Source: an uncultured Bacilli bacterium (lineage in GTDB: Bacteria > Bacillota_I > Bacilli_A > RFN20 > CAG-826). Taken from it: 64,000 nucleotides of DNA. Position 1 is the first letter of the stretch. Each line of letters begins with the position of its first letter. Under the pieces are notes generated by a model. It searched no databases. It was not told the origin of the DNA and saw only the letters and a list, made by a program, of their open reading frames with translations. The stretch spans positions 135,149-199,148 of the forward strand of contig CALVHN010000001.1 in NCBI GenBank assembly GCA_944327845.1. Reading direction: 5' to 3'. Below, in pieces: positions 1 through 64,000 of this stretch. The position numbers and the translations under genes were made by a program.

Positions 1-1
1 A

Positions 2-274
2 AAAATTATTGAAAAGAGTGGAAATACAATGGATATGAAATTTGGTATTTCTATTAATGACCAACTTGGTGATCAAATTTTAGTTTCAATTATTGCAAGT
101 GGTTTTAAAGGTGAAATTGATTTTTCAAAGACAAATTTATCTTTATATAAAAACACAATTCAAGATATAAAAGATAGACAAAAAGATTTAGATGGTTTAG
201 TTAATCAAAATAATACTGAAGAAGATAATAAAAACGATTTTATTCCTACTTTCTTAGAAGGCAGAGACTTTTAA
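2..274 (+). CDS. ftsZ: Cell division protein FtsZ, C-terminal end (partial)
   Basis: The reading frame is open from the window edge, so this is the 3' end of a longer gene. The translated start (FGISINDQLGDQILVSIIAS) matches the end of the FtsZ C-terminal domain, where a GDEI(R/V)V(T/S)VIA(T/S)GF-like strand is usual. After a polar, variable linker the protein ends in DFIPTFLEGRDF, which resembles the FtsZ C-terminal peptide (IPTFLR type) that binds FtsA, SepF and similar partners. The following ileS-lspA-rluD order is what follows the division cluster in many Bacilli. ATG codons at 29 and 35 are internal and should not be taken as starts. FtsZ is the tubulin-like GTPase that forms the division ring. 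Confidence 0.88.
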   Translation, partial: KIIEKSGNTMDMKFGISINDQLGDQILVSIIASGFKGEIDFSKTNLSLYKNTIQDIKDRQKDLDGLVNQNNTEEDNKNDFIPTFLEGRDF

Positions 275-281
275 TTGTTAA

Positions 282-310
282 TTGAATTTAATTAATGTTT
301 TTACTATAAT
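282..310 (+). promoter_or_regulatory. Sigma-A type promoter of the ileS T-box transcript
   Basis: TTGAAT (282-287) and TATAAT (305-310) are separated by exactly 17 bases. Transcription would begin near 317, just before the T-box leader. Inferred from sequence match to the sigma-70 consensus. Confidence 0.75.
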
Positions 311-317
311 TTCTACA

Positions 318-503
318 TAAAAGACACGTCTTTTAGACTTTAATGCGTAGAGAGATATCGTTTGGTGAAAGATATTCATTAAATCTAATAAGATATCACT
401 TTTATTTAGGTTAAATTTTATAAGTGATTAATATATATTTATATTAATAACTAAGGTGGTACCACGTTAAATTTACGTCCTTAGATTAACTAAGGACTTT
501 TTA
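318..503 (+). promoter_or_regulatory. T-box riboswitch controlling ileS
   Basis: The T-box core AAGGTGGTACCACG lies at 453-466. It is followed by a terminator stem GTCCTTAG (477-484) / CTAAGGAC (490-497) and a T-rich run. Stem I features include a GTAGAGAGA segment near 347-356 and GGTGAAAG at 364-371. An ATC triplet at 395-397 is the best candidate specifier for isoleucine; I chose it by position and match to the downstream gene, without folding. A short AAAAGA/TCTTTT hairpin sits at the very 5' end of the transcript (about 318-333). In the known mechanism, uncharged tRNA-Ile pairs with the specifier and the core sequence, blocks the terminator and lets ileS be transcribed. Confidence 0.9.
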
Positions 504-519
504 TTTTTTTGGAGGTTTT

Positions 520-3270
520 ATGGAAACAAAAGATAGCTTATTAATGCCTAAAACAAATTTTGAAATGAGAGGCAACTTAAATCAAAAAGAACCTATATTA
601 GTTAAAAAATGGCAAGAAAATGATATATACCATAAGATGAATGAGAATCGTCCACTTGATGATTACATGCTTCATGATGGTCCTCCTTATGCAAATGGTG
701 CAATGCACTGTGGACATTTATTAAATCGAGTTCTTAAAGATTTTGTTGTTCGTTTTAAAAATATGCAAGGGCATAAAACAAACTTTGTTTTTGGCTGGGA
801 CACTCATGGATTACCAATTGAAAATATGGTAACAAAAAGTGGTGTTAATCGTAAAACTACTCCAATCTATGAATTTAGAGAAAAATGTAAAGAATATGCC
901 TTATCACAAGTTGAAAAACAAAAAAGTGAAATTCAAAGACTTGGATGTTTAGGCGATTATGAAAATCCTTATTTAACTTTAAATAAAGAATTTGAAGCTA
1001 GTGAAATTCATTGTTTTTCTGTTATGGCTCAAAAAGGTTTAATTTATAAAGGACTTAAACCTGTTTATTGGTCACCAAGTAGTGAATCTGCATTAGCTGA
1101 AGCTGAAATTGAATATCACGATGTTGAAGCTTATACAATTTATGTTTCTTTTGAAATTATTGATGGAAAAAATATCGTTCCTAATGGTACCAAAGCTATT
1201 ATTTGGACAACAACACCTTGGACTTTACCTGCAAATTTAGCAATTTGTGCTCATCCAGATTTTATTTATGGCTTATTTGAAACTGACTTAGGTAATTTTA
1301 TCTTCTTAAGAGATTTAGAAAATACTTTAAAAGAGAAAATTGGTTTTAAAGAATGTAAATTAATTAAAGAATATGAAGGTAAAGAATTAGAAGGCATCAA
1401 AGCAAAGCATCCTTTTTATGATCGTGAATCAGTTTTAATTTTAGGGGATTACGTTACAAGTGATACTGGTACAGGTCTTGTTCATATTGCTCCAGGTCAT
1501 GGTGAAGATGACTATAATGTTTGTTTAAAATATGGAATTAAACCTTATTGTCCAGTTGATGAACATGGAAAAATGATGGCTGAAGCTGGAGAAAGATTAG
1601 CTGGATTATTTTATGAAGATGCAAATTTAGAAGTTTTAAAAATTTTACAAGAAAATAATTGCTTATTAAAAGAAGAAAAGATTGTTCATAGCTATCCTCA
1701 TGATTGGAGAACACATAAACCTGTTATTTTTAGAGCTACTTCTCAATGGTTCTGTTCTATTGAGCCAATTAGAAATTTATTACTTAAAGAAATTGATAAT
1801 GTTGAATGGACTCCAGCTTGGGGAAAAACCAGAATGACTAATATGATTAAAGATCGTAATGATTGGTGTATTTCACGTCAAAGAGCTTGGGGTGTACCTA
1901 TTCCAATTATATACTGTGAAGATGGAACTCCTATTTTAGAAAAGGAAGTTTTTGATCATATTGAAAAATTAATTCGAGAAAATGGTTCAAATATTTGGTA
2001 TCAATTACCTGAAAAAGAACTTTTACCTGAAAATTATACAAACCCACATTCTCCGGATGGCAAATTTAAAAAAGAAAAAGATATTATGGATGTTTGGTTT
2101 GATAGTGGTTCTTCCTGGAATGGCGTTTTAAATGAAAGGAAATTAAAATATCCTGCTGATTTATATTTAGAAGGAAGCGACCAATATCGTGGATGGTTCA
2201 ATTCTTCATTAATTTTATCTGTTGCTGTTAATGGATTTGCACCTTATAAAAAAGTTTTATCTCACGGATTTGTCATGGATGAAAAATGGGAAAAAATGTC
2301 AAAATCTAAAGGTAATGGCTTAGATCCTTTAAAAATTATTAATGTTTATGGTGCTGATGTTTTAAGATTATGGGCAGCTCTTACCGATTATCAACAAGAT
2401 GTAAGAATTTCTGAAAATATTATTAAAACAATTTCTGAACAATATAGAAAAATTAGAAATACTTTTAGATTTATGTTAGGCAACTTATCTAATGGAAATT
2501 TAGAAGATACATTTACTAAATCTGACATTCAAACAACTTTTGAAAAAGTAGATTTATTTATTCTTGCTAAACTTGAAACTACAAAAAATTCATTTATTAA
2601 ATATATGAATAAATTTGATTTTATTTCGGCTATGACTGAAATTATGAAATTTTTAAGTGATGATTTATCTAGTTTCTATTTTGATTTAGCAAAAGATATT
2701 TTATATTGTGACGACAAAAAATCTTTAAGAAGATTACAAGTCCAAACTGTTATTAATGAATGTTTGTTTACTATAATGAGATTATTAAATCCTATTATTC
2801 CTTTTACTATGGATGAAGTTAATCAAAATTATTGCTTAAAGACAGAAGACAATGTTCAATTATATTCTTATCCTGAAATTACTAATAAATATGATGAATC
2901 ATTAATTAAAGAATATTCATTATTGAGAGCACTAAGAGATGATGTTTTAAAAGCATTAGAAGAAGCAAGAAATACTGGAAAAATTGGCAAATCTAATGAT
3001 GCTATGATTAATATTGATATTTTTGATAATGAAACATCAAAAATGTTTGATTCATTAAATGAAACTGACTTACCAATTATCTTTATCGTATCAAAAGTAG
3101 TTAAAAATAAAGATTTAGTAGGTTTTAAGGGGAAAGTTAGTAATATTTTAGTAGAAAAAGCTGATGGCGTAAGATGTGATAGATGCTGGAATTTCTTTGA
3201 ACATTCAGAAATAATTGAAGAAAATGGTTTAAAATTATGCAAGAGATGCCACAAAATAATAAACAAATAA
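520..3270 (+). CDS. ileS: Isoleucine-tRNA ligase
   Basis: Class I aminoacyl-tRNA synthetase that charges tRNA-Ile in the cytoplasm. At 916 residues it is close to the Bacillus enzyme. The N-terminus (LLMPKTNFEMRGNLNQKEP) is typical of IleRS. The HIGH signature reads HCGH (residues 63-66), KMSKS is at about 592-597, and the C-terminus carries a Cys4 zinc site (CDRCW ... LCKRC). The editing (CP1) domain region contains WTTTPWTLPAN. The ATG at 520 follows GGAGG at good spacing. The preceding T-box gives regulation by tRNA-Ile charging. The gene overlaps the next one (lspA) at its 3' end. Confidence 0.97.
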   Translation: METKDSLLMPKTNFEMRGNLNQKEPILVKKWQENDIYHKMNENRPLDDYMLHDGPPYANGAMHCGHLLNRVLKDFVVRFKNMQGHKTNFVFGWDTHGLPIENMVTKSGVNRKTTPIYEFREKCKEYALSQVEKQKSEIQRLGCLGDYENPYLTLNKEFEASEIHCFSVMAQKGLIYKGLKPVYWSPSSESALAEAEIEYHDVEAYTIYVSFEIIDGKNIVPNGTKAIIWTTTPWTLPANLAICAHPDFIYGLFETDLGNFIFLRDLENTLKEKIGFKECKLIKEYEGKELEGIKAKHPFYDRESVLILGDYVTSDTGTGLVHIAPGHGEDDYNVCLKYGIKPYCPVDEHGKMMAEAGERLAGLFYEDANLEVLKILQENNCLLKEEKIVHSYPHDWRTHKPVIFRATSQWFCSIEPIRNLLLKEIDNVEWTPAWGKTRMTNMIKDRNDWCISRQRAWGVPIPIIYCEDGTPILEKEVFDHIEKLIRENGSNIWYQLPEKELLPENYTNPHSPDGKFKKEKDIMDVWFDSGSSWNGVLNERKLKYPADLYLEGSDQYRGWFNSSLILSVAVNGFAPYKKVLSHGFVMDEKWEKMSKSKGNGLDPLKIINVYGADVLRLWAALTDYQQDVRISENIIKTISEQYRKIRNTFRFMLGNLSNGNLEDTFTKSDIQTTFEKVDLFILAKLETTKNSFIKYMNKFDFISAMTEIMKFLSDDLSSFYFDLAKDILYCDDKKSLRRLQVQTVINECLFTIMRLLNPIIPFTMDEVNQNYCLKTEDNVQLYSYPEITNKYDESLIKEYSLLRALRDDVLKALEEARNTGKIGKSNDAMINIDIFDNETSKMFDSLNETDLPIIFIVSKVVKNKDLVGFKGKVSNILVEKADGVRCDRCWNFFEHSEIIEENGLKLCKRCHKIINK

Positions 3271-3851
3271 ATAATAAAACAAATAAGTTGAAAGAATTTT
3301 ATAATAAACATTTTTATCTTTCCTTAGCTGTCATTGGGTTAGTGATAATTTTATTTTCTGTTCTTTTTGATCAGATAACAAAAATTATTGCGGTAAATTC
3401 TCTTCAATTTGTTGGTAATTCAGTACCTTTTATTCCTGGATTTATTGACTTTACATTAGTTTATAATACTGGTGCAGCTTGGGGAATTGGTGGTGATAAC
3501 ACTGCAAGTAGGATTATTTTAATTATAATTTCTTGGATCGTTGCTGTTGGTCTAATAGGCTATTTTGCTTATTGTTATTTTAAAAAGAAAGAAATTAAAT
3601 TAGGTTTATTTATTATTTGTTCTTTTATTGTTGGTGGAGATATTGGTAATTTAATTGATCGTACTTTCTTTTATGATAGAGGTGTTATAGATTTTATTTC
3701 GATTCAATCATGGCGGCCAAACTTTGGAATATTTAATATTGCTGATTCTATCTTAGTTTGTTCAATTATTGCTTTAATTATCTATTTAATAGTTAATTAT
3801 ATTAAAGAATATATAAATGAAAAGAAAAGGGTAGATTCAAAAGATGAATAA
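3237..3851 (+). CDS. lspA: Lipoprotein signal peptidase (signal peptidase II)
   Basis: Integral membrane aspartyl protease that removes signal peptides from prolipoproteins after lipid modification. Family motifs are present: NTGAAWGIGG in the first conserved block, GNLIDR with one catalytic Asp, and FNIADS with the other. Four hydrophobic segments are visible. The protein is 204 residues, longer than usual because of a polar Asn/Lys-rich N-terminal extension of about 25 residues. The start is uncertain: ATG at 3237 and at 3246 both lie inside ileS and neither has a strong ribosome site, so translational coupling is likely. The 3' end overlaps rluD by 8 bases. A likely client, a lipobox-bearing lipoprotein, is encoded at 39292. 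Confidence 0.93.
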   Translation: MQEMPQNNKQINNKTNKLKEFYNKHFYLSLAVIGLVIILFSVLFDQITKIIAVNSLQFVGNSVPFIPGFIDFTLVYNTGAAWGIGGDNTASRIILIIISWIVAVGLIGYFAYCYFKKKEIKLGLFIICSFIVGGDIGNLIDRTFFYDRGVIDFISIQSWRPNFGIFNIADSILVCSIIALIIYLIVNYIKEYINEKKRVDSKDE

Positions 3852-4752
3852 TATTGAAGAAATCATTATTCCTGAAAATTATTCTTTAATAAGAATCGAT
3901 AAGGCTTTAACTTTATTTTATCCAAATTATACAAGGACATATTTTACTTATTTAATTAAAAACAAAAAAGTAAAAATCAATGATAAATATGTTTCTCCAT
4001 CTTATATTATTAAACCTTTTGATAAAGTTGATATTGAATTTGAAGAAAAAGAAGGAGAGGAAATTATTCCTCTAAAAATGAGTTTAGATATTGTTTATGA
4101 AGATGAAGATCTTCTTATTATTAATAAACCTAAAGGTTTAGTTGTACATCCTTCTAATGGACATGAAAATGATACTTTAGTCAATGCTTTAATTTATAAT
4201 AATAAAGAATTATCTAATGTAAATGGAAAATATCGAGTTGGTATTGTTCATCGAATTGATAAAGATACTTCAGGCCTTTTATTAATTTGTAAAAATGATT
4301 TTACGCATAATGAAATCGCTAAACAATTAAAGGATCATACAATGAATCGTGAATATTATGCTTTATGTGATGGAAATATTCTTGAAAATTATTTAAAAAT
4401 TATTGGGAAAATTGGTCGAGATAAAAATAATCGATTAAAAATGGCAATTAATACTGAAAATGGTAAAGAAGCAATAACACATGTCACTGTAATTGATAGA
4501 TATTTTAAGTATACTTTAATTCAATGCAAGTTAGAAACTGGTAGAACTCATCAAATAAGAGTACATTTATCAAGTATAAAACATCCATTGGTTGGCGATT
4601 CATTATATGGTGGAAGTACAGTTTTATATAATAATGGTCAATTATTACATGCTTATAAATTAAGCTTTATTCATCCAAGAACACTTAAAAATATGAGCTT
4701 TGAAATTCCTTTGCCTGATTATTTTTCTGATGTATTATCTAAATTAAAGTAA
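3844..4752 (+). CDS. rluD: RluD-family 23S rRNA pseudouridine synthase
   Basis: Converts uridine to pseudouridine in RNA, most likely 23S rRNA. An S4-like RNA-binding domain occupies about residues 12-75 (SLIRIDKALTLF ... KNKKVKINDK). The catalytic domain contains HRIDKDTSGLLL, in which the Asp is the nucleophile, and the later GRTHQIRVHL motif. The length of 302 residues fits the RluD/YlyB group, and the position after lspA matches Bacillus ylyB. The exact Rlu subgroup cannot be fixed from sequence alone. The start overlaps the end of lspA. The 3' end overlaps the opposing rnhC by 34 bases, and no terminator is visible between them. Confidence 0.9.
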   Translation: MNNIEEIIIPENYSLIRIDKALTLFYPNYTRTYFTYLIKNKKVKINDKYVSPSYIIKPFDKVDIEFEEKEGEEIIPLKMSLDIVYEDEDLLIINKPKGLVVHPSNGHENDTLVNALIYNNKELSNVNGKYRVGIVHRIDKDTSGLLLICKNDFTHNEIAKQLKDHTMNREYYALCDGNILENYLKIIGKIGRDKNNRLKMAINTENGKEAITHVTVIDRYFKYTLIQCKLETGRTHQIRVHLSSIKHPLVGDSLYGGSTVLYNNGQLLHAYKLSFIHPRTLKNMSFEIPLPDYFSDVLSKLK

Positions 4753-5663
4753 ATTGTTGAAACTTGATTGAAATTAATAAAATTATTTTTTGAAATTTTT
4801 TTAAATTCTTGAAGACCATATTTTTTTATAAATTCTAATGAAAATTCATTAACTTTATTTGAAGCGCCTAACGGGAAATTCATTTTATATTTATCATTTA
4901 ATTTTTTAACCTCTATTAAGAAAAAGTATCTTGCTACACAACTAGCTAAAGCAATAGAAGGAAAATATAATTCACCTTTTTCTTTAAAGACAATATTTTT
5001 AAGAATATTAGGCTGATCTTTTAAATATTCATAATATTTTTTCTCTTCTGAAAATTGATCCATATAAATATTTCCAATATATGGACATCTTTTATGAAGA
5101 ATACTTAAACAGGAGTTATGAAGTAAAGCTTTAATTTGATTTAAATTATAGCCATAGTTTTGATTTAAATTATTATAATTTTGATTAGATAAAACTTTAC
5201 AACTGTAATGAATTTTTTTAAGGATAAGTGGAATATTAGTTAAAATCATTTTATCGCTAAGTTTTTTTGAATCAGTTATTCCTAATTCGTTAATATATTT
5301 CATAACTTTTGAGTCAACATATGCCGCACAAACAACAATTGGCGCTAAAAAATCTCCTGTCCCAACTTCATCGCTACCAATTTGAGGACTAACATCAATA
5401 TAATAAGGTTTTTCTTCGATAACTTTTTCTTTTTTTGCCATGAATTTTTCTTCTAAGGAATATTCTTTAGCAAGTGGAAGAATATTTTTTCCTTGAAGAG
5501 TAACTTTAAAATAATTTTTCTTGTTGTTATCGTAAGCGGTTATTATTAAATCTTCTTTTTTTATGCAATATAAAATATAGCCAACATTTCTACAGGTAAT
5601 ATAATCCTTATATTTATTTTCAATTTGTTGAAGAGTTTTCTCATCAACTTTTATCGTAATCAT
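4719..5663 (-). CDS. rnhC: Ribonuclease HIII
   Basis: Degrades the RNA strand of RNA-DNA hybrids. The N-terminal TBP-like substrate-binding domain (about residues 1-75) distinguishes RNase HIII from HII. The catalytic domain opens with GSDEVGTGDFLAP, giving the Asp-Glu pair of the type 2 RNase H site, followed by ITDSKKLSD and a later MDQF segment. The length of 314 residues is typical. The gene is transcribed away from mutS2, as in some Bacilli where rnhC neighbours mutS2. A TGATAAAAT element ends only 6 bases before the ATG, so the transcript may be leaderless. The C-terminal coding end overlaps the end of rluD. Confidence 0.94.
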   Translation of the reverse strand: MITIKVDEKTLQQIENKYKDYITCRNVGYILYCIKKEDLIITAYDNNKKNYFKVTLQGKNILPLAKEYSLEEKFMAKKEKVIEEKPYYIDVSPQIGSDEVGTGDFLAPIVVCAAYVDSKVMKYINELGITDSKKLSDKMILTNIPLILKKIHYSCKVLSNQNYNNLNQNYGYNLNQIKALLHNSCLSILHKRCPYIGNIYMDQFSEEKKYYEYLKDQPNILKNIVFKEKGELYFPSIALASCVARYFFLIEVKKLNDKYKMNFPLGASNKVNEFSLEFIKKYGLQEFKKISKNNFINFNQVSTIYFNLDNTSEK

Positions 5664-5669
5664 GTAACA

Positions 5670-5678
5670 ATTTTATCA
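5670..5678 (-). promoter_or_regulatory. Extended -10 element for rnhC
   Basis: On the minus strand the sequence reads TGATAAAAT, an extended -10 (TGnTAtAaT type). Its 3' edge is 6 bases from the rnhC ATG at 5663, so initiation would fall on or next to the start codon. No good -35 hexamer is visible. Confidence 0.45.
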
Positions 5679-5680
5679 TT

Positions 5681-5709
5681 TTGAGTTATTTTTTTCCATT
5701 TAATAATAT
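5681..5709 (+). promoter_or_regulatory. Putative promoter of mutS2-uvrC
   Basis: TTGAGT (5681-5686) and TAATAT (5704-5709) have a 17-base spacer. They lie in the divergent region between rnhC and mutS2. The predicted leader to the mutS2 ATG is about 37 bases and contains only a weak AAAAGG as ribosome site. Confidence 0.5.
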
Positions 5710-5752
5710 TCAAAGAGTGATTTTTTAAAAGGTTTATGATATTTTATTTTAG

Positions 5753-8032
5753 ATGAATAAATCGTTTTATATTCTTGAAATTGATAAAGTTGTTAATGAG
5801 GTTAGAAGATATCTTCTTACAACAAGTGGTAAGAGTAGAATTCAAAAATTATTTTTTATTAAAGATATTAATTTATTACAAGAAGAACATAATAAATTAA
5901 ATGAAATGTTAAATATTGTAACTCAATATGGTTCGCTCCCTTTGGTTGCAAATCTTAATTTAAATAAACTATTTAAAGATATAAAAAATGGTAAAGCTGT
6001 TAATGAAGAACAATTATTTTCATTAAAAAATGATTTATATAATTTAAAAATATTAGAAAATTTTATTAAAAAACATAATACTGAAATTAATTATTTGAAG
6101 GATTATTTTGCTTTTATTGATTTAAATTTTCTATATCAGGACTTGGATAAAGTAATTGATAATAATGGAATAATAAGAAATGATGCTACGCCAGAATTAC
6201 AAAAAATAAGACATGATTTAAATAATATTGATAAAAAAATAAAAAATAAATGTAATGAACTAATCAAGACTTATGGAAATATAATTTCTAGTGAAGGTTT
6301 TACTTTAAAAAACGGGCATTTTGCTCTTCCAATTTATACCAATAAAAAAAGAGAAATTAAAGGAATTTTGCTTGATATTTCTGATTCTGGCTTAACTTCT
6401 TTTATTGAGCCAACTGAAATAGTAGAAATTGAAAATGAAAAAAACGAATTACTTCTTGCTGAAAGAGATGAAATATCAAAAATTTTAAAAAGAATAACCG
6501 GTCTAATTTATTTAAATAAAGATAAGCTCATCGATAATTATATTAAAATAGGCGAAATAGATTTTTTACATGCAAGATGTTTGTATGGTATACAATTAAA
6601 TTCAATTATTGTTGATATTAATCAGGAAAAGATAGTAGAACTTTATGATGCAAGACATCCATTACTTAATAAAGATAAGGTTGTTCCAAATACTTTTCTT
6701 ACAACAAAAGAGAAAAAAATAGTTGTAATTTCTGGACCTAATGCAGGTGGTAAAACTGTTTCTCTTAAAACAATTGCTTCCTTAATTTATATGAATCAAC
6801 TAGGTTTTATGATTCCTGCTAAGACTGGAAGTAGTTTAGGTGTATTTAATAATGTTTTCGTCGAAATTGGTGATAATCAATCAATTGAAAAGAATCTATC
6901 AACATTTTCTGGGCATATTAGTAGTTTATCAGTAATTTTTAAGTATATAAATAGTAATGATATTCTATTTATAGACGAATTATGTAATGGTACAGATCCT
7001 AAAGAAGGTTCTTCATTAGGCATTGCCATTATAGATTTTTTAATAAAAATAGGCTGTATAGCATTTATAACTTCTCATTATGGTGATTTAAAAAAGTTTT
7101 CTTTATCAAATAATAAAATTATGAGTGGTTCGATGATCTTCGATGAAAAGAAAATAACACCAACCTTTAAGTTTGTATCAGGTGTAAGTGGTAAGAGTTA
7201 TGGTTTTTTGATTAGTAAAAAGTTTGGTCTTGATAAATCAATTTTAAATGAAGCTGAAAGTATATATAAAAAACAGTATTTAGCTAAAAATGAAATAAAA
7301 TCTGAAGTTTTAGAAGATAAAGAAAGAAAATTATTACTTTTGGAAGAGAACATAAAAAAAGAACAAGAACAAATTAAAATTTTAAAAGATAATCTTTTAA
7401 AAAAAGAGAATGAATTAAACGAAAAAGAAAAATTAATTAAAGATAAAAAAATAAGAGAGTTAGATGATTATATAAACGATGTAAAAAGTGAAATCAATGA
7501 TATTTATTTAGAATTTAACGATAAAAAAGATTATGAAAAAACAATTTCAAAATTAAATTCATTAACTAAGAATAAAGAAAATGAAGAATTTATGATTGGT
7601 GATAATATTGAACTGCTAAATTCTAATACTAAAGGAAAAATTATTCGTATTGATAAAAATAAAATCGCAATATCTGCTGATGGATTTGTAATAAATACAT
7701 CAATTAATAAAATCAGAAAAATTAATAATCCTATAATTAAAAAAGACGATAAAACACAACTTGATAATTTGATTTTAAATCAAAAAAATTTATCACATGA
7801 AATTAATTTAATTGGATATCATGTTTTAGAAGCTCTCGATGCATTAGAATATTATTTATCTGAATGTCATTCACTTGGATACAAAGAGGTAAAAGTTATA
7901 CATGGTTATGGGAGCGGTAAATTAAGAACAGGAATTCAAGATTATTTAAGTAAATCTAAACTTGTTAAAAATTTTAAAGCTTGTGATGATAATTTAGGAA
8001 ATGGTGGAGCAACAACAGTATTTTTAAAATGA
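5753..8032 (+). CDS. mutS2: MutS2 (MutS-like ATPase with C-terminal Smr domain)
   Basis: MutS2 proteins are dimeric ATPases of the MutS family. Known roles are suppression of recombination and, in Bacillus, acting on collided ribosomes. The order seen is a MutS core, Walker A GPNAGGKTVSLKTIA (about residues 327-341), Walker B LFIDELCNGTDP, a long Lys/Glu coiled coil (about 505-610), a small beta domain, and an Smr domain from about 675. The Smr HGxGxGxLR motif is present (HGYGSGKLR, 717-725), but the usual DLRG motif reads NLIG (685-688). The length of 759 residues is normal. The ATG has no clear ribosome site. The stop overlaps the uvrC start by 4 bases. Confidence 0.93.
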   Translation: MNKSFYILEIDKVVNEVRRYLLTTSGKSRIQKLFFIKDINLLQEEHNKLNEMLNIVTQYGSLPLVANLNLNKLFKDIKNGKAVNEEQLFSLKNDLYNLKILENFIKKHNTEINYLKDYFAFIDLNFLYQDLDKVIDNNGIIRNDATPELQKIRHDLNNIDKKIKNKCNELIKTYGNIISSEGFTLKNGHFALPIYTNKKREIKGILLDISDSGLTSFIEPTEIVEIENEKNELLLAERDEISKILKRITGLIYLNKDKLIDNYIKIGEIDFLHARCLYGIQLNSIIVDINQEKIVELYDARHPLLNKDKVVPNTFLTTKEKKIVVISGPNAGGKTVSLKTIASLIYMNQLGFMIPAKTGSSLGVFNNVFVEIGDNQSIEKNLSTFSGHISSLSVIFKYINSNDILFIDELCNGTDPKEGSSLGIAIIDFLIKIGCIAFITSHYGDLKKFSLSNNKIMSGSMIFDEKKITPTFKFVSGVSGKSYGFLISKKFGLDKSILNEAESIYKKQYLAKNEIKSEVLEDKERKLLLLEENIKKEQEQIKILKDNLLKKENELNEKEKLIKDKKIRELDDYINDVKSEINDIYLEFNDKKDYEKTISKLNSLTKNKENEEFMIGDNIELLNSNTKGKIIRIDKNKIAISADGFVINTSINKIRKINNPIIKKDDKTQLDNLILNQKNLSHEINLIGYHVLEALDALEYYLSECHSLGYKEVKVIHGYGSGKLRTGIQDYLSKSKLVKNFKACDDNLGNGGATTVFLK

Positions 8033-9789
8033 ACGAATTATTAAAAAAAGAAATTGATTTATTGCCTGAGAATCCTGGTTGTTACCAAATGAGAGATGTT
8101 GATGACAAAATTATTTATGTTGGAAAGGCTAAAAATTTAAAGAAAAGGGTTTCTCAATATTTTTTAAGATCTCAAAATGGTAAAACAGCTAGAATGGTAA
8201 TGAATGTTCATCATTTTACTACAATAATTACTAAAACTGAGAAAGAAGCTTTAATATTGGAAATGAATCTTATTCAAAAACATCATCCTCAGTTTAATAT
8301 TTTATTAATGGATGATAAACATTATCCTTATATTGCTCTTCACAAAAATATTGAACACCCTTACGTCAGTATTTCTAGAAATATCAAGGATAAAAGATGT
8401 GAATTTTTTGGTCCTTTTCCAAATAGTGGAGCATGTTATAAAACTCTTGATATTATAAATAAAACTTTTCCTTTAAGAAAATGTCGTACATTAAAGAAAA
8501 AATCTTGCTTATATTACCATATGGGACAATGTTTAGGACCTTGTATAAATCACATTGAAAGAAAAACCTATGATGAAATTTGCAATAAAATTTCTGATTT
8601 TTTAAAAGGTGATAATAAAGAAATTATAAAGATTTTGTCGCAAAAAATGGACGAAGCTTCTTCAAAATTAGAATTTGAAAAAGCACTTGAATATAAAAAC
8701 ATAATTCAATCCATACTTCAAACTAGTGAAAATCAAGTTATGGAATTCAAAGATAAGATTAATTGTGATGTCTTTTCATTTTCAACTAGAGATTTTTATA
8801 TTTCGATCTCTGCTTTAATTGTTAGGAATGGTGTGTTAACTTTAAAAAAATCTTTTGTTTATGAAATAATTGGTGAGATTAATGATTTTATTAGCAACAT
8901 TATTCTTCAATATTATGATTCAAATACATTGCCTAAACAATTAATAGTTCCTAATGATGAGATATTAAATATTTTAAATGGTATATTTACTGAATGCGTT
9001 GTTTCTTCACCAACTAAAGGAAAATTCTTTGAATTATTAAATATTGCAAAAATAAATTCATTAGAAAATTTAAATGAACATTTTCAAACTGCAAGATTAG
9101 AAGATGATAATTTAGAAGTTTTAGAAAATCTTGGAAAAATGTTAAATATTAAAACACCTTATCGAATCGAACTTTACGATAACTCACACTTAATGGGAAG
9201 CAATGCAGTTGGTGCAATGGTTTGCTTTATTAATGGTGAACCAGTTAAAAAAATGTATCGAAGATATAATTTAGACACAATTAATACTCAAGATGATTTG
9301 ATGTCAATGAATTATGTTTTGACAAAAAGGTTTAAAAGATTAAAGGAAGAAAATTTAAATTATCCTGACTTGATTATTTTAGATGGTGGGATGAAACAAT
9401 TAAATGTTGCTATAGATGTATTTCATAATTTAAATCTTAATATAAATGCAATTGGATTAGTAAAAAATAATAAGCATCAAACCGAAGGAATAGTTGATAA
9501 AACTGGAAAAATCTACAATATAAAAGATAATAAGAAATTATTTTTCTTACTAGCAAGAATGCAAGATGAAGTTCATAGATTTGCTATTAGTTTCCATAAA
9601 AGCAAAAGACTTAAAAATATGTATAGTTCAATATTTGATGAAGTTGAAGGAATTGGTGATGGGAGAGTTAAAATTATTCTTGAACATTATCCCACAATTG
9701 AAGCATTAAAGATGGCTCCAGTTGAAGAATTAGAACAAATTTTGCCAAAAAAGATTGCAAAAGACTTATTTAATAAGTTTCATGAATAA
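8029..9789 (+). CDS. uvrC: UvrABC system protein C (excinuclease subunit)
   Basis: Makes the dual incisions around DNA lesions together with UvrB in nucleotide excision repair. A GIY-YIG nuclease domain sits at about residues 12-95 (NPGCYQMRD, IIYVGKAKNLKKR). A Cys-containing segment (CRTLKKKSCLYYHMGQC) follows. A UVR motif for UvrB contact is near 205-235, the UvrC RNase H-like domain carries YDNSHLMG and LDGGMKQL, and the C-terminus holds a helix-hairpin-helix region (DEVEGIGDGR). The length of 586 residues is typical. The ATGA overlap with mutS2 indicates co-transcription. uvrA and uvrB are not in this window. Confidence 0.96.
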   Translation: MNELLKKEIDLLPENPGCYQMRDVDDKIIYVGKAKNLKKRVSQYFLRSQNGKTARMVMNVHHFTTIITKTEKEALILEMNLIQKHHPQFNILLMDDKHYPYIALHKNIEHPYVSISRNIKDKRCEFFGPFPNSGACYKTLDIINKTFPLRKCRTLKKKSCLYYHMGQCLGPCINHIERKTYDEICNKISDFLKGDNKEIIKILSQKMDEASSKLEFEKALEYKNIIQSILQTSENQVMEFKDKINCDVFSFSTRDFYISISALIVRNGVLTLKKSFVYEIIGEINDFISNIILQYYDSNTLPKQLIVPNDEILNILNGIFTECVVSSPTKGKFFELLNIAKINSLENLNEHFQTARLEDDNLEVLENLGKMLNIKTPYRIELYDNSHLMGSNAVGAMVCFINGEPVKKMYRRYNLDTINTQDDLMSMNYVLTKRFKRLKEENLNYPDLIILDGGMKQLNVAIDVFHNLNLNINAIGLVKNNKHQTEGIVDKTGKIYNIKDNKKLFFLLARMQDEVHRFAISFHKSKRLKNMYSSIFDEVEGIGDGRVKIILEHYPTIEALKMAPVEELEQILPKKIAKDLFNKFHE

Positions 9790-9800
9790 TAGTAATTAAT

Positions 9801-9820
9801 TAGTTAAATTTTAGTATATA
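9801..9820 (+). repeat. AT-rich boundary element, copy 1
   Basis: TAGTTAAATTTTAGTATATA differs at 2 of 20 positions from an element found at 21688 and 35868. It follows the uvrC stop and precedes the tig promoter. Function unknown. Confidence 0.5.
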
Positions 9821-9882
9821 TTTAGTAATAAATTTTTATTTTTTTATTATAATTTTTGATAATTTAAACCAATGTTGATAAC

Positions 9883-9911
9883 TTTACTCAATCAGTAAAT
9901 TATTATATAAT
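9883..9911 (+). promoter_or_regulatory. Putative tig promoter
   Basis: TTTACT (9883-9888) and TATAAT (9906-9911) have a 17-base spacer. A strong GGAGG ribosome site follows at 9926-9930, before the ATG at 9937. The 147-base gap after uvrC otherwise holds AT-rich sequence with the repeat element described at 9801. Confidence 0.65.
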
Positions 9912-9936
9912 TTAAAAGCTTTTACGGAGGAATATT

Positions 9937-11334
9937 ATGGAAAACGAAAAAATTAAAAAAAGCGATGGTGTTTATGAAGTTAAAGGAAAATTAGAGGGCG
10001 ATGAATGGACAGAATGTCGTGAAAAAGCTCTCGAAATTCTTTCAAAGAAAATTAGCATTAAAGGTTTTAGAAAAGGTCACGCTCCAAAAGAGTTAATTAG
10101 ATCTAGAATAAATCCTGAAGATTTAGCTAATGAATGGATAAATCAAGGTCTTAACAAAATTTATAGAAAAGTTTTAAGAGACAATAATTTAGTACCATTT
10201 ATGCAACCTTCAGTAAATGTTGATGAATTTAATGATAAATTCTTAAGTGCAACGTTTACTGTTACCACATATCCAGAAGTTACTTTAGGTGAATATAAAG
10301 GAATTAAAATTCCAACTGATAAGTTTGAAGTCACTGATAAAGATATTGATGAAGAAATTAATAAAGTTTTAAGCGATAATTCAACATTAGCTTTAAAGGA
10401 AGCTCCAGCAGAAATGGGAGATACTGTTGTTTTTGATTTTAAAGGATATGTTGATGGAAAAGAATTTGAAGGCGGAAGTGCACAAAATTATTCTTTAGTA
10501 CTAGGTTCAAATCAATTTGTTCCTGGTTTTGAAGAACAATTAGTTGGTGCAACTGCAGAAAGTAAAGTTGATGTTAATGTTACCTTCCCAGAACAATACA
10601 TTAAAGAATTAGCTGGCAAACAAGCTAAATTTGTCTGTATGATTCATGAAATTAAAACTAAACAAGTTCCAACTTTAGATGATGAATTTGTTAAATCGCT
10701 TTCAATTAATGGAGTAGAAAACGTTGAACAACTTAAGGAACATGAAAGAAAAATTATTTTTAATAGAAAAGATAAGAACTCAAAAGATAAACATTTCAAT
10801 GATGTTGTAAACAAAATTATTGAAAACTCCGCAGTTTCATTTGCAGATGCAGTTTTAGATAATGAAATTAAGTTTGCAAAAGAAAATTTAAACCGTCAAT
10901 TAGAACAAAATGGTCTTACTTATGAGCAATATAAACAATTAACTGGTCAAACTGATGAATCTATTAATGAAATTTATCGTCATGATTGTGCAAAAAATTT
11001 AAAAACAAATTTAGTTTTAGATAAAATTGCTCAAGTAGAAAATTTAATTATTAGTGATGCAGAATTAAATGATTATCTTACACGTGTTGCTACATCATAT
11101 GGAACAGATATTGATAGTGTTAAAAAGATGCTTCAAACTAATGGCCAATTAGATGGTGTACGTCGTAATTTATTAAATAATAAAATTCATAGATTTATTG
11201 TTGCTAATAATCCTGTTGTTAACGAAGAAACAAATTCTACCGAAGAAAAAAATATAGAAGCAACTGAAAAGAAGGTTACTAAAAAACCTAGAGCAAAGAA
11301 AACTACAACAAAAGCAGATAAAAAAGAAGATTAA
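9937..11334 (+). CDS. tig: Trigger factor (ribosome-associated chaperone)
   Basis: Ribosome-bound chaperone and peptidyl-prolyl isomerase that shelters nascent chains. The N-terminal domain contains the ribosome-binding signature in SIKGFRKGHAPKELI (about residues 37-52; consensus GFRxGxxP). An FKBP-type PPIase domain follows (GDTVVFDFKGYVDGKEFEGG, about 150-240), then the helical C-terminal chaperone arms. The protein ends in a Lys/Thr-rich tail of about 30 residues (EKKVTKKPRAKKTTTKADKK), which is not part of the usual fold. Total length is 465 residues. A strong GGAGG site and its own promoter are present. lon follows, placing a folding factor next to a quality-control protease. Confidence 0.95.
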   Translation: MENEKIKKSDGVYEVKGKLEGDEWTECREKALEILSKKISIKGFRKGHAPKELIRSRINPEDLANEWINQGLNKIYRKVLRDNNLVPFMQPSVNVDEFNDKFLSATFTVTTYPEVTLGEYKGIKIPTDKFEVTDKDIDEEINKVLSDNSTLALKEAPAEMGDTVVFDFKGYVDGKEFEGGSAQNYSLVLGSNQFVPGFEEQLVGATAESKVDVNVTFPEQYIKELAGKQAKFVCMIHEIKTKQVPTLDDEFVKSLSINGVENVEQLKEHERKIIFNRKDKNSKDKHFNDVVNKIIENSAVSFADAVLDNEIKFAKENLNRQLEQNGLTYEQYKQLTGQTDESINEIYRHDCAKNLKTNLVLDKIAQVENLIISDAELNDYLTRVATSYGTDIDSVKKMLQTNGQLDGVRRNLLNNKIHRFIVANNPVVNEETNSTEEKNIEATEKKVTKKPRAKKTTTKADKKED

Positions 11335-11358
11335 TTTATTTTAATAAGGAGGAAATAG

Positions 11359-13695
11359 ATGAACGAAGAAACTGCAAATATATTTCCTAAAGAATTACCA
11401 ATTTTAATTTTAAGGGATTTTGTTTTATTTCCTACATGTGAAAGAAATGTTTATGCGAGCAGAACATTTTCATCTAATGCTTGCCAAACATCAATAAACA
11501 ATAATCAATGCTATATCGTTTGTGCTACACAAAAGAATCCAAGACAAGAAGATAACTTTAATGTTGAAGATTTATATGAATATGGGACTTTGTGTCGAAT
11601 TATAAACACTAATGAAACATCTAAATTAGGATCAAGAGTAAGAATAATTGGACTTGAAAGAGTAAAAATTCGTTCTTTAGAAAATGCTGGCGATTATTAT
11701 TTTGGAGATGTTGAAATTTTTAGTGATGTTCACGGTGATTTAGATGAAGAACAAAAACTTGTAACTACAGTTTTACAAGAAATAGAAAAGGTTGGTCTTC
11801 CTAATATAATTCCAGGTCATGAAATGGAATATCGAGGTTTAATAAGTTTAGGTACTGATAGTTTAAAACTTGGATATTTTTTAAGTGACCATTGTCAATT
11901 AGATTCACATGCAAAAATTGAACTTTTATCCGCTATAAATATTAATGAAAGGTTTTATAGTTTATTATCATTTATATCTAAAGTTTCTACTTCAAATGAA
12001 GTTGATCGTAGAATTTCAGATATTTTAAAAGATTCAGCTACAAAATATCAAAAAGAATATATTTTGCGTGAGCGAATGAAAGCTATTCAAAAAGAGCTTG
12101 GCGATGATGATAAAGAGGAAGATTCAATTAAGAAAAAGCTTGAAGAAAATCCTTTTCCTAAAGAAGTAAAAGAAAAAATCGAAAGCGAATTAAAACGCAA
12201 AAATACAATGCCTCCAGGATCACTCGAAGGTTCTTTAATTACTGATTATATCGATGTTGTAATGGATGTTCCTTGGTATCAAGAGACTGAAGATAACAAT
12301 GATATTAAAAATGTAATTAAAGTTCTCGATGAGGACCATTATGGACTTAAAAAAGTAAAAGAGAGAATTGTTGAATATCTTGCTGTAAAACAGATTAATC
12401 AAAATTTAAAAGCTCCAATTCTTTGTTTTTATGGACCTCCTGGATGTGGGAAAACTTCTTTATCAAAATCAATTGCCAGAGCTTTAAATAGAAAATTCAT
12501 AAAATGTTCATTAGGTGGAGTTTCAGATGAAGCTGAAATTCGTGGACACCGTCGAACTTATGTTGGTTCTAGACCTGGAAGAATAATTTCTTTATTAAGA
12601 AAAGTTGGAGTTAAAAATCCTGTATTCTTGCTTGATGAAATTGATAAATTGGGAAGAGATGGTTTTAAAGGAGAACCTTCTAGTGCTTTATTAGAGGTTT
12701 TAGATCCTGAACAAAACTTTGCATTCAATGACAATTATTTAGAACTTCCTTATGATTTAAGTAAAGTTTTATTTATTTGTACTGCAAATGATTTAAGTAA
12801 TATTCCAACTCCTTTAATGGATAGGTTAGAGTTAATAGAAGTTGATTCATATACATTATTAGATAAAATTCATATCGCAAAAGATTTTTTAATCTTAAAA
12901 GAAATGAATAATAATGGTGTAAAATCTGATGAAATTGAATTTTTAGATGATGCAATTGCTTATATTATTGAAAGATATACAAGAGAAAGTGGTGTTCGTG
13001 ACCTTGAAAGAAAAATTGCATCAATTTTAAGAAAGTTTGTCGTCGATAAATTAAATGGAAAAGTTAAAGATAAAGTAATTATCGATATTAAAAAAGTAAA
13101 AAAATATCTTGGACTTGAAATTTTTGAACCAACTGACAAAGAAAAAGGAAAACAAGTTGGAGTTGTAACTGGTCTTGCTTATACTCCTTTTGGTGGAGAT
13201 ATTTTACCAATTGAGGTTAATTATTTTAAAGGTAAAGGACAATTAATATTAACTGGTAAATTAGGCGATGTAATGAAGGAATCTTGTACAATTGCCTTAG
13301 ATTATGTTAAAGCTAATGCTACTAAATATAATATTGATCCAGCATTATTTGAAGAAAATGATATACATATCCACGTTCCTGAAGGTGCTGTTAGTAAAGA
13401 TGGACCTAGTGCGGGTTGCGCTATTACAACTGCAATTCTTTCTTGCTTTACAAAAATTCCTGTAAGTGGAGATATTGCTATGACAGGAGAAGTCACTTTA
13501 AGAGGAAATGCTTTACCTATTGGTGGCTTACGTGAAAAAACATTAGCTGCCTTAAGAAGTGGAATTAAAAAAGTAATTATTCCATCTGGAAATAAGAAGG
13601 ATGTTAGTGAACTTCCAAAAGAAATTAAAGATAACTTAGAAATCATCTATATGAAAAAAGTAGATGATGCTGTTAAAGTTTGCTTAGAAAATTAA
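11359..13695 (+). CDS. lon: ATP-dependent protease Lon
   Basis: Cytoplasmic AAA+ serine protease for damaged and regulatory proteins. It has an N-terminal LON substrate domain (about residues 10-200), a coiled region, and an AAA+ module with Walker A GPPGCGKTSL (about 357-366) and Walker B VFLLDEIDKLGRD. The C-terminal peptidase domain has the catalytic Ser in KDGPSAGCA (about residue 684) and the Lys in GGLREKTLAA (about 727). The length of 778 residues is standard for LonA. AGGAGG precedes the ATG. The stop is 5 bases before the ysxC start, and lon-ysxC order is shared with Bacillus. Confidence 0.97.
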   Translation: MNEETANIFPKELPILILRDFVLFPTCERNVYASRTFSSNACQTSINNNQCYIVCATQKNPRQEDNFNVEDLYEYGTLCRIINTNETSKLGSRVRIIGLERVKIRSLENAGDYYFGDVEIFSDVHGDLDEEQKLVTTVLQEIEKVGLPNIIPGHEMEYRGLISLGTDSLKLGYFLSDHCQLDSHAKIELLSAININERFYSLLSFISKVSTSNEVDRRISDILKDSATKYQKEYILRERMKAIQKELGDDDKEEDSIKKKLEENPFPKEVKEKIESELKRKNTMPPGSLEGSLITDYIDVVMDVPWYQETEDNNDIKNVIKVLDEDHYGLKKVKERIVEYLAVKQINQNLKAPILCFYGPPGCGKTSLSKSIARALNRKFIKCSLGGVSDEAEIRGHRRTYVGSRPGRIISLLRKVGVKNPVFLLDEIDKLGRDGFKGEPSSALLEVLDPEQNFAFNDNYLELPYDLSKVLFICTANDLSNIPTPLMDRLELIEVDSYTLLDKIHIAKDFLILKEMNNNGVKSDEIEFLDDAIAYIIERYTRESGVRDLERKIASILRKFVVDKLNGKVKDKVIIDIKKVKKYLGLEIFEPTDKEKGKQVGVVTGLAYTPFGGDILPIEVNYFKGKGQLILTGKLGDVMKESCTIALDYVKANATKYNIDPALFEENDIHIHVPEGAVSKDGPSAGCAITTAILSCFTKIPVSGDIAMTGEVTLRGNALPIGGLREKTLAALRSGIKKVIIPSGNKKDVSELPKEIKDNLEIIYMKKVDDAVKVCLEN

Positions 13696-13700
13696 AATAT

Positions 13701-14294
13701 ATGGATTATTCTTTTAAAAATATTAAATTTGTAAAAAGTGTTGTTGATATCAAAGATAAACCAATTTCGTTACCAGAAATTTTATTTGTTGGAAAATCTA
13801 ATGTTGGGAAATCGAGTTTAATCAATGCGATTTGTAATAACAAGCATCTTGCTTATACTAGTTCTAAGCCTGGTATGACAAAGATGCTTAATTATTTTTC
13901 TGTTGATAATAAATTTTATATTGTTGATTGTCCTGGCTATGGTTATAGTGCAAAAAAAGATTTTGACTATAATTTTTATGGTAATATGCTTGAAACATAT
14001 TTTAAAGATAATAATGATTTAAAATTAATTATTTTTTTATTAGATTCTCGAATTATTCCTGGTGAAAACGATATTGATTTTTTTAATTTTTTAAAAGAAT
14101 CTAAACAAAAATTTGTAATTTGTTTTACAAAAAGTGATAAATTAAATCAATCTGAACGAGCTAGAATAAAAAAGAATTATTCTTTAGCTTTTAATGAAGA
14201 AATAAAAGAGGATTCTTATTTTTTGGTGTCAATTAAAAATAATTCTTCTCTAGAAAAATTAAAACAATTTATTTTAAATAATTTAGGAGCATAA
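13701..14294 (+). CDS. ysxC: Ribosome biogenesis GTPase YsxC/EngB
   Basis: Essential GTPase for 50S subunit assembly. G1 is GKSNVGKSSLIN, G2 lies around KPGMTKM, G3 is DCPGYG and G4 is TKSDK. I place the start at ATG 13701, just after the lon stop. An in-frame TTG at 13680 inside lon would add seven residues, but the family normally begins a short distance before the G1 strand. The resulting 197 residues are typical. The gene lies between lon and valS with almost no spacing, so it is probably translated from the tig-lon or lon transcript. Confidence 0.95.
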   Translation: MDYSFKNIKFVKSVVDIKDKPISLPEILFVGKSNVGKSSLINAICNNKHLAYTSSKPGMTKMLNYFSVDNKFYIVDCPGYGYSAKKDFDYNFYGNMLETYFKDNNDLKLIIFLLDSRIIPGENDIDFFNFLKESKQKFVICFTKSDKLNQSERARIKKNYSLAFNEEIKEDSYFLVSIKNNSSLEKLKQFILNNLGA

Positions 14295-14296
14295 TT

Positions 14297-16885
14297 ATGA
14301 GTCTTGATAAGCGTTATGATTTTAAAAAAGTCGAAGAGGGAAAATACGAAAATTGGAAATCAAAAGGATATTTTGAAGCTGGAGATAAATCAAAAAATAA
14401 GTTTTCAATGGTAATTCCCCCTCCAAATGTTACCGGTAAGTTACATATCGGACATTCTATTGATACAACAATTCAAGATATTACTTGTAGATATAAAAAA
14501 GCAAAGGGATTTGATGTTTTATATTTACCAGGTTGTGACCATGCAGGAATAGCTACTCAAGCAAAAGTTGATGCTAAATTAAAAGAACAAGGAATTTCTC
14601 GTTTTGATATTGGAAGAGAAGCTTTTTTGAAAGAAGCTTATAAGTGGAAAGATGAATACCATGCTTTAATTCATAAACAATGGGCAAAAATGGGTTTGAT
14701 GCTTGATTATTCTCGTGAAAGATTCACTCTTGATGAAGGATTCCAACATGCAGTATATCTTGTATTTAAAAAGCTTTATGATAGTGGGTTAATTTATCGT
14801 GGTGAAAGAATAGTTAATTATGATCCTCAGATGAGAACTGCTTTAAGTAATGTTGAAGTAATATATAAAAAAGATAAAGGCTATTTTTACTATTTTAAAT
14901 ATAGATTTGTTGATAATCCTGCAACTTATTTAACTGTAGCAACTACTCGACCTGAAACAATGTTTGGAGATACATGTTTAGTTGTAAATCCTAATGACGA
15001 TAGATATAGAGATATAATTGGAAAAATGGTGATTAATCCAGCAAATAATGAAAAAATTCCTGTCATCGCTGATGAATATGTTGATATTGAATTTGGAACT
15101 GGTGTTATGAAATGTACCCCAGCTCATGACCCAAATGATTATTTATTAGGTAAAAAATATAATATGAAAAATATTTTAGTCATGAATGTTGATGGAACAA
15201 TGAATGAGAACGCTGGTAAATATAAAGGATTAACTAGAGAAAAATGTCGTGACACTTTAGTTAATGATATTAAGAATGATGATAATTTAATTAAAATTGA
15301 AGAAATTATCCACGATGTCGGTCACTCTGAAAGAAGTGATGCTGTTGTTGAACCTATTTTAAGCAAACAATGGTTTATTAAAATGAAACCTCTTGCTCAA
15401 AGTGTTTTAGAAAATCAAAAAACAAATAATAAAGTTAATTTCTTCCCAAAACGTTTTGAAAAAACATTAATTAATTGGATGGAAAAATGTGACGATTGGT
15501 GTATCTCTCGTCAATTATGGTGGGGCCATAGAATACCTGTTTATTACAATAAAACCACTAATAAACTACTAATATCTGAAAAAATCCCTGATAATAGTGG
15601 AGATTGGGTTCAAGATGAAGATGTTTTAGACACATGGTTTTCAAGCGCACTATGGCCTTTTGTTACATTAGGATGGCCAAATAATACCGATGATTTAAAG
15701 AGGTATTATCCTTTAGATTGCTTAATTACTGGCTATGATATTATCTTCTTCTGGGTTGCAAGAATGTATTTTCAAGGTTTACATTTTACCAATTCACGTC
15801 CATTTAAGGATGTTGTAATTCATGGTTTAATTAGAGATAAACTCGGAAGAAAAATGTCAAAAACTCTTGGAAATGGTGTTGATCCAATTGATGTAATTAA
15901 TAATTATGGTGTTGATTCATTAAGATATTTTCTTGCAACAACTGCATCACCTGGACTTGATATGAGGTATGATGAAGAAAAAGTAAAAAGTGCAAGCAAT
16001 TACTTAAATAAAATTTGGAATAGTGCTCGTTTTATCTTAATGAAATATGAAGAAAGCAATATTTCTGAACTTAAGATTGATTTTAATAAACTTAATTTAA
16101 TCGATAAATATATTCTTTCAAAATTAGAAGAAACCATACAATCAGTTACTAAGAAAATGGATTGCTACGAATATGGTGTTGCTAGCAATATTTTATATAA
16201 TTTTGTTTATGATGATTTTTGTTCTTTTTATATTGAAATGAGTAAAGTTTCTCTTTCATCATCTGATTCCTTAAAAAATACATTAAGTGTTTTAATGTAT
16301 GTCTTAAAAGCGATTATTATGATGATCTATCCATTTTCACCATTTATCAGTGAAGAAATTTATTTAAATCTTCCTGAACATAAAGATTCAATTATGTTAG
16401 AAGATTATCCTGAATTTAATAATGATTATGTTTTTGAAGATTCGATTAATAAAGTTGAACTTTTAAGAAAGTCTATTGATTTTATTCGTTCTTATAAGGT
16501 TGAAAATAATCTTGTGCCTAACACTAAAATTGATTTAATAATTAATGGAAATGATTTTGATAAATCTCTAGTTAGCTATTTAAGTCGTTTTGCTTTTGCA
16601 AATAAGATAGAATTTAATAAACAATCTTCAAGCTCAATATTTTTTGCAGAAAATGATTTTGTTCTTTATATAGAAAATAATTTAAATAAAGATGAAATTT
16701 TTGAGACTTTAAATAAGCAAAAAGAATTTTTACTTTCTGAAATTGAAAGAAGTAAAAAAATTCTTTCTAATGAAACATTCCTTAAAAAAGCTCCTGAACA
16801 AAAAGTAAATCTTGAAAAAGAAAAATATGAAAAATATACTAAGGAACTTTCGTTATTAGAAGAAAAAATAAATAAATTAAAATAA
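14297..16885 (+). CDS. valS: Valine-tRNA ligase
   Basis: Class I synthetase for tRNA-Val, with an editing domain. The HIGH motif is in PPPNVTGKLHIGHSIDTT (around residue 49). KMSKT is at about 518-522 within GRKMSKTLGNGVDP. Tryptophan-rich signatures ISRQLWWGHRIPV and DTWFSSALWPF are typical of ValRS. The C-terminus is a charged coiled coil (EKEKYEKYTKELSLLEEKINKLK region) that contacts tRNA. Length is 862 residues. The ATG at 14297 follows TAGGAGC. No T-box is present here, unlike ileS. The next gene has its own upstream element at about 16897. Confidence 0.97.
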   Translation: MSLDKRYDFKKVEEGKYENWKSKGYFEAGDKSKNKFSMVIPPPNVTGKLHIGHSIDTTIQDITCRYKKAKGFDVLYLPGCDHAGIATQAKVDAKLKEQGISRFDIGREAFLKEAYKWKDEYHALIHKQWAKMGLMLDYSRERFTLDEGFQHAVYLVFKKLYDSGLIYRGERIVNYDPQMRTALSNVEVIYKKDKGYFYYFKYRFVDNPATYLTVATTRPETMFGDTCLVVNPNDDRYRDIIGKMVINPANNEKIPVIADEYVDIEFGTGVMKCTPAHDPNDYLLGKKYNMKNILVMNVDGTMNENAGKYKGLTREKCRDTLVNDIKNDDNLIKIEEIIHDVGHSERSDAVVEPILSKQWFIKMKPLAQSVLENQKTNNKVNFFPKRFEKTLINWMEKCDDWCISRQLWWGHRIPVYYNKTTNKLLISEKIPDNSGDWVQDEDVLDTWFSSALWPFVTLGWPNNTDDLKRYYPLDCLITGYDIIFFWVARMYFQGLHFTNSRPFKDVVIHGLIRDKLGRKMSKTLGNGVDPIDVINNYGVDSLRYFLATTASPGLDMRYDEEKVKSASNYLNKIWNSARFILMKYEESNISELKIDFNKLNLIDKYILSKLEETIQSVTKKMDCYEYGVASNILYNFVYDDFCSFYIEMSKVSLSSSDSLKNTLSVLMYVLKAIIMMIYPFSPFISEEIYLNLPEHKDSIMLEDYPEFNNDYVFEDSINKVELLRKSIDFIRSYKVENNLVPNTKIDLIINGNDFDKSLVSYLSRFAFANKIEFNKQSSSSIFFAENDFVLYIENNLNKDEIFETLNKQKEFLLSEIERSKKILSNETFLKKAPEQKVNLEKEKYEKYTKELSLLEEKINKLK

Positions 16886-16896
16886 TTTGGTAATTT

Positions 16897-16921
16897 TTCC
16901 TCTTTTCTTGCATCTTGTTAT
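16897..16921 (+). promoter_or_regulatory. Shared upstream block A (putative promoter or operator of peptide-radC)
   Basis: The block ends with TTGCATCTTGTTAT (16908-16921), identical to 41063-41076. The flanking TTTTC.TCTTT at its left is shared too. The block ends 15 bases before the peptide ATG, in the place expected for a promoter. It does not fit TTGACA/TATAAT, so an alternative sigma factor or activator is possible. Inference from two copies only. Confidence 0.5.
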
Positions 16922-16936
16922 ATGAAAGGAGGAGAT

Positions 16937-17119
16937 ATGGAAAAAGTACCATTAACTAATGAAGAATTAAATAACATTAAACCTGGTGAAGCGATTACTT
17001 TAGCCACAGTTATGGCTATCCTTGCTATAGCAATTGTATCAGTAATTGTTTATAAGTTGTTTATAACCGGGGATGGAAAAGTGAAATTGCCTGGTGGTTA
17101 TCAATTTGAGTGGAAATGA
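16937..17119 (+). CDS. Small single-pass membrane peptide with double-glycine-leader-like N-terminus
   Basis: Sixty residues; I do not recognise a named family. The N-terminus PLTNEELNNIKPG (residues 5-17) looks like a double-glycine secretion leader (consensus L..EEL..I.GG) with Pro-Gly in place of Gly-Gly. A strong hydrophobic helix follows at about 19-42 (ITLATVMAILAIAIVSVIVY), then a short tail with LPGGYQFEWK. It could be a bacteriocin-like or signalling peptide, or simply a small membrane protein. I chose ATG 16937 because AAAGGAGGAG precedes it closely; an ATG at 16922 adds five residues but overlaps that site. The stop overlaps the radC start (ATGA), so the two are translationally coupled. 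No dedicated exporter is visible nearby. Confidence 0.7.
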   Translation: MEKVPLTNEELNNIKPGEAITLATVMAILAIAIVSVIVYKLFITGDGKVKLPGGYQFEWK

Positions 17120-17790
17120 CAATTCAAATTAAAGATTTAGATGAATCTTCTAGGCCAAGAGAATTAGCTTTAAATAATGGAATTGATAGTTTATCTAATG
17201 TTAATTTATTAGCTCTAATTTTAGGAAGTGGAATTAAAGGAAAATCGGTAATTGATATATCAAATGAAATATTAAAAAAATATTCAAATTTGTCCGAGCT
17301 TACTAATGTTAATTATAATGAATTAAAAAAGATAAAAGGTCTTTCCAACGCCCAATGTTTAAAGTTAATCGCTTGCTTTGAATTGTGCAAAAGAATTATA
17401 AGAAATGTTAATGAATTAAATAGAAGTATTGAACCAAGAAATATATATAAAGAATTTATTAATGAGTTCGGTATTAATAAAAATGAAACTTTATATCTAT
17501 ACATTTATAAAAATAATATAAGAATTTCCAAAAATAAAATTGTCACAAGTAGCAAAATTTCTGTTATTTTGAGTTTTGATGATATATCAGAAAGAATATC
17601 TCAAAATAAAGGAGATTCATTTTTAATTGTTCATACTCATTTTTCTGAAAATTCTGAACCTTCAAACGAAGACATTCTAGCGACTAATCAATTGATTGAA
17701 ATTTCCAAAAATTTGAAATGTAATTTAATCGATCATATTATTGTTTCTAAATTCAATTATTTTAGCTTTAAAGAGAATGGTTTGATTTAA
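17116..17790 (+). CDS. radC: RadC/UPF0758 family JAB-domain protein
   Basis: The N-terminal helix-hairpin-helix region (about residues 30-85, ILGSGIKGKS ... IKGLSNAQ) is followed by a JAMM metalloprotease-like domain with HTHFSENSEPSNED, matching the H-x-H...S-x-x-D metal site. The family usually reads HNHPSG here, so this copy is divergent around it. Function is unsettled. The old link to recombinational repair is doubtful, but radC belongs to late competence regulons in streptococci. The start is ATG 17116, overlapping the stop of the peptide gene; a GTG six bases earlier is not needed. Length is 224 residues. Expression is probably driven by the shared block at 16897. Confidence 0.9.
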   Translation: MTIQIKDLDESSRPRELALNNGIDSLSNVNLLALILGSGIKGKSVIDISNEILKKYSNLSELTNVNYNELKKIKGLSNAQCLKLIACFELCKRIIRNVNELNRSIEPRNIYKEFINEFGINKNETLYLYIYKNNIRISKNKIVTSSKISVILSFDDISERISQNKGDSFLIVHTHFSENSEPSNEDILATNQLIEISKNLKCNLIDHIIVSKFNYFSFKENGLI

Positions 17791-17797
17791 AAGCTTG

Positions 17798-17826
17798 TTG
17801 ACTTATCGATTGAATTAAATTAAAAT
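17798..17826 (+). promoter_or_regulatory. Promoter of the rplU-prp-rpmA operon
   Basis: TTGACT (17798-17803) and TAAAAT (17821-17826) are 17 bases apart, directly upstream of the L21 leader. Close to consensus, as expected for a ribosomal protein operon. Confidence 0.75.
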
Positions 17827-17830
17827 ATTC

Positions 17831-17925
17831 GCGTTGTAAATCATTAAATTTACAACCGCATTGAGAAGGTTTAAATCCAATTATAAATTGGTACCTTAAG
17901 AGCGAGTAATTTTATTTATTGATGG
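17831..17925 (+). promoter_or_regulatory. Ribosomal protein L21 leader RNA
   Basis: The structured leader contains a hairpin GTTGTAAAT (17833-17841) / ATTTACAAC (17848-17856). A second element is nested: AAGGT (17866-17870) pairs with ACCTT (17893-17897) around CCAATT/AATTGG (17877-17882 and 17886-17891). Position and layout fit the L21 leader family of Firmicutes, which controls rplU-rpmA by an autogenous mechanism. The assignment rests on context plus visible stems, without a covariance search. Confidence 0.7.
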
Positions 17926-17935
17926 AGGAACAAAG

Positions 17936-18247
17936 ATGTACGCAATAATTTTAAGCGGCGGAAAGCAACTTAAAGTTGAAGTAGGACAAAAAATCTATGT
18001 AGAAAAATTAAATAATGTCGAAGTAGGTTCTGAATATACTTTCAACGATGTTCTTTTAATTGGCGGAGATAAAATGATAAACGGAAATCCTACAGTTAAA
18101 GGTGCAAGTGTCGTTGCTACTGTTGAAAAACAAGGATTAGGTAAGAAAATTCGTGTTTTTAAATACAAACCTAAATCTAATTATCGTAAGACTCAAGGTC
18201 ATAGACAACCTTATACTTGTTTATTAATCAAGAGTATTAATGCATAA
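17936..18247 (+). CDS. rplU: Large ribosomal subunit protein bL21
   Basis: The 103-residue protein begins [18 protein letters not shown] and carries the conserved C-terminal block [19 protein letters not shown] typical of bL21. It binds 23S rRNA in the 50S subunit. A GGAGG site (17924-17928) precedes the ATG. It is the first gene of an operon with prp and rpmA, the standard Firmicutes arrangement, and sits behind the L21 leader. The stop TAA shares its last base with the ATG of prp. Confidence 0.98.
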
Positions 18248-18576
18248 TGATTAATATTGTTTTTTTAAAACATAAGGACAATATTATTGGTTTTGAAGCA
18301 AAAGGACATGCCAATTTTGATATAAAAGGTAAAGATATTGTTTGTAGCGCAGTTAGTTCAATTATTATTGGTGGCTTAAATGCAATAAACAATATTTCAA
18401 ATTTTGAGGTCAAAATTCAAAATGGGTATGTTAAATGTTTATCCAATAACAAAATTGATATTCATGATCAAATTGTTATTGAAACGATTGAAGTTCAACT
18501 TAGAACGATACAAGACTCTTTTGGAGATTTTGTAAAAATTGAGGAAAGGAATGAAAGTTATGGTACTAAGATTTAA
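18247..18576 (+). CDS. prp: Ribosomal-processing cysteine protease Prp
   Basis: Prp removes the N-terminal extension of L27 in Firmicutes and related phyla. The catalytic His and Cys are in [18 protein letters not shown] (about residues 19-36). The length of 109 residues matches the family. The gene lies between rplU and rpmA as usual and overlaps rpmA at its 3' end. Its substrate, an L27 with the sequence LDIQLFA before Ser, is encoded immediately downstream, so the processing system is complete here. Confidence 0.95.
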
Positions 18577-18853
18577 ATTAGATATTCAACTCTTCGCTTC
18601 ACATAAAGGTGTTGGTAGTACAAAAAACGGCCGTGATTCTGCTGGTAGAAGATTAGGTGTTAAAATTGCAGACGGACAAATATGTAAAGCAGGAGCAATT
18701 ATTTATAGACAACGCGGTACTAGAATTTACCCAGGTATCAATACTAAAAAAGGTAAAGATGATACAATCTTTGCTTTAAAAGAAGGTATTGTTAAATTTG
18801 AAAGAGTAGGTAAAAATAGAAAACGCGTAAGTGTTTACGAAAATTTAGCTTAA
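18560..18853 (+). CDS. rpmA: Large ribosomal subunit protein bL27
   Basis: Located near the peptidyl transferase centre of the 50S subunit. The body [20 protein letters not shown] is diagnostic. The N-terminus [13 protein letters not shown] is the extension cleaved by Prp, leaving a mature protein beginning near SHKG. I prefer ATG 18560, about 10 bases after GAGGAAAGG; ATG 18551 is also in frame but lies too close to that site. The start overlaps the end of prp. A strong hairpin terminator follows the stop. Confidence 0.97.
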
Positions 18854-18860
18854 ATAATTG

Positions 18861-18886
18861 CCACCTGTTTTACAGGTGGTTTTCTT
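18861..18886 (+). terminator. Rho-independent terminator after rpmA
   Basis: The stem CCACCTGT (18861-18868) / ACAGGTGG (18872-18879) has a 3-base loop and is followed by TTTTCTTTT. It ends the rplU operon 9 bases before obg. Confidence 0.88.
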
Positions 18887-18894
18887 TTAAAAAT

Positions 18895-20157
18895 ATGTTT
18901 ATTGATCGTGTTGTAATAGAGTTAAGAAGTGGAAAAGGAGGAGATGGAAGAATCTCTTTCTTGAGAGAAAAAAATAGACCTCGTGGCGGTCCTGATGGTG
19001 GAAATGGCGGTAAAGGAGGCTCAATTTTTTTACGCGCTTCAAAAAATATTAATACTTTATTTAATTTTAGACATTCAAAAGTATTCTCTGCAGCTGATGG
19101 AGAAAACGGAGACATTAAAAATCAATATGGTAAAAATGCTATGGATGTATATATAGATGTCCCTGTTGGTAGCGTAATATTTTTAGAAGAAAACCATAAA
19201 TTCGTTTGTGATTTAAATGAAGATGGCAAAACTATTCTTATATGTAAAGGTGGTCGTGGCGGAAGAGGCAATGCGTGTTTTAAGAATCCAAGAAATAAAG
19301 CACCAAAAATCGCAGAAAATGGTCTTCCTGGCGAAAGAAAAAGAATAATCATTGAATTAAAGTTATTAGCAGATGTAGGAATTATTGGTTTTCCTAGTGT
19401 TGGAAAATCTACTTTTATATCATGTGTAACTAATTGCAAAGCTGAAATTGCTGATTATAATTTTACAACGTTAATTCCTAATTTGGGTGTTGTTAGTAAA
19501 AATAATCAATCTTTTGTTTTAGCTGATATGCCTGGTTTAATTGAAGGAGCACACCAAGGAAAAGGCTTAGGATTAAATTTTTTAAGGCATATTGAAAGAA
19601 CGAAGATATTGATTCATATGGTCGATATGGATAGTGACCGTGATCCTTATAATGATTATTTAGTTATTAACAAGGAATTAGAAGAATATAAAATGCATTT
19701 AATCGATAGACCACAAATAGTTGTAGCAAGTAAGGTTGATAATGATGATGCATATAAAAAGTTTGTTGCTTTTAAAAATAAACTTGGCATTGATGTAATA
19801 CCAATAAGCTCGTTAGCTAATTATAATCTTGATCTTGTAATTGATAAATGTTTTGAATTATTAAAGACTGCAGTAACTTATCCTATTTATGATGAGGAAG
19901 AAAAAGAAAAGGTTATTGAATTAAATGATAATGAAGAAATTTTCAGAATTGTTAAAAGAAGCAATAATGAATACGAAATTTTGGGCGAAAGAGTCGTTCG
20001 TACTTATCACTTAATTAATATGTCTGAAGATGAAGGAATGCTTAAGTTTATTCAATATTTAAATAAAATTGGAGTTGATGAAGAACTACACAAAATCGGC
20101 GCTAAAACTGGTGATACTGTAAAAATTGAAGACTTTGAGTTTGAATATTTTGAATAA
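18895..20157 (+). CDS. obg: GTPase Obg/CgtA
   Basis: Essential GTPase in 50S maturation and stress response. It has an N-terminal glycine-rich Obg fold (residues 1-155, with GGPDGGNGGKGG), a G domain with GFPSVGKSTFI, DMPGLIEGAH and SKVDN, and a C-terminal OCT domain (about 340-420). Length is 420 residues. The ATG at 18895 is only 9 bases after the terminator run and has no ribosome site, so the transcript from a promoter here would have a very short leader, or transcription reads through. ruvA follows after 6 bases. Confidence 0.97.
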   Translation: MFIDRVVIELRSGKGGDGRISFLREKNRPRGGPDGGNGGKGGSIFLRASKNINTLFNFRHSKVFSAADGENGDIKNQYGKNAMDVYIDVPVGSVIFLEENHKFVCDLNEDGKTILICKGGRGGRGNACFKNPRNKAPKIAENGLPGERKRIIIELKLLADVGIIGFPSVGKSTFISCVTNCKAEIADYNFTTLIPNLGVVSKNNQSFVLADMPGLIEGAHQGKGLGLNFLRHIERTKILIHMVDMDSDRDPYNDYLVINKELEEYKMHLIDRPQIVVASKVDNDDAYKKFVAFKNKLGIDVIPISSLANYNLDLVIDKCFELLKTAVTYPIYDEEEKEKVIELNDNEEIFRIVKRSNNEYEILGERVVRTYHLINMSEDEGMLKFIQYLNKIGVDEELHKIGAKTGDTVKIEDFEFEYFE

Positions 20158-20163
20158 TTTTGA

Positions 20164-20718
20164 ATGATTGAATATTTAAAGGGAAAAGTAATTTTTAAAA
20201 ATATTAAATCAGTTACTTTGGAAATATTTGATCAGTTTGCTTTAAATATTTTTGTTACAAATGAAAATGCATTTAAATTAAATGAATCTTACCAAATTTA
20301 TATTTGGGAAAATATTCTTGAAGATGAAATTAATTTATATGGGTTTCTTGATAAAACAGAAAGAGAAGTTTTTGTAAATCTATTAAAAATACAAGGAATT
20401 GGTCCAAAAACTTCCTTAAATATATTAAGAAAAAATAATTTTAGTAATTTAGTATTCTTAATTAAAAATGAAAAATACCAAGAATTAGAAAAAATTAAAG
20501 GTATAGGAAGTAAAGCAACATTAATAATTAATGAATTATCTAAGAAAATGCCAAAAATAAATGAAAAGATTAACTTTAATTATCCTGATGTATACTATGC
20601 TTTATGTTCTTTAGGATATGACTCAAATAAAATTTTTAAAGCACTGCAAAAAATGCCAAATAATCTAACTGAACAAGAAATTTTTAAAAAAGCTGTTGAA
20701 ATTATAAAAAATGGTTAA
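20164..20718 (+). CDS. ruvA: Holliday junction DNA helicase subunit RuvA
   Basis: Tetrameric junction-binding protein that loads RuvB. Two helix-hairpin-helix motifs are visible (IQGIGPKTSLNIL and IKGIGSKATLIINEL), and a C-terminal domain for RuvB contact is at about residues 135-184. The protein is slightly short at 184 residues. The N-terminal OB fold (MIEYLKGKVIFKN) is recognisable. The gene overlaps ruvB by 8 bases. No ruvC is seen, as expected for Firmicutes, which use RecU. Confidence 0.94.
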   Translation: MIEYLKGKVIFKNIKSVTLEIFDQFALNIFVTNENAFKLNESYQIYIWENILEDEINLYGFLDKTEREVFVNLLKIQGIGPKTSLNILRKNNFSNLVFLIKNEKYQELEKIKGIGSKATLIINELSKKMPKINEKINFNYPDVYYALCSLGYDSNKIFKALQKMPNNLTEQEIFKKAVEIIKNG

Positions 20719-21679
20719 AGAAAATTTTGAAATAATTTTAAGACCATCAAATCTAAAACAATTTTTTGGGCAAGAAAAGATAAAAAACAGATTAAAAGTT
20801 TTTATATTTAGTGCTGAGAAAAGGAGTCAAAGTTTAGATCACTGTTTGTTTTATGGTCCACCAGGCTTAGGTAAAACAACATTAGCAAATGTAATATCAA
20901 ATGAATTAAAGTCTAAAATTTATTCTGTTTCTGCTCCAAGTATTGAAACACCGGCAGAAATGATTGAAATTATTGCTCAAATAAATCACAAAGATATTTT
21001 ATTTATAGATGAAATACATGGTCTTAAAACAGAAATTGAAGAAATATTGTATAGTGTAATGGATGATTTTACATTGAATGTTTCTTATAAAAACTGCGAA
21101 AAAACTAAAATTTTATCATTAAAAGTTCCTCATTTTACTATTATAGGCGCAACAACAAAACCATCATTAATGACAAGACCTTTGCGAGAAAGGTTTGGAA
21201 TTCAATTCAGATTTGAATATTATACGGATGATGAATTAAAAGAAATTGTTAAATTTAATTGTGAAAAAATGAAAATAAAAGTTGATGACAATATAGCTCT
21301 TGAAATTGCTAAAAGAAGTAGAAAAACCCCACGAATCGTAAATAATTTAATAAAAAGACTTGTCGATTATTCTATTTATTACAAAATCGATAACATTACT
21401 TATAACAATATATTAACTTTCTTTAATTTCTTAGGTATAGATGAATTAGGTTTAAATGAATTAGATTATGAAATATTGAATATATTATTTGATAAGTTTA
21501 ATAATAAGGGTGCCTCTTTGGAAAATGTAGCGGATTATTTAAATGAAAATGTAAGCAATATAAAAGAAATGAATGAGCCATTTTTAGTTAGTATTGGATT
21601 AATTGAAAGAACAAAAGTTGGGAGAAAAGTTACAGAACTTGGTCAAAATGTATTAAATAGAAAAATAGTAAATAAATAG
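20711..21679 (+). CDS. ruvB: Holliday junction branch migration ATPase RuvB
   Basis: AAA+ motor of branch migration. It has RPSNLKQFFGQEKIK at the N-terminus, Walker A GPPGLGKTTLAN (about residues 52-63), Walker B DILFIDEIHGL, GATTKPSLMTRPLRERFG (sensor and arginine finger), and a C-terminal winged helix (GLIERTKVGRKVTELG). Length is 322 residues. The start overlaps ruvA. This is the last gene of obg-ruvA-ruvB. An AT-rich repeat element follows the stop. Confidence 0.97.
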   Translation: MVKENFEIILRPSNLKQFFGQEKIKNRLKVFIFSAEKRSQSLDHCLFYGPPGLGKTTLANVISNELKSKIYSVSAPSIETPAEMIEIIAQINHKDILFIDEIHGLKTEIEEILYSVMDDFTLNVSYKNCEKTKILSLKVPHFTIIGATTKPSLMTRPLRERFGIQFRFEYYTDDELKEIVKFNCEKMKIKVDDNIALEIAKRSRKTPRIVNNLIKRLVDYSIYYKIDNITYNNILTFFNFLGIDELGLNELDYEILNILFDKFNNKGASLENVADYLNENVSNIKEMNEPFLVSIGLIERTKVGRKVTELGQNVLNRKIVNK

Positions 21680-21687
21680 TAATATTT

Positions 21688-21707
21688 TAGTTAATTTTTA
21701 GTATAAT
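21688..21707 (+). repeat. AT-rich boundary element, copy 2
   Basis: TAGTTAATTTTTAGTATAAT is identical over 20 bases to 35868-35887. It lies between ruvB and the secDF promoter. Confidence 0.55.
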
Positions 21708-21733
21708 ATCTTATCTTTATTATTAAAAAGTGT

Positions 21734-21762
21734 TTGTTAATTTTACTCCTTTAATGTATATT
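21734..21762 (+). promoter_or_regulatory. Putative secDF promoter
   Basis: TTGTTA (21734-21739) and TATATT (21757-21762) have a 17-base spacer. The predicted start near 21769 places the large palindrome at 21773 in the first bases of the leader. Confidence 0.5.
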
Positions 21763-21772
21763 ATTATGCGAA

Positions 21773-21796
21773 TGTTTATAAATATATTTATAAACA
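21773..21796 (+). promoter_or_regulatory. Perfect 24-base palindrome in the secDF leader
   Basis: The half-site TGTTTATAAATA is followed directly by its exact reverse complement. It lies between the promoter and the ATG at 21821. It could be an operator for a dimeric regulator or an RNA hairpin. No other copy was noticed in the window. Confidence 0.6.
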
Positions 21797-21820
21797 CGTT
21801 TAATAATTAAGAGGTAACTT

Positions 21821-24772
21821 ATGAAAAAATTTATTGCCTATCTTACAATTGGCTTTTCAATATTGATTTCGGCTTTCGTTGCTATTATTCCTACAATTCA
21901 GATTATTAATGGGAATATTGATTATACTAGAAGTAGAACTTATGTTTATACAATAAGCGATAGAATTATTGATGATTCCTTTGCTAACGATATGTCCCAA
22001 GATAATTATGACTTACTTAGTGATGAAGAAAAAAGTGATGTTCTTGATGATGTTGTTAATGAATTTGAAAATAGATTAGATATTGCACAAGTTAATGACT
22101 ATAAAATTAATACTGTTGGCTATGATACAATCGAAGTAACATTTAAAACCGAAAGTTCTTTATATGATGATGTTGCATCTTATTTACCATTTAGCTGGTC
22201 ATTTATGGCTTCAACTTATGGTAGTGAAACAAATCTCGTTTTAGGCGATGATGCACAAGTTACTAATACAAATATTTTGACTGATTCTTCAGCTTCTGTT
22301 GATTATTCTAATTTTACTGAAGAAAATAATTCTGAATCTGATACAAGATTTTTTAATCCAGGCGATGCAAGAGTTGAATATAGAAATGGTTACCCTTATG
22401 TTGTTATAAATTTATCTAATCCAGATGGATTTAAAAAATTATATGAACAAGCAAGTGTTGTTGAGTCTGATGGGGATTCTTCATCAACAGATGGCGCCAC
22501 TACACAAAATAAAATATTAAGAAGTAATACTAGTGGATCAACAACCGGTACATCAACTGGTGATGGTAGTGAGGGAACTACCGATGAAGGAGAAACAACT
22601 GAAGAAACTGTTGCCGACGAAAACAAAATATTTATTTTAAACAATTGGTTAACAAATCTTGATTTAGAAGATTTTTTAACTGATCAAGGTACTAATAATA
22701 TTTTTTCATATAATATTAGAAACTATGTTTTATTTGCTATTGACTGTACGAATGCTGCAAATGTTTATTGGGACTATGATGCAAATGCTAATCAAGAAGA
22801 AGTAACATATAATGAAATTTATTTTGGTGGATATAATTTATTAAATTCTGATGAAGAATCTTCTTATTATGGCTCTCAAGTAACAGAAGAAGCACTTGCT
22901 TACAAAAAAGCTAATATTTGGTGTGGTAAATTTAATGCTTCAACTTATAAATATGAAATTAATTTAGCTAATTATGGTGGAAATTATGCATATACGGAAA
23001 GTGTCGACCCTCAAGTTGAATATTTAGTTAGAAATCACCATGTTCAAATGTCTTCTCTTTTAATTACCTTAATTGTCGCCTTTATAATTATTACGTTGTT
23101 TTTAGGCTTAAATTATGGAATTTCTGGTGTTTTCGGTTCTATCGTTACTTTAGGTCTTTTTATCTTATCACTTGGATTATTTAATATCTTAAATATTCAA
23201 TTTAATTTAGGTGCAATTATTGCATTATTAGTAATAACTGCAATTTCTATTGCTTCACTTACTATATATTTTAGAAAAATAAGAAATGAAATATATCTTG
23301 GTAAAAATTATAAAAAATCTTATCAAGAAGGTGGTAAAAAATCTATTTGGTATATTTTAGATATATCTATTATTGGTTTAATTTTAGGCGTTGTTACGTA
23401 TTTAGTTCCTAGTTCTATAACAATATCCTTTGGTACTTTGCTAATTATTGGATCAGTTCTTAACTTTATTATAAATGGATGTCTTGTTAGATTAATTTCA
23501 TATCTTTTATATACAAGCTCAATTGTTAATACTCATCCAAAATTGATTAATGTTGATTCTAAATTTGTTCCTAATTTATTAAACGATGAGAAACCAACAT
23601 ATTTTGATATTTATAAAACAAAAACAACAAAAACAACAAAAAGAATCTATTCTATAGTTGGAACTATATTATTAGTTGCTTCCTTGGCAGGTTTAATTAC
23701 TTTCCAAAGCCTTAACGGAAATATTTATGGCGAAGATACATCTAATCAATATTCAAGTTATGTTACTCAAAGATTAGTAGCAAATCCAACTGATGGAACA
23801 GACAACGCTATTAATAATACGATTTTAAATTTCCAGCAATCATTAACAACAATTACATTAGATGAAAAAGGAGAAAATTCCTATTTTGGTGTAGATGTTG
23901 ATAATGCTGATAATATAGTTATTGATAATTATTACTATGAATATAAAAATTCCTCAGCAACCTATCGTTTATATACATTTAGTTTAGATTTTAGCAATAT
24001 TATTGATGCTAACGATACAACAAATACTTACTATTTCATGATTGGTAACACTCAAGAAAGTCGAAGTTCCTTAATTGATGTTTTAAATACACTTTCAGAA
24101 GAATATCTTAATGCAACCGAAACTGGCGAATTAAAGTTAAATAATCGTGTTATGAGTGATTCATCAAATTACTGTGTGATGATTTCAATTTTAATTTCAT
24201 CCTTAATAATCTCTGTTTATTTAACAATTAGATTTGGACTTGCTAAGGCATTAACATCATTAATTTTAACCTTAGGAGTTAGCATTATTACAGTTGGCAT
24301 TTTCTCCCTTGTACAAGCTCCATTAAATCCACTTGTAAGTTATGGGTTGTTATTTGTATTTGTATTTACTTATCTAATTATTAATGCTTTCTTTATAAAT
24401 GAAAAACAAACATTTAATGATAATAAAAAGGAACTTTCTTCAAATAAAGAGCTTAAGTATGAAAAATTTGAGTATTCTATCAACGAAACTTCTGATGGTT
24501 TATTTATTACTTGTTTAGTAATTTCATTTGCTGTTATTCCATGTTTCTTCGCTAATGGATTAGAGCCTTTAATGATTTTAATGGTTTTAATTGGTATGGT
24601 TTTATCGTTTATGTTTATCAAAATTTTATCATTATCTTTAGAGAAGAAATTAGAAAAAGTTTATCTATTGACACGTGACGCTATAAGACCTAAAAAATCT
24701 AAAAAAATAAAACAAAACATAGACAATGATAATGGTCCTTCAGAGTCAATTGTTGTTGGTATAAATGATTAG
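21821..24772 (+). CDS. secDF: Protein translocase subunit SecDF (fused, atypical)
   Basis: SecDF is the membrane accessory of the Sec channel that pulls exported proteins outward. At 983 residues this is one chain with two SecD/SecF-like halves. There is one helix at the N-terminus, a large extracytoplasmic domain, five helices (about residues 405-580), then a second helix plus domain (about 615-780) and five more helices to about 945, about 12 in all. The SecD TM4 region reads ISIASLTIYFRKIRNE where the family has AVDAN...ERI.E. The SecF equivalent also lacks its Asp. A low-complexity Ser/Thr/Gly/Glu stretch (about 216-270) interrupts the first outer domain. The ATG follows GAGG. A terminator follows. 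Confidence 0.87.
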   Translation: MKKFIAYLTIGFSILISAFVAIIPTIQIINGNIDYTRSRTYVYTISDRIIDDSFANDMSQDNYDLLSDEEKSDVLDDVVNEFENRLDIAQVNDYKINTVGYDTIEVTFKTESSLYDDVASYLPFSWSFMASTYGSETNLVLGDDAQVTNTNILTDSSASVDYSNFTEENNSESDTRFFNPGDARVEYRNGYPYVVINLSNPDGFKKLYEQASVVESDGDSSSTDGATTQNKILRSNTSGSTTGTSTGDGSEGTTDEGETTEETVADENKIFILNNWLTNLDLEDFLTDQGTNNIFSYNIRNYVLFAIDCTNAANVYWDYDANANQEEVTYNEIYFGGYNLLNSDEESSYYGSQVTEEALAYKKANIWCGKFNASTYKYEINLANYGGNYAYTESVDPQVEYLVRNHHVQMSSLLITLIVAFIIITLFLGLNYGISGVFGSIVTLGLFILSLGLFNILNIQFNLGAIIALLVITAISIASLTIYFRKIRNEIYLGKNYKKSYQEGGKKSIWYILDISIIGLILGVVTYLVPSSITISFGTLLIIGSVLNFIINGCLVRLISYLLYTSSIVNTHPKLINVDSKFVPNLLNDEKPTYFDIYKTKTTKTTKRIYSIVGTILLVASLAGLITFQSLNGNIYGEDTSNQYSSYVTQRLVANPTDGTDNAINNTILNFQQSLTTITLDEKGENSYFGVDVDNADNIVIDNYYYEYKNSSATYRLYTFSLDFSNIIDANDTTNTYYFMIGNTQESRSSLIDVLNTLSEEYLNATETGELKLNNRVMSDSSNYCVMISILISSLIISVYLTIRFGLAKALTSLILTLGVSIITVGIFSLVQAPLNPLVSYGLLFVFVFTYLIINAFFINEKQTFNDNKKELSSNKELKYEKFEYSINETSDGLFITCLVISFAVIPCFFANGLEPLMILMVLIGMVLSFMFIKILSLSLEKKLEKVYLLTRDAIRPKKSKKIKQNIDNDNGPSESIVVGIND

Positions 24773-24777
24773 GAAAT

Positions 24778-24798
24778 GGTCGAGTAATCGACCTTTTT
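24778..24798 (+). terminator. Rho-independent terminator after secDF
   Basis: The stem GGTCGA (24778-24783) / TCGACC (24788-24793) has loop GTAA and five T residues. It lies 9 bases before recJ. Confidence 0.85.
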
Positions 24799-24806
24799 AA
24801 TACAAT

Positions 24807-26366
24807 ATGAGCAATATTTTCCTTAATAAATTACTTAATTATTTCCATATTACAGAAGAGGACTATATAAAATTAACAAAGAATATTAATAAGAATTCAC
24901 TCCCTTCTTATTTAAGATTTAATAATATTTTAAACGTTAAAAACTATTTTTTAGACGTAATTAAACATAAAAAGAAGATTATGATCTATGGAGATTATGA
25001 TTGTGATGGAATAATGTCAGTTTCTATTATGTCTCTTTTGTTTAGATATTTTCGTGCTGAATTTGATTTTTATATTCCTTTAAGAGATAAAGATGGATAT
25101 GGCTTAACAATTGATAAAATAAATGAATTTAATAAAAAAGGATATAACATTATCCTTTGTGTTGATAATGGAATAACACTTACAAAAGAAGTAGACTATG
25201 CAAATAGTCTAGGAATTGAAGTTATAATTTTTGATCATCATGAATATGATAAAAATAATATTCCAAAAGCAAAATATATTTTGCATCCGATATATTCTAA
25301 TTTTGGTGAAATTAATTTGAGTGCTGGAGCAGTTTGTTTTTATTTTTCTTGGTGCCTTTTAGGTCATATTGATGATTATCTTTTAGTTTTAGGTGCTATT
25401 TCAATATTAAGCGATATGATGATCCTTCAAGGCTATAATCGCGATTTGGTCAAACTAGGTTTATATTATATTAATTTAAATCGTTATAAAAATATTTGTG
25501 AATTAGTTGATAATGTTTGTAACATTGACGAGGACACTTTAACATTAAACTTAATTCCTAAAATTAATGCTATTGTAAGATTAGTATTAAACGATGAAAA
25601 TAGAAAAATAGTTGATTATTTTATAAATTTAAATAATCCTTATTTATATAATGAAAAAAAATGGATTAATGAGAAAAATTTTGAGAAAAAAAATAAAATC
25701 CAACAATTTGATAATTATGATTTTGATGGTTTAAGTAAAAATCCTGGCATAATTCTTAACGTTAATGTCGAAGAAGGTTTATGTGGTTTAATTGCAAATA
25801 AATTTTTGAACAAATTTAATTTACCAACAATTATTCTGACTCCAAATACTGAGGAACCTTCAATTTTGAAAGGTTCAATTAGAACAAAAGAGGGTTTTGA
25901 TATTATTGATTTTTTTAACGATATCGGAGATTTACTTATTACAAAAGGTGGCCACAAATTTGCAGGTGGTTTGTCTTTTAATAAAAATAATTTTGAATTT
26001 ATTAAAAAGAAATTTTATGAATATTCAATAAAACATCCCTTTACTAATAATGAAAATACTATTGAAATAAGTCTTGAAGATCTAAATTTAGATAACTATC
26101 AAATTTTAAAATCATTTAAGCCTTTTGGTGAAGGTTTTAAAGAACCTAAATTTAAAATAAATTCTTTTGAAGTAACAAAATTTATTAAATCAAAAGATGA
26201 AAAACATTTATTATATTATGATAGGAATCATCCTATTCAAATTACTTATTTTAATTTTGATGAACATATTTTTGAAAATAATTATGTTACTTTAATTGGA
26301 AAATTTAAGGAAAATAATTATCAAAATAAATTATTTTATCAACTGCTAGTAGAAAGATTTGAATAA
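24807..26366 (+). CDS. recJ: Single-strand DNA exonuclease RecJ
   Basis: 5'-3' exonuclease of the DHH superfamily used in recombination and repair. Motifs are YGDYDCDGIMS (DHH motif I, about residues 60-70), CVDNGIT, FDHHEYD, and GGHKFAGG in the DHHA1 domain (about 385-392), followed by an OB-like C-terminus. The 519-residue length is shorter than Bacillus RecJ, which has an extra C-terminal region. The ATG at 24807 has no ribosome site and sits right after a terminator. Confidence 0.92.
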   Translation: MSNIFLNKLLNYFHITEEDYIKLTKNINKNSLPSYLRFNNILNVKNYFLDVIKHKKKIMIYGDYDCDGIMSVSIMSLLFRYFRAEFDFYIPLRDKDGYGLTIDKINEFNKKGYNIILCVDNGITLTKEVDYANSLGIEVIIFDHHEYDKNNIPKAKYILHPIYSNFGEINLSAGAVCFYFSWCLLGHIDDYLLVLGAISILSDMMILQGYNRDLVKLGLYYINLNRYKNICELVDNVCNIDEDTLTLNLIPKINAIVRLVLNDENRKIVDYFINLNNPYLYNEKKWINEKNFEKKNKIQQFDNYDFDGLSKNPGIILNVNVEEGLCGLIANKFLNKFNLPTIILTPNTEEPSILKGSIRTKEGFDIIDFFNDIGDLLITKGGHKFAGGLSFNKNNFEFIKKKFYEYSIKHPFTNNENTIEISLEDLNLDNYQILKSFKPFGEGFKEPKFKINSFEVTKFIKSKDEKHLLYYDRNHPIQITYFNFDEHIFENNYVTLIGKFKENNYQNKLFYQLLVERFE

Positions 26367-26392
26367 TATTTTCTGTCTATTAAAATAAAATT

Positions 26393-28624
26393 ATGGAAAA
26401 GGTAAATTTAGAAAAAGAAACAAAAAAATATGATGAAGGTTATATCATGCATTCATTCGAAGATGTAAGGGAAATTTATTATCCTTACATTCATAACGAA
26501 GAAGATCGTGATTTAATTAAACGAGCATACGATTTTGCTTCTTTAAAACATGCCGGCATTTATCGTAAATCTGGTGTTCCATATGTTCAACATTTAATAG
26601 AAGTGGCTTATATTTGTGCAACATTACAATCTGGCCCTGTTACTATAACAGCTGCATTTTTACATGATGTTGTCGAAGATACTGAAGTAACGATTGAAGA
26701 TATTAATTCAATGTTTGGAGAAGAAGTTGGTCGAATTGTAGATGCTTTAACTAAAATTCAACGATTAAAACTTTCACATCGTACTCAAGAAGAATTTGAA
26801 GCAGAAGATAGAAGAAAAATCTTTTTAGGAATGGCAAAAGATGTTCGTGTTATTATCATTAAATTAGCTGATAGACTCCATAATATGAGGACAATTGATG
26901 CTTTAAAAACTGAACGCCAAATTGCTCTTGCAAAAGAGACGCTTAATGTTTTTGCTCCTATCGCTCATAGATTAGGTATTTATCGAATAGAAAGTGAACT
27001 TGAAGATCTTTCATTAAAAATTCTTGAACCTGAAAAATTTCATGAAATTGAAAATAAATTAAATAGCTCGATAAAAAATAGAACTAAAGCTTTAAATACA
27101 CTTAAAAAGAAAATTGCAGATATTCTTATTGAAGAAAAAATTAATTTTGAAATCGAATCACGTGTTAAATCGATATATTCAATTTATAAAAAAATGTATG
27201 TTAAAGGACATACATTTGAAGAAATTTATGATGTTTTAGCTTTAAGAATTATTACAGAGACAGAAATCAACTGTTACGAAATTTTAGGCTTAATTCACGC
27301 TCACTTTAAGCCTATACCTGGAAGATTTAAAGATTATATTGCTATGCCAAAGCCAAATATGTATCAATCTTTACATACTTCAATTATTGCTGGTGATGGT
27401 AACTTATTTGAGGTTCAAATTAGAACTAAAGAGATGGATGAAATTGCAGAAACAGGTGTTGCTGCTCACTGGAGATATAAAGAAAATTCACACTATAATG
27501 CGAAAGAAGAACAAAAAGAAATTGAAGAAAAATTGCATTGGTTTAGAGATTTTGTTTCAATGAGTAGCAAAAATCAAAATGCAACTGCTCAAGAATATAT
27601 GGAAAATTTATCAAAAGATATTTTTGAAGCAAATGTTTATGTTTTTACACCAAAAGGAAAAGTAATTGATCTTCCAACTGGATCAACTCCTATTGATTTA
27701 GCTTATAGAATTCATACAAAAATTGGGGACAATATAATTGGTGCATTAGTTAATAATACTCTTGTTCCTATAAGCACTCCTTTAAAAACAGGCGATGTTG
27801 TTGAAATAAAAACTTCAAATACATCAAATGGGCCAAATGAAAGTTGGCTTAATATGGTTAAAACCAACACGGCAAGGTCAAGAATTAAAAAGTTTTTGCA
27901 AAAGAAAAATGAAAGTTTGATGCGAGAAGATAAAATTGAAAAAGGCAAACAATCTTGCATTGACTTTTTTAAAGAACGAGAGATTGGTGAAAAAGAAATG
28001 TTAGATTTATTATCTAACGTTAATGTTTTAACAAATTTTAAAGTAAAATCTACGAATGATTTATTTATATCAATATGTCAACATAATGTAACACCTGCTC
28101 AAATTTGTGATTTTTTAGGAATTAAAAGAAAAGATAAAACTGATATTACTCTCTTTAAAAAGCAAAATTTTGAAGATGATAATTGTCCTGTATCAGTGGA
28201 TAATCAAAAAGGAATAAAAATAACTCTTGGGAATTGTTGCACACCTATACCAGGTGACTTGATAGTTGGTTACGTGACAAAAGGTAATGGTATTACAGTT
28301 CATAGATGCGATTGTCCTAATGTTTTAAACAAAAAAGAACGTTTACTTGATGTAAAGTGGAAACAAAATTCTAAAAATGAGTCCTATCCTGTTGACATTG
28401 TTCTAGAATGTGTTGACAGGCCTTCATTAATTGCTGATATTTTAAACTTATTAAATTCGATAAAAATTAAATGTACTGAAATTAATGCAAAACTTTTTCC
28501 ATCTGAAATGAAATGTTCAATTTTTTGTCAAATTTATGTTAAGGATATTAATGAACTTGAAAAGGTTTTTGCAATTTTAAAAAATATTAAAGATATTATT
28601 AATATAAAACGTGTTTTTCATTAG
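26393..28624 (+). CDS. rel: Bifunctional (p)ppGpp synthetase/hydrolase Rel
   Basis: Stringent-response enzyme. It has an HD hydrolase domain (AAFLHDVVEDTEVTIEDI and LADRLHNMRT, about residues 80-170), a synthetase domain (SRVKSIYSIYKKM, EIYDVLALRII, PKPNMYQSLHTS), a TGS domain (VFTPKGKVIDLPTGST), a Cys-bearing zinc-finger region (GNCCTPIPGD), and a C-terminal ACT domain. Length is 743 residues. Both active sites look intact, consistent with a single long RSH protein doing synthesis and breakdown. The start ATG 26393 has no clear ribosome site. Confidence 0.96.
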   Translation: MEKVNLEKETKKYDEGYIMHSFEDVREIYYPYIHNEEDRDLIKRAYDFASLKHAGIYRKSGVPYVQHLIEVAYICATLQSGPVTITAAFLHDVVEDTEVTIEDINSMFGEEVGRIVDALTKIQRLKLSHRTQEEFEAEDRRKIFLGMAKDVRVIIIKLADRLHNMRTIDALKTERQIALAKETLNVFAPIAHRLGIYRIESELEDLSLKILEPEKFHEIENKLNSSIKNRTKALNTLKKKIADILIEEKINFEIESRVKSIYSIYKKMYVKGHTFEEIYDVLALRIITETEINCYEILGLIHAHFKPIPGRFKDYIAMPKPNMYQSLHTSIIAGDGNLFEVQIRTKEMDEIAETGVAAHWRYKENSHYNAKEEQKEIEEKLHWFRDFVSMSSKNQNATAQEYMENLSKDIFEANVYVFTPKGKVIDLPTGSTPIDLAYRIHTKIGDNIIGALVNNTLVPISTPLKTGDVVEIKTSNTSNGPNESWLNMVKTNTARSRIKKFLQKKNESLMREDKIEKGKQSCIDFFKEREIGEKEMLDLLSNVNVLTNFKVKSTNDLFISICQHNVTPAQICDFLGIKRKDKTDITLFKKQNFEDDNCPVSVDNQKGIKITLGNCCTPIPGDLIVGYVTKGNGITVHRCDCPNVLNKKERLLDVKWKQNSKNESYPVDIVLECVDRPSLIADILNLLNSIKIKCTEINAKLFPSEMKCSIFCQIYVKDINELEKVFAILKNIKDIINIKRVFH

Positions 28625-28650
28625 TTTTAAGTTAAATTAAGGTCTTTTTT

Positions 28651-28659
28651 TGATATAAT
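28651..28659 (+). promoter_or_regulatory. Extended -10 promoter of hisS-aspS-tkt
   Basis: TGATATAAT fits the extended -10 (TGnTATAAT). The matching -35 region is weak (GTTAAA at 28631). AAAGGAG precedes the hisS ATG. No T-box is present. Confidence 0.6.
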
Positions 28660-28683
28660 AATGAGGTTAAAAAGGAGTTTTTT

Positions 28684-30006
28684 ATGATTAATCTTGTAAA
28701 AGGTACGCATGATATTATTATGGACGAAGCACCTAAATATACGCTTGTAGAAGAAATATTAAAAGGTGTAGCTTTTGCTTACGGATATAACGAGTTTAGA
28801 ACACCAATTATTGAACATACAGAATTATTTTTAAGATCTGTTGGCGATTCATCAGATATTGTAAGAAAAGAAATGTATGTTTTTAATGATAAAGGTGGAA
28901 GAAGTCTAGCATTAAGACCTGAAATTACTGCTGGTACAATTCGTACAATGGTAAATAATAAACTTTTTGCAAACCAAGATTTTCCTGTAAAAGCCTTTTA
29001 TTTAGGCCCTTGTTTTCGCTATGAAAGACCATCTTCTGGTAGATATCGTCAATTTAATCAATTTGGTGTTGAATGTGTTGGTGTTAATAATCCTTATCGT
29101 GATGCTGAAGTTATTTTATTAGGCGTTGCATGTTTAAAAGCTTTACATTTAACCAATATTAAATTAAAAATAAATACTTTAGGTGATGATGCTTCAAGAA
29201 AATCATACATTGTAGCTCTTAAAAATTATTTCTCACATTATCTTGATGATATGTGTTCAGATTGTCATGAAAGATATAATTTAAATGTTTTAAGAATATT
29301 AGACTGCAAAGTTGAGAAGGATCAAGAAATTATCAAAAATGCTCCTAAAATTTCAGATTATTTAACAACTGAGGCAAAAGAGAGTTTTAACACTATATTA
29401 AAAATATTGGATGATAATAACATCGATTATGAAATTGATAATAATTTGGTTCGAGGACTTGATTATTATAGCGGTGTAGTTTTTGAGTTTCATTATTCCG
29501 ATCCTACTAACAAGAATTATGGTGCTCTTGGCGGAGGGGGACACTACGATAAGCTTGTTGCTGAATGTGGTGGCCCACAAATTGAAGGTATTGGATTTTC
29601 TTTTGGTATAGAAAGACTTGTCGGAGTATTAGATGAATTTAATTGCTTCGAAGATATCAAAAATTTATTAGATATTTACATTATGCCTATAGGTGAGAAA
29701 AATATTCCTTTTTCACTAAAACTTGCTGAAAAGTTAAGAATTAGTGGATTATTAGTAGATATTTGTGTAGAAAATAAAAACTTTTCTCAAATGTTTAAGA
29801 AAGCTGAAAGAAGAAAAGCTAAGTTTGCTTTAATAATTGGTGATGAGGAAATACAACAAAATATTGTGAAATTTAAAAATCTTTCAACGCAAGAACAATT
29901 TAGTGTGTCATTAGATAATCTTGATGAAAAGTTAGAAGAATTATTTTTAGAAGGTAAAGATCATTGTCATTGTGATGGTGAATGTGAATGTCATTGTAAG
30001 GAATAA
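28684..30006 (+). CDS. hisS: Histidine-tRNA ligase with Cys/His-rich tail
   Basis: Class II synthetase for tRNA-His. It begins INLVKGTHDI and has motif 2 CFRYERPSSGRYRQFNQFGVE. His-specific signatures are LVRGLDYYSGVVFEF and GALGGGGHYDKLV, with motif 3 GFSFGIERL. The anticodon-binding domain covers about residues 330-420. The last 14 residues, HCHCDGECECHCKE (427-440), carry five Cys and three His and are outside the normal fold, which suggests a metal-binding tail. Total length is 440. aspS begins 4 bases after the stop. Confidence 0.95.
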   Translation: MINLVKGTHDIIMDEAPKYTLVEEILKGVAFAYGYNEFRTPIIEHTELFLRSVGDSSDIVRKEMYVFNDKGGRSLALRPEITAGTIRTMVNNKLFANQDFPVKAFYLGPCFRYERPSSGRYRQFNQFGVECVGVNNPYRDAEVILLGVACLKALHLTNIKLKINTLGDDASRKSYIVALKNYFSHYLDDMCSDCHERYNLNVLRILDCKVEKDQEIIKNAPKISDYLTTEAKESFNTILKILDDNNIDYEIDNNLVRGLDYYSGVVFEFHYSDPTNKNYGALGGGGHYDKLVAECGGPQIEGIGFSFGIERLVGVLDEFNCFEDIKNLLDIYIMPIGEKNIPFSLKLAEKLRISGLLVDICVENKNFSQMFKKAERRKAKFALIIGDEEIQQNIVKFKNLSTQEQFSVSLDNLDEKLEELFLEGKDHCHCDGECECHCKE

Positions 30007-30010
30007 AATT

Positions 30011-31756
30011 ATGGAAAAATATTTAAGAACAAATTATTGTGGAGATTTAAGCTTATCCAATGTTGGAGAAACTGTAACAGTTATTGGATGGGTGCAAAAA
30101 AGAAGAAACCTTGGAAACTTACTTTTTATTGATTTAAGAGATAGAAAAGGAATTATTCAAATTTGTGTTAATAATGAAGTTGAGATTCCTGATATTAGGA
30201 ATGAATATATTATTCAGGTTACTGGTATAGTTACAAAAAAAGATAATCCAAATCCTAATTTAAAAACAGGTGAAATTGAAATTAACGCAAACAAAATTAC
30301 TTTAATTAATACAAGCGAACAACCTCCAATTTCAACTGGTGAAGATTCGAATGCAAATGAAGATATACGCTTGAAATATCGTTATTTGGATTTAAGAAGA
30401 AAGAGTATGCAAGATCGTTTTTTAATTCGTGCAAAAATTGTCAAATCTGTTCATGAATATTTAGATGAAAATGATTTTGTCGAAATAGAAACTCCTTATC
30501 TTGCTCCTTCAACACCTGAAGGTGCTCGTGACTATCTTGTTCCTTCAAGACTTCATAAAGGTTGTTTTTATGCTTTACCTCAATCGCCACAATTATATAA
30601 ACAAATGCTTATGATAAGTGGTTTTGAAAGATACTATCAAATTGCTAGATGCTTCCGTGATGAAGATCTTAGAGCAGATAGACAACCAGATTTTACCCAA
30701 ATTGATATTGAAACTTCTTTTTTAAATCAAGAAGAAATCTTAACATTAATGGAAGGTTTAATTAAAAAAATATTTAAAGATACAATAAATTTTGATGTTA
30801 AACTTCCTTTAAGACAAATGGAATATGATGAAGCAGTTGATGTATATGGTTCAGATAAACCAGATACAAGGTTTGATATGAAAATTAAAGATTTAACATC
30901 TTTATTAAAAAAATCTAATTTTGAATCATATAAACAATCAAAATATATTCGAGGAATTTTAGTAGAAAATTATTCTCATATTGCTACAAGAAAGAAACAA
31001 GACGAGCTAAATTTATTGGCAAGTAAGTTTTCTTTAAAAGGATTTGGATGCTATAAATTTATTAATGGAACTTTAGAAGGAAGTCTTGTTAAATTCTTAT
31101 CTAACGAGATTATAACTGAGCTTATTAATTTATTTAATCCAAAAGAAGGAGATGTTATTTTTGTTGCAAATGGTGCAATTAGGAAAAATGTGGCTTTTGG
31201 GTTAGGTGCTTTAAGAACAAAATTAGCTAAAGAATTAAATTTAATTAAACCTAATACTTATGATTTATTATGGGTTGTACATTTTCCATTATTTGAGAAG
31301 AGTGAAGAAACAAATGAAATTACTCCTTGCCATCATCCATTTACAAGACCTTGCGATGAAGATTTAGATAAACTTATGACAAAACCATATGAAGTTTATT
31401 CTTATGCATATGATATTGTAATAAATGGATATGAAGCAGGTGGTGGATCATTAAGAATATATGATCAAAAAGTTCAAAAAGAAATATTCAATGTTTTAGG
31501 TTTTACCGAAGAAGATATCGATAAAAAATTCGGTTTCTTTGTTGAAGCTTTAAAATATGGTACACCTCCACATGGTGGAATTGCTTTTGGCTTAGATCGT
31601 TTAACTATGATACTATCTGGAACAGATAATATTCGTGATGTAATTGCCTTCCCAAAAAATTTAAATGGAATTTGTCCTGTTACAAACGCACCATTAGAAG
31701 TTGATGATGAGCAATTAAAAGCTGTTGGTATTAAAATTAGAGAGGATGAAAATTAA
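30011..31756 (+). CDS. aspS: Aspartate-tRNA ligase
   Basis: Class II synthetase with an N-terminal OB anticodon-binding domain (about residues 1-110, GWVQKRRNLGNLLFIDLRDRKG). Catalytic signatures are QSPQLYKQMLM, RCFRDEDLRADRQPDFTQIDIE (motif 2) and GIAFGLDRLTMIL (motif 3). The bacterial GAD insertion lies in the middle. Length from ATG 30011 is 581 residues. An in-frame ATG at 29972 would overlap hisS and add 13 residues not seen in the family, so I reject it. The hisS-aspS pair is a common Firmicutes arrangement. Confidence 0.96.
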   Translation: MEKYLRTNYCGDLSLSNVGETVTVIGWVQKRRNLGNLLFIDLRDRKGIIQICVNNEVEIPDIRNEYIIQVTGIVTKKDNPNPNLKTGEIEINANKITLINTSEQPPISTGEDSNANEDIRLKYRYLDLRRKSMQDRFLIRAKIVKSVHEYLDENDFVEIETPYLAPSTPEGARDYLVPSRLHKGCFYALPQSPQLYKQMLMISGFERYYQIARCFRDEDLRADRQPDFTQIDIETSFLNQEEILTLMEGLIKKIFKDTINFDVKLPLRQMEYDEAVDVYGSDKPDTRFDMKIKDLTSLLKKSNFESYKQSKYIRGILVENYSHIATRKKQDELNLLASKFSLKGFGCYKFINGTLEGSLVKFLSNEIITELINLFNPKEGDVIFVANGAIRKNVAFGLGALRTKLAKELNLIKPNTYDLLWVVHFPLFEKSEETNEITPCHHPFTRPCDEDLDKLMTKPYEVYSYAYDIVINGYEAGGGSLRIYDQKVQKEIFNVLGFTEEDIDKKFGFFVEALKYGTPPHGGIAFGLDRLTMILSGTDNIRDVIAFPKNLNGICPVTNAPLEVDDEQLKAVGIKIREDEN

Positions 31757-31758
31757 AA

Positions 31759-33747
31759 ATGAAGAAAAAAGTAAGAATTACTAATGTTGAACAACTTTCT
31801 GTTGCAGCAATTAGAGCAACGTGTATTGATGGAATTAATAAATCAAATAGCGGACATCCAGGTGCGTGCTTAAGTTTAGCCCCTATTTTATATAAATTAT
31901 ATAAAGATTTTGTCGTAGCTAATCCTTTCCAACCTAATTGGATTAATCGTGACCGTGTTGTTTTAAGTTATGGCCATACTTCAATGTTGCTTTATACTAT
32001 TCTTCATTTATGTAGTTATAATATTTCCATTGAAGATTTACAAAAATTTAGACAATTTGGTTCAATTACTCCTGGGCATCCTGAATTTGGAATGACAGAT
32101 GGAGTTGATGCAAGTGGTGGACCACTTGGTCAAGGAATTGCAGAAGCTGTTGGTACAGCTATGGCTGAAACAATGTTAGCGAGCCAATATGGATCCAAAA
32201 TTTATAATCATTATACATATTGTGTATGTGGAGATGGATGCTTAGAAGAGGGAATATCGCAAGAAGCTATTACATTTGCAGGACTTCATAAATTAAATAA
32301 GTTAATCCTTCTTTATGATAATAATGATGTAACTTTAGACGGACCATTAGCTCAATCTAATGTTGAAAATACCGCAAAAAGATTTTTAGCAGCAAATTGG
32401 GATGTAATTTATGTTAAAAATGGTAACAATTTACATGAAATTCATAAAGCAATTAAAAAAGCTAGAAAATCCACCGATGCTCCAACTTTGATTATTTTTA
32501 AAACAATAATTGGATTTGGAAGTAAAAATCAAGGCACTCATAAAGTACATGGCGCACCTTTAGGAAAAGAAGATGGAGAATTTGCAAAAAAATCTTATGG
32601 ATATGATTATCCTCCTTTTGAAATTCCTCAGGAAGTTTATGATAATTTTAAGAATTCATTCTTAAAACGTGGTGAACTTGCATATGCTAAACATCAACAT
32701 GTTTTAGAAGAACTTCAAAAGAATGAACCAGGCAAATTTAAAAAGATTTTAGACTTATCAACAAATAATGTTAAAAATTATTTAAATAAAGAAGATCTTA
32801 AAATGGATGAGTTAGGAAGTGAAGCTACTCGAAAATCAAGTTTAAAAGTTCTTAATTATTATCACGAGCTTCTTCCAAACCTTGTTGGAGGAAGTGCTGA
32901 TGTTGCTTCTTCAGTTATGACTTCTCTTGTAAATGGTTCAACTTACTCTAATAAAAATAGAGGCGGAACAAATATTAACTGGGGAATTAGAGAATTTTTT
33001 ATGGCTGCTGCTTCAAATGGAATTCTTTTACATGGAGGTTTAAGAACATACTGTGGCTCATTTTTAGTTTTTTCTGATTACATGAAAAATGCAATAAGAA
33101 TGTCTGCATTAATGAAACTTCCTCAAATTTATTTATTTTCTCATGATAGTATTGCTGTTGGTGAAGATGGTCCAACCCATCAACCTATCGAGCAACTTGC
33201 TGCTTTAAGATCTATTCCTAATTTTAATGTTTTTAGACCTTGTGACGCTAAAGAAACATATGCATCATATAAACTTGCACTTGAAGAAACATCAACTCCT
33301 AGTGCAATTATTTTGACTCGTCAAAATTTACCTCTTATTGAAACAAGTTCAAATTATGATTTAGTGAAAAAAGGTGCTTATATTATTGGAAAAGAAAAAG
33401 GAAGAATTTGTGACTTTACTTTAATTGCTACGGGTAGTGAAGTATCTTTAGCAATGGATGTAAAAAAATATTTATTTAGTTTAGGCGTTGATATTCGTGT
33501 TGTCTCTATGCCTTGCCAAGAATTATTTGATAAGCAACCTTTGGAATATAAAGAATATGTTTTAGGTAAAGATTATCAACATCGTATGTCATTAGAGATG
33601 GAATCAACTTATGGTTGGCATAAATATGCTAAATATTGTTTTGGTATTAATGAGTTTGGCTCATCTGCTCCAGCTTCTGATTTAATTAAATCTTATGGAT
33701 TTACCAAAGAAAATGTTGCTAATATTGTATTAAAATATATAAGGTAG
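31759..33747 (+). CDS. tkt: Transketolase
   Basis: Thiamine-diphosphate enzyme that moves two-carbon units in the pentose phosphate pathway. Motifs are NSGHPGACLS, PLGQGIAEAVG, the ThDP site GDGCLEEGISQEA ... NNDVTLDG, HKVHGAPLG, and the pyrimidine-domain FSHDSIAVGEDGPTHQPIEQ. Length is 662 residues. It starts 2 bases after aspS with no ribosome site of its own, so coupling is likely. Linkage to a synthetase pair and the nusB group is not functionally obvious. Confidence 0.96.
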   Translation: MKKKVRITNVEQLSVAAIRATCIDGINKSNSGHPGACLSLAPILYKLYKDFVVANPFQPNWINRDRVVLSYGHTSMLLYTILHLCSYNISIEDLQKFRQFGSITPGHPEFGMTDGVDASGGPLGQGIAEAVGTAMAETMLASQYGSKIYNHYTYCVCGDGCLEEGISQEAITFAGLHKLNKLILLYDNNDVTLDGPLAQSNVENTAKRFLAANWDVIYVKNGNNLHEIHKAIKKARKSTDAPTLIIFKTIIGFGSKNQGTHKVHGAPLGKEDGEFAKKSYGYDYPPFEIPQEVYDNFKNSFLKRGELAYAKHQHVLEELQKNEPGKFKKILDLSTNNVKNYLNKEDLKMDELGSEATRKSSLKVLNYYHELLPNLVGGSADVASSVMTSLVNGSTYSNKNRGGTNINWGIREFFMAAASNGILLHGGLRTYCGSFLVFSDYMKNAIRMSALMKLPQIYLFSHDSIAVGEDGPTHQPIEQLAALRSIPNFNVFRPCDAKETYASYKLALEETSTPSAIILTRQNLPLIETSSNYDLVKKGAYIIGKEKGRICDFTLIATGSEVSLAMDVKKYLFSLGVDIRVVSMPCQELFDKQPLEYKEYVLGKDYQHRMSLEMESTYGWHKYAKYCFGINEFGSSAPASDLIKSYGFTKENVANIVLKYIR

Positions 33748-33755
33748 GTGAATTT

Positions 33756-34073
33756 ATGAAAAATTATATATACTTAGAAACTAATAAAAAATTTGGAACT
33801 GCAGGAGTTTCTAAAAATGTAATATTACATATTTGTGAACATTCTCTTAAAAGAATAAAAGAGAAACACCAAATAGATTTAGTTAACGATAATAACGAAA
33901 AATTTAGTTTAATTATAAGAGATAATACTGCTTATATTAAATTTCAAACCAAGTTGAGTGAAGATATCGATTCTGAAATCTTTAAAACTGAACTAGAAAA
34001 TGTTCTATCCAGTAATTTATTATCTTTATGTGAAGGTATTAAATTTAAATTGAATATTGAAATTATTAAATAA
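33756..34073 (+). CDS. Asp23/Gls24 family envelope-stress protein (YqhY-like)
   Basis: The 105-residue protein has GTAGVSKNVILHICEHSLKRI near the N-terminus, resembling the start of Asp23/YqhY proteins (G...IS..VI..IA..A). Its position directly upstream of nusB matches Bacillus yqhY-nusB. In Bacillus, YqhY is linked to fatty acid synthesis control, but no acc genes are nearby here. AGGTAGGTG precedes the ATG. Similarity is modest, so the family call leans on synteny. Confidence 0.68.
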   Translation: MKNYIYLETNKKFGTAGVSKNVILHICEHSLKRIKEKHQIDLVNDNNEKFSLIIRDNTAYIKFQTKLSEDIDSEIFKTELENVLSSNLLSLCEGIKFKLNIEIIK

Positions 34074-34075
34074 GT

Positions 34076-34510
34076 ATGGGTGTTGCAGAAATATCAAGAA
34101 ACAAAAATCAAGAAATTATTTTCCAAATTTATTTTGCTTTTTTAGTGTACCAAAAGTTGAATTTACAAATTAATTTTAAACAAATGGTGGAAGATATCTA
34201 TGGCGATGAATATGACAATATTAATGTTTACACTAAAGAAGTTTTGATTAAATCCTTAAAATATAAGGATTCTGCTGTTCAAATGATTTCTAAATATTTA
34301 AAAAATTGGAAATTTGATCGTTTAAATTATTGTACACAAGCTTTATTAATTATAAGTGTTGTAAATTATTTTTATTTAACTGAAAATAGTAAAGCTATAA
34401 TAATAAATGTTGCAGTAAATCTTGCAAAAAAATATTGTGATGAAACAGATTTTAAACTTATTAATGCAATTTTAGACAGGTGCTTAGATGATTCAAATAA
34501 ACAACAATAA
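34076..34510 (+). CDS. nusB: Transcription antitermination protein NusB
   Basis: All-helical RNA-binding protein that, with NusE, prevents premature termination in rRNA operons. The 144 residues include the typical C-terminal block ENSKAIIINVAVNLAKKYCDETDFKLINAILDR (read in parts: AVNLAKKYCD, then INAILDRCL). It starts 2 bases after the Asp23-like gene and overlaps xseA by 23 bases, so it sits in one operon with both. Confidence 0.9.
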   Translation: MGVAEISRNKNQEIIFQIYFAFLVYQKLNLQINFKQMVEDIYGDEYDNINVYTKEVLIKSLKYKDSAVQMISKYLKNWKFDRLNYCTQALLIISVVNYFYLTENSKAIIINVAVNLAKKYCDETDFKLINAILDRCLDDSNKQQ

Positions 34511-35693
34511 TTTTTATACTATTAGTGAGATAAATGAGTTTATTAAAGAACTTTTTTATTCAGTTCCACAGTTTAAAAATATTGGATTAATTGGTGAAGT
34601 TTCTAATTATAAAGGCCAAAATAGAAGCGGGCATTGTTATTTCACTTTAAAAGATGATAGCAGCACATTGAGTGCTGTTATTTTTAAATATGATTTTAAT
34701 AATCTTGACTTTGATTTTAAAAACGGAGATGAAATTTTAGTTATTGGTAGTATTTCTTGCTATGATAAAAATGGTACATATCAAATAATTATTAATAAAG
34801 TCTTTCCTTATGGAAAAGGAAAACTTTTATTAAAAAGAGAAGAACTCAAAAATAAATTGCTTAAACTTGGTTATTTTAATAGCGAACATAAAAAAAGAAT
34901 ATCCGCTTATCCTATTAAAATTGCGATTATTACGGGATTAAATTCAGCTGCTAGCGCTGATATTAGAAAAAATTTAAAAAGAAGATGGCCAATTGCTGAG
35001 CTATACGAATTTAATACAATTGTCCAAGGAGAACAAGCTTCTAAAGACATTTTAAGAGGTTTAAATGAGGCCTGTAAAATAAATCCTGATGCAATAATTA
35101 TTGGGAGAGGCGGAGGAAGTAGCGAAGATTTATCTGCTTTTGATGATGAAGAACTTGTTAAAGCACTTTATGAATGTCCCTTTGTGACAATTTCTGCAGT
35201 AGGTCATGAAATTAACCAAAGTTTTTGTGATTTGGTTTGTGATTACTATGCTTCAACCCCAACTGGATCTTGTGAAATAGCAGTACCTGATATGGAAGAA
35301 GTTATTAATGACATAGAGCACATCTTAAATCACATCTTAGATAAAATGAATTATTATATTAAAAATAACGAAATGCTTATAATGAAAATTATAAGTAATA
35401 AACAGTTATTTAATGTTAGCTTATTAGTTGAAAAACAAATTAATAGAATTAAAGAAATTTTAAATAGAATTATTCAACTTTCTGATAAAAAAATAATATC
35501 ATTTGATGCTATCATTAAAGAAAATTTAGCTAAAATTAATTCAATAGATCCTAATAATATATTATCTAAAGGTTTTTCTTTAGTTTATAAAGGTGAAAAA
35601 TTAGTAAAATCAAAAGATGATATTAACTTGCATGATAAATTAATTCTTAAATTAAAAGATTCTGATATCGAAGTGGAGGTTACTAAAAAATAA
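34488..35693 (+). CDS. xseA: Exodeoxyribonuclease VII large subunit
   Basis: Catalytic subunit of Exo VII, which degrades single-stranded DNA. The N-terminal OB domain is recognisable (IGLIGEVSNYKGQNRSGHCYFTLKD). The catalytic domain has GLNSAASADIRKNLKRRWP and IIIGRGGGSSEDLSAFDDEELV, followed by ISAVGHEINQSFCD. A coiled-coil region follows (about residues 260-345). Length is 401. The start lies in the end of nusB, and xseB begins 1 base after the stop. Confidence 0.95.
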   Translation: MIQINNNNFYTISEINEFIKELFYSVPQFKNIGLIGEVSNYKGQNRSGHCYFTLKDDSSTLSAVIFKYDFNNLDFDFKNGDEILVIGSISCYDKNGTYQIIINKVFPYGKGKLLLKREELKNKLLKLGYFNSEHKKRISAYPIKIAIITGLNSAASADIRKNLKRRWPIAELYEFNTIVQGEQASKDILRGLNEACKINPDAIIIGRGGGSSEDLSAFDDEELVKALYECPFVTISAVGHEINQSFCDLVCDYYASTPTGSCEIAVPDMEEVINDIEHILNHILDKMNYYIKNNEMLIMKIISNKQLFNVSLLVEKQINRIKEILNRIIQLSDKKIISFDAIIKENLAKINSIDPNNILSKGFSLVYKGEKLVKSKDDINLHDKLILKLKDSDIEVEVTKK

Positions 35694-35694
35694 T

Positions 35695-35874
35695 ATGGAA
35701 GAAAAAAATAGTTTTGAAAGTAAAATGAAAAGACTTAATGAAATTTCAGATATTTTAGAAAACAATAATGAAATTGAATTAGAAGAAATGATTAAATTAA
35801 CTAAAGAGGCAAAAGAAATTGCCAAAAATTTAGAAGAGATCTTAAAAAAAGCTAAAGATGAATTAAATAGTTAA
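35695..35874 (+). CDS. xseB: Exodeoxyribonuclease VII small subunit
   Basis: A short 59-residue gene immediately after xseA. It begins MEEKNSFESKMKRLNEISDI and continues LENNNEIELEEMIKLTKEAK, matching XseB (FEe.l.rLeeIv..LE.....LeeamkL..eG..la). Two helices form the small subunit that coats the large subunit's coiled coil. The last bases of the gene form part of the repeat element at 35868. Confidence 0.92.
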   Translation: MEEKNSFESKMKRLNEISDILENNNEIELEEMIKLTKEAKEIAKNLEEILKKAKDELNS

Positions 35875-35887
35875 TTTTTAGTATAAT
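35868..35887 (+). repeat. AT-rich boundary element, copy 3
   Basis: TAGTTAATTTTTAGTATAAT is identical to 21688-21707. It overlaps the xseB stop and precedes dinB. It contains a perfect TATAAT (35882-35887), so it may act as a promoter. Confidence 0.55.
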
Positions 35888-35940
35888 TTTAGTATATAAA
35901 TAGTATAAATTATCTTTAGAAATTATAATAAAATTTGTAT

Positions 35941-37167
35941 ATGGGAAAAATAATTCTTCATATTGATTTAAATGCATTTTTTGTTCGATGTGAAGAAATT
36001 AAAAATCCAAATTTAGTTGGTAAAGCAGTTGCAATTGGGGGAGAAGGTAGAGCTGGTATTGTTTCAACTTGTTCATATATTGCAAGAAATTATGGAATTC
36101 ATTCAGGAATGCCAATGTTTCAAGCGAAAATGCTATGTAATAATTTAATAGTACTGCCTGGTGATTATAAATTTTATGAATTAATGTCTAAAGAATTTAT
36201 ATCTTATGTTAAAAAATTAACACCAATTGTTGAGAAAATATCTATCGATGAATGCTATGCTGATATTACTGAGCAATATAAAAAATTTGGTAATAATAAT
36301 ATTTATTCTTTTTTAAGAAAGTTTCAATATGGGTTATTTAGAACCACACAATTAAAATGTTCCATTGGTGTTGCATGTACAAAGTTTTTGGCAAAAATGG
36401 GAAGTGACTATAAAAAACCAATGGGAATTACAATAATTCGAAATAGAGATATTCCTAACATTTTATTTCCATTACCTATTAAAGATTATTATGGCATTGG
36501 AATTAAAACTACTAAAAAGCTTGAAGAAATAAATATTCATACAATAGGTGATTTATATAATAGTCTTAAATTTCAAAACGATAGCAAAGTAGAATCTATT
36601 TTAGGAAAATTTTCCAGTTCTATAATTAACAATCTTGAAGGAAAAGGGGATGATTTGGTCTCAACTAAAGCTGATCCTCAAAAATCAATAGGAACTACTA
36701 GAACCTTATCATTTGATACGAATGATATTGATTATTTAAGAAATGTTTTAATAAAAGAATTCGATAGAATTTATAGTGAATTAATAAAACAAAATAAATT
36801 ATGTCGAACAATTGATATAGTTTTTAAAAACGCTTTTTACGATGATTCTTTTAAAACTAAAAGCTTTTCAAAGTCTCTAGTTAATTTAACTGATAAAAGA
36901 GACATTTTGTTGAATGAAACTTTAAAATTATATGAAAAAAGTTATACAAAATATTTTGTCGATCCTGAAATAATGATTAGATTAATTGGCATATCTTTTT
37001 CTAATCTTGAAGATAAAGCACATGCAACAGTTCAAATGACTTTTGAAAATTATCAAGAATATGAAAAAACAGATGAGACTATACTTTTAATTAACGAATT
37101 CAATCGAAAAGCAAAAAAGAAAATTTTAATGCGTGCAAGTGAGGCAAAGAAAAATCATGGAAATTAA
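35941..37167 (+). CDS. dinB: DNA polymerase IV (Y-family)
   Basis: Error-prone translesion polymerase. Catalytic motifs are HIDLNAFFVRCEE (metal-binding Asp) and KISIDECYADIT (Asp-Glu pair). Palm, thumb (FPLPIKDYYGIGIKTTKKLEEI) and little-finger regions are present. Length from ATG 35941 is 408 residues. A TTG six bases upstream is in frame but less likely. The upstream gap of 66 bases has TATAAT-like sequences. No beta-clamp motif is obvious at the C-terminus. The end overlaps xerD. Confidence 0.93.
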   Translation: MGKIILHIDLNAFFVRCEEIKNPNLVGKAVAIGGEGRAGIVSTCSYIARNYGIHSGMPMFQAKMLCNNLIVLPGDYKFYELMSKEFISYVKKLTPIVEKISIDECYADITEQYKKFGNNNIYSFLRKFQYGLFRTTQLKCSIGVACTKFLAKMGSDYKKPMGITIIRNRDIPNILFPLPIKDYYGIGIKTTKKLEEINIHTIGDLYNSLKFQNDSKVESILGKFSSSIINNLEGKGDDLVSTKADPQKSIGTTRTLSFDTNDIDYLRNVLIKEFDRIYSELIKQNKLCRTIDIVFKNAFYDDSFKTKSFSKSLVNLTDKRDILLNETLKLYEKSYTKYFVDPEIMIRLIGISFSNLEDKAHATVQMTFENYQEYEKTDETILLINEFNRKAKKKILMRASEAKKNHGN

Positions 37168-38038
37168 TGAAGCATTTGAAAAATTCTATGATTATTGTCT
37201 TTTTCAAAAAGGATTAACAGCTAATACAATAAAAAGCTATCGATATGATTTAAAAATATTTTTAAATTTCTTCCCTTATATCAAATCAGTTGAGGATCTA
37301 AATAAAGATTTGATTGATGAATTTATTGTCTATCAATCAATTAAAAATTTAAATGTTAATACCATTAAAAGACGCATATCTACGTTAATTAATTTTTATA
37401 TATTTTTAGATGAAGAAAATATAAAAAATAATTTAATAAAGTTTGTTGACTATGATTTTAAGGAAGCTAAACTTCCAGAATTTTTAACTGTGGATGAAGT
37501 AAAAATGATGTTAGATTCTTTTGATTTAAGCGAAAAAGATGGACTTCGCGATAAAACGATATTTAATTTATTATATTCATGTGGATTAAGGGCTAGCGAA
37601 TTAATTAATTTAAAAGTAAGCGACATTAATTTTAAAGAAAAGTTATTAAAAGTAAAAGGAAAAGGCGAAAAAATGCGATTAATCGCTATTAGAGAGCCTT
37701 GTTTAACTGATATTCAAACATTTTTAAATTATACAAGAATTTCAAGAAATAAAATTAAAACTAATTTTTTATTTTATAATTCAAGAGGAAAACAACTTAC
37801 TAGACAAACAATATTTAAAATAATTAAAAAAGCTGCAAATAAATCAGGTATAACAAAAAGAATCTATCCGCATATTTTAAGACATTCTTTTGCTACCCAT
37901 CTAATTGAAAATGGTGCACCTATAAGAACTGTTCAGCAATTATTAGGGCATAAAAATATTGCGACAACAGAAATTTATACGCATTTATCTCAATCTGCAG
38001 CTTTAAAGTCTTACAATTTGTATTGGAATAAAAAGTAA
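37157..38038 (+). CDS. xerD: Tyrosine recombinase XerD-like
   Basis: Site-specific recombinase, probably for chromosome dimer resolution at dif. The N-terminal SAM-like core-binding domain reads FQKGLTANTIKSYRYDLKIF. Catalytic residues are Arg in LLYSCGLRASELINL, His-x-x-Arg in HILRHSFATHL, the second His in QQLLGHKNIATT, and Tyr in EIYTHL. Length from ATG 37157 is 293 residues, typical for Xer. deoB follows, as in Bacillus xerD-drm, which supports a housekeeping XerD over a phage integrase. It overlaps dinB by 11 bases. Confidence 0.92.
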   Translation: MEINEAFEKFYDYCLFQKGLTANTIKSYRYDLKIFLNFFPYIKSVEDLNKDLIDEFIVYQSIKNLNVNTIKRRISTLINFYIFLDEENIKNNLIKFVDYDFKEAKLPEFLTVDEVKMMLDSFDLSEKDGLRDKTIFNLLYSCGLRASELINLKVSDINFKEKLLKVKGKGEKMRLIAIREPCLTDIQTFLNYTRISRNKIKTNFLFYNSRGKQLTRQTIFKIIKKAANKSGITKRIYPHILRHSFATHLIENGAPIRTVQQLLGHKNIATTEIYTHLSQSAALKSYNLYWNKK

Positions 38039-38063
38039 ACTATAATTTTATGAGGTGAAAATT

Positions 38064-39278
38064 ATGAATAAATATAAACGTGTTTTTTTAATTGTAATGG
38101 ATAGTTTAGGAATAGGAAATGCCAAAGATGCAGATAAGTTTTTCCAAAATAAGGATATCAATGATTTTGGTAGTAATACCTTCAAACATATTTCCGAAAA
38201 ATATCATTTAAATATCCCTACTCTTGAGAGCTTAGGAATTAATGATCTTGTCGATATTGATTATTTAAAAAAAGTAAAACATTCTAATAGTTTTTCTTTA
38301 AAGTTAAATGAAAGTAGTCTTGGGAAAGATACTATGACAGGCCACTGGGAAATGATGGGAATTTTAACAACTAAGCCATTTCAAACATTTACCGAAACCG
38401 GTTTTCCTAAAGAATTAATTGATGAACTTGAAAAAGAAACCGGTCATCAATTTATTGGCAATTATGCAGCAAGTGGTACTACAATTCTTGATGATTTAGG
38501 TGAAAAATCTTTGCTAGAAAATAAATTAATTATTTATACAAGTAGTGATTCAGTACTTCAAATTTGCGGAAATGAAGATACTTTAGGACTTGATGAACTA
38601 TATAGAGTCTGTGAAATTGCAAGAAAACTTACTTTAAGACCTGAATGGTTTGTGGGAAGAGTTATTGCTCGTCCGTTCGTTGGAACAAAAAAAGGAAGTT
38701 TTAAAAGAACATCTAATAGACACGACTACACAATTTCTCCAACAGGAATAACAGCAATGAACATACTTAAAGATAATAACTTTCAAGTAAATTGTGTTGG
38801 AAAAATTAACGATATTTTTAATGGAAGTGGTGTTACATCAACTGTTCATACTATATCAAATATTGATGGTATGAATAAAACAATCAACTTAGCTAATAAT
38901 AAAGCATTTGATGAAGGACTTTGCTTTGTTAATTTAGTTGAATTTGATAGCGAATTTGGTCATAGAAGAAATCCAATAGGTTATGCTAAAGCTATTGAGG
39001 ATTTTGATAGCAAATTAAATGAATTAATTAACTGTTTAAATGATGATGATTTATTAATGATTACTGCTGATCATGGAAATGATCCTACTTGGAAAGGGAC
39101 AGATCATACAAGAGAACAAGTACCATTAATTATCTATTCTAAAAATATTAAAAATGGATGTTTATTAAATGAAAGAAGTTCTTTTGCTGATATTGGAGAT
39201 ACAATTTTAACTAATTTTAATTTAACTAAGGATAAAACTATGATAGGAAAACCTATTATGGAAGTAATTAATAAATAA
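38064..39278 (+). CDS. deoB: Phosphopentomutase
   Basis: Interconverts ribose-1- and ribose-5-phosphate (or the deoxy forms) in nucleoside salvage. It is an alkaline-phosphatase-fold metalloenzyme: VFLIVMDSLGIGNAKDA with the first metal Asp, GKDTMTGHWEMMG with the phosphothreonine, EFDSEFGHRRNPIGYA, and ITADHGNDPTWKGTDHTREQVP with the metal-binding Asp-His set. Length from ATG 38064 is 404 residues. An in-frame GTG at 38055 is part of the AGGTGA ribosome site. It neighbours xerD and may be in the same operon. Confidence 0.96.
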   Translation: MNKYKRVFLIVMDSLGIGNAKDADKFFQNKDINDFGSNTFKHISEKYHLNIPTLESLGINDLVDIDYLKKVKHSNSFSLKLNESSLGKDTMTGHWEMMGILTTKPFQTFTETGFPKELIDELEKETGHQFIGNYAASGTTILDDLGEKSLLENKLIIYTSSDSVLQICGNEDTLGLDELYRVCEIARKLTLRPEWFVGRVIARPFVGTKKGSFKRTSNRHDYTISPTGITAMNILKDNNFQVNCVGKINDIFNGSGVTSTVHTISNIDGMNKTINLANNKAFDEGLCFVNLVEFDSEFGHRRNPIGYAKAIEDFDSKLNELINCLNDDDLLMITADHGNDPTWKGTDHTREQVPLIIYSKNIKNGCLLNERSSFADIGDTILTNFNLTKDKTMIGKPIMEVINK

Positions 39279-39291
39279 GTGGGGTTTAAAA

Positions 39292-40263
39292 ATGAATAAG
39301 AAATTGATAAATAAAATATTTATTTTAGGATTAATAATTGTTCCTTTAGTATCCTGTGATAATAATAACAATAATACATCTTATACCATATTATCTCCTC
39401 AAGGAGCGCCGACTTTAGCTTTATATGATGAAATAATAAAAGGTACAGTAACTACAACTCAAAATACTTCAGATATCCCTTTAGAAATGCAAAAAACTGA
39501 TTCATATGATTTTGTCGTTTTTGATTCAATTAATGCATTAAAACTAATTCATAATGCAAAAAAAGCTAATTATACATACTTAGAAATGTTGACTACTGGG
39601 AATTTTTATTTAGTTGGTTTAAATAAAAGTGAAGGAGAAAAACCTGAAGCTGGAGATTATGTTGTAAGTTTCGGAGAAGGGGGAGTAACTGATGAAACTT
39701 TTAAATATCTTTTCCCAGAAATATATGATGGTAATTATGTACATTATGTTCAAGCGGTTAGTGATGTTGCTCCAATTATTATGAGTGGCAAACATGAAAA
39801 TAATACTGTAGATTGGTGCTTTTTTGCTCAACCTGCATTATTCAATGTTTTAAATAATTTAAATAATGATGATAACCCAGATAATGATATTAATGTTTTT
39901 TATAATGTTTTAGATTTAGTAAAAGAAAAATCTAATAACAAACTTGATTTTATTCCACAAGCTGGTTTATTTGTTAAAAATTCTTTTTTAGAAAACAATC
40001 CTGATGTTGTTAATAATGTTAAAAATAATATTAAAAAATCGATGGACAATATTATAAATAATTATGAAGATGTGTACGATACAATTAAAAAACTTGATCA
40101 AAATACATTAAGTAAGTTCGGAACATTAAATTTAAATATTTTTAATTATTATAAAGAAAATACTTATAAGGAATTTGGTATTACAACTAAGGATGATATT
40201 TCAATTTCTGATATTAATGAATTTTTAACTACCATAGGTTCAACAACAAAAATTAATAATTAA
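39292..40263 (+). CDS. ABC transporter substrate-binding lipoprotein (TauA/SsuA-like)
   Basis: The N-terminal signal peptide ends in a lipobox VPLVSC (Cys about residue 23), followed by an Asn-rich linker, so it should be anchored to the outer face of the membrane after LspA processing. SPQGAPTLALYDEI and DFVVFDSINALKL fit type 2 periplasmic-binding folds of the TauA/SsuA/NMT1 group. The ligand cannot be inferred. The gene ends 1 base before the permease start. No ATPase gene follows. Length is 323 residues. Confidence 0.75.
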   Translation: MNKKLINKIFILGLIIVPLVSCDNNNNNTSYTILSPQGAPTLALYDEIIKGTVTTTQNTSDIPLEMQKTDSYDFVVFDSINALKLIHNAKKANYTYLEMLTTGNFYLVGLNKSEGEKPEAGDYVVSFGEGGVTDETFKYLFPEIYDGNYVHYVQAVSDVAPIIMSGKHENNTVDWCFFAQPALFNVLNNLNNDDNPDNDINVFYNVLDLVKEKSNNKLDFIPQAGLFVKNSFLENNPDVVNNVKNNIKKSMDNIINNYEDVYDTIKKLDQNTLSKFGTLNLNIFNYYKENTYKEFGITTKDDISISDINEFLTTIGSTTKINN

Positions 40264-41042
40264 TGAACATTTTCAAAAAAACTGAAATAAATAAAAAAAT
40301 CAAAAACACTTTTTATTTAATAATAGGGATTATATTATTTATTTCTTTATGGGAAATTTTAAGCTTAAGCATTAATGAATCTAATATTTTTCCAGATTTT
40401 TTTAGAACAGTTAGAAATACATATTCTATATTATGCGATGGGACCATTTATTTTTCAATTTTAACAAGTTTAGGAATTGCTCTTTTAGGCATTGTTATTT
40501 CTTTTATTTTGGGAGTAATTTTTGGTTGCATAAGTGGATTTGTTAAACCATTTGAAAAAATGTTTTTACCGTTTGTTACTTTTTTTAAGATTGTTCCGAC
40601 TGCATGCATAATTATTATGCTAATTATTTTTTCTAAAAGTTTGTTTAGTTACATAATAATTGTTTTTTTAATTGTGTTTCCTATTATTTATGAAAATACT
40701 TTAAAAGGTATAAAAAGTATTGATCAAAATATTATCCTTTCATTAAGACTTGAAGGGATTTATAAATCTAATTCAATTTTTAAGGTGATTATTCCAACAA
40801 TTTCTCCATTTGTTGGTGCGGGATTAGCTTCTGGAATAGGCATCGGTTTAAAAGTTGAAATTATGTCTGAAATATTAATAGGGAGTGATGCTTTCCGTGG
40901 AATTGGGTATCTTATATACCAAGTAAGAGCTGTAACTTTTAACTACATAGATATTTATTCTTATGTTTTAATTACATTTTTTATTTTCTTAATTTTGGAT
41001 TTGATTATTTATTTTATTAAAAAATATATTTTTAAAAATTAA
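40263..41042 (+). CDS. ABC transporter permease (nitrate/sulfonate/taurine type)
   Basis: The 259-residue protein has about six membrane helices. The binding-protein-dependent transport signature is visible in SLRLEGIYKSNSIFKVIIPTISP-like sequence (EAA loop; about residues 160-180) and GLKVEIMSEILIGSDAFRGIGYL, as in TauC/SsuC proteins. It overlaps the lipoprotein stop by 1 base, so the two form a transport unit. The cognate ATPase must be elsewhere or shared. Confidence 0.82.
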   Translation: MNIFKKTEINKKIKNTFYLIIGIILFISLWEILSLSINESNIFPDFFRTVRNTYSILCDGTIYFSILTSLGIALLGIVISFILGVIFGCISGFVKPFEKMFLPFVTFFKIVPTACIIIMLIIFSKSLFSYIIIVFLIVFPIIYENTLKGIKSIDQNIILSLRLEGIYKSNSIFKVIIPTISPFVGAGLASGIGIGLKVEIMSEILIGSDAFRGIGYLIYQVRAVTFNYIDIYSYVLITFFIFLILDLIIYFIKKYIFKN

Positions 41043-41050
41043 TGGGAAAT

Positions 41051-41076
41051 TTTCTTCTTTAATTGCATCTTGTTAT
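41051..41076 (+). promoter_or_regulatory. Shared upstream block B (putative promoter or operator)
   Basis: It contains TTGCATCTTGTTAT at 41063-41076, identical to 16908-16921, with similar flanking TTTTC.TCTTT. It ends 16 bases before the ATG at 41093, the same geometry as copy A. Confidence 0.5.
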
Positions 41077-41092
41077 TAGAAGAGGTGAAAAA

Positions 41093-41587
41093 ATGAAAGA
41101 TGCAGATTGTTTAGAAGTTAAGGCTAAAGACGCGAATAAAAGATTAAAATCTTTTAATAAAAAAGAGGTGAAAGTGATTAACTTAATTTTAAGAAAAGGA
41201 GAAATTAGGAAATATGTAAAAAATTTAAACTTTTTTGGAGACTATAATCTTGGTTATTGTGTAATTTTAGATGATTCATATCTATTAAATGAAAAAGTAT
41301 TGATATGTCCATTGATTGAAATTAATGAGATTCAATTAAACAATATCTATATGAGCTTATCAGATATAAATGATCTCTTAATCGACGGGCATAAAATGGT
41401 TGCTTCGATATCTGATATAAAATTTATTAGTAAAAGAAAGTTTATAGAATATCTTGATAATGTAGATTTAAATGCACCGATAAAAGTTATTGATTTAGTT
41501 ATAGTTGCGAAAATTATTACAAATTATGCTAATATGCTTTCTAAAATTATTTTAAAAATTAAAAAAGAAAAAATCCTAACATGTTAA
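41093..41587 (+). CDS. Possible PemK/MazF-like protein
   Basis: The 164-residue protein has a basic N-terminus. A weak match to MazF/PemK folds can be laid out: LRKGEIRKYVKNL (like RGDVYFADL), GYCVILDDSYLLNEKVLICPLI (like RPVLVIQND...VIVAPIT), and HKMVASISDIKFISKRKF (like DSVILLEQIRTIDKQRL). The SEQGG catalytic loop is not preserved. No antitoxin gene is adjacent. The ATG at 41093 follows AGAGGTG; an in-frame TTG at 41063 lies inside the shared regulatory block and is rejected. Function unknown; MazF-like is a hypothesis. Confidence 0.4.
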   Translation: MKDADCLEVKAKDANKRLKSFNKKEVKVINLILRKGEIRKYVKNLNFFGDYNLGYCVILDDSYLLNEKVLICPLIEINEIQLNNIYMSLSDINDLLIDGHKMVASISDIKFISKRKFIEYLDNVDLNAPIKVIDLVIVAKIITNYANMLSKIILKIKKEKILTC

Positions 41588-41796
41588 TAATAGTAGTTTT
41601 TTAGTAATAAAATAGTAGTTAATAAGTATATTAAATGTTTAAAACTTTTTAAAAAAAGAAATATTTTATTTGATTTTAAATTATTTAAACTTTTAAAAAC
41701 ATCCACTTTTATCGCAATAATTTTAGCTTTTTTAACATAATATATATTATACGAAGTTATATAATATCTATTATTCATTGTTTGTATTCTTTTTAT
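41588..41796. other. Convergent intergenic region, no gene seen
   Basis: 209 very AT-rich bases separate two converging transcription units. It holds runs resembling TTTTTAGTAATAA near 41596 and a short palindrome ATAATATATATTAT near 41737-41750. A 64-codon minus-strand frame here lacks a ribosome site and recognisable features, so I see no gene and no convincing GC-rich terminator. Confidence 0.5.
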
Positions 41797-42414
41797 TTAC
41801 GGCAGATAAAATTTTATACATTCATCTGTAAACTTATTCTTATAATCAATATTATTTCTATTAAAATATTTGATATTATCTTTCAACACTTCTTTAAAAC
41901 CTGAAAGAAAGTTCATTTTCATCTCTTCAATAAGGATTCTAGAATCAAAGCCTCTTAAAGGATCTATTTTATCTGATGCATAAAGTATTATTGCGATAGG
42001 AGACATATTTGAACTTCCTGTACAATGAAATCTAATAGCATCATCAACGATGTTATCATTAAAAGCAAAATATTCATGAATGATTATTGGACACGCAAAT
42101 GAATGATAGGAAAATCTAGGCATTGAATTAAAATCTTGGGAATTATAATTCTTTTTACAAATATCTTCTAATTTAAATAAACTTACATTTTTACAAAAAT
42201 CATGTAGTAAAGCTGAAAAACATAATTTAGTTAAATCATCGTTTGTTAATCTATTAGCTTTGCCTATTTCAAAACATAAATTCATAACGCTAAGAGAATG
42301 ATTAAACCTTTTTTCATCATTCAAAGATGCCTTTAAAAGTAATAAAGAGGTTTCTTCAACCTCTACTACTTCTTGTTTGATTTTAATTACTTCATTAATA
42401 CTTAACTTATTCAT
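41797..42414 (-). CDS. yqeK: YqeK-type HD phosphohydrolase (probable Ap4A hydrolase)
   Basis: Bacterial YqeK proteins hydrolyse diadenosine tetraphosphate symmetrically. The HD motif is in CFSALLHDFCKN, with an upstream metal-binding His in RFNHSLSVMN and later His in FSYHSFACPI and IRFHCTGSSNMS. SDKIDPLRGFDSR is a typical YqeK block. Length is 205 residues. It is the last gene of the minus-strand yqeG-yqeH-yhbY-yqeK cluster. In Bacillus, nadD lies just before yqeK and rsfS after it; both are absent here. Confidence 0.87.
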   Translation of the reverse strand: MNKLSINEVIKIKQEVVEVEETSLLLLKASLNDEKRFNHSLSVMNLCFEIGKANRLTNDDLTKLCFSALLHDFCKNVSLFKLEDICKKNYNSQDFNSMPRFSYHSFACPIIIHEYFAFNDNIVDDAIRFHCTGSSNMSPIAIILYASDKIDPLRGFDSRILIEEMKMNFLSGFKEVLKDNIKYFNRNNIDYKNKFTDECIKFYLP

Positions 42415-42418
42415 TGAT

Positions 42419-42739
42419 TTAATTTTGTATTTTATCTAGTTCAAGTTTTATCGAATTTTTCAACTTAGTATTAGCTTTAAAAACAGTAATTACATTACCA
42501 ACACTATTGATTAGTTCTACATTCAACGCAGAAACAATATCTAGTATTAATTCTTGTTTATCTTTATTATCTAATGCACTCTTTAAGAAAGAAATCTTAA
42601 TTATTTCATGTTTTGTTAGAGCGTTTCTAAGAGTTGATAGAACATTTTGATCTATTGTATCTTTACCAATATTAAATTTTAAAATCTCATGTTGTTGAGA
42701 ATATTTTTTTAAAAAATCTTTTTGTTTTCTATTTAACAT
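42419..42739 (-). CDS. yhbY: YhbY-family (CRM domain) RNA-binding protein
   Basis: The 106-residue protein begins MLNRKQKDFLKKYSQQHEIL and contains FNIGKDTIDQNVLSTLRNAL and EIIKISFLKS, matching the CRM fold of YhbY/YqeI (L...qr.yLr..a..l.p...iGk.Gl). It binds pre-50S particles in known relatives. The usual GxxG loop (GKNG) reads GKDT, so the RNA-contact loop is modified. It sits between yqeH and yqeK as in Bacillus. Confidence 0.8.
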   Translation of the reverse strand: MLNRKQKDFLKKYSQQHEILKFNIGKDTIDQNVLSTLRNALTKHEIIKISFLKSALDNKDKQELILDIVSALNVELINSVGNVITVFKANTKLKNSIKLELDKIQN

Positions 42740-42753
42740 AATCTACTCTTTCT

Positions 42754-43875
42754 TTAAATTTTGGAACGTGTGGTATAAATAAAGACTCCTTTTGGGACAG
42801 AAATTCTAAAAGTTTGATTTTCTCCTTTAAATTTAAACCATCCTAAGCCCAAAATTCCTATGTCTCTCATACCTTGCTCAGTAACCTGAAAATCATAAAC
42901 ATCAAAGTCAGCAAAACTTTTAAGATTTTCACTAATAGGTTTTAATTTATTTTTATTTAAAAGGCTTTCAAAAATATTTTCTTTATTTTTTGTGCTTAAG
43001 ACATTAATTTTATTTGACACATAAAGAGTAATATTACACTTCTTATCAGATATAAGGGAAATCGAAGCAAGACCACCTAAGAATAAAACTTGATCTTTTC
43101 CTAATCTAAATTTTTTCTCTACTACTGATTTTTTAGGAATAATTAAATTTTGGACACTTCTTTCAACTTTAGAAAGAATGGAATTATCAATATTTGTGCC
43201 AGGAGTTTCAAAAATATATGAGTTGTCATCTATTGGTATTTGAAAGCCACGTAATTGTGTATTTTTAAAGGTTATTGTTTTAATTAAACTTGAGGTCTGA
43301 TTTTTGTACATCTTTAAAAATTCGGCAATTAAAGCTGATTTACCACTTAAAGAAGCACCAACAAAATAAACATCACGACCATTTCTTAATTCATATATTT
43401 TATTAAACATCTCTTCTATATTGTAATTTGGATTTGTTGAAGTTAAGATGACATCTAAAACTTTAAGTTTTGAAACTCTTAAACGGTGAGAAACATATTC
43501 TTTTAATTTTGAATTATCGACATTTTTAGGTAATAAGTCACGTTTATTTCCAATAACTAGAACATCAACATTACTTAACATTTCTGTTATTTTAGAAATA
43601 AAAGAACCTTCAAATGAGAATAAATCAATTACATAAACAACAAGAGGTTTCTTTTCTTGAATTTCTTTTAATATTTCTAAATAATTTTCATCAAAATTAG
43701 CCTCTTTAGGTTTTGAGTTAAAACGTTGCGTATTGAAACATTTATCACAAAGAAGTAAACCTTCAGGATAGGCAGCTAATATTTCTTTACGTATGTATCC
43801 ACTTGAATTTTCATCGTTAGTTTGAAGTTCAACACCACAATGATAACATCTTTGTACTTTCTTTAATTCAGCCAT
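42754..43875 (-). CDS. yqeH: Ribosome biogenesis GTPase YqeH
   Basis: Circularly permuted GTPase for 30S assembly. An N-terminal Cys4 zinc site is present (CYHCG ... CDKCF). G motifs appear in permuted order: G4 GNKRDLLPK (about residues 109-117), then G1 GASLSGKSALI (about 173), and G3 as ETPG where DTPG is usual. A C-terminal domain follows. Length is 373. GGAGG precedes the ATG. The gene overlaps yqeG by 8 bases, forming a ribosome-assembly cluster with yhbY. Confidence 0.93.
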   Translation of the reverse strand: MAELKKVQRCYHCGVELQTNDENSSGYIRKEILAAYPEGLLLCDKCFNTQRFNSKPKEANFDENYLEILKEIQEKKPLVVYVIDLFSFEGSFISKITEMLSNVDVLVIGNKRDLLPKNVDNSKLKEYVSHRLRVSKLKVLDVILTSTNPNYNIEEMFNKIYELRNGRDVYFVGASLSGKSALIAEFLKMYKNQTSSLIKTITFKNTQLRGFQIPIDDNSYIFETPGTNIDNSILSKVERSVQNLIIPKKSVVEKKFRLGKDQVLFLGGLASISLISDKKCNITLYVSNKINVLSTKNKENIFESLLNKNKLKPISENLKSFADFDVYDFQVTEQGMRDIGILGLGWFKFKGENQTFRISVPKGVFIYTTRSKI

Positions 43876-44410
43876 ATATATCCCTCCAATTTTTTAATAA
43901 ATTTCTTTTTAATAATTTTCTTCTTATTATTTTATCAATTTTTTTATTTATTAACGATATAAACTGATTTTTATTTTCAAGTTCTTCAGTTAAAAGAGAG
44001 CTTATTTTTAAATTATTTGCAAACTTTATGTCTGTTAATATTTGATCCCCTACCATTATACATTTATTTAATGGAATATTGTTTAATAATAGAAATTTTT
44101 TCACTTTAAATTTATATGGTTTTAAAGCTCGTGAAACAAATTTAATTTTATTTTTATATTGAGCGTCAAATCCATCACAATAGTTTTTAACTCTCTTTTT
44201 AGAGTTATTAGAAACTATAATAATATCTAAACCGCTATCAATGATTTTTTTAACAAAGTTTTTTGCAAACTGAGAGGGTTTTTTATTAAAATAAGCATCT
44301 AATGTGTTATCAAGATCACATAATATGTATTTAAAATTATTTTTTAAAAAGAAATCAATATTTATTTCAAAAATATTTTTTGAATAAAATGATGGAATAA
44401 ATTTTTTCAT
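43868..44410 (-). CDS. yqeG: YqeG-family HAD phosphatase
   Basis: HAD-superfamily (type IIIA) phosphatase. Motif I is CDLDNTLDAYF (about residues 31-41), motif II is VSNNSKKRV, and motif III/IV is VGDQILTDIKFAN. The length of 180 residues fits YqeG, whose close relatives include phosphatidylglycerophosphate phosphatases; the substrate here is unproved. It begins 8 bases after parC and overlaps yqeH. Confidence 0.87.
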   Translation of the reverse strand: MKKFIPSFYSKNIFEINIDFFLKNNFKYILCDLDNTLDAYFNKKPSQFAKNFVKKIIDSGLDIIIVSNNSKKRVKNYCDGFDAQYKNKIKFVSRALKPYKFKVKKFLLLNNIPLNKCIMVGDQILTDIKFANNLKISSLLTEELENKNQFISLINKKIDKIIRRKLLKRNLLKNWRDIYG

Positions 44411-44418
44411 ATTTTATG

Positions 44419-47157
44419 TTAATCACCTAAATAATCAAAAATTGACACTTGTTCATATTCAATATCATCATCTTTTTTCGAATCATCAATAATAATCTTT
44501 TTCTTTCTTATCTTTTTCTTTGTTTCAAGGTTATTTAACTTATCAATAATTGAATTATTTTCTTTTTGATTATCTGTGATTTTTAGATCTTTATTAGTTT
44601 CTCCATCTGCCTTATCTAAGTTATTGTCATTAAAAGAATTAGTATTAAAAATATTGCCTTCTTCTTTTGTATTTTCATTAATTCTTTGGACATCTTCAAT
44701 AAAAACGTCTTTAATAGTTAATTTATCATCAAAATCCAAATTTTTCTTAGGATTTTTTAAATCAGATAAACGATAATCATCAATTGTTGTTGTAAAGATA
44801 CTTCCATCGCTTAATGTTGCGTTTATTGTCATTGGTTTATTTTTATCCACTATTTTTCCGATATAAACAATATTATGTATATTTGATTTATATTGATCAA
44901 AAAGACGATCTAGTCTTCCTAAACGATCTGTTAAATCAAATTTTGATGGATCAAAAATTCGACACATTCCTTTATCTGTAATGACAATAATTTTATTTTT
45001 CTCATCTTTTCTAAAAGAAATTAAAGATTGAATTTCGCGTTTATCAATGTCGTTCTTTTTAGATTTTGATTGAGAGATTGCTTTTACACCGGATGATTTC
45101 AATCCTGTTGGGTCAAATTGATTTTCATTGTAGAAAGTTAAAATTCCAGTTTTAGTAACAATAAACAAATTGCTAACACCATTTAAAACGCTAACATCTT
45201 GAAGTTCATCATCTTTTGAAGAGAAGATTATACATTTTATTGGCTTACTAAAACGTTGCTGATAAAAATTACTTAAAGGAGTTCGTTTAATTAATCCACC
45301 CTTTGTAATCAAACCTATATAAACATTTTTATCAAACGTTGAAACAACAATACATTTTATTATATTTTCATCAAATGGTAGATTACACATATAATTAATA
45401 TGTTTACCTTCATCTTTCCACTTTCCTTCTATAATTTCATGAACTGGAATACAAAGGTAATTTCCTTTATTTGTGAAAGCAAGGATATAATCCATTGTTG
45501 AAACGAGTGTGTTCATTACTATGGCATCCCCATCTTTTAATCCAGGTAAAGCAAAGTTTGAAGCTTTTACACTTTTTATAGAAGATCTTTTTACATAGCC
45601 ATCTTTTGTAATAACACAGTATACATTTTCTTTAGCAATTAAATCTCTTTTATCAATTACAATTTCATCAGATTGTTCGATTACTTGAGTCTTCCTTGGA
45701 GTAGGATACTTTTTAATTATTTCTTTTAAATCATTGATAATAATTTTATTGATTTTCTTTGGATTATTTAAATAATCATTAATTTGATTTATTTCTTTCT
45801 CTAAATCATTTTTTTCATCAATATAAGTTTGAACATCAGTTGTTGTTAACTTATAAAGAGGCATTGTGACAATTGCTTCAGCTTGAACATCACTAAATTC
45901 AAAAGCATTAATTAATTTTTGCTTTGCATCACCTTTGTTTTTAGAATTACGAATGATTTTAATGATTTCATCGATTACGCTAAGTGCTTTAATTAATCCT
46001 GCGACTATATGTAGTCTTTTTGAAGCTTTATCTAAATCAAATTTAAAAGCTCTAATTCGAATATCGACTTGGAATTCAATAAAAATGTCAAGATATGTCG
46101 TTAAAGTTAAAGTTCTAGGATGTTTATTACAAATAGCAACTATATTTGCAGAATAAGGGACTTTTAATTGAGTTTTATTTAAAAGATATTGAAGAATTAC
46201 TTTAGGATCGGCTTCTTTTTTAAGAGTAATCTCAATATTTACTGATTCTCCTTCTGATAAATCCTTAACTTCAACAATTCCATCGACATCATTTTCTTTT
46301 TTAATTTTATCAATCGAATAAACTAAATCTTTTTTATTAACACCAAAAGGAATTTCGCTAACAACGAGTTTGTTATAATCTTTTTCTTCAACCGTATCTA
46401 CTTTACTAACAATTTCGACTCTTCCTTTCCCAGTTGAATAAATATCTTCAATTCCTTGTCCTTTATAGATTGAACCACCAGTTGGAAAATCAGGACCTTT
46501 TACAATATTTAATAATTCGCTTAAATCACAACGTGGATTATTTATTCTATAAATGACAGCTTCACACATTTCATTTAAATTATGCGGAGGAATATTTGTT
46601 GCAATAGCAATTGCTATACCTTCAGCACCATTAACATAAAGGTTAGGAATTATTGATGGTAATACAGTTGGTTCAAGTTTTTTGTCATCATAATTTAAAG
46701 TCATGTCAACTGTATTTTTTTGGATATTAAAAAGTAAATTGTTTGCAAATTCACTCATTCTAGCTTCGGTATAACGATATGCTGCAGCTGGATCGTTATC
46801 CATAGAACCATTGTTCCCATGAAAATCGATTAAAGGAATAGACATCTTCCAACTTTGAGACATTCTAGTTAATGCATCATATATTGAAGTATCGCCATGA
46901 GGGTGGAATTGTCCCATAACATCACCAACAATTCTTGCGCATTTTTTATGTGGTTTATTATAGACATTATTTGCTTCCCACATAGCGTAAATTATTCTTC
47001 TTTGAACTGGCTTTAAGCCATCTCTAACATCAGGAACAGCACGATCTTGAATAACATATTTTGCATAAATTGCATATCGATCAGACATTAAATTATCTAA
47101 TGATTCATCAGAAATATTTTCTATAACAATTTCATTTTCAATCTTTTTCTTAGCCAT
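44419..47157 (-). CDS. parC: DNA topoisomerase IV subunit A
   Basis: Cleaves and rejoins DNA to unlink daughter chromosomes. The N-terminal winged-helix/tower region has the catalytic Tyr in AAAYRYTEARMS. The C-terminal beta-pinwheel has repeated KRxxL..-like blades (about residues 500-815). The GyrA-box region reads QQRFSKPIKC, unlike QRRGGKG, which supports ParC over GyrA. After the pinwheel comes an unusual acidic/Lys-rich tail of about 95 residues ending SIFDYLGD. Total length is 912. It overlaps parE by 8 bases; parE-parC order and divergent plsY match Bacillus. Confidence 0.93.
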   Translation of the reverse strand: MAKKKIENEIVIENISDESLDNLMSDRYAIYAKYVIQDRAVPDVRDGLKPVQRRIIYAMWEANNVYNKPHKKCARIVGDVMGQFHPHGDTSIYDALTRMSQSWKMSIPLIDFHGNNGSMDNDPAAAYRYTEARMSEFANNLLFNIQKNTVDMTLNYDDKKLEPTVLPSIIPNLYVNGAEGIAIAIATNIPPHNLNEMCEAVIYRINNPRCDLSELLNIVKGPDFPTGGSIYKGQGIEDIYSTGKGRVEIVSKVDTVEEKDYNKLVVSEIPFGVNKKDLVYSIDKIKKENDVDGIVEVKDLSEGESVNIEITLKKEADPKVILQYLLNKTQLKVPYSANIVAICNKHPRTLTLTTYLDIFIEFQVDIRIRAFKFDLDKASKRLHIVAGLIKALSVIDEIIKIIRNSKNKGDAKQKLINAFEFSDVQAEAIVTMPLYKLTTTDVQTYIDEKNDLEKEINQINDYLNNPKKINKIIINDLKEIIKKYPTPRKTQVIEQSDEIVIDKRDLIAKENVYCVITKDGYVKRSSIKSVKASNFALPGLKDGDAIVMNTLVSTMDYILAFTNKGNYLCIPVHEIIEGKWKDEGKHINYMCNLPFDENIIKCIVVSTFDKNVYIGLITKGGLIKRTPLSNFYQQRFSKPIKCIIFSSKDDELQDVSVLNGVSNLFIVTKTGILTFYNENQFDPTGLKSSGVKAISQSKSKKNDIDKREIQSLISFRKDEKNKIIVITDKGMCRIFDPSKFDLTDRLGRLDRLFDQYKSNIHNIVYIGKIVDKNKPMTINATLSDGSIFTTTIDDYRLSDLKNPKKNLDFDDKLTIKDVFIEDVQRINENTKEEGNIFNTNSFNDNNLDKADGETNKDLKITDNQKENNSIIDKLNNLETKKKIRKKKIIIDDSKKDDDIEYEQVSIFDYLGD

Positions 47158-49102
47158 TTCGTTTTACCTCATTAATAAATGAATCATTAGTTGAAAAATC
47201 AACATTGCTTTCAAGCCATTTCTTTCTTCTATCAGAATCTCTTCCCATTAATGTTGAAACCTCACTTTCAACAGCTAATGGATCATCAATTGTAACTTTA
47301 ACTAATAAACGTGTTTTTTGATCCATTGTTGTAGTTTTTAACTCGATTGCATCCATTTCACCAAGACCTTTGTATCGAGAAATTTCATATCCTGGTCCAA
47401 TTTTATTTTTCGCTTCTTCCAATTGTTCATCACGCCAAACATAGACACTATCAACAATATTATTTTTAGCATCCTTTTTATAAACACGATAAAGAGGAGG
47501 AACAGATAAATAAACATGTCCTTGAGTAATTAAATCACGCATATAATTATAAAAGAAAGATAATAAAAGGGTTTGGATATGAGCACCATCAGCATCAGCA
47601 TCAGCCATGATTATTACTTTATTATAATGTATATCTTCAACATCAAAGTTTTGCCCAACTCCTGCTCCAATAACATTAATTATTGTTGCAAACTCAAGAT
47701 TACTTTTGATTTTATCAATGGTAAGTCCATCAGTATTTAAAGGTTTTCCTCTTAAAGGGAGAATAGCTTGATTTGCTGCATTTCTTGCTTTTTTTGCGTT
47801 TCCACCTGCAGAATCACCTTCAACAATAAATAACTCGTTATTTTTATAATCTTTAGATTGAGCTGGTGTCAATTTATCAGAAAGAATGATCGATTCTTTT
47901 GTTTTTCTAACTTTTCTTGCCTCTTCCTTTGCTTTTCTTGCAGCTAAACGTGCATTTTGTGATTCTTGGCATTTTTTAATAAGTCTTATAGCAAATTCTT
48001 TATTTTCATTTAAGTAATATGTGAAATTAGTATAGACAAGGTCACTTACAATATTTTGAGCGATTTGAGTATTTAATTTTCCTTTTGTTTGGCCTTCAAG
48101 TTCAGCAACAGATTCAGGCATTCTTAAAGAAATAATTGCAGTTAAACCTTCACGTATATCGCTTCCTTCAAGCTTTACTTTGTTTCTTAATAAATTATTA
48201 TCTTCAGCATAATCGTTTACTGCTTTAGTAATTCCAGCTTTAAAACCGGACTCGTGAGTACCGCCATCAGCAGTATGAACATTGTTTACATAACTTCGTA
48301 TTGTTTCGTTATAGTCGTTATAGCAATATTGCATCGCTATCTCTGTTTCAATCTTATCTTGAGTACCACTAAAAGTAATTACTGGTCCAATTGGAGTTTT
48401 TTCGGCATTAATTTTTTCAATAAATTCTTTTAATCCATTCTCATAGTAATATTCATCTTTGATGTTATTTCTTTCATCTATCAATATAAAACGTACTTTC
48501 TTTAAAAGATATGCATCTTGTTGCAAATGAGAAGTAATTTTTTCATAACTAAATTCTACAGTTGAAAAAATTTTCTTATCTGGTTTAAAAGTTATTAATG
48601 TCCCATGTTTTTTAGTTTCACCTAAAATTTCCATAGGTTGAGCTAATTTCCTTCCGCCGTCTTCAAAACGAAGGTGATAAATTTTGCCATCACGATAAAC
48701 AGTAATATCACAAAATTCACTTAAAGCATTGGTTACTGAGGAACCAACACCATGTAAGCCTGCAGATGACTTATAAGCTTCATCATTAAATTTTCCACCA
48801 CTATGTAAAGTTGAAAAAATTAATTGAACTGCTGGTATTTTAGCTTTTGGATGAATTCCGCAAGGAATACCTCTACCTTCATCTAAAACAGATATTGATC
48901 CATCTTTATGAATGGTAACAGTAATTTTATCGCCGTATCCATTTAAAGCTTCATCCAGAGAATTATCAATAATTTCCCAAACTAAATGATGTAAGCCGGT
49001 AGCATTAGTACTTCCGATATACATTGCAGGTCTTCTTCTAACACCTTCAAGACCTTCTAATATTTCTATTTGATCTGAACCATATTGAGTATTTTTATCC
49101 AT
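47150..49102 (-). CDS. parE: DNA topoisomerase IV subunit B
   Basis: ATPase subunit of topoisomerase IV. The GHKL ATP site is visible (EIIDNSLDEALNGYGDKI, DEGRGIPCGIHPKAK, LHGVGSSVTNALS). The Toprim domain has EGDSAGG and DADADGAHIQTLLL, and the C-terminal block is RYKGLGEMDAIEL. I place the start at ATG 49102; a TTG two codons earlier is possible. Length is 650 residues. A TAAAAT element lies at 49115-49120 on the minus strand. The leader has no clear ribosome site. Confidence 0.94.
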   Translation of the reverse strand: MDKNTQYGSDQIEILEGLEGVRRRPAMYIGSTNATGLHHLVWEIIDNSLDEALNGYGDKITVTIHKDGSISVLDEGRGIPCGIHPKAKIPAVQLIFSTLHSGGKFNDEAYKSSAGLHGVGSSVTNALSEFCDITVYRDGKIYHLRFEDGGRKLAQPMEILGETKKHGTLITFKPDKKIFSTVEFSYEKITSHLQQDAYLLKKVRFILIDERNNIKDEYYYENGLKEFIEKINAEKTPIGPVITFSGTQDKIETEIAMQYCYNDYNETIRSYVNNVHTADGGTHESGFKAGITKAVNDYAEDNNLLRNKVKLEGSDIREGLTAIISLRMPESVAELEGQTKGKLNTQIAQNIVSDLVYTNFTYYLNENKEFAIRLIKKCQESQNARLAARKAKEEARKVRKTKESIILSDKLTPAQSKDYKNNELFIVEGDSAGGNAKKARNAANQAILPLRGKPLNTDGLTIDKIKSNLEFATIINVIGAGVGQNFDVEDIHYNKVIIMADADADGAHIQTLLLSFFYNYMRDLITQGHVYLSVPPLYRVYKKDAKNNIVDSVYVWRDEQLEEAKNKIGPGYEISRYKGLGEMDAIELKTTTMDQKTRLLVKVTIDDPLAVESEVSTLMGRDSDRRKKWLESNVDFSTNDSFINEVKRNG

Positions 49103-49179
49103 AAACAATAAATTATTTTACAATAATTTTAGCTTATTTTTAAGTAGAAAAAACAAGTAATTTAGCATAATATATTTTT

Positions 49180-49938
49180 ATGGTTTATTTATATCGCACA
49201 TTAATTTTGATTTTGATTTTTATTATATCTTACTTGTTTGGAAGTATTCCAAATGGATTAATTATTGGGAAATTATTTTATCACAAAGACCCAAGAAATT
49301 ATGGAAGCCATAATGTTGGAGGAACTAATACTGGAAGAATTTTAGGAAAAAAGGCGGGTTTAGCAACGATTATTTTAGATATGCTTAAATTAATTATTCC
49401 TTTTTTTCTTTGCTATTTTTTATTTACCTATAATGATTTCTTAACTCATTTAATGGATTCAACATCTCAAGAATTAAATATTTTTGGAAAAGGTAACACA
49501 TTAAATCAATTAACTTACTACCTTGCTGGATTTGGGGCAATTATTGGGCATGGTTTTAGTATATTTTTAAAGTTTAAAGGTGGTAAGGTAGTTTCAACAT
49601 ATGCTGCAACTCAAATTAGTTTATCTTATTTATCAATTCCATTATTCGGAGGAATATTTTTCCTTATATTAAGAATTAAAAAAGAAGTTTCTTTATCATC
49701 TTTAATTGCAGGGTTTTCAATTATGATTTTTAGTTGGTTAATTTACCTAATTTATGCTTTAACCTATAAATATGGTGATTATTCACAATATTTAATGTGG
49801 TTTAATTATGGACCAACATGTTCTATTTATTATCCAATATTAATGACTTTAGGTTATATTATTTTATTTTTTAAACATAGATCAAATATTAAACGCATTA
49901 AAGAAGGAAACGAAAATAAAATTCAATGGATGAAATAA
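49180..49938 (+). CDS. plsY: Glycerol-3-phosphate acyltransferase PlsY
   Basis: Membrane enzyme that uses acyl-phosphate to make lysophosphatidic acid. Conserved loops are visible: GSIPNGLIIGK (about residues 21-31), DPRNYGSHNVGGTNTGRILGKKAG, and FLKFKGGKVVST. About five to six membrane helices are present. The length of 252 residues is longer than the usual 190-210, with an enlarged loop around residues 90-115. It diverges from parE, as in Bacillus yneS-parE. A CATAAT element ends 8 bases before the ATG, so the leader is very short. Confidence 0.94.
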   Translation: MVYLYRTLILILIFIISYLFGSIPNGLIIGKLFYHKDPRNYGSHNVGGTNTGRILGKKAGLATIILDMLKLIIPFFLCYFLFTYNDFLTHLMDSTSQELNIFGKGNTLNQLTYYLAGFGAIIGHGFSIFLKFKGGKVVSTYAATQISLSYLSIPLFGGIFFLILRIKKEVSLSSLIAGFSIMIFSWLIYLIYALTYKYGDYSQYLMWFNYGPTCSIYYPILMTLGYIILFFKHRSNIKRIKEGNENKIQWMK

Positions 49939-49951
49939 GAAAGAACAAAAT

Positions 49952-49977
49952 AAAAAGGGCTTAGGCCCTTTAAAATT
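49952..49977. terminator. Bidirectional terminator between plsY and yneF
   Basis: The stem AAAGGGC (49954-49960) / GCCCTTT (49965-49971) has a 4-base loop, with A-rich sequence on the left and T-rich on the right, so it can stop transcription both ways. The yneF stop codon overlaps its edge. Confidence 0.85.
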
Positions 49978-50191
49978 TTTTCTTATTTATACTATTCATA
50001 ATGCTTCTGATTCTTGATTCACTAGGTTTTTGGCCAGTTTGCATAAGAATTAAGCGAATAGTTTTTTCGTCGATTGGTGGATTTTTCTCGAGCTGTTTTT
50101 TAAAGTAATATCTTGCTCCGAAAAATCCAAGAACTAAACCACCAATTAAACAAAGAATTGCAATAATTAAAACATAATACCAGGCGAGCAT
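49970..50191 (-). CDS. yneF: YneF family (UPF0154) small membrane protein
   Basis: A 73-residue protein with one N-terminal helix (YYVLIIAILCLIGGLVLGFFGARYYF) and the family block KNPPIDEKTIRLILMQTGQKPSE (in parts: NPPIDEKTIR, MQTGQKPSE). The function is unknown in the family. It is the last gene of rpmG-mbl-efp-yneF; its stop lies in the bidirectional terminator. Confidence 0.92.
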   Translation of the reverse strand: MLAWYYVLIIAILCLIGGLVLGFFGARYYFKKQLEKNPPIDEKTIRLILMQTGQKPSESRIRSIMNSINKKKF

Positions 50192-50206
50192 AATAATTAT
50201 CCTTTA

Positions 50207-50761
50207 TTAAGCCCTGCCGTCATATTGAGCAGTATCAGTTCTAACAATAACATCATCACCTTCATTAACAAATAAAGGAACACGAACAACTAATCCTGTT
50301 TCAAGAGTAGCTTCTTTTGTTGCTTTATTAACAGTATCACCTCTTACAGCTGGTTGACATTCAGTGATATGTAATTGTACTTTTGCAGGTAAGTTAATTC
50401 CTAAAATTTCACCATCGTATGAAGTAATTTCAACTTCTAAATTTTCTTTTAAGAATTGTAACTCCCATTCTAATCTAGAATGAGGAATTTCAACTTGCTC
50501 ATAGGTTTCTTGATCCATAAATACAACAAAATCACCATTGTCATAAAGATAGTTCATTTTCTTTTTATCTAATCTAATAGTTTCTACTTGGTAACCACTA
50601 TTAGCAGACATTTCTGTAATTGCACCAGTTCTTAAATTTTTAATTTTTACTTTAGCAACCATTTTTCTCATGGCAGTTTTATTTAATAAAATATCCATAA
50701 CAAGATAGATATTGTTATCTTCAATAAAGTAATTTCCTGGTCTTAATTCTGTAACATTCAT
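50207..50761 (-). CDS. efp: Elongation factor P
   Basis: Relieves ribosome stalling at polyproline. It has three beta-barrel domains: an N-terminal KOW-like domain (MNVTELRPGNYFIEDNNIY), and OB domains with the family end block GDTVNKATKEATLETGLVV and VPLFVNEGDDVIVRTD. The tip of domain I, where the modified Lys usually sits (PGKG/ after G-F), reads NKTAMRKMVAKVKIKNLRT in parts (LLNKTAMRKM); a modified Lys at K27-K31 is possible. Length is 184. GGAGG precedes the ATG. Confidence 0.95.
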   Translation of the reverse strand: MNVTELRPGNYFIEDNNIYLVMDILLNKTAMRKMVAKVKIKNLRTGAITEMSANSGYQVETIRLDKKKMNYLYDNGDFVVFMDQETYEQVEIPHSRLEWELQFLKENLEVEITSYDGEILGINLPAKVQLHITECQPAVRGDTVNKATKEATLETGLVVRVPLFVNEGDDVIVRTDTAQYDGRA

Positions 50762-50765
50762 ATTT

Positions 50766-51404
50766 TTAATCCTCCAATCTTAAGAACATATTATATCGTA
50801 ATTCTCTTTTTAAATTTGTTAAATCACCGTGTCCAGGGTAAATATTTAATTCTGGATTAAGATTTAGTATTTTTTTTAGAGAATCATTAACAGTTTTATT
50901 GTTTCCAGTAGGTAAATCAGTCCTTCCAATACTTCCTTTAAATAAAGTATCACCTGTAAATAAAGCATTTTCTTTTTCACAAAGAAAGCATGTACTACCT
51001 TTTGTATGAAAAGGAGTTTGAATTACTTTAAACATTAAGTTATCATAAAATTTAATTTCATCTTCATCGTCAAAAAGATATTTATTTTGATGTTGAACAG
51101 TAATTGATTCACCACTCATTTTTGAGCAATTTAAAAAGGTGTCAGTTAATAACTTATCCTCATCAAACTGTACAAATAATGTTGTATTTGGAAAATGTTT
51201 AAAAAAATTATTTAATCCTCTAATATGATCATAATGTCCATGAGTTAATAAAACTCCTAAACAGCTACCTAAATGATAGTTATTGATATAGTCGATAACT
51301 TTATTTGTAGTATCACCTAAATCAATGACTATTGCAGGCTTGTTTAGTTCACCAATGACATATGTATTGGATGAGTTGTTATTAAAACAAAAAGTTTTGA
51401 TCAT
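50766..51404 (-). CDS. Metallo-beta-lactamase fold hydrolase (glyoxalase II-like, YqgX type)
   Basis: The zinc motif LLTHGHYDHIRG (HxHxDH) is at about residues 54-65, with later His and Asp in TPFHTKGSTCFLC, FTGDTLFKGSIGRTD and PGHGDLT. The length of 212 residues fits short hydroxyacylglutathione hydrolase-like proteins such as Bacillus YqgX. The substrate is unknown; thiol esters are likely. It sits between rpmG and efp in one operon. Confidence 0.86.
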   Translation of the reverse strand: MIKTFCFNNNSSNTYVIGELNKPAIVIDLGDTTNKVIDYINNYHLGSCLGVLLTHGHYDHIRGLNNFFKHFPNTTLFVQFDEDKLLTDTFLNCSKMSGESITVQHQNKYLFDDEDEIKFYDNLMFKVIQTPFHTKGSTCFLCEKENALFTGDTLFKGSIGRTDLPTGNNKTVNDSLKKILNLNPELNIYPGHGDLTNLKRELRYNMFLRLED

Positions 51405-51419
51405 ATTGAGAAATTAAAT

Positions 51420-51584
51420 TTATTTCTTTTCTTTAAATACACGAACTTCTCTGCAATGTGGGCAGTATTTTTTTCTTTCAAGCCTATCAGGATTGTTTTT
51501 CTTGTTTTTACTTGTAATATAAGCTTCTTCGCCACATACTGGACATTTAAGTGAGAATGAAAATCTTGCGTCTTTTTTTGCCAT
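51420..51584 (-). CDS. rpmG: Large ribosomal subunit protein bL33 (zinc-binding form)
   Basis: 54 residues from ATG 51584, with two CxxC pairs (CPVCG ... CPHC) for zinc and the L33 body ITSKNKKNNPDRLERKKYCP. GAAAGGA precedes this ATG by about 10 bases. An upstream in-frame ATG at 51602 adds six residues but overlaps the ribosome site. The zinc form implies that a zinc-free paralogue could exist elsewhere in the genome. Confidence 0.94.
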   Translation of the reverse strand: MAKKDARFSFSLKCPVCGEEAYITSKNKKNNPDRLERKKYCPHCREVRVFKEKK

Positions 51585-51652
51585 AACTAAAATTCCTTTC
51601 AAAATCGTTGATAATATATCATAAAAAAATATAAAAATCTATCTTTTTAAGT

Positions 51653-51658
51653 TATAAT
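51653..51658 (+). promoter_or_regulatory. -10 element of ispG, likely leaderless
   Basis: A perfect TATAAT ends 6 bases before the ispG ATG at 51665. The usual start distance puts transcription initiation at the A of the ATG. No -35 consensus was found at 17 bases. Confidence 0.55.
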
Positions 51659-51664
51659 ACGCGC

Positions 51665-52714
51665 ATGAATAGAAAATATACAAAACAAGTAGCTATTGGA
51701 AATATTTATATTGGTGGAAATGATAAAATTCTTATCCAATCAATGTGTAATGTTAAAACATCAAATTATAGAGAAATCATACATCAAATTAATAAGTGTG
51801 CTAAATTAGGTGCAGACTTGATGCGTGTTAGTGTTTTAGATGAAGATGATTTAAATGCGATTAAAAAAATTAAGCAAAACATTGATGTTCCACTAGTTTG
51901 TGACATCCACTTTAATTTTAAATTTGCAATCGAATCAATTTATAATGGTGCTGATGCTATTCGTATTAATCCTGGAAATACATCAAAATCAAAACTTTTA
52001 GATTTAATTAATGTTGCTAAAGCTCATAACACCGCAATAAGAATTGGTATTAACCAAGGATCTTTTAAATCAAAAGATAACGACATTACTAATGAATTAG
52101 TTGATGAAACATTAAAATGGATAAATTATTTTGAAGAAAATGATTTTTCTAACTTAGTGTTAAGTATTAAATCTTCTAATGTTTTAACTACTATTTCTTC
52201 AAATAAGCTTCTTTCAAACAAAACTAATTACCCTATTCATATAGGGTTAACCGAATCAGGATTTGACGATATTGGAATTATAAGAAGTGTCGCAGCATTA
52301 TCGCCTCTTCTTTTAGAAGGTATCGGATCAACTATTCGTATTTCATTAACTGGAGATCCCTATTTAGAAATACTTACAGCAAAAAGATTACTTCATGATT
52401 TAAATTTATATAATGATTATCATACACTTATTTCATGTCCAACTTGTGGCAGATGTAACAGCTCTAATTTAAAAAAAATCGCTGCAAAAGTCGATTATTT
52501 TCTTGAAAAAAATAAAATTAATAAAAAAGTTGCAGTCATGGGTTGTGAGGTTAACGGAATTGGTGAAGGAAAAAATGCAGATATCGGAATAGCTGGTGGA
52601 AAAAATTATTTTTTCTTATTTAAAAAAGGAAAAATAATAGATAAAGGAAGCGAAGAAGAAATGGTAAAAGAATTATTTGAGGAATTACAGAAAACTAATG
52701 ACGAAAATCAGTGA
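51665..52714 (+). CDS. ispG: 4-hydroxy-3-methylbut-2-enyl diphosphate synthase IspG
   Basis: Penultimate enzyme of the MEP isoprenoid pathway, an iron-sulfur protein. The TIM-barrel start reads QVAIGNIYIGGNDKILIQSM. The cluster Cys are in SCPTCGRC and VMGCEVNGIGEGKNADIG. Length is 349 residues. ispH at 54920 supplies the last step of the pathway. The 3' end overlaps the opposing nfo by 20 bases. Confidence 0.95.
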   Translation: MNRKYTKQVAIGNIYIGGNDKILIQSMCNVKTSNYREIIHQINKCAKLGADLMRVSVLDEDDLNAIKKIKQNIDVPLVCDIHFNFKFAIESIYNGADAIRINPGNTSKSKLLDLINVAKAHNTAIRIGINQGSFKSKDNDITNELVDETLKWINYFEENDFSNLVLSIKSSNVLTTISSNKLLSNKTNYPIHIGLTESGFDDIGIIRSVAALSPLLLEGIGSTIRISLTGDPYLEILTAKRLLHDLNLYNDYHTLISCPTCGRCNSSNLKKIAAKVDYFLEKNKINKKVAVMGCEVNGIGEGKNADIGIAGGKNYFFLFKKGKIIDKGSEEEMVKELFEELQKTNDENQ

Positions 52715-53567
52715 ATTCTCTTTTTCTTATAATTTCAATTTCTTCTTTATAAAAAGGTTTTCCGTTAAAATAAGGTGTTTCTAATATTTTAGGTATATCT
52801 TTTAATCTTTCGTCGAAAACCCAATTTAATAAATTAGTAAATCCGATTGTTCCATATCCAATATTTTCATGTCGATCTTTATGCGAATTAATGATATTTT
52901 TTGAATCATTTAAATGGATAACTTTTAAATAGTTTAATCCTATAACATCATTAAATTCCTTAATTACACTATTAAAATCATTTAAATTATATCCTGCGTC
53001 ATTGATATGACACGTATCAATGCACACTCCAATTCTTCTTTTTAAATTTATTCCGTTGATAATTTCTTTTATTTCTTCAAAATTTTTGCCAATTTCGTTA
53101 GATTTACCTGCCATTGTTTCAATACAAATAACAATGTCATTATCAATATCTTTTAAAGCATGATTTAATCCTTCAATCAGGTTTTTGATACCAATTTCTT
53201 TTCCAAAACCTAAATGTGAACCAGGGTGTAAAACAAGATATTTAACTTTAAATGCTTCTGCTCTTATCATTTCGTTTTTTAAAACATTTAATGAAAATTG
53301 TTGTTTATTAACGTCAGGATTTGCGAGATTAATAATATAAGGAGCATGAATAATAAGATTTGTTGGATCTAAGTTATTTTCATGTAATTTTAATAATCCT
53401 TCGTTAATTTTTAATTTATCTAATGAGACTCTTATACTATTTTGTGGTGCACCAGTATAAAACATAAAACAATTTTCATTATAGCTTAGTGCTTCATTAA
53501 CAGAACCCAAAAAATATTCAGGTGATTTTAAAGAAATATGTGAACCTAAAAGTACCTTATTTGGCAT
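52695..53567 (-). CDS. nfo: Deoxyribonuclease IV (AP endonuclease IV)
   Basis: Zinc-dependent endonuclease that cuts at abasic sites. It begins MPNKVLLGSHISLKSPEY and has metal-site blocks LIIHAPYIINLANPD, LVLHPGSHLGFG, CIETMAGKSNEIG, GVCIDTCHINDAGYN, KVIHLNDSKN and DRHENIGYG. Length from ATG 53567 is 290 residues; an in-frame start at 53615 overlaps the helicase gene too far. It overlaps the end of cshB by 11 bases, so the two are coupled, as in Bacillus yqfR-yqfS. Confidence 0.96.
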   Translation of the reverse strand: MPNKVLLGSHISLKSPEYFLGSVNEALSYNENCFMFYTGAPQNSIRVSLDKLKINEGLLKLHENNLDPTNLIIHAPYIINLANPDVNKQQFSLNVLKNEMIRAEAFKVKYLVLHPGSHLGFGKEIGIKNLIEGLNHALKDIDNDIVICIETMAGKSNEIGKNFEEIKEIINGINLKRRIGVCIDTCHINDAGYNLNDFNSVIKEFNDVIGLNYLKVIHLNDSKNIINSHKDRHENIGYGTIGFTNLLNWVFDERLKDIPKILETPYFNGKPFYKEEIEIIRKREFTDFRH

Positions 53568-54870
53568 TTTTTCTACCTTTTTGTTTAAAATATTGTTTTT
53601 TTGTTCTATCAGCAATTAATTTAAGTTTTTTCTTATATCCAGGTTTAACTTTATTTGAACGAACTTTATTAACATTTATTTTAATTTTTTTATCAAGTTC
53701 ATCATCTTTTTTGCTAACAAATTTTTTATTTTCTCTTTTAAAAGGCGAATCAGGAACAAGATTAAAATCATTTGTTATTTTTTTAAACTCCACTTGAAGG
53801 TTTTGTTCAATTAACTTTAAAGGTAATTGAATATTTTCATTATCATAAAAAACATAACTTGTTCCTTGATAATTATTTCTTCCACATCTGCCGGCTCGAT
53901 GAAAATAATATTCGATATTATTTGGAATTGATATATTAATAACATCAGATACCCCTACAATATCAATACCTCTGCTTGCCATATCAGAGCAAACAACAAC
54001 TTTAAATTCATATTTGTTTACGCGTTTTATCATCGAACGTCTTTCTCTTGAATCTAAATCACCAGACAAAATTCCACAATTAACACCATTCTCCTGTAAA
54101 AATTGATAATATTCTTTTGTTTCTTTTTTTGAATTTAAAAATACAAGTAAAAGAAATGGATTAATTTGAGATATTAAAGATAAAAGACATTTCTTTTTGT
54201 CGAAGTGCTTTGTATTAATAAATACATGCTTTACATTAATATTTGTTTTGTTTTCTTTATCTAAAAAGATAAAATTTTCATTTTTGATATATTTATTTAA
54301 GAAATTTTCGCTTTTTTTGTCAATTGTTGCAGAAAAAACCATAATTTGATAATCAACAAAATGTGATAAAAATTTATCAATTTCATTAATAAAAGTATTA
54401 TCTATTAACATATCAGCTTCATCTAAAACAATTGTTTTAAGCTTAGAGAAATCAATTTCAGAGCTAGATATTAAATTTAATATTTTTCCAGGAGTAGCAA
54501 TTATTAAGTTAGCTCCATTTTTAAAGGAAGATAGATCTTTATTGCTATCTTCTCCACTAACAAACAATTTAACTTTAAAATTTTCATATTCGTGATTTAT
54601 TTCCATAGAAAAAGAATAAATTTGACGAGCAAGTTCACGCGTTGGAGCAACAATAATACATTGAACTAATTCATTATTTTCTAAAGAATTAAAAATTGGG
54701 ATTAAATATGAATGCGTTTTTCCACTTCCTGTTTGACTTTGAACAATTAAATTTTCTTTTTTTAAAGCTTTTGGAATAATTAACTCCTGAACTTTTGTCG
54801 GTGTAATATAACCTAGTTTATTTAATGCTTGGACTAAATCTTTATTTAAATTAAAACTGTTGAATTTCAT
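53557..54870 (-). CDS. cshB: DEAD-box RNA helicase, CshB-like
   Basis: ATP-dependent RNA helicase. Motifs in order are Q-motif region GYITPTKVQ, motif I SQTGSGKT, Ia PTRELARQI, Ib TPGK, motif II DEAD (VLDEADML), motif III SAT, motif V ASRGIDI, and motif VI HRAGRCGR. A basic Lys/Arg-rich C-terminal tail (about residues 385-437) should bind RNA. Length is 437. The nfo neighbour supports the CshB/YqfR assignment. It diverges from ispH. Confidence 0.92.
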   Translation of the reverse strand: MKFNSFNLNKDLVQALNKLGYITPTKVQELIIPKALKKENLIVQSQTGSGKTHSYLIPIFNSLENNELVQCIIVAPTRELARQIYSFSMEINHEYENFKVKLFVSGEDSNKDLSSFKNGANLIIATPGKILNLISSSEIDFSKLKTIVLDEADMLIDNTFINEIDKFLSHFVDYQIMVFSATIDKKSENFLNKYIKNENFIFLDKENKTNINVKHVFINTKHFDKKKCLLSLISQINPFLLLVFLNSKKETKEYYQFLQENGVNCGILSGDLDSRERRSMIKRVNKYEFKVVVCSDMASRGIDIVGVSDVINISIPNNIEYYFHRAGRCGRNNYQGTSYVFYDNENIQLPLKLIEQNLQVEFKKITNDFNLVPDSPFKRENKKFVSKKDDELDKKIKINVNKVRSNKVKPGYKKKLKLIADRTKKQYFKQKGRKNAK

Positions 54871-54919
54871 ATTTTTTTATTTTAACATTTTTAAGAATTT
54901 TAATTAAGGTTTTCTAAAG

Positions 54920-55780
54920 ATGAAAGTTATACTTTTTAAACCATATGGCGAATGTCCTGGAGTAAGAAAAGCTATTGAATTAGCTTTAAATTGCAAGAAG
55001 AAAAATAGTGAGATTTTTTATACTTTTGGTCAAATAGCTCATAATGAAAAAATAACAAAATTTTTAGAAGTTAATAACATATTTTCACTTAAACAAGATT
55101 TTAATATTGATGCCACTAAAATAAAAAATCTTTTGTTTACTGCACACGGTTATCCAATTAAATATGAAAAAGAATTAAATGAAAAAGGCGTTAATACCTA
55201 TAAAACGACTTGTATATATATAGAAAAAATCTATGAAAAAATAAACAAAAATAAAGATATATCTTACATTTATGTAGGTGATATAAATCATATCGAAGGG
55301 AAATTATTTAATTTAAATTTTAAAAATATTCCATTTTATGATTTATCAAAAAATGATTTCCTTGAAAAATATAATTTTGATCTGAAAAAAATCTATCACG
55401 TCATAAATCAAACAACTATTGAAATTGATGTATTAGATAAAATTACTTCTAGCTTTATTCAAGCAGGATTTAAAATCGAAACAGATTATACAATTTGTCC
55501 TATTTTAAGAAAAAAATATGCAGATTTTGATTATTTTTTAAAAAATAATTTAGATTCAACACTGTTATTAGTAGGATCAAAAGCATCAAATAATACTAAA
55601 ACAATGCAAAAAATAGCAAGAAAATATTTGATAGAAAAAAGAATTATATTTATTTTAAACTTAGATGACTTAAAAGAAATTAATTTTAAAAATACTGACA
55701 AAATAATAATAGCAAGTGGAACTTCTACTCTCAAAAAAGATGTAGAGGAAATTTATAATTATTTAATTAATCTTTCCTAG
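54920..55780 (+). CDS. ispH: 4-hydroxy-3-methylbut-2-enyl diphosphate reductase IspH
   Basis: Last enzyme of the MEP pathway, reducing HMBPP to IPP and DMAPP with a [4Fe-4S] cluster. Cluster ligands are C12 (GECPGV), C98 (KTTC) and C193 (TICP). Substrate residues are H41 (GQIAHN), H76 (TAHG), H124 and E126 (HIEG), T165-T166 (NQTT), S223/N224 (ASNNT) and S in GTST. The whole active site appears intact, although overall sequence is divergent. Length is 286. The 3' end overlaps trmK on the other strand by 18 bases. Confidence 0.92.
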   Translation: MKVILFKPYGECPGVRKAIELALNCKKKNSEIFYTFGQIAHNEKITKFLEVNNIFSLKQDFNIDATKIKNLLFTAHGYPIKYEKELNEKGVNTYKTTCIYIEKIYEKINKNKDISYIYVGDINHIEGKLFNLNFKNIPFYDLSKNDFLEKYNFDLKKIYHVINQTTIEIDVLDKITSSFIQAGFKIETDYTICPILRKKYADFDYFLKNNLDSTLLLVGSKASNNTKTMQKIARKYLIEKRIIFILNLDDLKEINFKNTDKIIIASGTSTLKKDVEEIYNYLINLS

Positions 55781-56431
55781 TAAGTTTTCTAAATATGCTT
55801 TTTGTTTTATTAAAGCTTCTCTTTTTTCAGCAGATATTCCTATTTTATTTAATATTAAATTGATATGATTGAGTGCATTCTCAAAATATTTTTTAGCTAC
55901 ATCATCAAATTCTTTCAATACTATTGGGCCATATTCTAATTCTTCTTCCTTTAAAATCTCATGACCTTTTTTAAACTTTATAACGCAATAAAAAATATTA
56001 TCTTCGTAAATGATTTTTTCCTTAATTATTTTATAGCCTAGATTATTAAAATATTTTCTTATTTCATATAAATTAGTGTGTGAATCTATAATGAATTCAT
56101 CAATATTTTTGATTTTATCTATGCTATTATCAATTATTTTTTTAATATTATTAAAACCCATCCCAGCTAAAACAATAGTTTTGTAGGTGTCAGAAACTTC
56201 TACTAGTCCATTACTTAAACTTGTTTTTATTCTGTCTTTTAATCCATTTAATCTTATATTTTTATTAAGTTGTAAAAAAGGTCCAAGTTTATTTTCTACA
56301 CCTAGTAGATCTATATCTTGTTTTAGCTTTGCTAAACCAATTAATAAATAACCATGATCTGAGCCAATATCTGCAACTGATGTTGAATCAGAAGCAAAGT
56401 TTATTAGACATTCAATTCTTTTTGAAAACAT
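55763..56431 (-). CDS. trmK: tRNA (adenine-22-N1)-methyltransferase TrmK
   Basis: SAM-dependent methyltransferase acting on A22 of tRNA. The SAM loop reads SVADIGSDHGYLLIGL (about residues 17-32), followed by VENKLGPFLQLNKNI, SNGLVEV and VLAGMGFNNIKKII. A C-terminal coiled coil (about 165-215) is typical of TrmK. Length is 222. It follows rpoD by 8 bases, as in Bacillus sigA-yqfN neighbourhoods, but the usual yqfO (Nif3-like) partner is absent. Confidence 0.9.
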   Translation of the reverse strand: MFSKRIECLINFASDSTSVADIGSDHGYLLIGLAKLKQDIDLLGVENKLGPFLQLNKNIRLNGLKDRIKTSLSNGLVEVSDTYKTIVLAGMGFNNIKKIIDNSIDKIKNIDEFIIDSHTNLYEIRKYFNNLGYKIIKEKIIYEDNIFYCVIKFKKGHEILKEEELEYGPIVLKEFDDVAKKYFENALNHINLILNKIGISAEKREALIKQKAYLENLLGKIN

Positions 56432-56439
56432 ACAAATTT

Positions 56440-57660
56440 TTAATAGTTTTCGTCAAGTTTTTTTCTTCTAGCAGCATTTTTAAGTTTTCTTTGTGCTTTA
56501 GCTTCTATTTGTCTAATACGTTCACGAGTAACACCAAATTCTTTACCTACTTCTTCAAGTGTTCTTTCGCGGTTGTCCTCAAGTCCTGAACGTAAAATAA
56601 TAACTCTTTGTTCACGATCTGTTAATTCGCCTAAAACACTATAAAGGGCTTCACGGCTTAATTTTTTATTTACATAATCTTTAGGTGATTCTGATTCTTT
56701 ATCTTCGACAAAATCTCCATAATGTGAATCTTCATCTTCACCAATTGGAGAATCTAAAGATGTTGGTTCTTGAGCAAATTTTAGATTTTTTCTAATTTCA
56801 TCTGGTGTCATTATGTAATCAAGTTTAGCTGCAATTTCTTCTGCAGTTGGTTCTCTTCCAATTTCTTGAACTAAAACGTTATGAGCACGATTAATTTTAT
56901 TAATTGTTTCAACAACATGGACAGGGATTCTAATTGTTCTAGCTTCATCAGCTATTGCCCTAGTTATAGATTGTTTAATCCACCAAGTTGCATAAGTTGA
57001 AAATTTGAAACCTTTTCTGTAATCAAATTTATCAACAGCTTTCATTAATCCAATATTACCATATTCAATTAAATCTAAAAATTGTAAACCTCTTCCAATA
57101 TATTTTTTTGCAATAGAAACAACTAATCTCAAATTAGAAGTAATTAATTTATCTTTAGCACGTTTATCCCCTTGTTCAATACGTTTAGCTAATTCTTGTT
57201 CTTCTTTTGCAGTTAAGAGTTTAACTTTTCCAATATCTTTTAAATATTGCTTAACAGTATCTTGTACTTTTGGTTCGGTTGGATCATAATCAGCAACATC
57301 ATTTTGTTCTAACTCTTCATCTTCATCAAGTTCCTTATTTTCATCTTCCTCATCAATAAGCATGTTAATATCTTCATCTTTTGGAAAATCTTCTTCTTCA
57401 GCATAAGTATCACTTTCAAGCTTATAACCTTTAGAAAGAAATTGTTTATAAATTTTGTCATAAGCTTCTGGAGTAATATCTAAAAAAGATGTAGCTTCTT
57501 CAAATTCATCTTGATTGATTGTTTTATCTTTTTTATGTTTTTCTTCAAAATCTTTAACAATTTTAGAAAACTTTATTTCATCAGTCTCCTCTTCTTCATC
57601 TTCATCATCAAGTAATTCATCATTTTCATAATCTTCATTTAATAAATCTTCTTTTTCCAT
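56440..57660 (-). CDS. rpoD: RNA polymerase housekeeping sigma factor SigA/RpoD
   Basis: Directs RNA polymerase to the TTGACA/TATAAT promoters seen across the window. It has a long acidic N-terminal region (about residues 1-130, many Asp/Glu), region 1.2 ([17 protein letters not shown]), region 2 ([37 protein letters not shown]), region 3, and region 4 with the helix-turn-helix [21 protein letters not shown]. Length is 406. A GGGGG-type ribosome site precedes the ATG. It follows dnaG, the classical dnaG-rpoD order. Confidence 0.96.
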
Positions 57661-57700
57661 TTTTATAATCCCCCTTTTTATAAAATAGTAAATATATAAA

Positions 57701-59548
57701 TTACTTAGATTTTTCTAAGTTAATTTCTTTATCTAAAATAAGTGCCATTTCTCCATCAGTTTTTGAAGAATCCAGTTTTTTCTTAATTCCAATCTTCTTA
57801 TTTCTTTTATTTCTTTTTTCAATGACCTTATTTACCAAAAAAATAAAATTCTTATTGTTATTTAAATCCACTAAATAATTGTTAATAACATTTAATATAT
57901 TTAAATATAAATTAAGATTTTCTTCTGAAAGATCACTAGTTTGTTTAAGGTAATCCTCAAAATTATCTAACGAATATTCATATGCTGATTGTTCAACAAA
58001 ACGATCTAAATAATTAAGAATATTTTGGAATTCTTTTTCTGTAAAAAATCCCAATGAATTTTTAAAATGATAATAGTTATCTTGCTTATGCAATATATAT
58101 TTAAAAATCATCAGTTCTTGTATATTTGCATCATTTAAATTAAATATTTTTTGCTTTTGAGGAACATTAGAAGGCTTTTTTGTAAAAACGGGCGCATTAT
58201 TTTCTTTTTGTTGATTATCAATAAAAACATTGTTTTTTGCTGTTTTTTTATAAATGTCGGTGATACTCTCAAGACTAAAATCTGTAATTGATGCAACCTT
58301 TTTAAGATAAAATTCAATATCAAGTGGATTATTAAATTTTGAAATAAATTTAATAAAATAATTTACAAGTTTTTTTCTATTTTCAAAATTATTTGAGATA
58401 TCAATTCTTTGAAGTAAAAAATTTAAATACCATTCACCAGGTGAAACTAAATTATTTAAGAATTTTTTCAAATAATCCGAACCAAATTTATTAATTATTG
58501 CATCAGTATCCTTAAAAATGTTTTTATCAAAATCTGTATTATTGTTAACTAAACAAAAATTAATTCCATATTTTTGTAATTGTTCGATGATTTTAACAGA
58601 ATTAATTTGTCCTGGATCATCAAGATCTAAGCAAAGTCGAACTTGAATATTTAATTTCTTAAGAATTAGTAAGCGCTCATTAGTTAAACTTGTTCCCATT
58701 AAGCCAATTGCATTTCTTATACCTGCCCTAAATGCTGCAATAACGTCCATGTAACCTTCAAAAATATAAATATTTTTTTCTTTTAGTGCATCACTAATAG
58801 CGTTTGAAAAATTATAGAAAATTTTTGATTTATTAAATAAATATGTTTCACGTGTATTTATATACTTTGCGTTACTTTTGTTATCTCCAAAAATTCTTGC
58901 TCCAAATGCAACAACGTTCCCATCATGATTTTTTATTGCAAACGTAATTCTTCCACTATTAACATCTTTTAATTGATTTTCTTTGATATTTATAATTCCT
59001 GTTTCATCTATATTATTTAATGTAAAATTCTTTGCATTTAAATATTTAATAATATTATCACCATTATTTTGAGAATATCCGATATTAAAAAATTCAATTA
59101 TTTCATCAGTTAATCCTCTTTTGCGAAGATATTCTTTAGCTAAAATTCCCTCACTATTCTGTGTTAATGAAACTTGATAAAAATTATTAATTTCATTTAG
59201 ACAATTAATAAGTATTTCATCCTTAGGATTAATTTTTTTTATAAAAGAATTTAAATTTGGCTCTTTTATATTAAACATTTCACAAGCTTTTTTAAGAGCT
59301 GGTATGATTGTTAAATGTTCAATTTCTTGAATAAACTTTATTGCATCACCGCCGGTTCCACATGAAAAACAAGAAAATATTTGTTTTTCTTCACTGACAT
59401 GGAAGCTTCCTAAATTTTTGTCATCATGAAAAGGACAAAGTCCCAAATAATCTTTCCCTTTTTTTGTTAAATGAACATAACGACCGATTACTTCTACTAT
59501 ATTAAGTTGTTTAAGAATGTTATTTTTAATCTCTGTTAAATTTGACAT
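57701..59548 (-). CDS. dnaG: DNA primase
   Basis: Makes RNA primers for replication. The N-terminal CHC2 zinc finger reads CPFHDDKN ... CFSCG (about residues 38-63). The Toprim domain contains [16 protein letters not shown] and [11 protein letters not shown]-terminal helicase-binding region is present (about 450-610). Length is 615, typical for Bacilli. It starts 3 bases after the glyS stop and lies directly upstream of rpoD. Confidence 0.96.
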
Positions 59549-59551
59549 TAA

Positions 59552-60919
59552 TTATAATCTAATTCTATCCTCGATATATTTTCTAATTTCAGAAATTTTA
59601 ATTCTTTCTTGTTTCATCGAATCTCTTTCTCTTATAGTTACAGATTGGTCATTTTCTGTTTCAAAGTCTATAGTAATACAAAATGGAGTACCAATTTCAT
59701 CATTTCTACGATATCTTTTTCCGATATTTCCAGTTGTATCAAATGTACAAGAAAAATAAGGTAATAAGTCTTCATAAATTTCTTGAGCTAATAAAGTTAA
59801 TTGTTTACTTAATGGAAGAACAGCAACCTTATAAGGAGCAATTGCAGGATGAAGGTGCATTATTTTTCTTATTTCACCATTATCGAGTTTTTCTTCATCA
59901 TATGAATCACAAACAACAGCTAAAAATAATCGATCTAAACCTAAACTTGGTTCAATACAATATGGAAGATATTTTTCATTTGTATCAGGATCTAAATATT
60001 CTAAGGATTCACCTGAATAATCTTGATGTCTCTTTAAATCATAATTTGTTCTATCAGCTATGCCCCAAATTTCTCCCCAGCCAAAAGGAAATTTATATTC
60101 AATGTCTGTAGTTGCTAAAGAGTAAAATGCAAGTTCTTCTTTTTCATGATCTCTTAGTCTAATATTTTCACCTTTTATACCTAATTTTGTTAAAAATTTT
60201 GAGCAATAGTCTAACCAATATCCAAACCACTCAATATCTTGTCCTGGTTTACAGAAAAACTCAAGTTCCATTTGTTCGAATTCTCTTGTTCTAAAAGTAA
60301 AATTACCTGGAGTAATTTCATTACGGAAAGATTTTCCAACATTTGCAATTCCAAAAGGCAATTTTTTTCTAGTGGCTCTTTGGACATTTTTAAAATTAAC
60401 AAAAACTCCTTGAGCTGTTTCTGGTCTTAAATAAACTTCACTCTTAGAGTCTTCTGTGACACCAATATGAGTTTTAAACATCATATTAAATTGACGGATA
60501 TCAGTAAAATTACTTTTTTTGCAATTTGGGCAAGTTAAAGGATGATTTTTTAAAAAGTTTGCCATATCTTCTATTGTCATAGAATTAACGTTTGCATCAG
60601 GATATTGTTCCTCAATTAAATCATCAGCTCTATATCGAGATTTACAAGATTTACAATCAATTAAAGGATCGTTAAAAGTTGTTACGTGGCCAGTTGCTTC
60701 CCATACTTTTGAATTCATTAAAATCGATGAATCGATTCCTACATTTAATGGACTTTCATGGACAAATTTTTTCCACCATGTTTGTTTTAAATTGTTTTTT
60801 AATTCACTTCCTAAAGGACCATAATCCCACGCATTAGAGAGTCCACCATAAATTTGAGAACTTGGGAAAATATAACCAGTTGTTTGTAAATGAGTTTTTA
60901 TTTTTTCAAAATTATCCAT
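59552..60919 (-). CDS. glyS: Glycine-tRNA ligase, single-chain dimeric type
   Basis: Class II synthetase (GlyQS, alpha2 type). It starts with [22 protein letters not shown] Cys4 zinc insert follows (CKSCKSRY ... CPNCKKSNF). Motif 2 is [28 protein letters not shown], which I cite in parts ([19 protein letters not shown]). Motif 3 is [13 protein letters not shown], and the anticodon domain is C-terminal. Length is 455. It has its own strong promoter in the end of recO and a GGAGG site. The two-subunit GlyQ/GlyS of Bacillus is not used. Confidence 0.96.
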
Positions 60920-60939
60920 ATAAACCTCCGAGCTTAGTA

Positions 60940-60967
60940 ATTATAGAATTTTTTAATTTCATGTCAA
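60940..60967 (-). promoter_or_regulatory. Consensus promoter of glyS-dnaG-rpoD
   Basis: On the minus strand TTGACA (60967-60962) and TATAAT (60945-60940) are both perfect, with a 16-base spacer. The -35 lies inside the last codons of recO. GGAGG follows before the glyS ATG. Confidence 0.8.
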
Positions 60968-61699
60968 CCTACTATGAGTGTATTTAATTAAATTTTTTGA
61001 GTTTAAAGTAATCGAAAAATTATTTTCAATCATTTCACACAAACCGAGAAAATATTGAAAGAGAAAAGCTGTATCTAGTTCTTTAAATGAAGTAAAATCA
61101 TCTAAATCATAAATTTTTCGTAATGCAGTTAATTCTTGACTATCAAGTAATAAAAAATTTTCATTCTGATTATAGTGGTTATTGCAAACTACACCACCTT
61201 CTTTAAAAGATAATAAATTAAATTTATTATTTTTTAGTCCACAAATAACACATGTATTTAAATTTAAGTTTATACCTAAAATTTTTGTTATTTTTATTAA
61301 GAAGTATGATATAGATTTTATTCTATCTTTATGATTTGAAAGCCCATTAAGTATACTTAAAGTAAGATTATAAACTTCTTTATATTCGTCTATAAAAACA
61401 CATTTAAGCAATAGTTCGCTAATAAAATTTAAGATTGATAAATCATCAAAATCACTTCTTAAGCTAGAAAAAGAATTTATTATTTTTCCTGTTTTAAGCT
61501 TTAATCCATTTGTCTTTCCTTGATAGATTTCTAAATTTGCAAAAATTAATTTATTAATAAAAATGTGATTAATACAGTTTGGGTTAAAAGCATTTTTTAT
61601 TAAAACACTTGATATTCTATCTTCAAATAAAATAGTTGTAATTGCATCAAAATCCTTATATTGAGAAGAACCAAGAACTATTCCATTTTTTATTTCCAT
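60959..61699 (-). CDS. recO: DNA repair protein RecO
   Basis: Loads RecA with RecR during gap repair. The N-terminal OB fold (GIVLGSSQYKDFDAITTILFE) is followed by a helical domain and a zinc finger CVICG ... GVVCNNHY. Length is 246 residues. The ATG overlaps the era stop by 1 base. The era-recO-glyS order is conserved in Firmicutes. Confidence 0.91.
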   Translation of the reverse strand: MEIKNGIVLGSSQYKDFDAITTILFEDRISSVLIKNAFNPNCINHIFINKLIFANLEIYQGKTNGLKLKTGKIINSFSSLRSDFDDLSILNFISELLLKCVFIDEYKEVYNLTLSILNGLSNHKDRIKSISYFLIKITKILGINLNLNTCVICGLKNNKFNLLSFKEGGVVCNNHYNQNENFLLLDSQELTALRKIYDLDDFTSFKELDTAFLFQYFLGLCEMIENNFSITLNSKNLIKYTHSRLT

Positions 61700-62574
61700 T
61701 AAAGCTTATATCCAATCCTATTTAAAAATTTATTCGAATTTCGCCAATTCTCTTCTACTCTAACAACTAAATCTAAATTAACATGTTTTTTTAAAAGACT
61801 TTCGATTTCCTTTCGAGAATTAATACCAATTTGTTTAATTTTCTTTCCTTGTTTGCCAATAACTATTCCTTTTTGTGACTCTTTTTCAACAATAATTTTG
61901 CAATCTAATAAACATTTATTATTTTTAAAATTAATATTTTCGCAAACAATTAAAACTCCATGAGGGATTTCTTCACTAAATAATTTTAAAATCTGTTCTC
62001 TTATGATTTCTTCAACTCTAAATTTTAAGTCGGATGTCGTTAAAATTGTTTCATCATAATATTTAGGACCTTCAGGAAGTATTTTTTTAATATTATCGAT
62101 TAAATCAGGGATTCCAAATCCTTCAATTGCACTCATTTCAACTATTGGAGCGTCGCTAAATTTGCTTAAATATTTTTCTTTTAATTCATTAATAAGAATA
62201 ACATTAGTTAAATCGATTTTATTAAAAACTAATATGACGGGACAGTCAAATTTGATTTTTTCAAAAAGAAAATTATCATTTTCAGAAAATTTTCTTGATG
62301 CATCGATAACATATAAAGCTAAATCACAATCTCTTATTGTTTTATAAGAGATTTTATCCATTGCTTCTCCAAGTTTATTAAATGGTTTATGAATCCCTGG
62401 AGTATCAATAAAAACTATCTGAGATTCATCATCATTATATATGCCATAAATCGAATTACGTGTAGTTTGAGACTTTTCAGTAACAATAGAAATTTTCTCA
62501 CCAATTATTTTATTTAAAATAGTCGATTTACCAACATTTGGTAAGCCGATAATGCTTACAAATCCACTTTTCAT
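61699..62574 (-). CDS. era: GTPase Era
   Basis: Ribosome-assembly GTPase that binds 16S rRNA. G1 is GLPNVGKSTILN, G2 lies around SQTTRNSIYG, G3 is DTPGIHKP, G4 is NKIDL, and the C-terminal KH domain has IVIGKQGKKIKQIGINSRKEIE, cited in parts (GKQGKKIKQIG). Length from ATG 62574 is 291 residues. This ATG overlaps the cdd stop as ATGA; an in-frame GTG at 62586 is rejected. Confidence 0.97.
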   Translation of the reverse strand: MKSGFVSIIGLPNVGKSTILNKIIGEKISIVTEKSQTTRNSIYGIYNDDESQIVFIDTPGIHKPFNKLGEAMDKISYKTIRDCDLALYVIDASRKFSENDNFLFEKIKFDCPVILVFNKIDLTNVILINELKEKYLSKFSDAPIVEMSAIEGFGIPDLIDNIKKILPEGPKYYDETILTTSDLKFRVEEIIREQILKLFSEEIPHGVLIVCENINFKNNKCLLDCKIIVEKESQKGIVIGKQGKKIKQIGINSRKEIESLLKKHVNLDLVVRVEENWRNSNKFLNRIGYKL

Positions 62575-62975
62575 ATATCTAAACACTCATTATTAAATGA
62601 ATAAGGTAACAATTCATTAACTGTTGTTTCAATAATGTCATTGTTTAAATTAGCTAAAAAAATCTTAGTATTTTTTGGCAATAATTCATTCATTACTTGT
62701 CTACATGCACCACATGGTGAGACAGGGCTTTCTCCTTGCGCAACAATAGCAAGAGCAACAATTTCATCAAAATTAACTCCATTACAATATGCATTATAAA
62801 TTGCATTTCTTTCTGCACACATTGTTAAGCCATAAGAAGCATTTTCAATATTTGCACCTAAATAAACTTTCCCACTTTTAGCTAAAAGTGCGGCTCCTAC
62901 CTTAAATTTAGAGTAAGGCGAATAAGATAATTTTTGAGCATTAATTGCTTCTAAAACAAGTTCTTCTTTTGTCAT
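62571..62975 (-). CDS. cdd: Cytidine deaminase
   Basis: Zinc enzyme of pyrimidine salvage. The catalytic motif is CAERNAIY (HAE/CAE type) with the second zinc pair in PCGACRQV. The start region SYSPYSKFKVGAALL is typical. Length is 134 residues. It lies between ybeY and era; the dgkA gene often found here is missing. With deoB at 38064 it points to nucleoside salvage as a carbon or nucleotide source. Confidence 0.96.
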   Translation of the reverse strand: MTKEELVLEAINAQKLSYSPYSKFKVGAALLAKSGKVYLGANIENASYGLTMCAERNAIYNAYCNGVNFDEIVALAIVAQGESPVSPCGACRQVMNELLPKNTKIFLANLNNDIIETTVNELLPYSFNNECLDI

Positions 62976-62978
62976 AAT

Positions 62979-63434
62979 TTAAATCTCCTTTGGTGGCAAA
63001 ATTTTATCTTGTAAAGAAAACATTATTTCTTCTTGTTCCTTTGTTTGATGATCATAGCCTAAAAGATGTAAAAGGCCATGTACAAAAAGAAAACAAAGTT
63101 CCCTATCTAAAGTATTACCATATTTTTTTGCATTTGATGATGCTACATCATAACAAATATAAATTTCTCCTAAATCCAACGGAAATCCATTCAAATTAAT
63201 ATTTTTTTCTTTAATATCGTCTAAATAGGCAAAAGATATGACATCTGTTTTACGATCGATATTTCTATATTTTTTATTGATTTCATGAATTTTTTTAACT
63301 GAAACAAAAGTAACTGACATTGTGACATTTTCATTTAAATTAAGCAATTTTAAAGTCTTTTTAAATAATTCGTTATATATAGTTTCAAATTTACTAACGT
63401 TTTTGCGTGTCTTGTTACTAATTAATAAAAGCAT
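62979..63434 (-). CDS. ybeY: Endoribonuclease YbeY
   Basis: Zinc-dependent RNase for 16S rRNA maturation and ribosome quality control. The metal motif is HGLLHLLGYDH (HGxLHLxGYDH). The upstream DRKTDVISFAY and LDLGEIYIC blocks are conserved. Length is 151 residues. The cdd start is 4 bases downstream of its stop. The ATG at 63434 is the first in-frame start and has no obvious ribosome site. Confidence 0.95.
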   Translation of the reverse strand: MLLLISNKTRKNVSKFETIYNELFKKTLKLLNLNENVTMSVTFVSVKKIHEINKKYRNIDRKTDVISFAYLDDIKEKNINLNGFPLDLGEIYICYDVASSNAKKYGNTLDRELCFLFVHGLLHLLGYDHQTKEQEEIMFSLQDKILPPKEI

Positions 63435-63469
63435 GCAATAAGTATACCAAAATTATGTTAAAAAATTAA

Positions 63470-64000
63470 TTAAATACCAAAATAATTACGATAAATACAT
63501 TTATAAAATAGTGATTTTTTATTTTTATTAATTTGATCTAACAAATTAGAAAAAATATCACTTAGAAGATAATAAGAGAAAACATGGAATAATAAGAAAT
63601 TTAAACTAATATTATTGCTAAACCCTGAATAAAATAAAGATATAACAATTATTAAAGCTAACATTATGTACTTTTTTAAATTAAGTAAATTAATTAGCTG
63701 ATATGTTCTTTCATTAATTGAAAGGTATAAACTCTTTTTATTATTTACTTTGCTTTCTTCATTTATCAATGATTCATTCTTTAAAATTTCAAACTCTTTA
63801 TTTTTTGTAAGATGATTAAAAATGAAATAAAAGATAAGATTAGCAGTAATTATAATTAAAATATTTAAAATATTTAGATAAGAATTAATTGCAAGAGCAA
63901 CAAAAATTAATAATAAAGTTAAAACTGAAGAAATAATTTGGATTGGTATTAGAAAAAATGAAGATTTATATTTTGAAATATTTTGATAAAAGGTTTTTTC
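63470..64000 (-). CDS. Polytopic membrane protein, unrecognised (C-terminal part)
   Basis: The frame stays open to the window edge, so the N-terminus lies beyond 64000. About 176 residues are visible with four hydrophobic segments: FFLIPIQIISSVLTLLLIFV, an adjacent one around NILNILIIITANLIFYFIF, then after a polar Lys/Glu/Asn loop KYIMLALIIVISLFYSG and FLLFHVFSYYLLSDIF. A TTG at 63769 in the loop is not a likely start. In Bacillus the gene before ybeY is a 7TM-HD phosphodiesterase or phoH, but I see no HD motif. I do not recognise the family. The stop is 35 bases before ybeY. Confidence 0.6.
   Translation of the reverse strand, partial: EKTFYQNISKYKSSFFLIPIQIISSVLTLLLIFVALAINSYLNILNILIIITANLIFYFIFNHLTKNKEFEILKNESLINEESKVNNKKSLYLSINERTYQLINLLNLKKYIMLALIIVISLFYSGFSNNISLNFLLFHVFSYYLLSDIFSNLLDQINKNKKSLFYKCIYRNYFGI

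Follow-up and report, generated by a model that had tools for sequence, protein, structure and literature searches.

Promoters of a probable natural-competence regulon and a co-regulated Tad/VirB11-like pilus in an uncultured Bacilli genome

The analyzed stretch of DNA (in the following the window) comprises 64,000 nucleotides of contig CALVHN010000001.1 from an uncultured Bacilli bacterium, whose genome (G000) consists of 1,135,094 bp on 9 contigs. Two loci within the window, approximately 24 kb apart, share a repeated upstream block. The features relevant for this study are:

16889–16921, plus strand: promoter copy 1, GGTAATTT (-35-like), N11 and TTGCATCTTGTTAT (-10-like), found by pattern search
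16896–16905, plus strand: spacer pyrimidine tract with complementarity to the ribosome-binding site (duplex -16.4 kcal/mol)
16925–16934, plus strand: Shine-Dalgarno sequence AAAGGAGGAG, assigned by eye
16937–17119, plus strand: P0001, a 60-aa small membrane protein with a putative C39-type leader (L-12, T-11, E-8, L-7, I-4, G-1), based on its sequence and a homolog in G011, a genome of another genus
17116–17790, plus strand: radC (PF04002, PF20582), its start overlapping the stop codon of P0001 (ATGA)
41044–41076, plus strand: promoter copy 2, GGGAAATT, N11 and TTGCATCTTGTTAT, found by pattern search
41093–41587, plus strand: P0002, 164 aa, regulon member, no family assigned in profile searches
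56440–57660, minus strand: primary sigma factor RpoD, which gives one of the genome's two clear matches to sigma-70 region 2 and is not a candidate reader of the motif

The sequence TTGCATCTTGTTAT is found exactly at 16908–16921 and 41063–41076, with its copies ending 15 and 16 nt upstream of the ATGs at 16937 and 41093, respectively, precisely as described in the original prediction. That such an identity is unlikely to arise by chance was confirmed by an order-1 Markov model, yielding an expectation of 0.0023 in the window, where two copies exist, and of 0.041 in the whole genome, where six do. Alignment of the sites in G000 showed that the 14-mer, although correctly recognized, represents only one half of the element: an upstream half, GGKAAWTT (16889–16896 and 41044–41051 in the window), had been missed and is conserved at a spacing of always 11 nt, giving the two-part element GGKAAWTT-N11-TTGCATCTTGTTAT. 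The flank TTTTCnTCTTT, noticed early on as similar between the two loci, is indeed present in both window copies but absent from the general consensus; it was rejected as part of the recognition site, since the spacer differs among copies, and can be regarded as one form of the pyrimidine tract listed above. In total, six exact two-part sites were detected in G000 against an expectation of 6.5e-6, and allowing up to three mismatches resulted in 12 matches versus one in the reversed control. Eleven of these are located upstream of genes, the remaining one, inside dnaE, being spurious. The pattern searches thereby provided a list of 11 credible sites with the consensus TTTGGKAAWTTT-N10-TTGCATCTTGTTA, 10 of them close before a gene or operon (rpsF-ssb at a distance of ~130 nt, the other nine nearer). 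As long as just two copies were known, the block could have been a repeat of mobile or RNA-level nature, or a coincidental match devoid of promoter function. However, the copies have only the two blocks in common and differ in spacer and flanks, they precede functionally related genes, and a different motif precedes the same genes in G011, making this explanation extremely improbable; with six exact copies, 12 matches versus one in the control and the low expectation, it was rejected. Judged by its genomic context, the repeated block is a real promoter of at least 11 gene groups, nearly all of them dedicated to DNA uptake and recombination.

The genes downstream of the 11 sites comprise P0001-radC, P0002, comEA-comEC-holA, a VirB11/Tad-like pilus operon, comFA-comFC, rpsF-ssb-rpsR, a C39-peptidase membrane protein, an ABC-transporter pair, a stretch before recX, dprA, and recA, the latter directly following cinA. 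The late-competence targets of the streptococcal sigma factor SigX/ComX include ssb, recA, dprA, radC, comEA, and comFA, all of which were retrieved in our genome-wide scan as genes preceded by the element, instead of random hits inside genes. This gene set supports the earlier proposal of a competence-like regulon, and its composition makes it close to certain that the 11 sites define a late-competence regulon. An active sigma factor would jointly switch on the capture and import of DNA by means of the Tad-like pilus, ComEA, ComEC, ComFA, and ComFC, and the same switch would turn on protection and recombination by SSB, DprA, RecA, and RadC together with several accessory genes. Within the promoter, GGKAAWTT would act as the -35 element and TTGCATCTTGTTAT would contain the -10 element along with the melting region; transcription is proposed to start a few bases downstream of TTGCATCTTGTTAT, so that the leader would be very short and its ribosome site accessible.

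Extension of the search toward related genomes, as envisaged in the original prediction, did not retrieve the same motif: no exact copy exists in the 56 other sampled genomes of the family, where the few matches with three mismatches remain at chance level, or among 84,980 GTDB genomes. As a consequence, upstream regions were compared within each genome, aligning the 62 nt upstream of dprA with the sequence that precedes the pilus ATPase gene in 49 genomes. The match within the same genome reached a mean of 26.75 compared with 19.80 for permuted pairs (sd 0.42; 0 of 5,000 permutations), while reversed and reverse-complemented decoys scored 20.2 and 20.7. The best matches, which vary in sequence between genomes, lie directly upstream of the ribosome site belonging to the pilus operon's first gene; about half of the family genomes show no clear match. 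For G011, ~796 kb of one contig were scanned with the genome's own motif, T[TA]GGAAAAA-N14-CGACTTATT, giving 11 matches with up to two mismatches versus one in the control. They precede the pilus operon, dprA, comEA, recA, comFA, rpsF-ssb, the homolog of the C39 protein (E=2e-13), a gene for an ImmA-like metallopeptidase (motif copy at 65,232), and a 163-aa protein of unknown function; of the other two, one has no adjacent gene and one is probably a chance match. The G011 homolog of the ABC pair is preceded by a match with three mismatches. For the motif copies at 501,803 and 734,015 no obvious adjacent gene was seen. With the same genes placed under a different motif, the comparison indicates that the regulon is conserved and the promoter sequence is not. 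This shared motif of G011 and the gene set of G000 together strengthen the initial assumption of an alternative-sigma promoter governing a competence-like regulon. The promoter sequence would drift jointly with its sigma factor, leading to a genus-specific spelling of the promoter, and a motif search trained on a single species would overlook the regulon in its relatives.

Which factor reads this promoter was approached by considering the sigma-like proteins encoded in G000. In Bacillota, sigH is positioned after rlmB in the neighborhood rlmB-(yacP)-sigH-nusG. In G000, the gene immediately following rlmB encodes a sigma-like protein of 220 aa, a protein of ~190–220 aa occupies this position in 28 of 30 inspected loci, and in G040 nusG follows the gene. 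The relatives' proteins share only ~18% identity with the G000 member, yet a profile of this family found the sigma-H factor 3mzy as the best solved structure (E=1e-18), and 15 of 23 aligned members match spore_sigH; the G000 member is not among them and, analyzed alone, stays below the NCBIfam cut-off (31.9 versus 42.9 bits). Compared with the sigma-H type (-35 AGGAWWT, -10 GAAT), the -35 of G000 fits and its -10 (GCATC) is far off, whereas the -10 of G011 (CGACT) comes close. Listeria sigma-H promoters display a -35 AAAGGATTT, an 11-nt spacer and a -10 GAGGAAT, 19–22 nt before comGA and comEA (PMC4754846), and the spacing of the element described here is 1–2 nt longer. An earlier study described sigH as a rapidly diverging gene (PMC3364868). 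Taking the fitting -35, the slightly longer spacing, the close -10 of G011 and the divergent own -10 together, a fast-evolving sigma-H/ComX-type factor encoded after rlmB is the probable reader of the motif.

Two other modes of recognition have to be considered. Competence in B. subtilis is driven by an activator, and TGTTAT, agreeing with TATAAT at four of six positions, could serve as a weak -10 of a primary-sigma promoter assisted by a ComK- or Sxy/CRP-like activator binding to GGKAAWTT. The invariant spacing, the -35/-10-like geometry, the conserved gene at the sigH position and the short leaders suit a sigma factor better, and we therefore regard an activator as unlikely. Apart from the candidate after rlmB, an ECF factor at G000:C4:56.7 kb is the one clear alternative sigma factor of G000 and, besides RpoD, its one clear sigma-70 region 2 match. 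GGAA-N16-TCT resembles some ECF promoters, but a separate motif, TTCCAATAA-N13-ATCGTATTTATGGTG, unlike the competence motif, is shared by the ECF gene and the second gene downstream of it. Given this different motif at its own locus, the ECF factor was rejected as the reader, a role we consider very unlikely. The locus itself (L032) contains genes for the ECF sigma factor, a membrane protein and a lipoprotein, the last being the second gene under the shared motif, and is probably an autoregulated ECF operon. We are rather confident that the repeated blocks are promoters which control a natural-competence regulon and are recognized by an alternative sigma factor of the sigma-H/ComX type.

Comparison with known systems shows common features as well as peculiarities. 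Among Bacillota that do not sporulate, the sigma-H competence regulons of Lactobacillus sakei (PMC3364868), Listeria (PMC4754846), and Staphylococcus aureus (PMC3486894) rely on a fast-diverging sigma-H family factor, as is probable here, and likewise target com operons and feature a G-rich -35 and a short distance to the start codon. In contrast to them, the regulon described here comprises no comG or comC and instead a Tad/VirB11-like pilus operon, includes recA, ssb, dprA, and radC, all under the promoter, and possesses a genus-specific promoter sequence. Streptococcal SigX/ComX with its cin-box TACGAATA shares the targets, and the -10 of G011 (TACGACTTATT) resembles the cin-box; the -10 of G000 (TTGCATCTTGTTAT) does not, a clear -35 exists here, and there is one chromosomal gene at the sigH position. 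With its genes constant and its promoter code varying across dozens of genera, the family offers a natural series for studying the co-evolution of a sigma factor and its promoters.

Many copies of the promoter contain a pyrimidine tract upstream of the -10 element. Duplexes of the spacers with their own ribosome region are stronger than those of swapped pairs, with 21 of 5,000 permutations being as strong in G000, 2 of 5,000 in G011, and 0 of 5,000 for dprA in 54 relatives; for dprA the pairing also exceeds that of shuffled sequences (p=2e-6). In RNA reading through from upstream, the tract would pair with the ribosome site, while RNA started at the competence promoter would exclude the upstream arm and leave the site free. 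We propose that read-through RNA consequently stays untranslated and promoter-started RNA is translated. Late genes of phage T4, whose ribosome site is hidden in early read-through RNA, follow the same principle of a promoter inside a hairpin masking the site exclusively in read-through RNA; here, in contrast, the setting is bacterial, an alternative sigma factor would be involved, and the effect is predicted from sequence.

The co-regulated pilus operon encodes a VirB11/CpaF-like ATPase (family profile: VirB11 2.6e-30, CpaF 3e-24), two TadB/C-like membrane proteins, and a TadE-like protein. The TadE match is weak and the TadB/C matches are weak or absent; the gene order fits a Tad operon. The operons of relatives add a conserved small hydrophobic protein (MSEIKGQLLG...), which was not found after TadE in G000. 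The ATPase is present in 49 of 57 genomes, and named records carrying it are uncultured Bacilli, Bacillales, Erysipelotrichaceae, and Mollicutes MAGs from rumen and gut, e.g., Candidatus Onthovivens and Candidatus Fiminaster; a literature search on competence in this family returned no paper. At most one T2SSE ATPase per genome exceeds the cut-off, located at the Tad-like locus, with an extra copy in G016 only and none in G000, so that no ComGA-type ATPase other than the Tad-like one was found, G016 excepted. In addition, the A24 prepilin peptidase (PF01478, ComC) is absent in 57 of 57 genomes, with the same search being positive in 12 of 14 control genomes. Lacking both, these bacteria appear to have no ComG pilus available, which makes the co-regulated Tad-like machine the natural and best candidate for DNA uptake, probably replacing the usual Gram-positive uptake pilus. 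Flp/Tad-pilus-dependent transformation is known from Micrococcus luteus (PMC4322843) and Liberibacter (PMC8513845). In both, which belong to other phyla, a Tad-type machine serves DNA uptake, as is proposed here; the Tad-like pilus investigated here is connected through the promoter it has in common with the com genes, and A24 peptidase was not found. In G000 itself, the ATPase (L049:4522-5535, minus strand) reads GENESGKK where its relatives have GxTGSGKT, thereby missing the Thr/Ser of Walker A, and does not contain the conserved His and Arg-Gly motifs kept in most of eight relatives. As a consequence of these missing motor residues, the pilus of this particular species may be degraded.

The gene between promoter copy 1 and radC had been taken for a leader-peptide-like gene and turned out to encode a conserved small membrane protein instead, with a homolog upstream of radC in G011 (50% identical, E=2e-16) whose promoter has an intact -10 block and a weak -35. 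The leaders (LTNEELNNIKPG before E in P0001, LTFNEMKTIKPG before E in the homolog) both retain L-12, T-11, E-8, L/M-7, I-4, and G-1 of the double-glycine leader consensus, with Pro at -2. A C39 protein is a regulon member in both genera; in G000 it matches PF03412 (E=1.3e-19) and contains no ABC ATPase domain, and the catalytic Cys/His/Asp are kept in both. Its gene, conserved in G011, lies ~0.7 kb past the window end (L052:5619-6884, minus strand) with a competence promoter. We hypothesize that P0001 may be processed by the C39 protein and may serve as a pilin-like subunit, which would agree with the lack of an A24 peptidase; an equally simple reading sees P0001 as a secreted peptide or pheromone. 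Only tentatively, and with more doubt than conviction, do we combine these elements into one picture, in which a large family of uncultured gut Bacilli would take up DNA by a Tad/VirB11-like pilus and not ComG, a co-regulated C39 peptidase and not a prepilin peptidase would cleave the pilin-like P0001, and all of these genes would be driven by a sigma-H factor with a promoter code rewritten between genera. The analysis provides a sequence-only readout of competence in widespread uncultured rumen and gut Bacilli, proposes a candidate for the master sigma factor, and suggests an uptake pilus other than ComG that lacks the standard pilin peptidase.

Several regulon members and neighboring elements show further particularities. 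P0002, which at first impression appeared PemK-like, had no match in Pfam, NCBIfam, and PHROG searches and no BLAST similarity to the 163-aa regulon protein of G011, and the PemK assignment was dropped accordingly; a single-sequence structure model was uninformative (pLDDT 33). The gene comFA (L050:606-640; G000:C3:69.6 kb) has no ATG, GTG, or TTG start in place, its frame apparently beginning at an ATT after the ribosome site. At the recX site (L054:752-1063; G000:C5:18251 onward), a ribosome-site-like sequence is followed by an immediate stop and ~270 nt free of open reading frames before recX; this stretch may encode a small RNA or represent the remains of a gene, and its predicted RNA fold is little more stable than those of shuffled sequences (z -1.6). 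Downstream of radC, at 17844–17917 on the plus strand, a ribosomal protein L21 leader (RF00559) represents the only Rfam gathering match of the window.

Follow-up and report, generated by a model that had tools for sequence, protein, structure and literature searches.

A core peptide with a double-glycine-type leader and its candidate C39 partner protein in a lineage of Bacilli

Results

Gene content of the locus

The window, i.e., the whole stretch of 64,000 nucleotides analysed here, comes from an uncultured Bacilli bacterium and carries between valS and radC an open reading frame of 60 codons with an ATG start and a TGA stop at 17117-17119 (Table 1). The initial annotation had described this stop as overlapping the start of radC, and the TGA and the radC ATG (17116-17118) indeed overlap as ATGA. 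The tail of the predicted mature part is basic and contains the motif PGGxxFxW. At the far edge of the window lies the 3' end of a C39 peptidase gene of 421 codons (contig 198618-199883, i.e., 63470-64735 in window numbering), which sits between ybeY and rpsU and whose peptidase domain is found 265 bases beyond the window edge. In the following, f denotes families, G genomes (with G000 as the peptide's own genome), and L loci.

Table 1. Features of the window around the peptide gene and the C39 gene, with strand and basis.
Feature	Position	Strand	Basis or remark
valS, upstream neighbour	14297..16885	+	detected in 46/51 loci
ribosome binding site AAGGAGGAG	16926..16934	+	sequence; strong, 5' of peptide ATG
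pre-peptide gene, 60 aa	16937..17119	+	sequence; single copy in own genome
leader, 17 codons, Pro-Gly end; L-12, T-11, E-8, L-7, I-4, G-1	16937..16987	+	alignment A1
predicted mature peptide, 43 codons: hydrophobic helix, YKLF, basic tail, LPGGYQFEWK	16988..17116	+	A1, A3; cleavage inferred
radC	17116..17790	+	start overlaps peptide stop
rplU	17936..18247	+	also adjoins related peptides in mycoplasma-like genomes
ybeY	62979..63434	-	adjoins C39 gene in most groups read
only C39 peptidase gene of genome, 3' part	63470..64000	-	C39 search, locus reading

The peptide is a conserved core gene

With the peptide as protein query, we detected it in 183 of the 196 genomes of its family, including 114 of 116 good ones, and always with one match per genome except for two in G111. 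A sample of the class contained it in all 45 family genomes and all 11 others of the order (56/56), and no genome of the family or order is found among the misses listed for that sample. The median dN/dS of the peptide is 0.30 across 94 pairs and falls to 0.02-0.19 among the nine pairs closest to each other in DNA (pS 0.13-0.37). The mature part is under purifying selection, and this selection together with the conservation rules out a chance ORF, so that the 60-residue frame proposed from the single sequence is genuine. A C39 match is present in 182 of the 196 family genomes and in 55 of the 56 order genomes of the class sample. Ten family genomes have the peptide without a detected C39 protein and nine show the reverse, with several incomplete assemblies among them; G005, at 95% completeness, combines a GG leader with no C39 match. 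We take the peptide, which has homologues across the family and no paralogue in its own genome, to be a vertically inherited core-genome gene that is kept along with its probable cutting enzyme. It remains nameless in Pfam and NCBIfam, where it has no match up to E 10, as well as in the titles and abstracts of the open-licence literature, where we found no paper describing it.

The leader keeps a double-glycine register

An alignment of 41 members of the family (A1) shows leaders of 15-22 residues, mostly 15 or 17, in which position -12 is hydrophobic in 41/41 rows, -7 in 39/41 (typically L or M), and -4 in 29/41. Glutamate stands at -8 in 37/41 rows and glycine at -1 in all of them. The positions -12, -7, and -4 are those recognised by the C39 domain according to the available text of PMC10885120. 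The register of a double-glycine leader, which had been suspected from the single sequence, is thus kept across the alignment. Position -2 is more variable (P in 16, V in 11, G in 6, C in 5, T in 2, and A in 1 of the 41 rows), and the window peptide has PG rather than GG, GA, or GS at -2/-1. As to whether this Pro-Gly is Gly-Gly in relatives, GG occupies -2/-1 in 6/41 rows of A1, in 9/11 leadered rows from f20 and f25, and in 12/15 rows of the mycoplasma-like alignment A4 described below.

The mature part has 43 residues in 34/41 rows, and no row of A1 deviates at G17, P52, G54, or F57. On average, the leader has a net charge of -0.6, the six residues at the mature N-terminus one of -1.0, and the C-terminal tail one of +2.0. 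Under the positive-inside rule this pattern suggests an N-out, C-in topology, weakly as charge alone does.

The candidate partner is a C39 protein without an ATPase domain

The own genome has exactly one C39 peptidase match (73.3 bits), and in the 421-aa protein the C39 domain is accompanied by a membrane domain. Among 17 aligned core C39 proteins of 389-450 aa (A2), the catalytic triad C39, H115, and D131 is invariant (17/17), and no nucleotide-binding domain was found in the 421-aa protein or any of the 17 rows, four of which were run against Pfam. The structural model of the protein (pLDDT 84) has PCAT1 as its best Foldseek match (8vp5, E 2.8e-15, TMq 0.62), and when solved structures were searched with a profile, a double-glycine protease domain (6mpz) and PCAT1 were returned. 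The expectation that a C39 exporter should exist elsewhere in the genome was therefore borne out for the peptidase and not for the exporter, as the candidate partner lacks the ATPase domain that a complete exporter would have.

Most of the family C39 matches listed lie in frames of about 400 codons. A phylogenetic tree unites the core C39 proteins of f1, f3, and f5 in one clade (99/97) and separates them from 26 accessory exporters of about 725 aa from the same family, which have a clade of their own (100/100). Such second C39 exporters of about 725 aa were seen in some family genomes (L053-L078) and probably act as accessory exporters of peptides. Because the deep branches of the C39 tree lack resolution, common descent of the C39 proteins across families rests on synteny. 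The protein encoded before ybeY is a full exporter in f20 (before ybeY-cdd-era in all six read), lacks the nucleotide-binding domain in f1, f3, and f5, and is down to 116-127 or 170-171 aa in the families f25 and f2. At one locus (L101, in G141), valS-peptide-radC and rpmA-C39-ybeY share a single stretch. Among ORFs of at least 55 aa at four f1 loci (L093, L094, L101, and L106), we noticed no other GG peptide beside the core C39 gene.

The peptide outlives radC

In 51 loci read, radC adjoins the peptide 33 times, rplU follows the peptide with no radC between them 15 times, and three loci show neither pattern within the stretch read. All 15 loci without radC belong to genus-mates of the window, and 15/15 genus-mates read there keep the peptide; a search for radC in five mycoplasma-like genomes (f11 and f22) likewise gave 0/5. 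The coupling of the peptide to radC that the initial annotation had emphasised is therefore not upheld. The peptide outlives radC, and since it is kept at the 15 loci from which radC is absent, valS-peptide-(radC)-rplU is an old synteny.

In the RadC protein of the window the JAB motif is altered, reading HTHFSEN where L003 has HNHPSG, and the protein scores below both NCBIfam RadC cut-offs; it is perhaps heading for the loss seen in genus-mates. Separately, genus-mates at L087-L090 carry a Tad-like locus in which an assembly ATPase is accompanied by two membrane proteins and by a small pilin-like ORF of the MSEIKGQ type.

Relatives in f20 and f25 include leaderless peptides

The peptide also turns up in further families of the class, both with A1 and with a broader peptide alignment of 30 rows (A3). 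At E <= 0.01, A3 matches 109 of 395 genomes, the weakest of these matches being chance or leader-only. Among the matches listed, the 16 f20 genomes matching A3 are the same 16 that match the C39 profile. The f20 peptides mostly have a canonical GG leader and often stand before radC-mreC-mreD, and by eye the f20 exporters have Walker A and B with a degenerate signature. Compared on mature parts only, the profiles of f20/f25 and A1 match with P 5e-12.

In f25, the short protein before ybeY (G421, G537, and G463) was matched by the C39 profile PF03412 with 43 bits in G421 and 32 bits in G537, while in G463 the match at the ybeY place reached 19.5 bits, below the cut-off, and a 22.4-bit match lies elsewhere in the genome. 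Six other f25 genomes (G319, G385, G517, G527, G546, and G551) encode the peptide without a leader in open frames of 41-45 codons that begin about where the mature form would begin. PF03412 found no C39 protein in any of these six, compared with three of the four leadered f25 genomes (G421, G537, and G463, one of them weak); Fisher's exact test gives about 0.03, which is indicative only as the genomes are related. The fourth leadered genome, G475, keeps a leader with the site GR and has no C39 protein, and G537 has a C39 protein together with the site GK.

Several further arrangements were observed in these and other families. At L167 and L172 (f20), a tandem of three GG peptides from the family lies upstream of radC, and in f20/f25 (L132, L134, L135, L167, L169, and others) a membrane protein of 120-145 aa, SPOR-like by eye, lies between peptide and radC. 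C39 exporters of f17 (L187, L190-L192, and L269-L271) have adjacent GG peptides of 45-57 aa that are of a different kind, often with a double Arg and a Cys near the end, and adjoin an rpsU-like gene.

A related family in mycoplasma-like genomes

Genomes of f11 and f22 have TGA inside conserved frames (TGA = Trp). A3 produced few and weak matches there (best 9.4e-7), of which those in G357 and G523 lie directly before rplU-rpmA, i.e., in the place that the peptide takes in the window's genus without radC. Inspection of the region before rplU revealed further GG peptides in mycoplasma-like genomes. The resulting 15-row profile A4, whose own 15 rows match by construction, finds related peptides in 17/18 f11 and 19/19 f22 genomes, i.e., in 36 of 37 mycoplasma-like genomes, syn3A not being among them. 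A4 matched 0/33 genomes of 14 other families (f9, f10, f12-f16, f18, f19, f21, f23, and f26-f28), 0/2 of f20, and not the own genome, with weak matches in 2/5 genomes of f17 and in the one of f29. Two f22 matches of A3 (G260 and G497) were rejected as lying inside a longer protein; copies in both genomes were found later with A4.

The full-length match of A4 to A3 (7e-11) is owed in part to the shared leader. When only mature parts are compared, f22 matches A3 with 4.7e-6 and f11 matches f22 with 5.6e-6; the direct match of f11 to A3 is weak (P 0.0044, against 0.12-0.8 for shuffled and 0.018 for reversed controls).

PF03412 matched all f11 and f22 genomes tested (19 of f22 and 6 of f11), and in the loci read the C39 gene lies beside ybeY and era (gene names by eye). 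Of the 17 mycoplasma-like proteins that passed the filter for this comparison, which removed five further loci, 12 have ATPase motifs; in the other five (L199, L200, L206, L225, and L224, the last without a regular Walker A) the motifs are missing or broken. According to PMC6609329, published in 2019, gene 0401 of syn3A is a C39 exporter with no identified double-glycine peptide and was tentatively linked to lipoate import; other mycoplasmas are there described as likewise lacking a candidate double-glycine peptide (citing Dirix 2004). In several f11 genomes the peptide is encoded between an rsmI-like gene and rplU, and a peptide is therefore predicted at that place in syn3A, where rpmA is 0499 (PMC6609329) and RsmI is 0504 (PMC4993169).

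Discussion

Comparison of the sequences brings out conservation of the peptide, its leader register, the catalytic triad and missing ATPase of the C39 protein, synteny, and a correlation between leader and C39 protein. On balance, we favour the reading that the peptide is a core membrane microprotein that depends on leader cleavage by the C39 protein and for which ATP-driven export is dispensable. The ORF would encode the pre-peptide of this vertically inherited microprotein, and the C39 cysteine peptidase would descend from a peptidase-containing ABC exporter (PCAT) by loss of the ATPase domain. It would bind the leader of 15-17 residues and cut after Gly(-1), freeing a 43-residue peptide that may stay in the membrane of the producing cell as one helix, probably with the N-terminus out and the basic tail and C-terminus in. 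Leader removal would be the step retained once powered secretion had become dispensable, and genomes that no longer have the peptidase would encode the peptide leaderless. Cleavage, topology, membrane residence, and a housekeeping role are what we infer here.

The order of the window has lost the ATPase, some f11 proteins show its decay, f25 has reduced the C39 protein to a small one, and leaderless peptides occur in genomes without C39; together, these points indicate that the essential step lies elsewhere than in powered export. That tiny genomes contain the peptide and that it is under purifying selection speaks more for a housekeeping function than for warfare. Nevertheless, f20 and many mycoplasma-like genomes keep full exporters, and export may be real there.

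Like PCAT1, LahT, and ComA, the C39 protein combines a C39 domain carrying a C/H/D triad with a PCAT1-like membrane domain, and the leader positions recognised in those systems (-12, -7, and -4) are the same here; unlike them, the window's lineage lacks the ATPase domain and has one putative core substrate. The peptide in turn resembles class II bacteriocins and ComC-type pheromones in its short leader, identical register, and small hydrophobic product, but it differs from them as a conserved core gene with no visible cluster or variable cargo, whose product can be encoded leaderless and whose -2 residue is mostly not Gly.

This resemblance underlies the strongest competitor, that the peptide is cut and exported as a secreted signal or bacteriocin with an ATPase acting in trans or export driven otherwise. 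Besides the GG-type leader, weak matches of 4/41 members (not including the window peptide) to the lactobin A/cerein 7B model TIGR03949 (best E 0.00027), matches of 2/41 members to the bacteriocin_sig model, the full exporters that f20 has at this locus, and the 12 mycoplasma-like proteins with intact ATPase motifs point in this direction. However, a single-copy core gene with a conserved mature sequence and no variable cargo, a C39 protein without ATPase in the window's lineage, and the persistence of leaderless peptides in genomes without C39 make secretion unlikely.

The leader-like segment could also be a mere amphipathic N-terminus, with the C39 protein serving a different substrate. The lack of Gly at -2 in most of the window's family and the imperfect pairing of peptide and C39 protein would fit, but we consider this quite improbable given the conserved register, the GG in relatives, the loss of the leader in six genomes without C39, and the lack of another GG peptide beside the core C39 gene at the four f1 loci inspected.

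A shade less probable still is a minimal pilin-like subunit of a Tad/Com-type machine in which C39 would replace the prepilin peptidase, as could be read from a Gly-ending leader with a hydrophobic helix directly after it and from the Tad-like locus of most genus-mates. The best T2SSE match in the own genome stays below the cut-off at 17.1 bits, the mature +1 residue is E and the pilin +5 Glu pattern is missing from the peptide, Tad-like loci already have their own small pilin-like ORF, and related peptides occur in mycoplasma-like genomes, too. Least probable of all is a functional partner of RadC translated along with it, as the overlapping or close radC in 33/51 loci and its recurrence in f20/f25 families are outweighed by the radC-less genus-mates that keep the peptide, the five f11/f22 genomes in which a search found no RadC, and the SPOR-like, nagB-like, lspA, and rplU genes that also take the neighbouring position.

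Returning to the membrane microprotein, the C39 protein 0401 of JCVI-syn3A has counterparts beside ybeY-era in the mycoplasma-like genomes studied here, and where PMC6609329 reported no GG-motif candidate, we find a GG peptide family in nearly all such genomes, a set to which syn3A does not belong. We therefore propose, tentatively and at slightly less than an even chance, that this family supplies the substrate so far missing for the core C39 protein in mycoplasmas and related Bacilli, perhaps with the minimal cell among them, and that repeated stripping of a PCAT (of its ATPase, then of its membrane domain, then of peptidase and leader together) yielded a leader peptidase that acts without ATP on one conserved membrane microprotein. 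A near-universal and partly syntenic candidate peptide makes the question of the mycoplasma C39 substrate directly testable. If the proposal is true, a secretion machine would have been reduced to a maturation protease, and a core membrane protein would be added to very small genomes.
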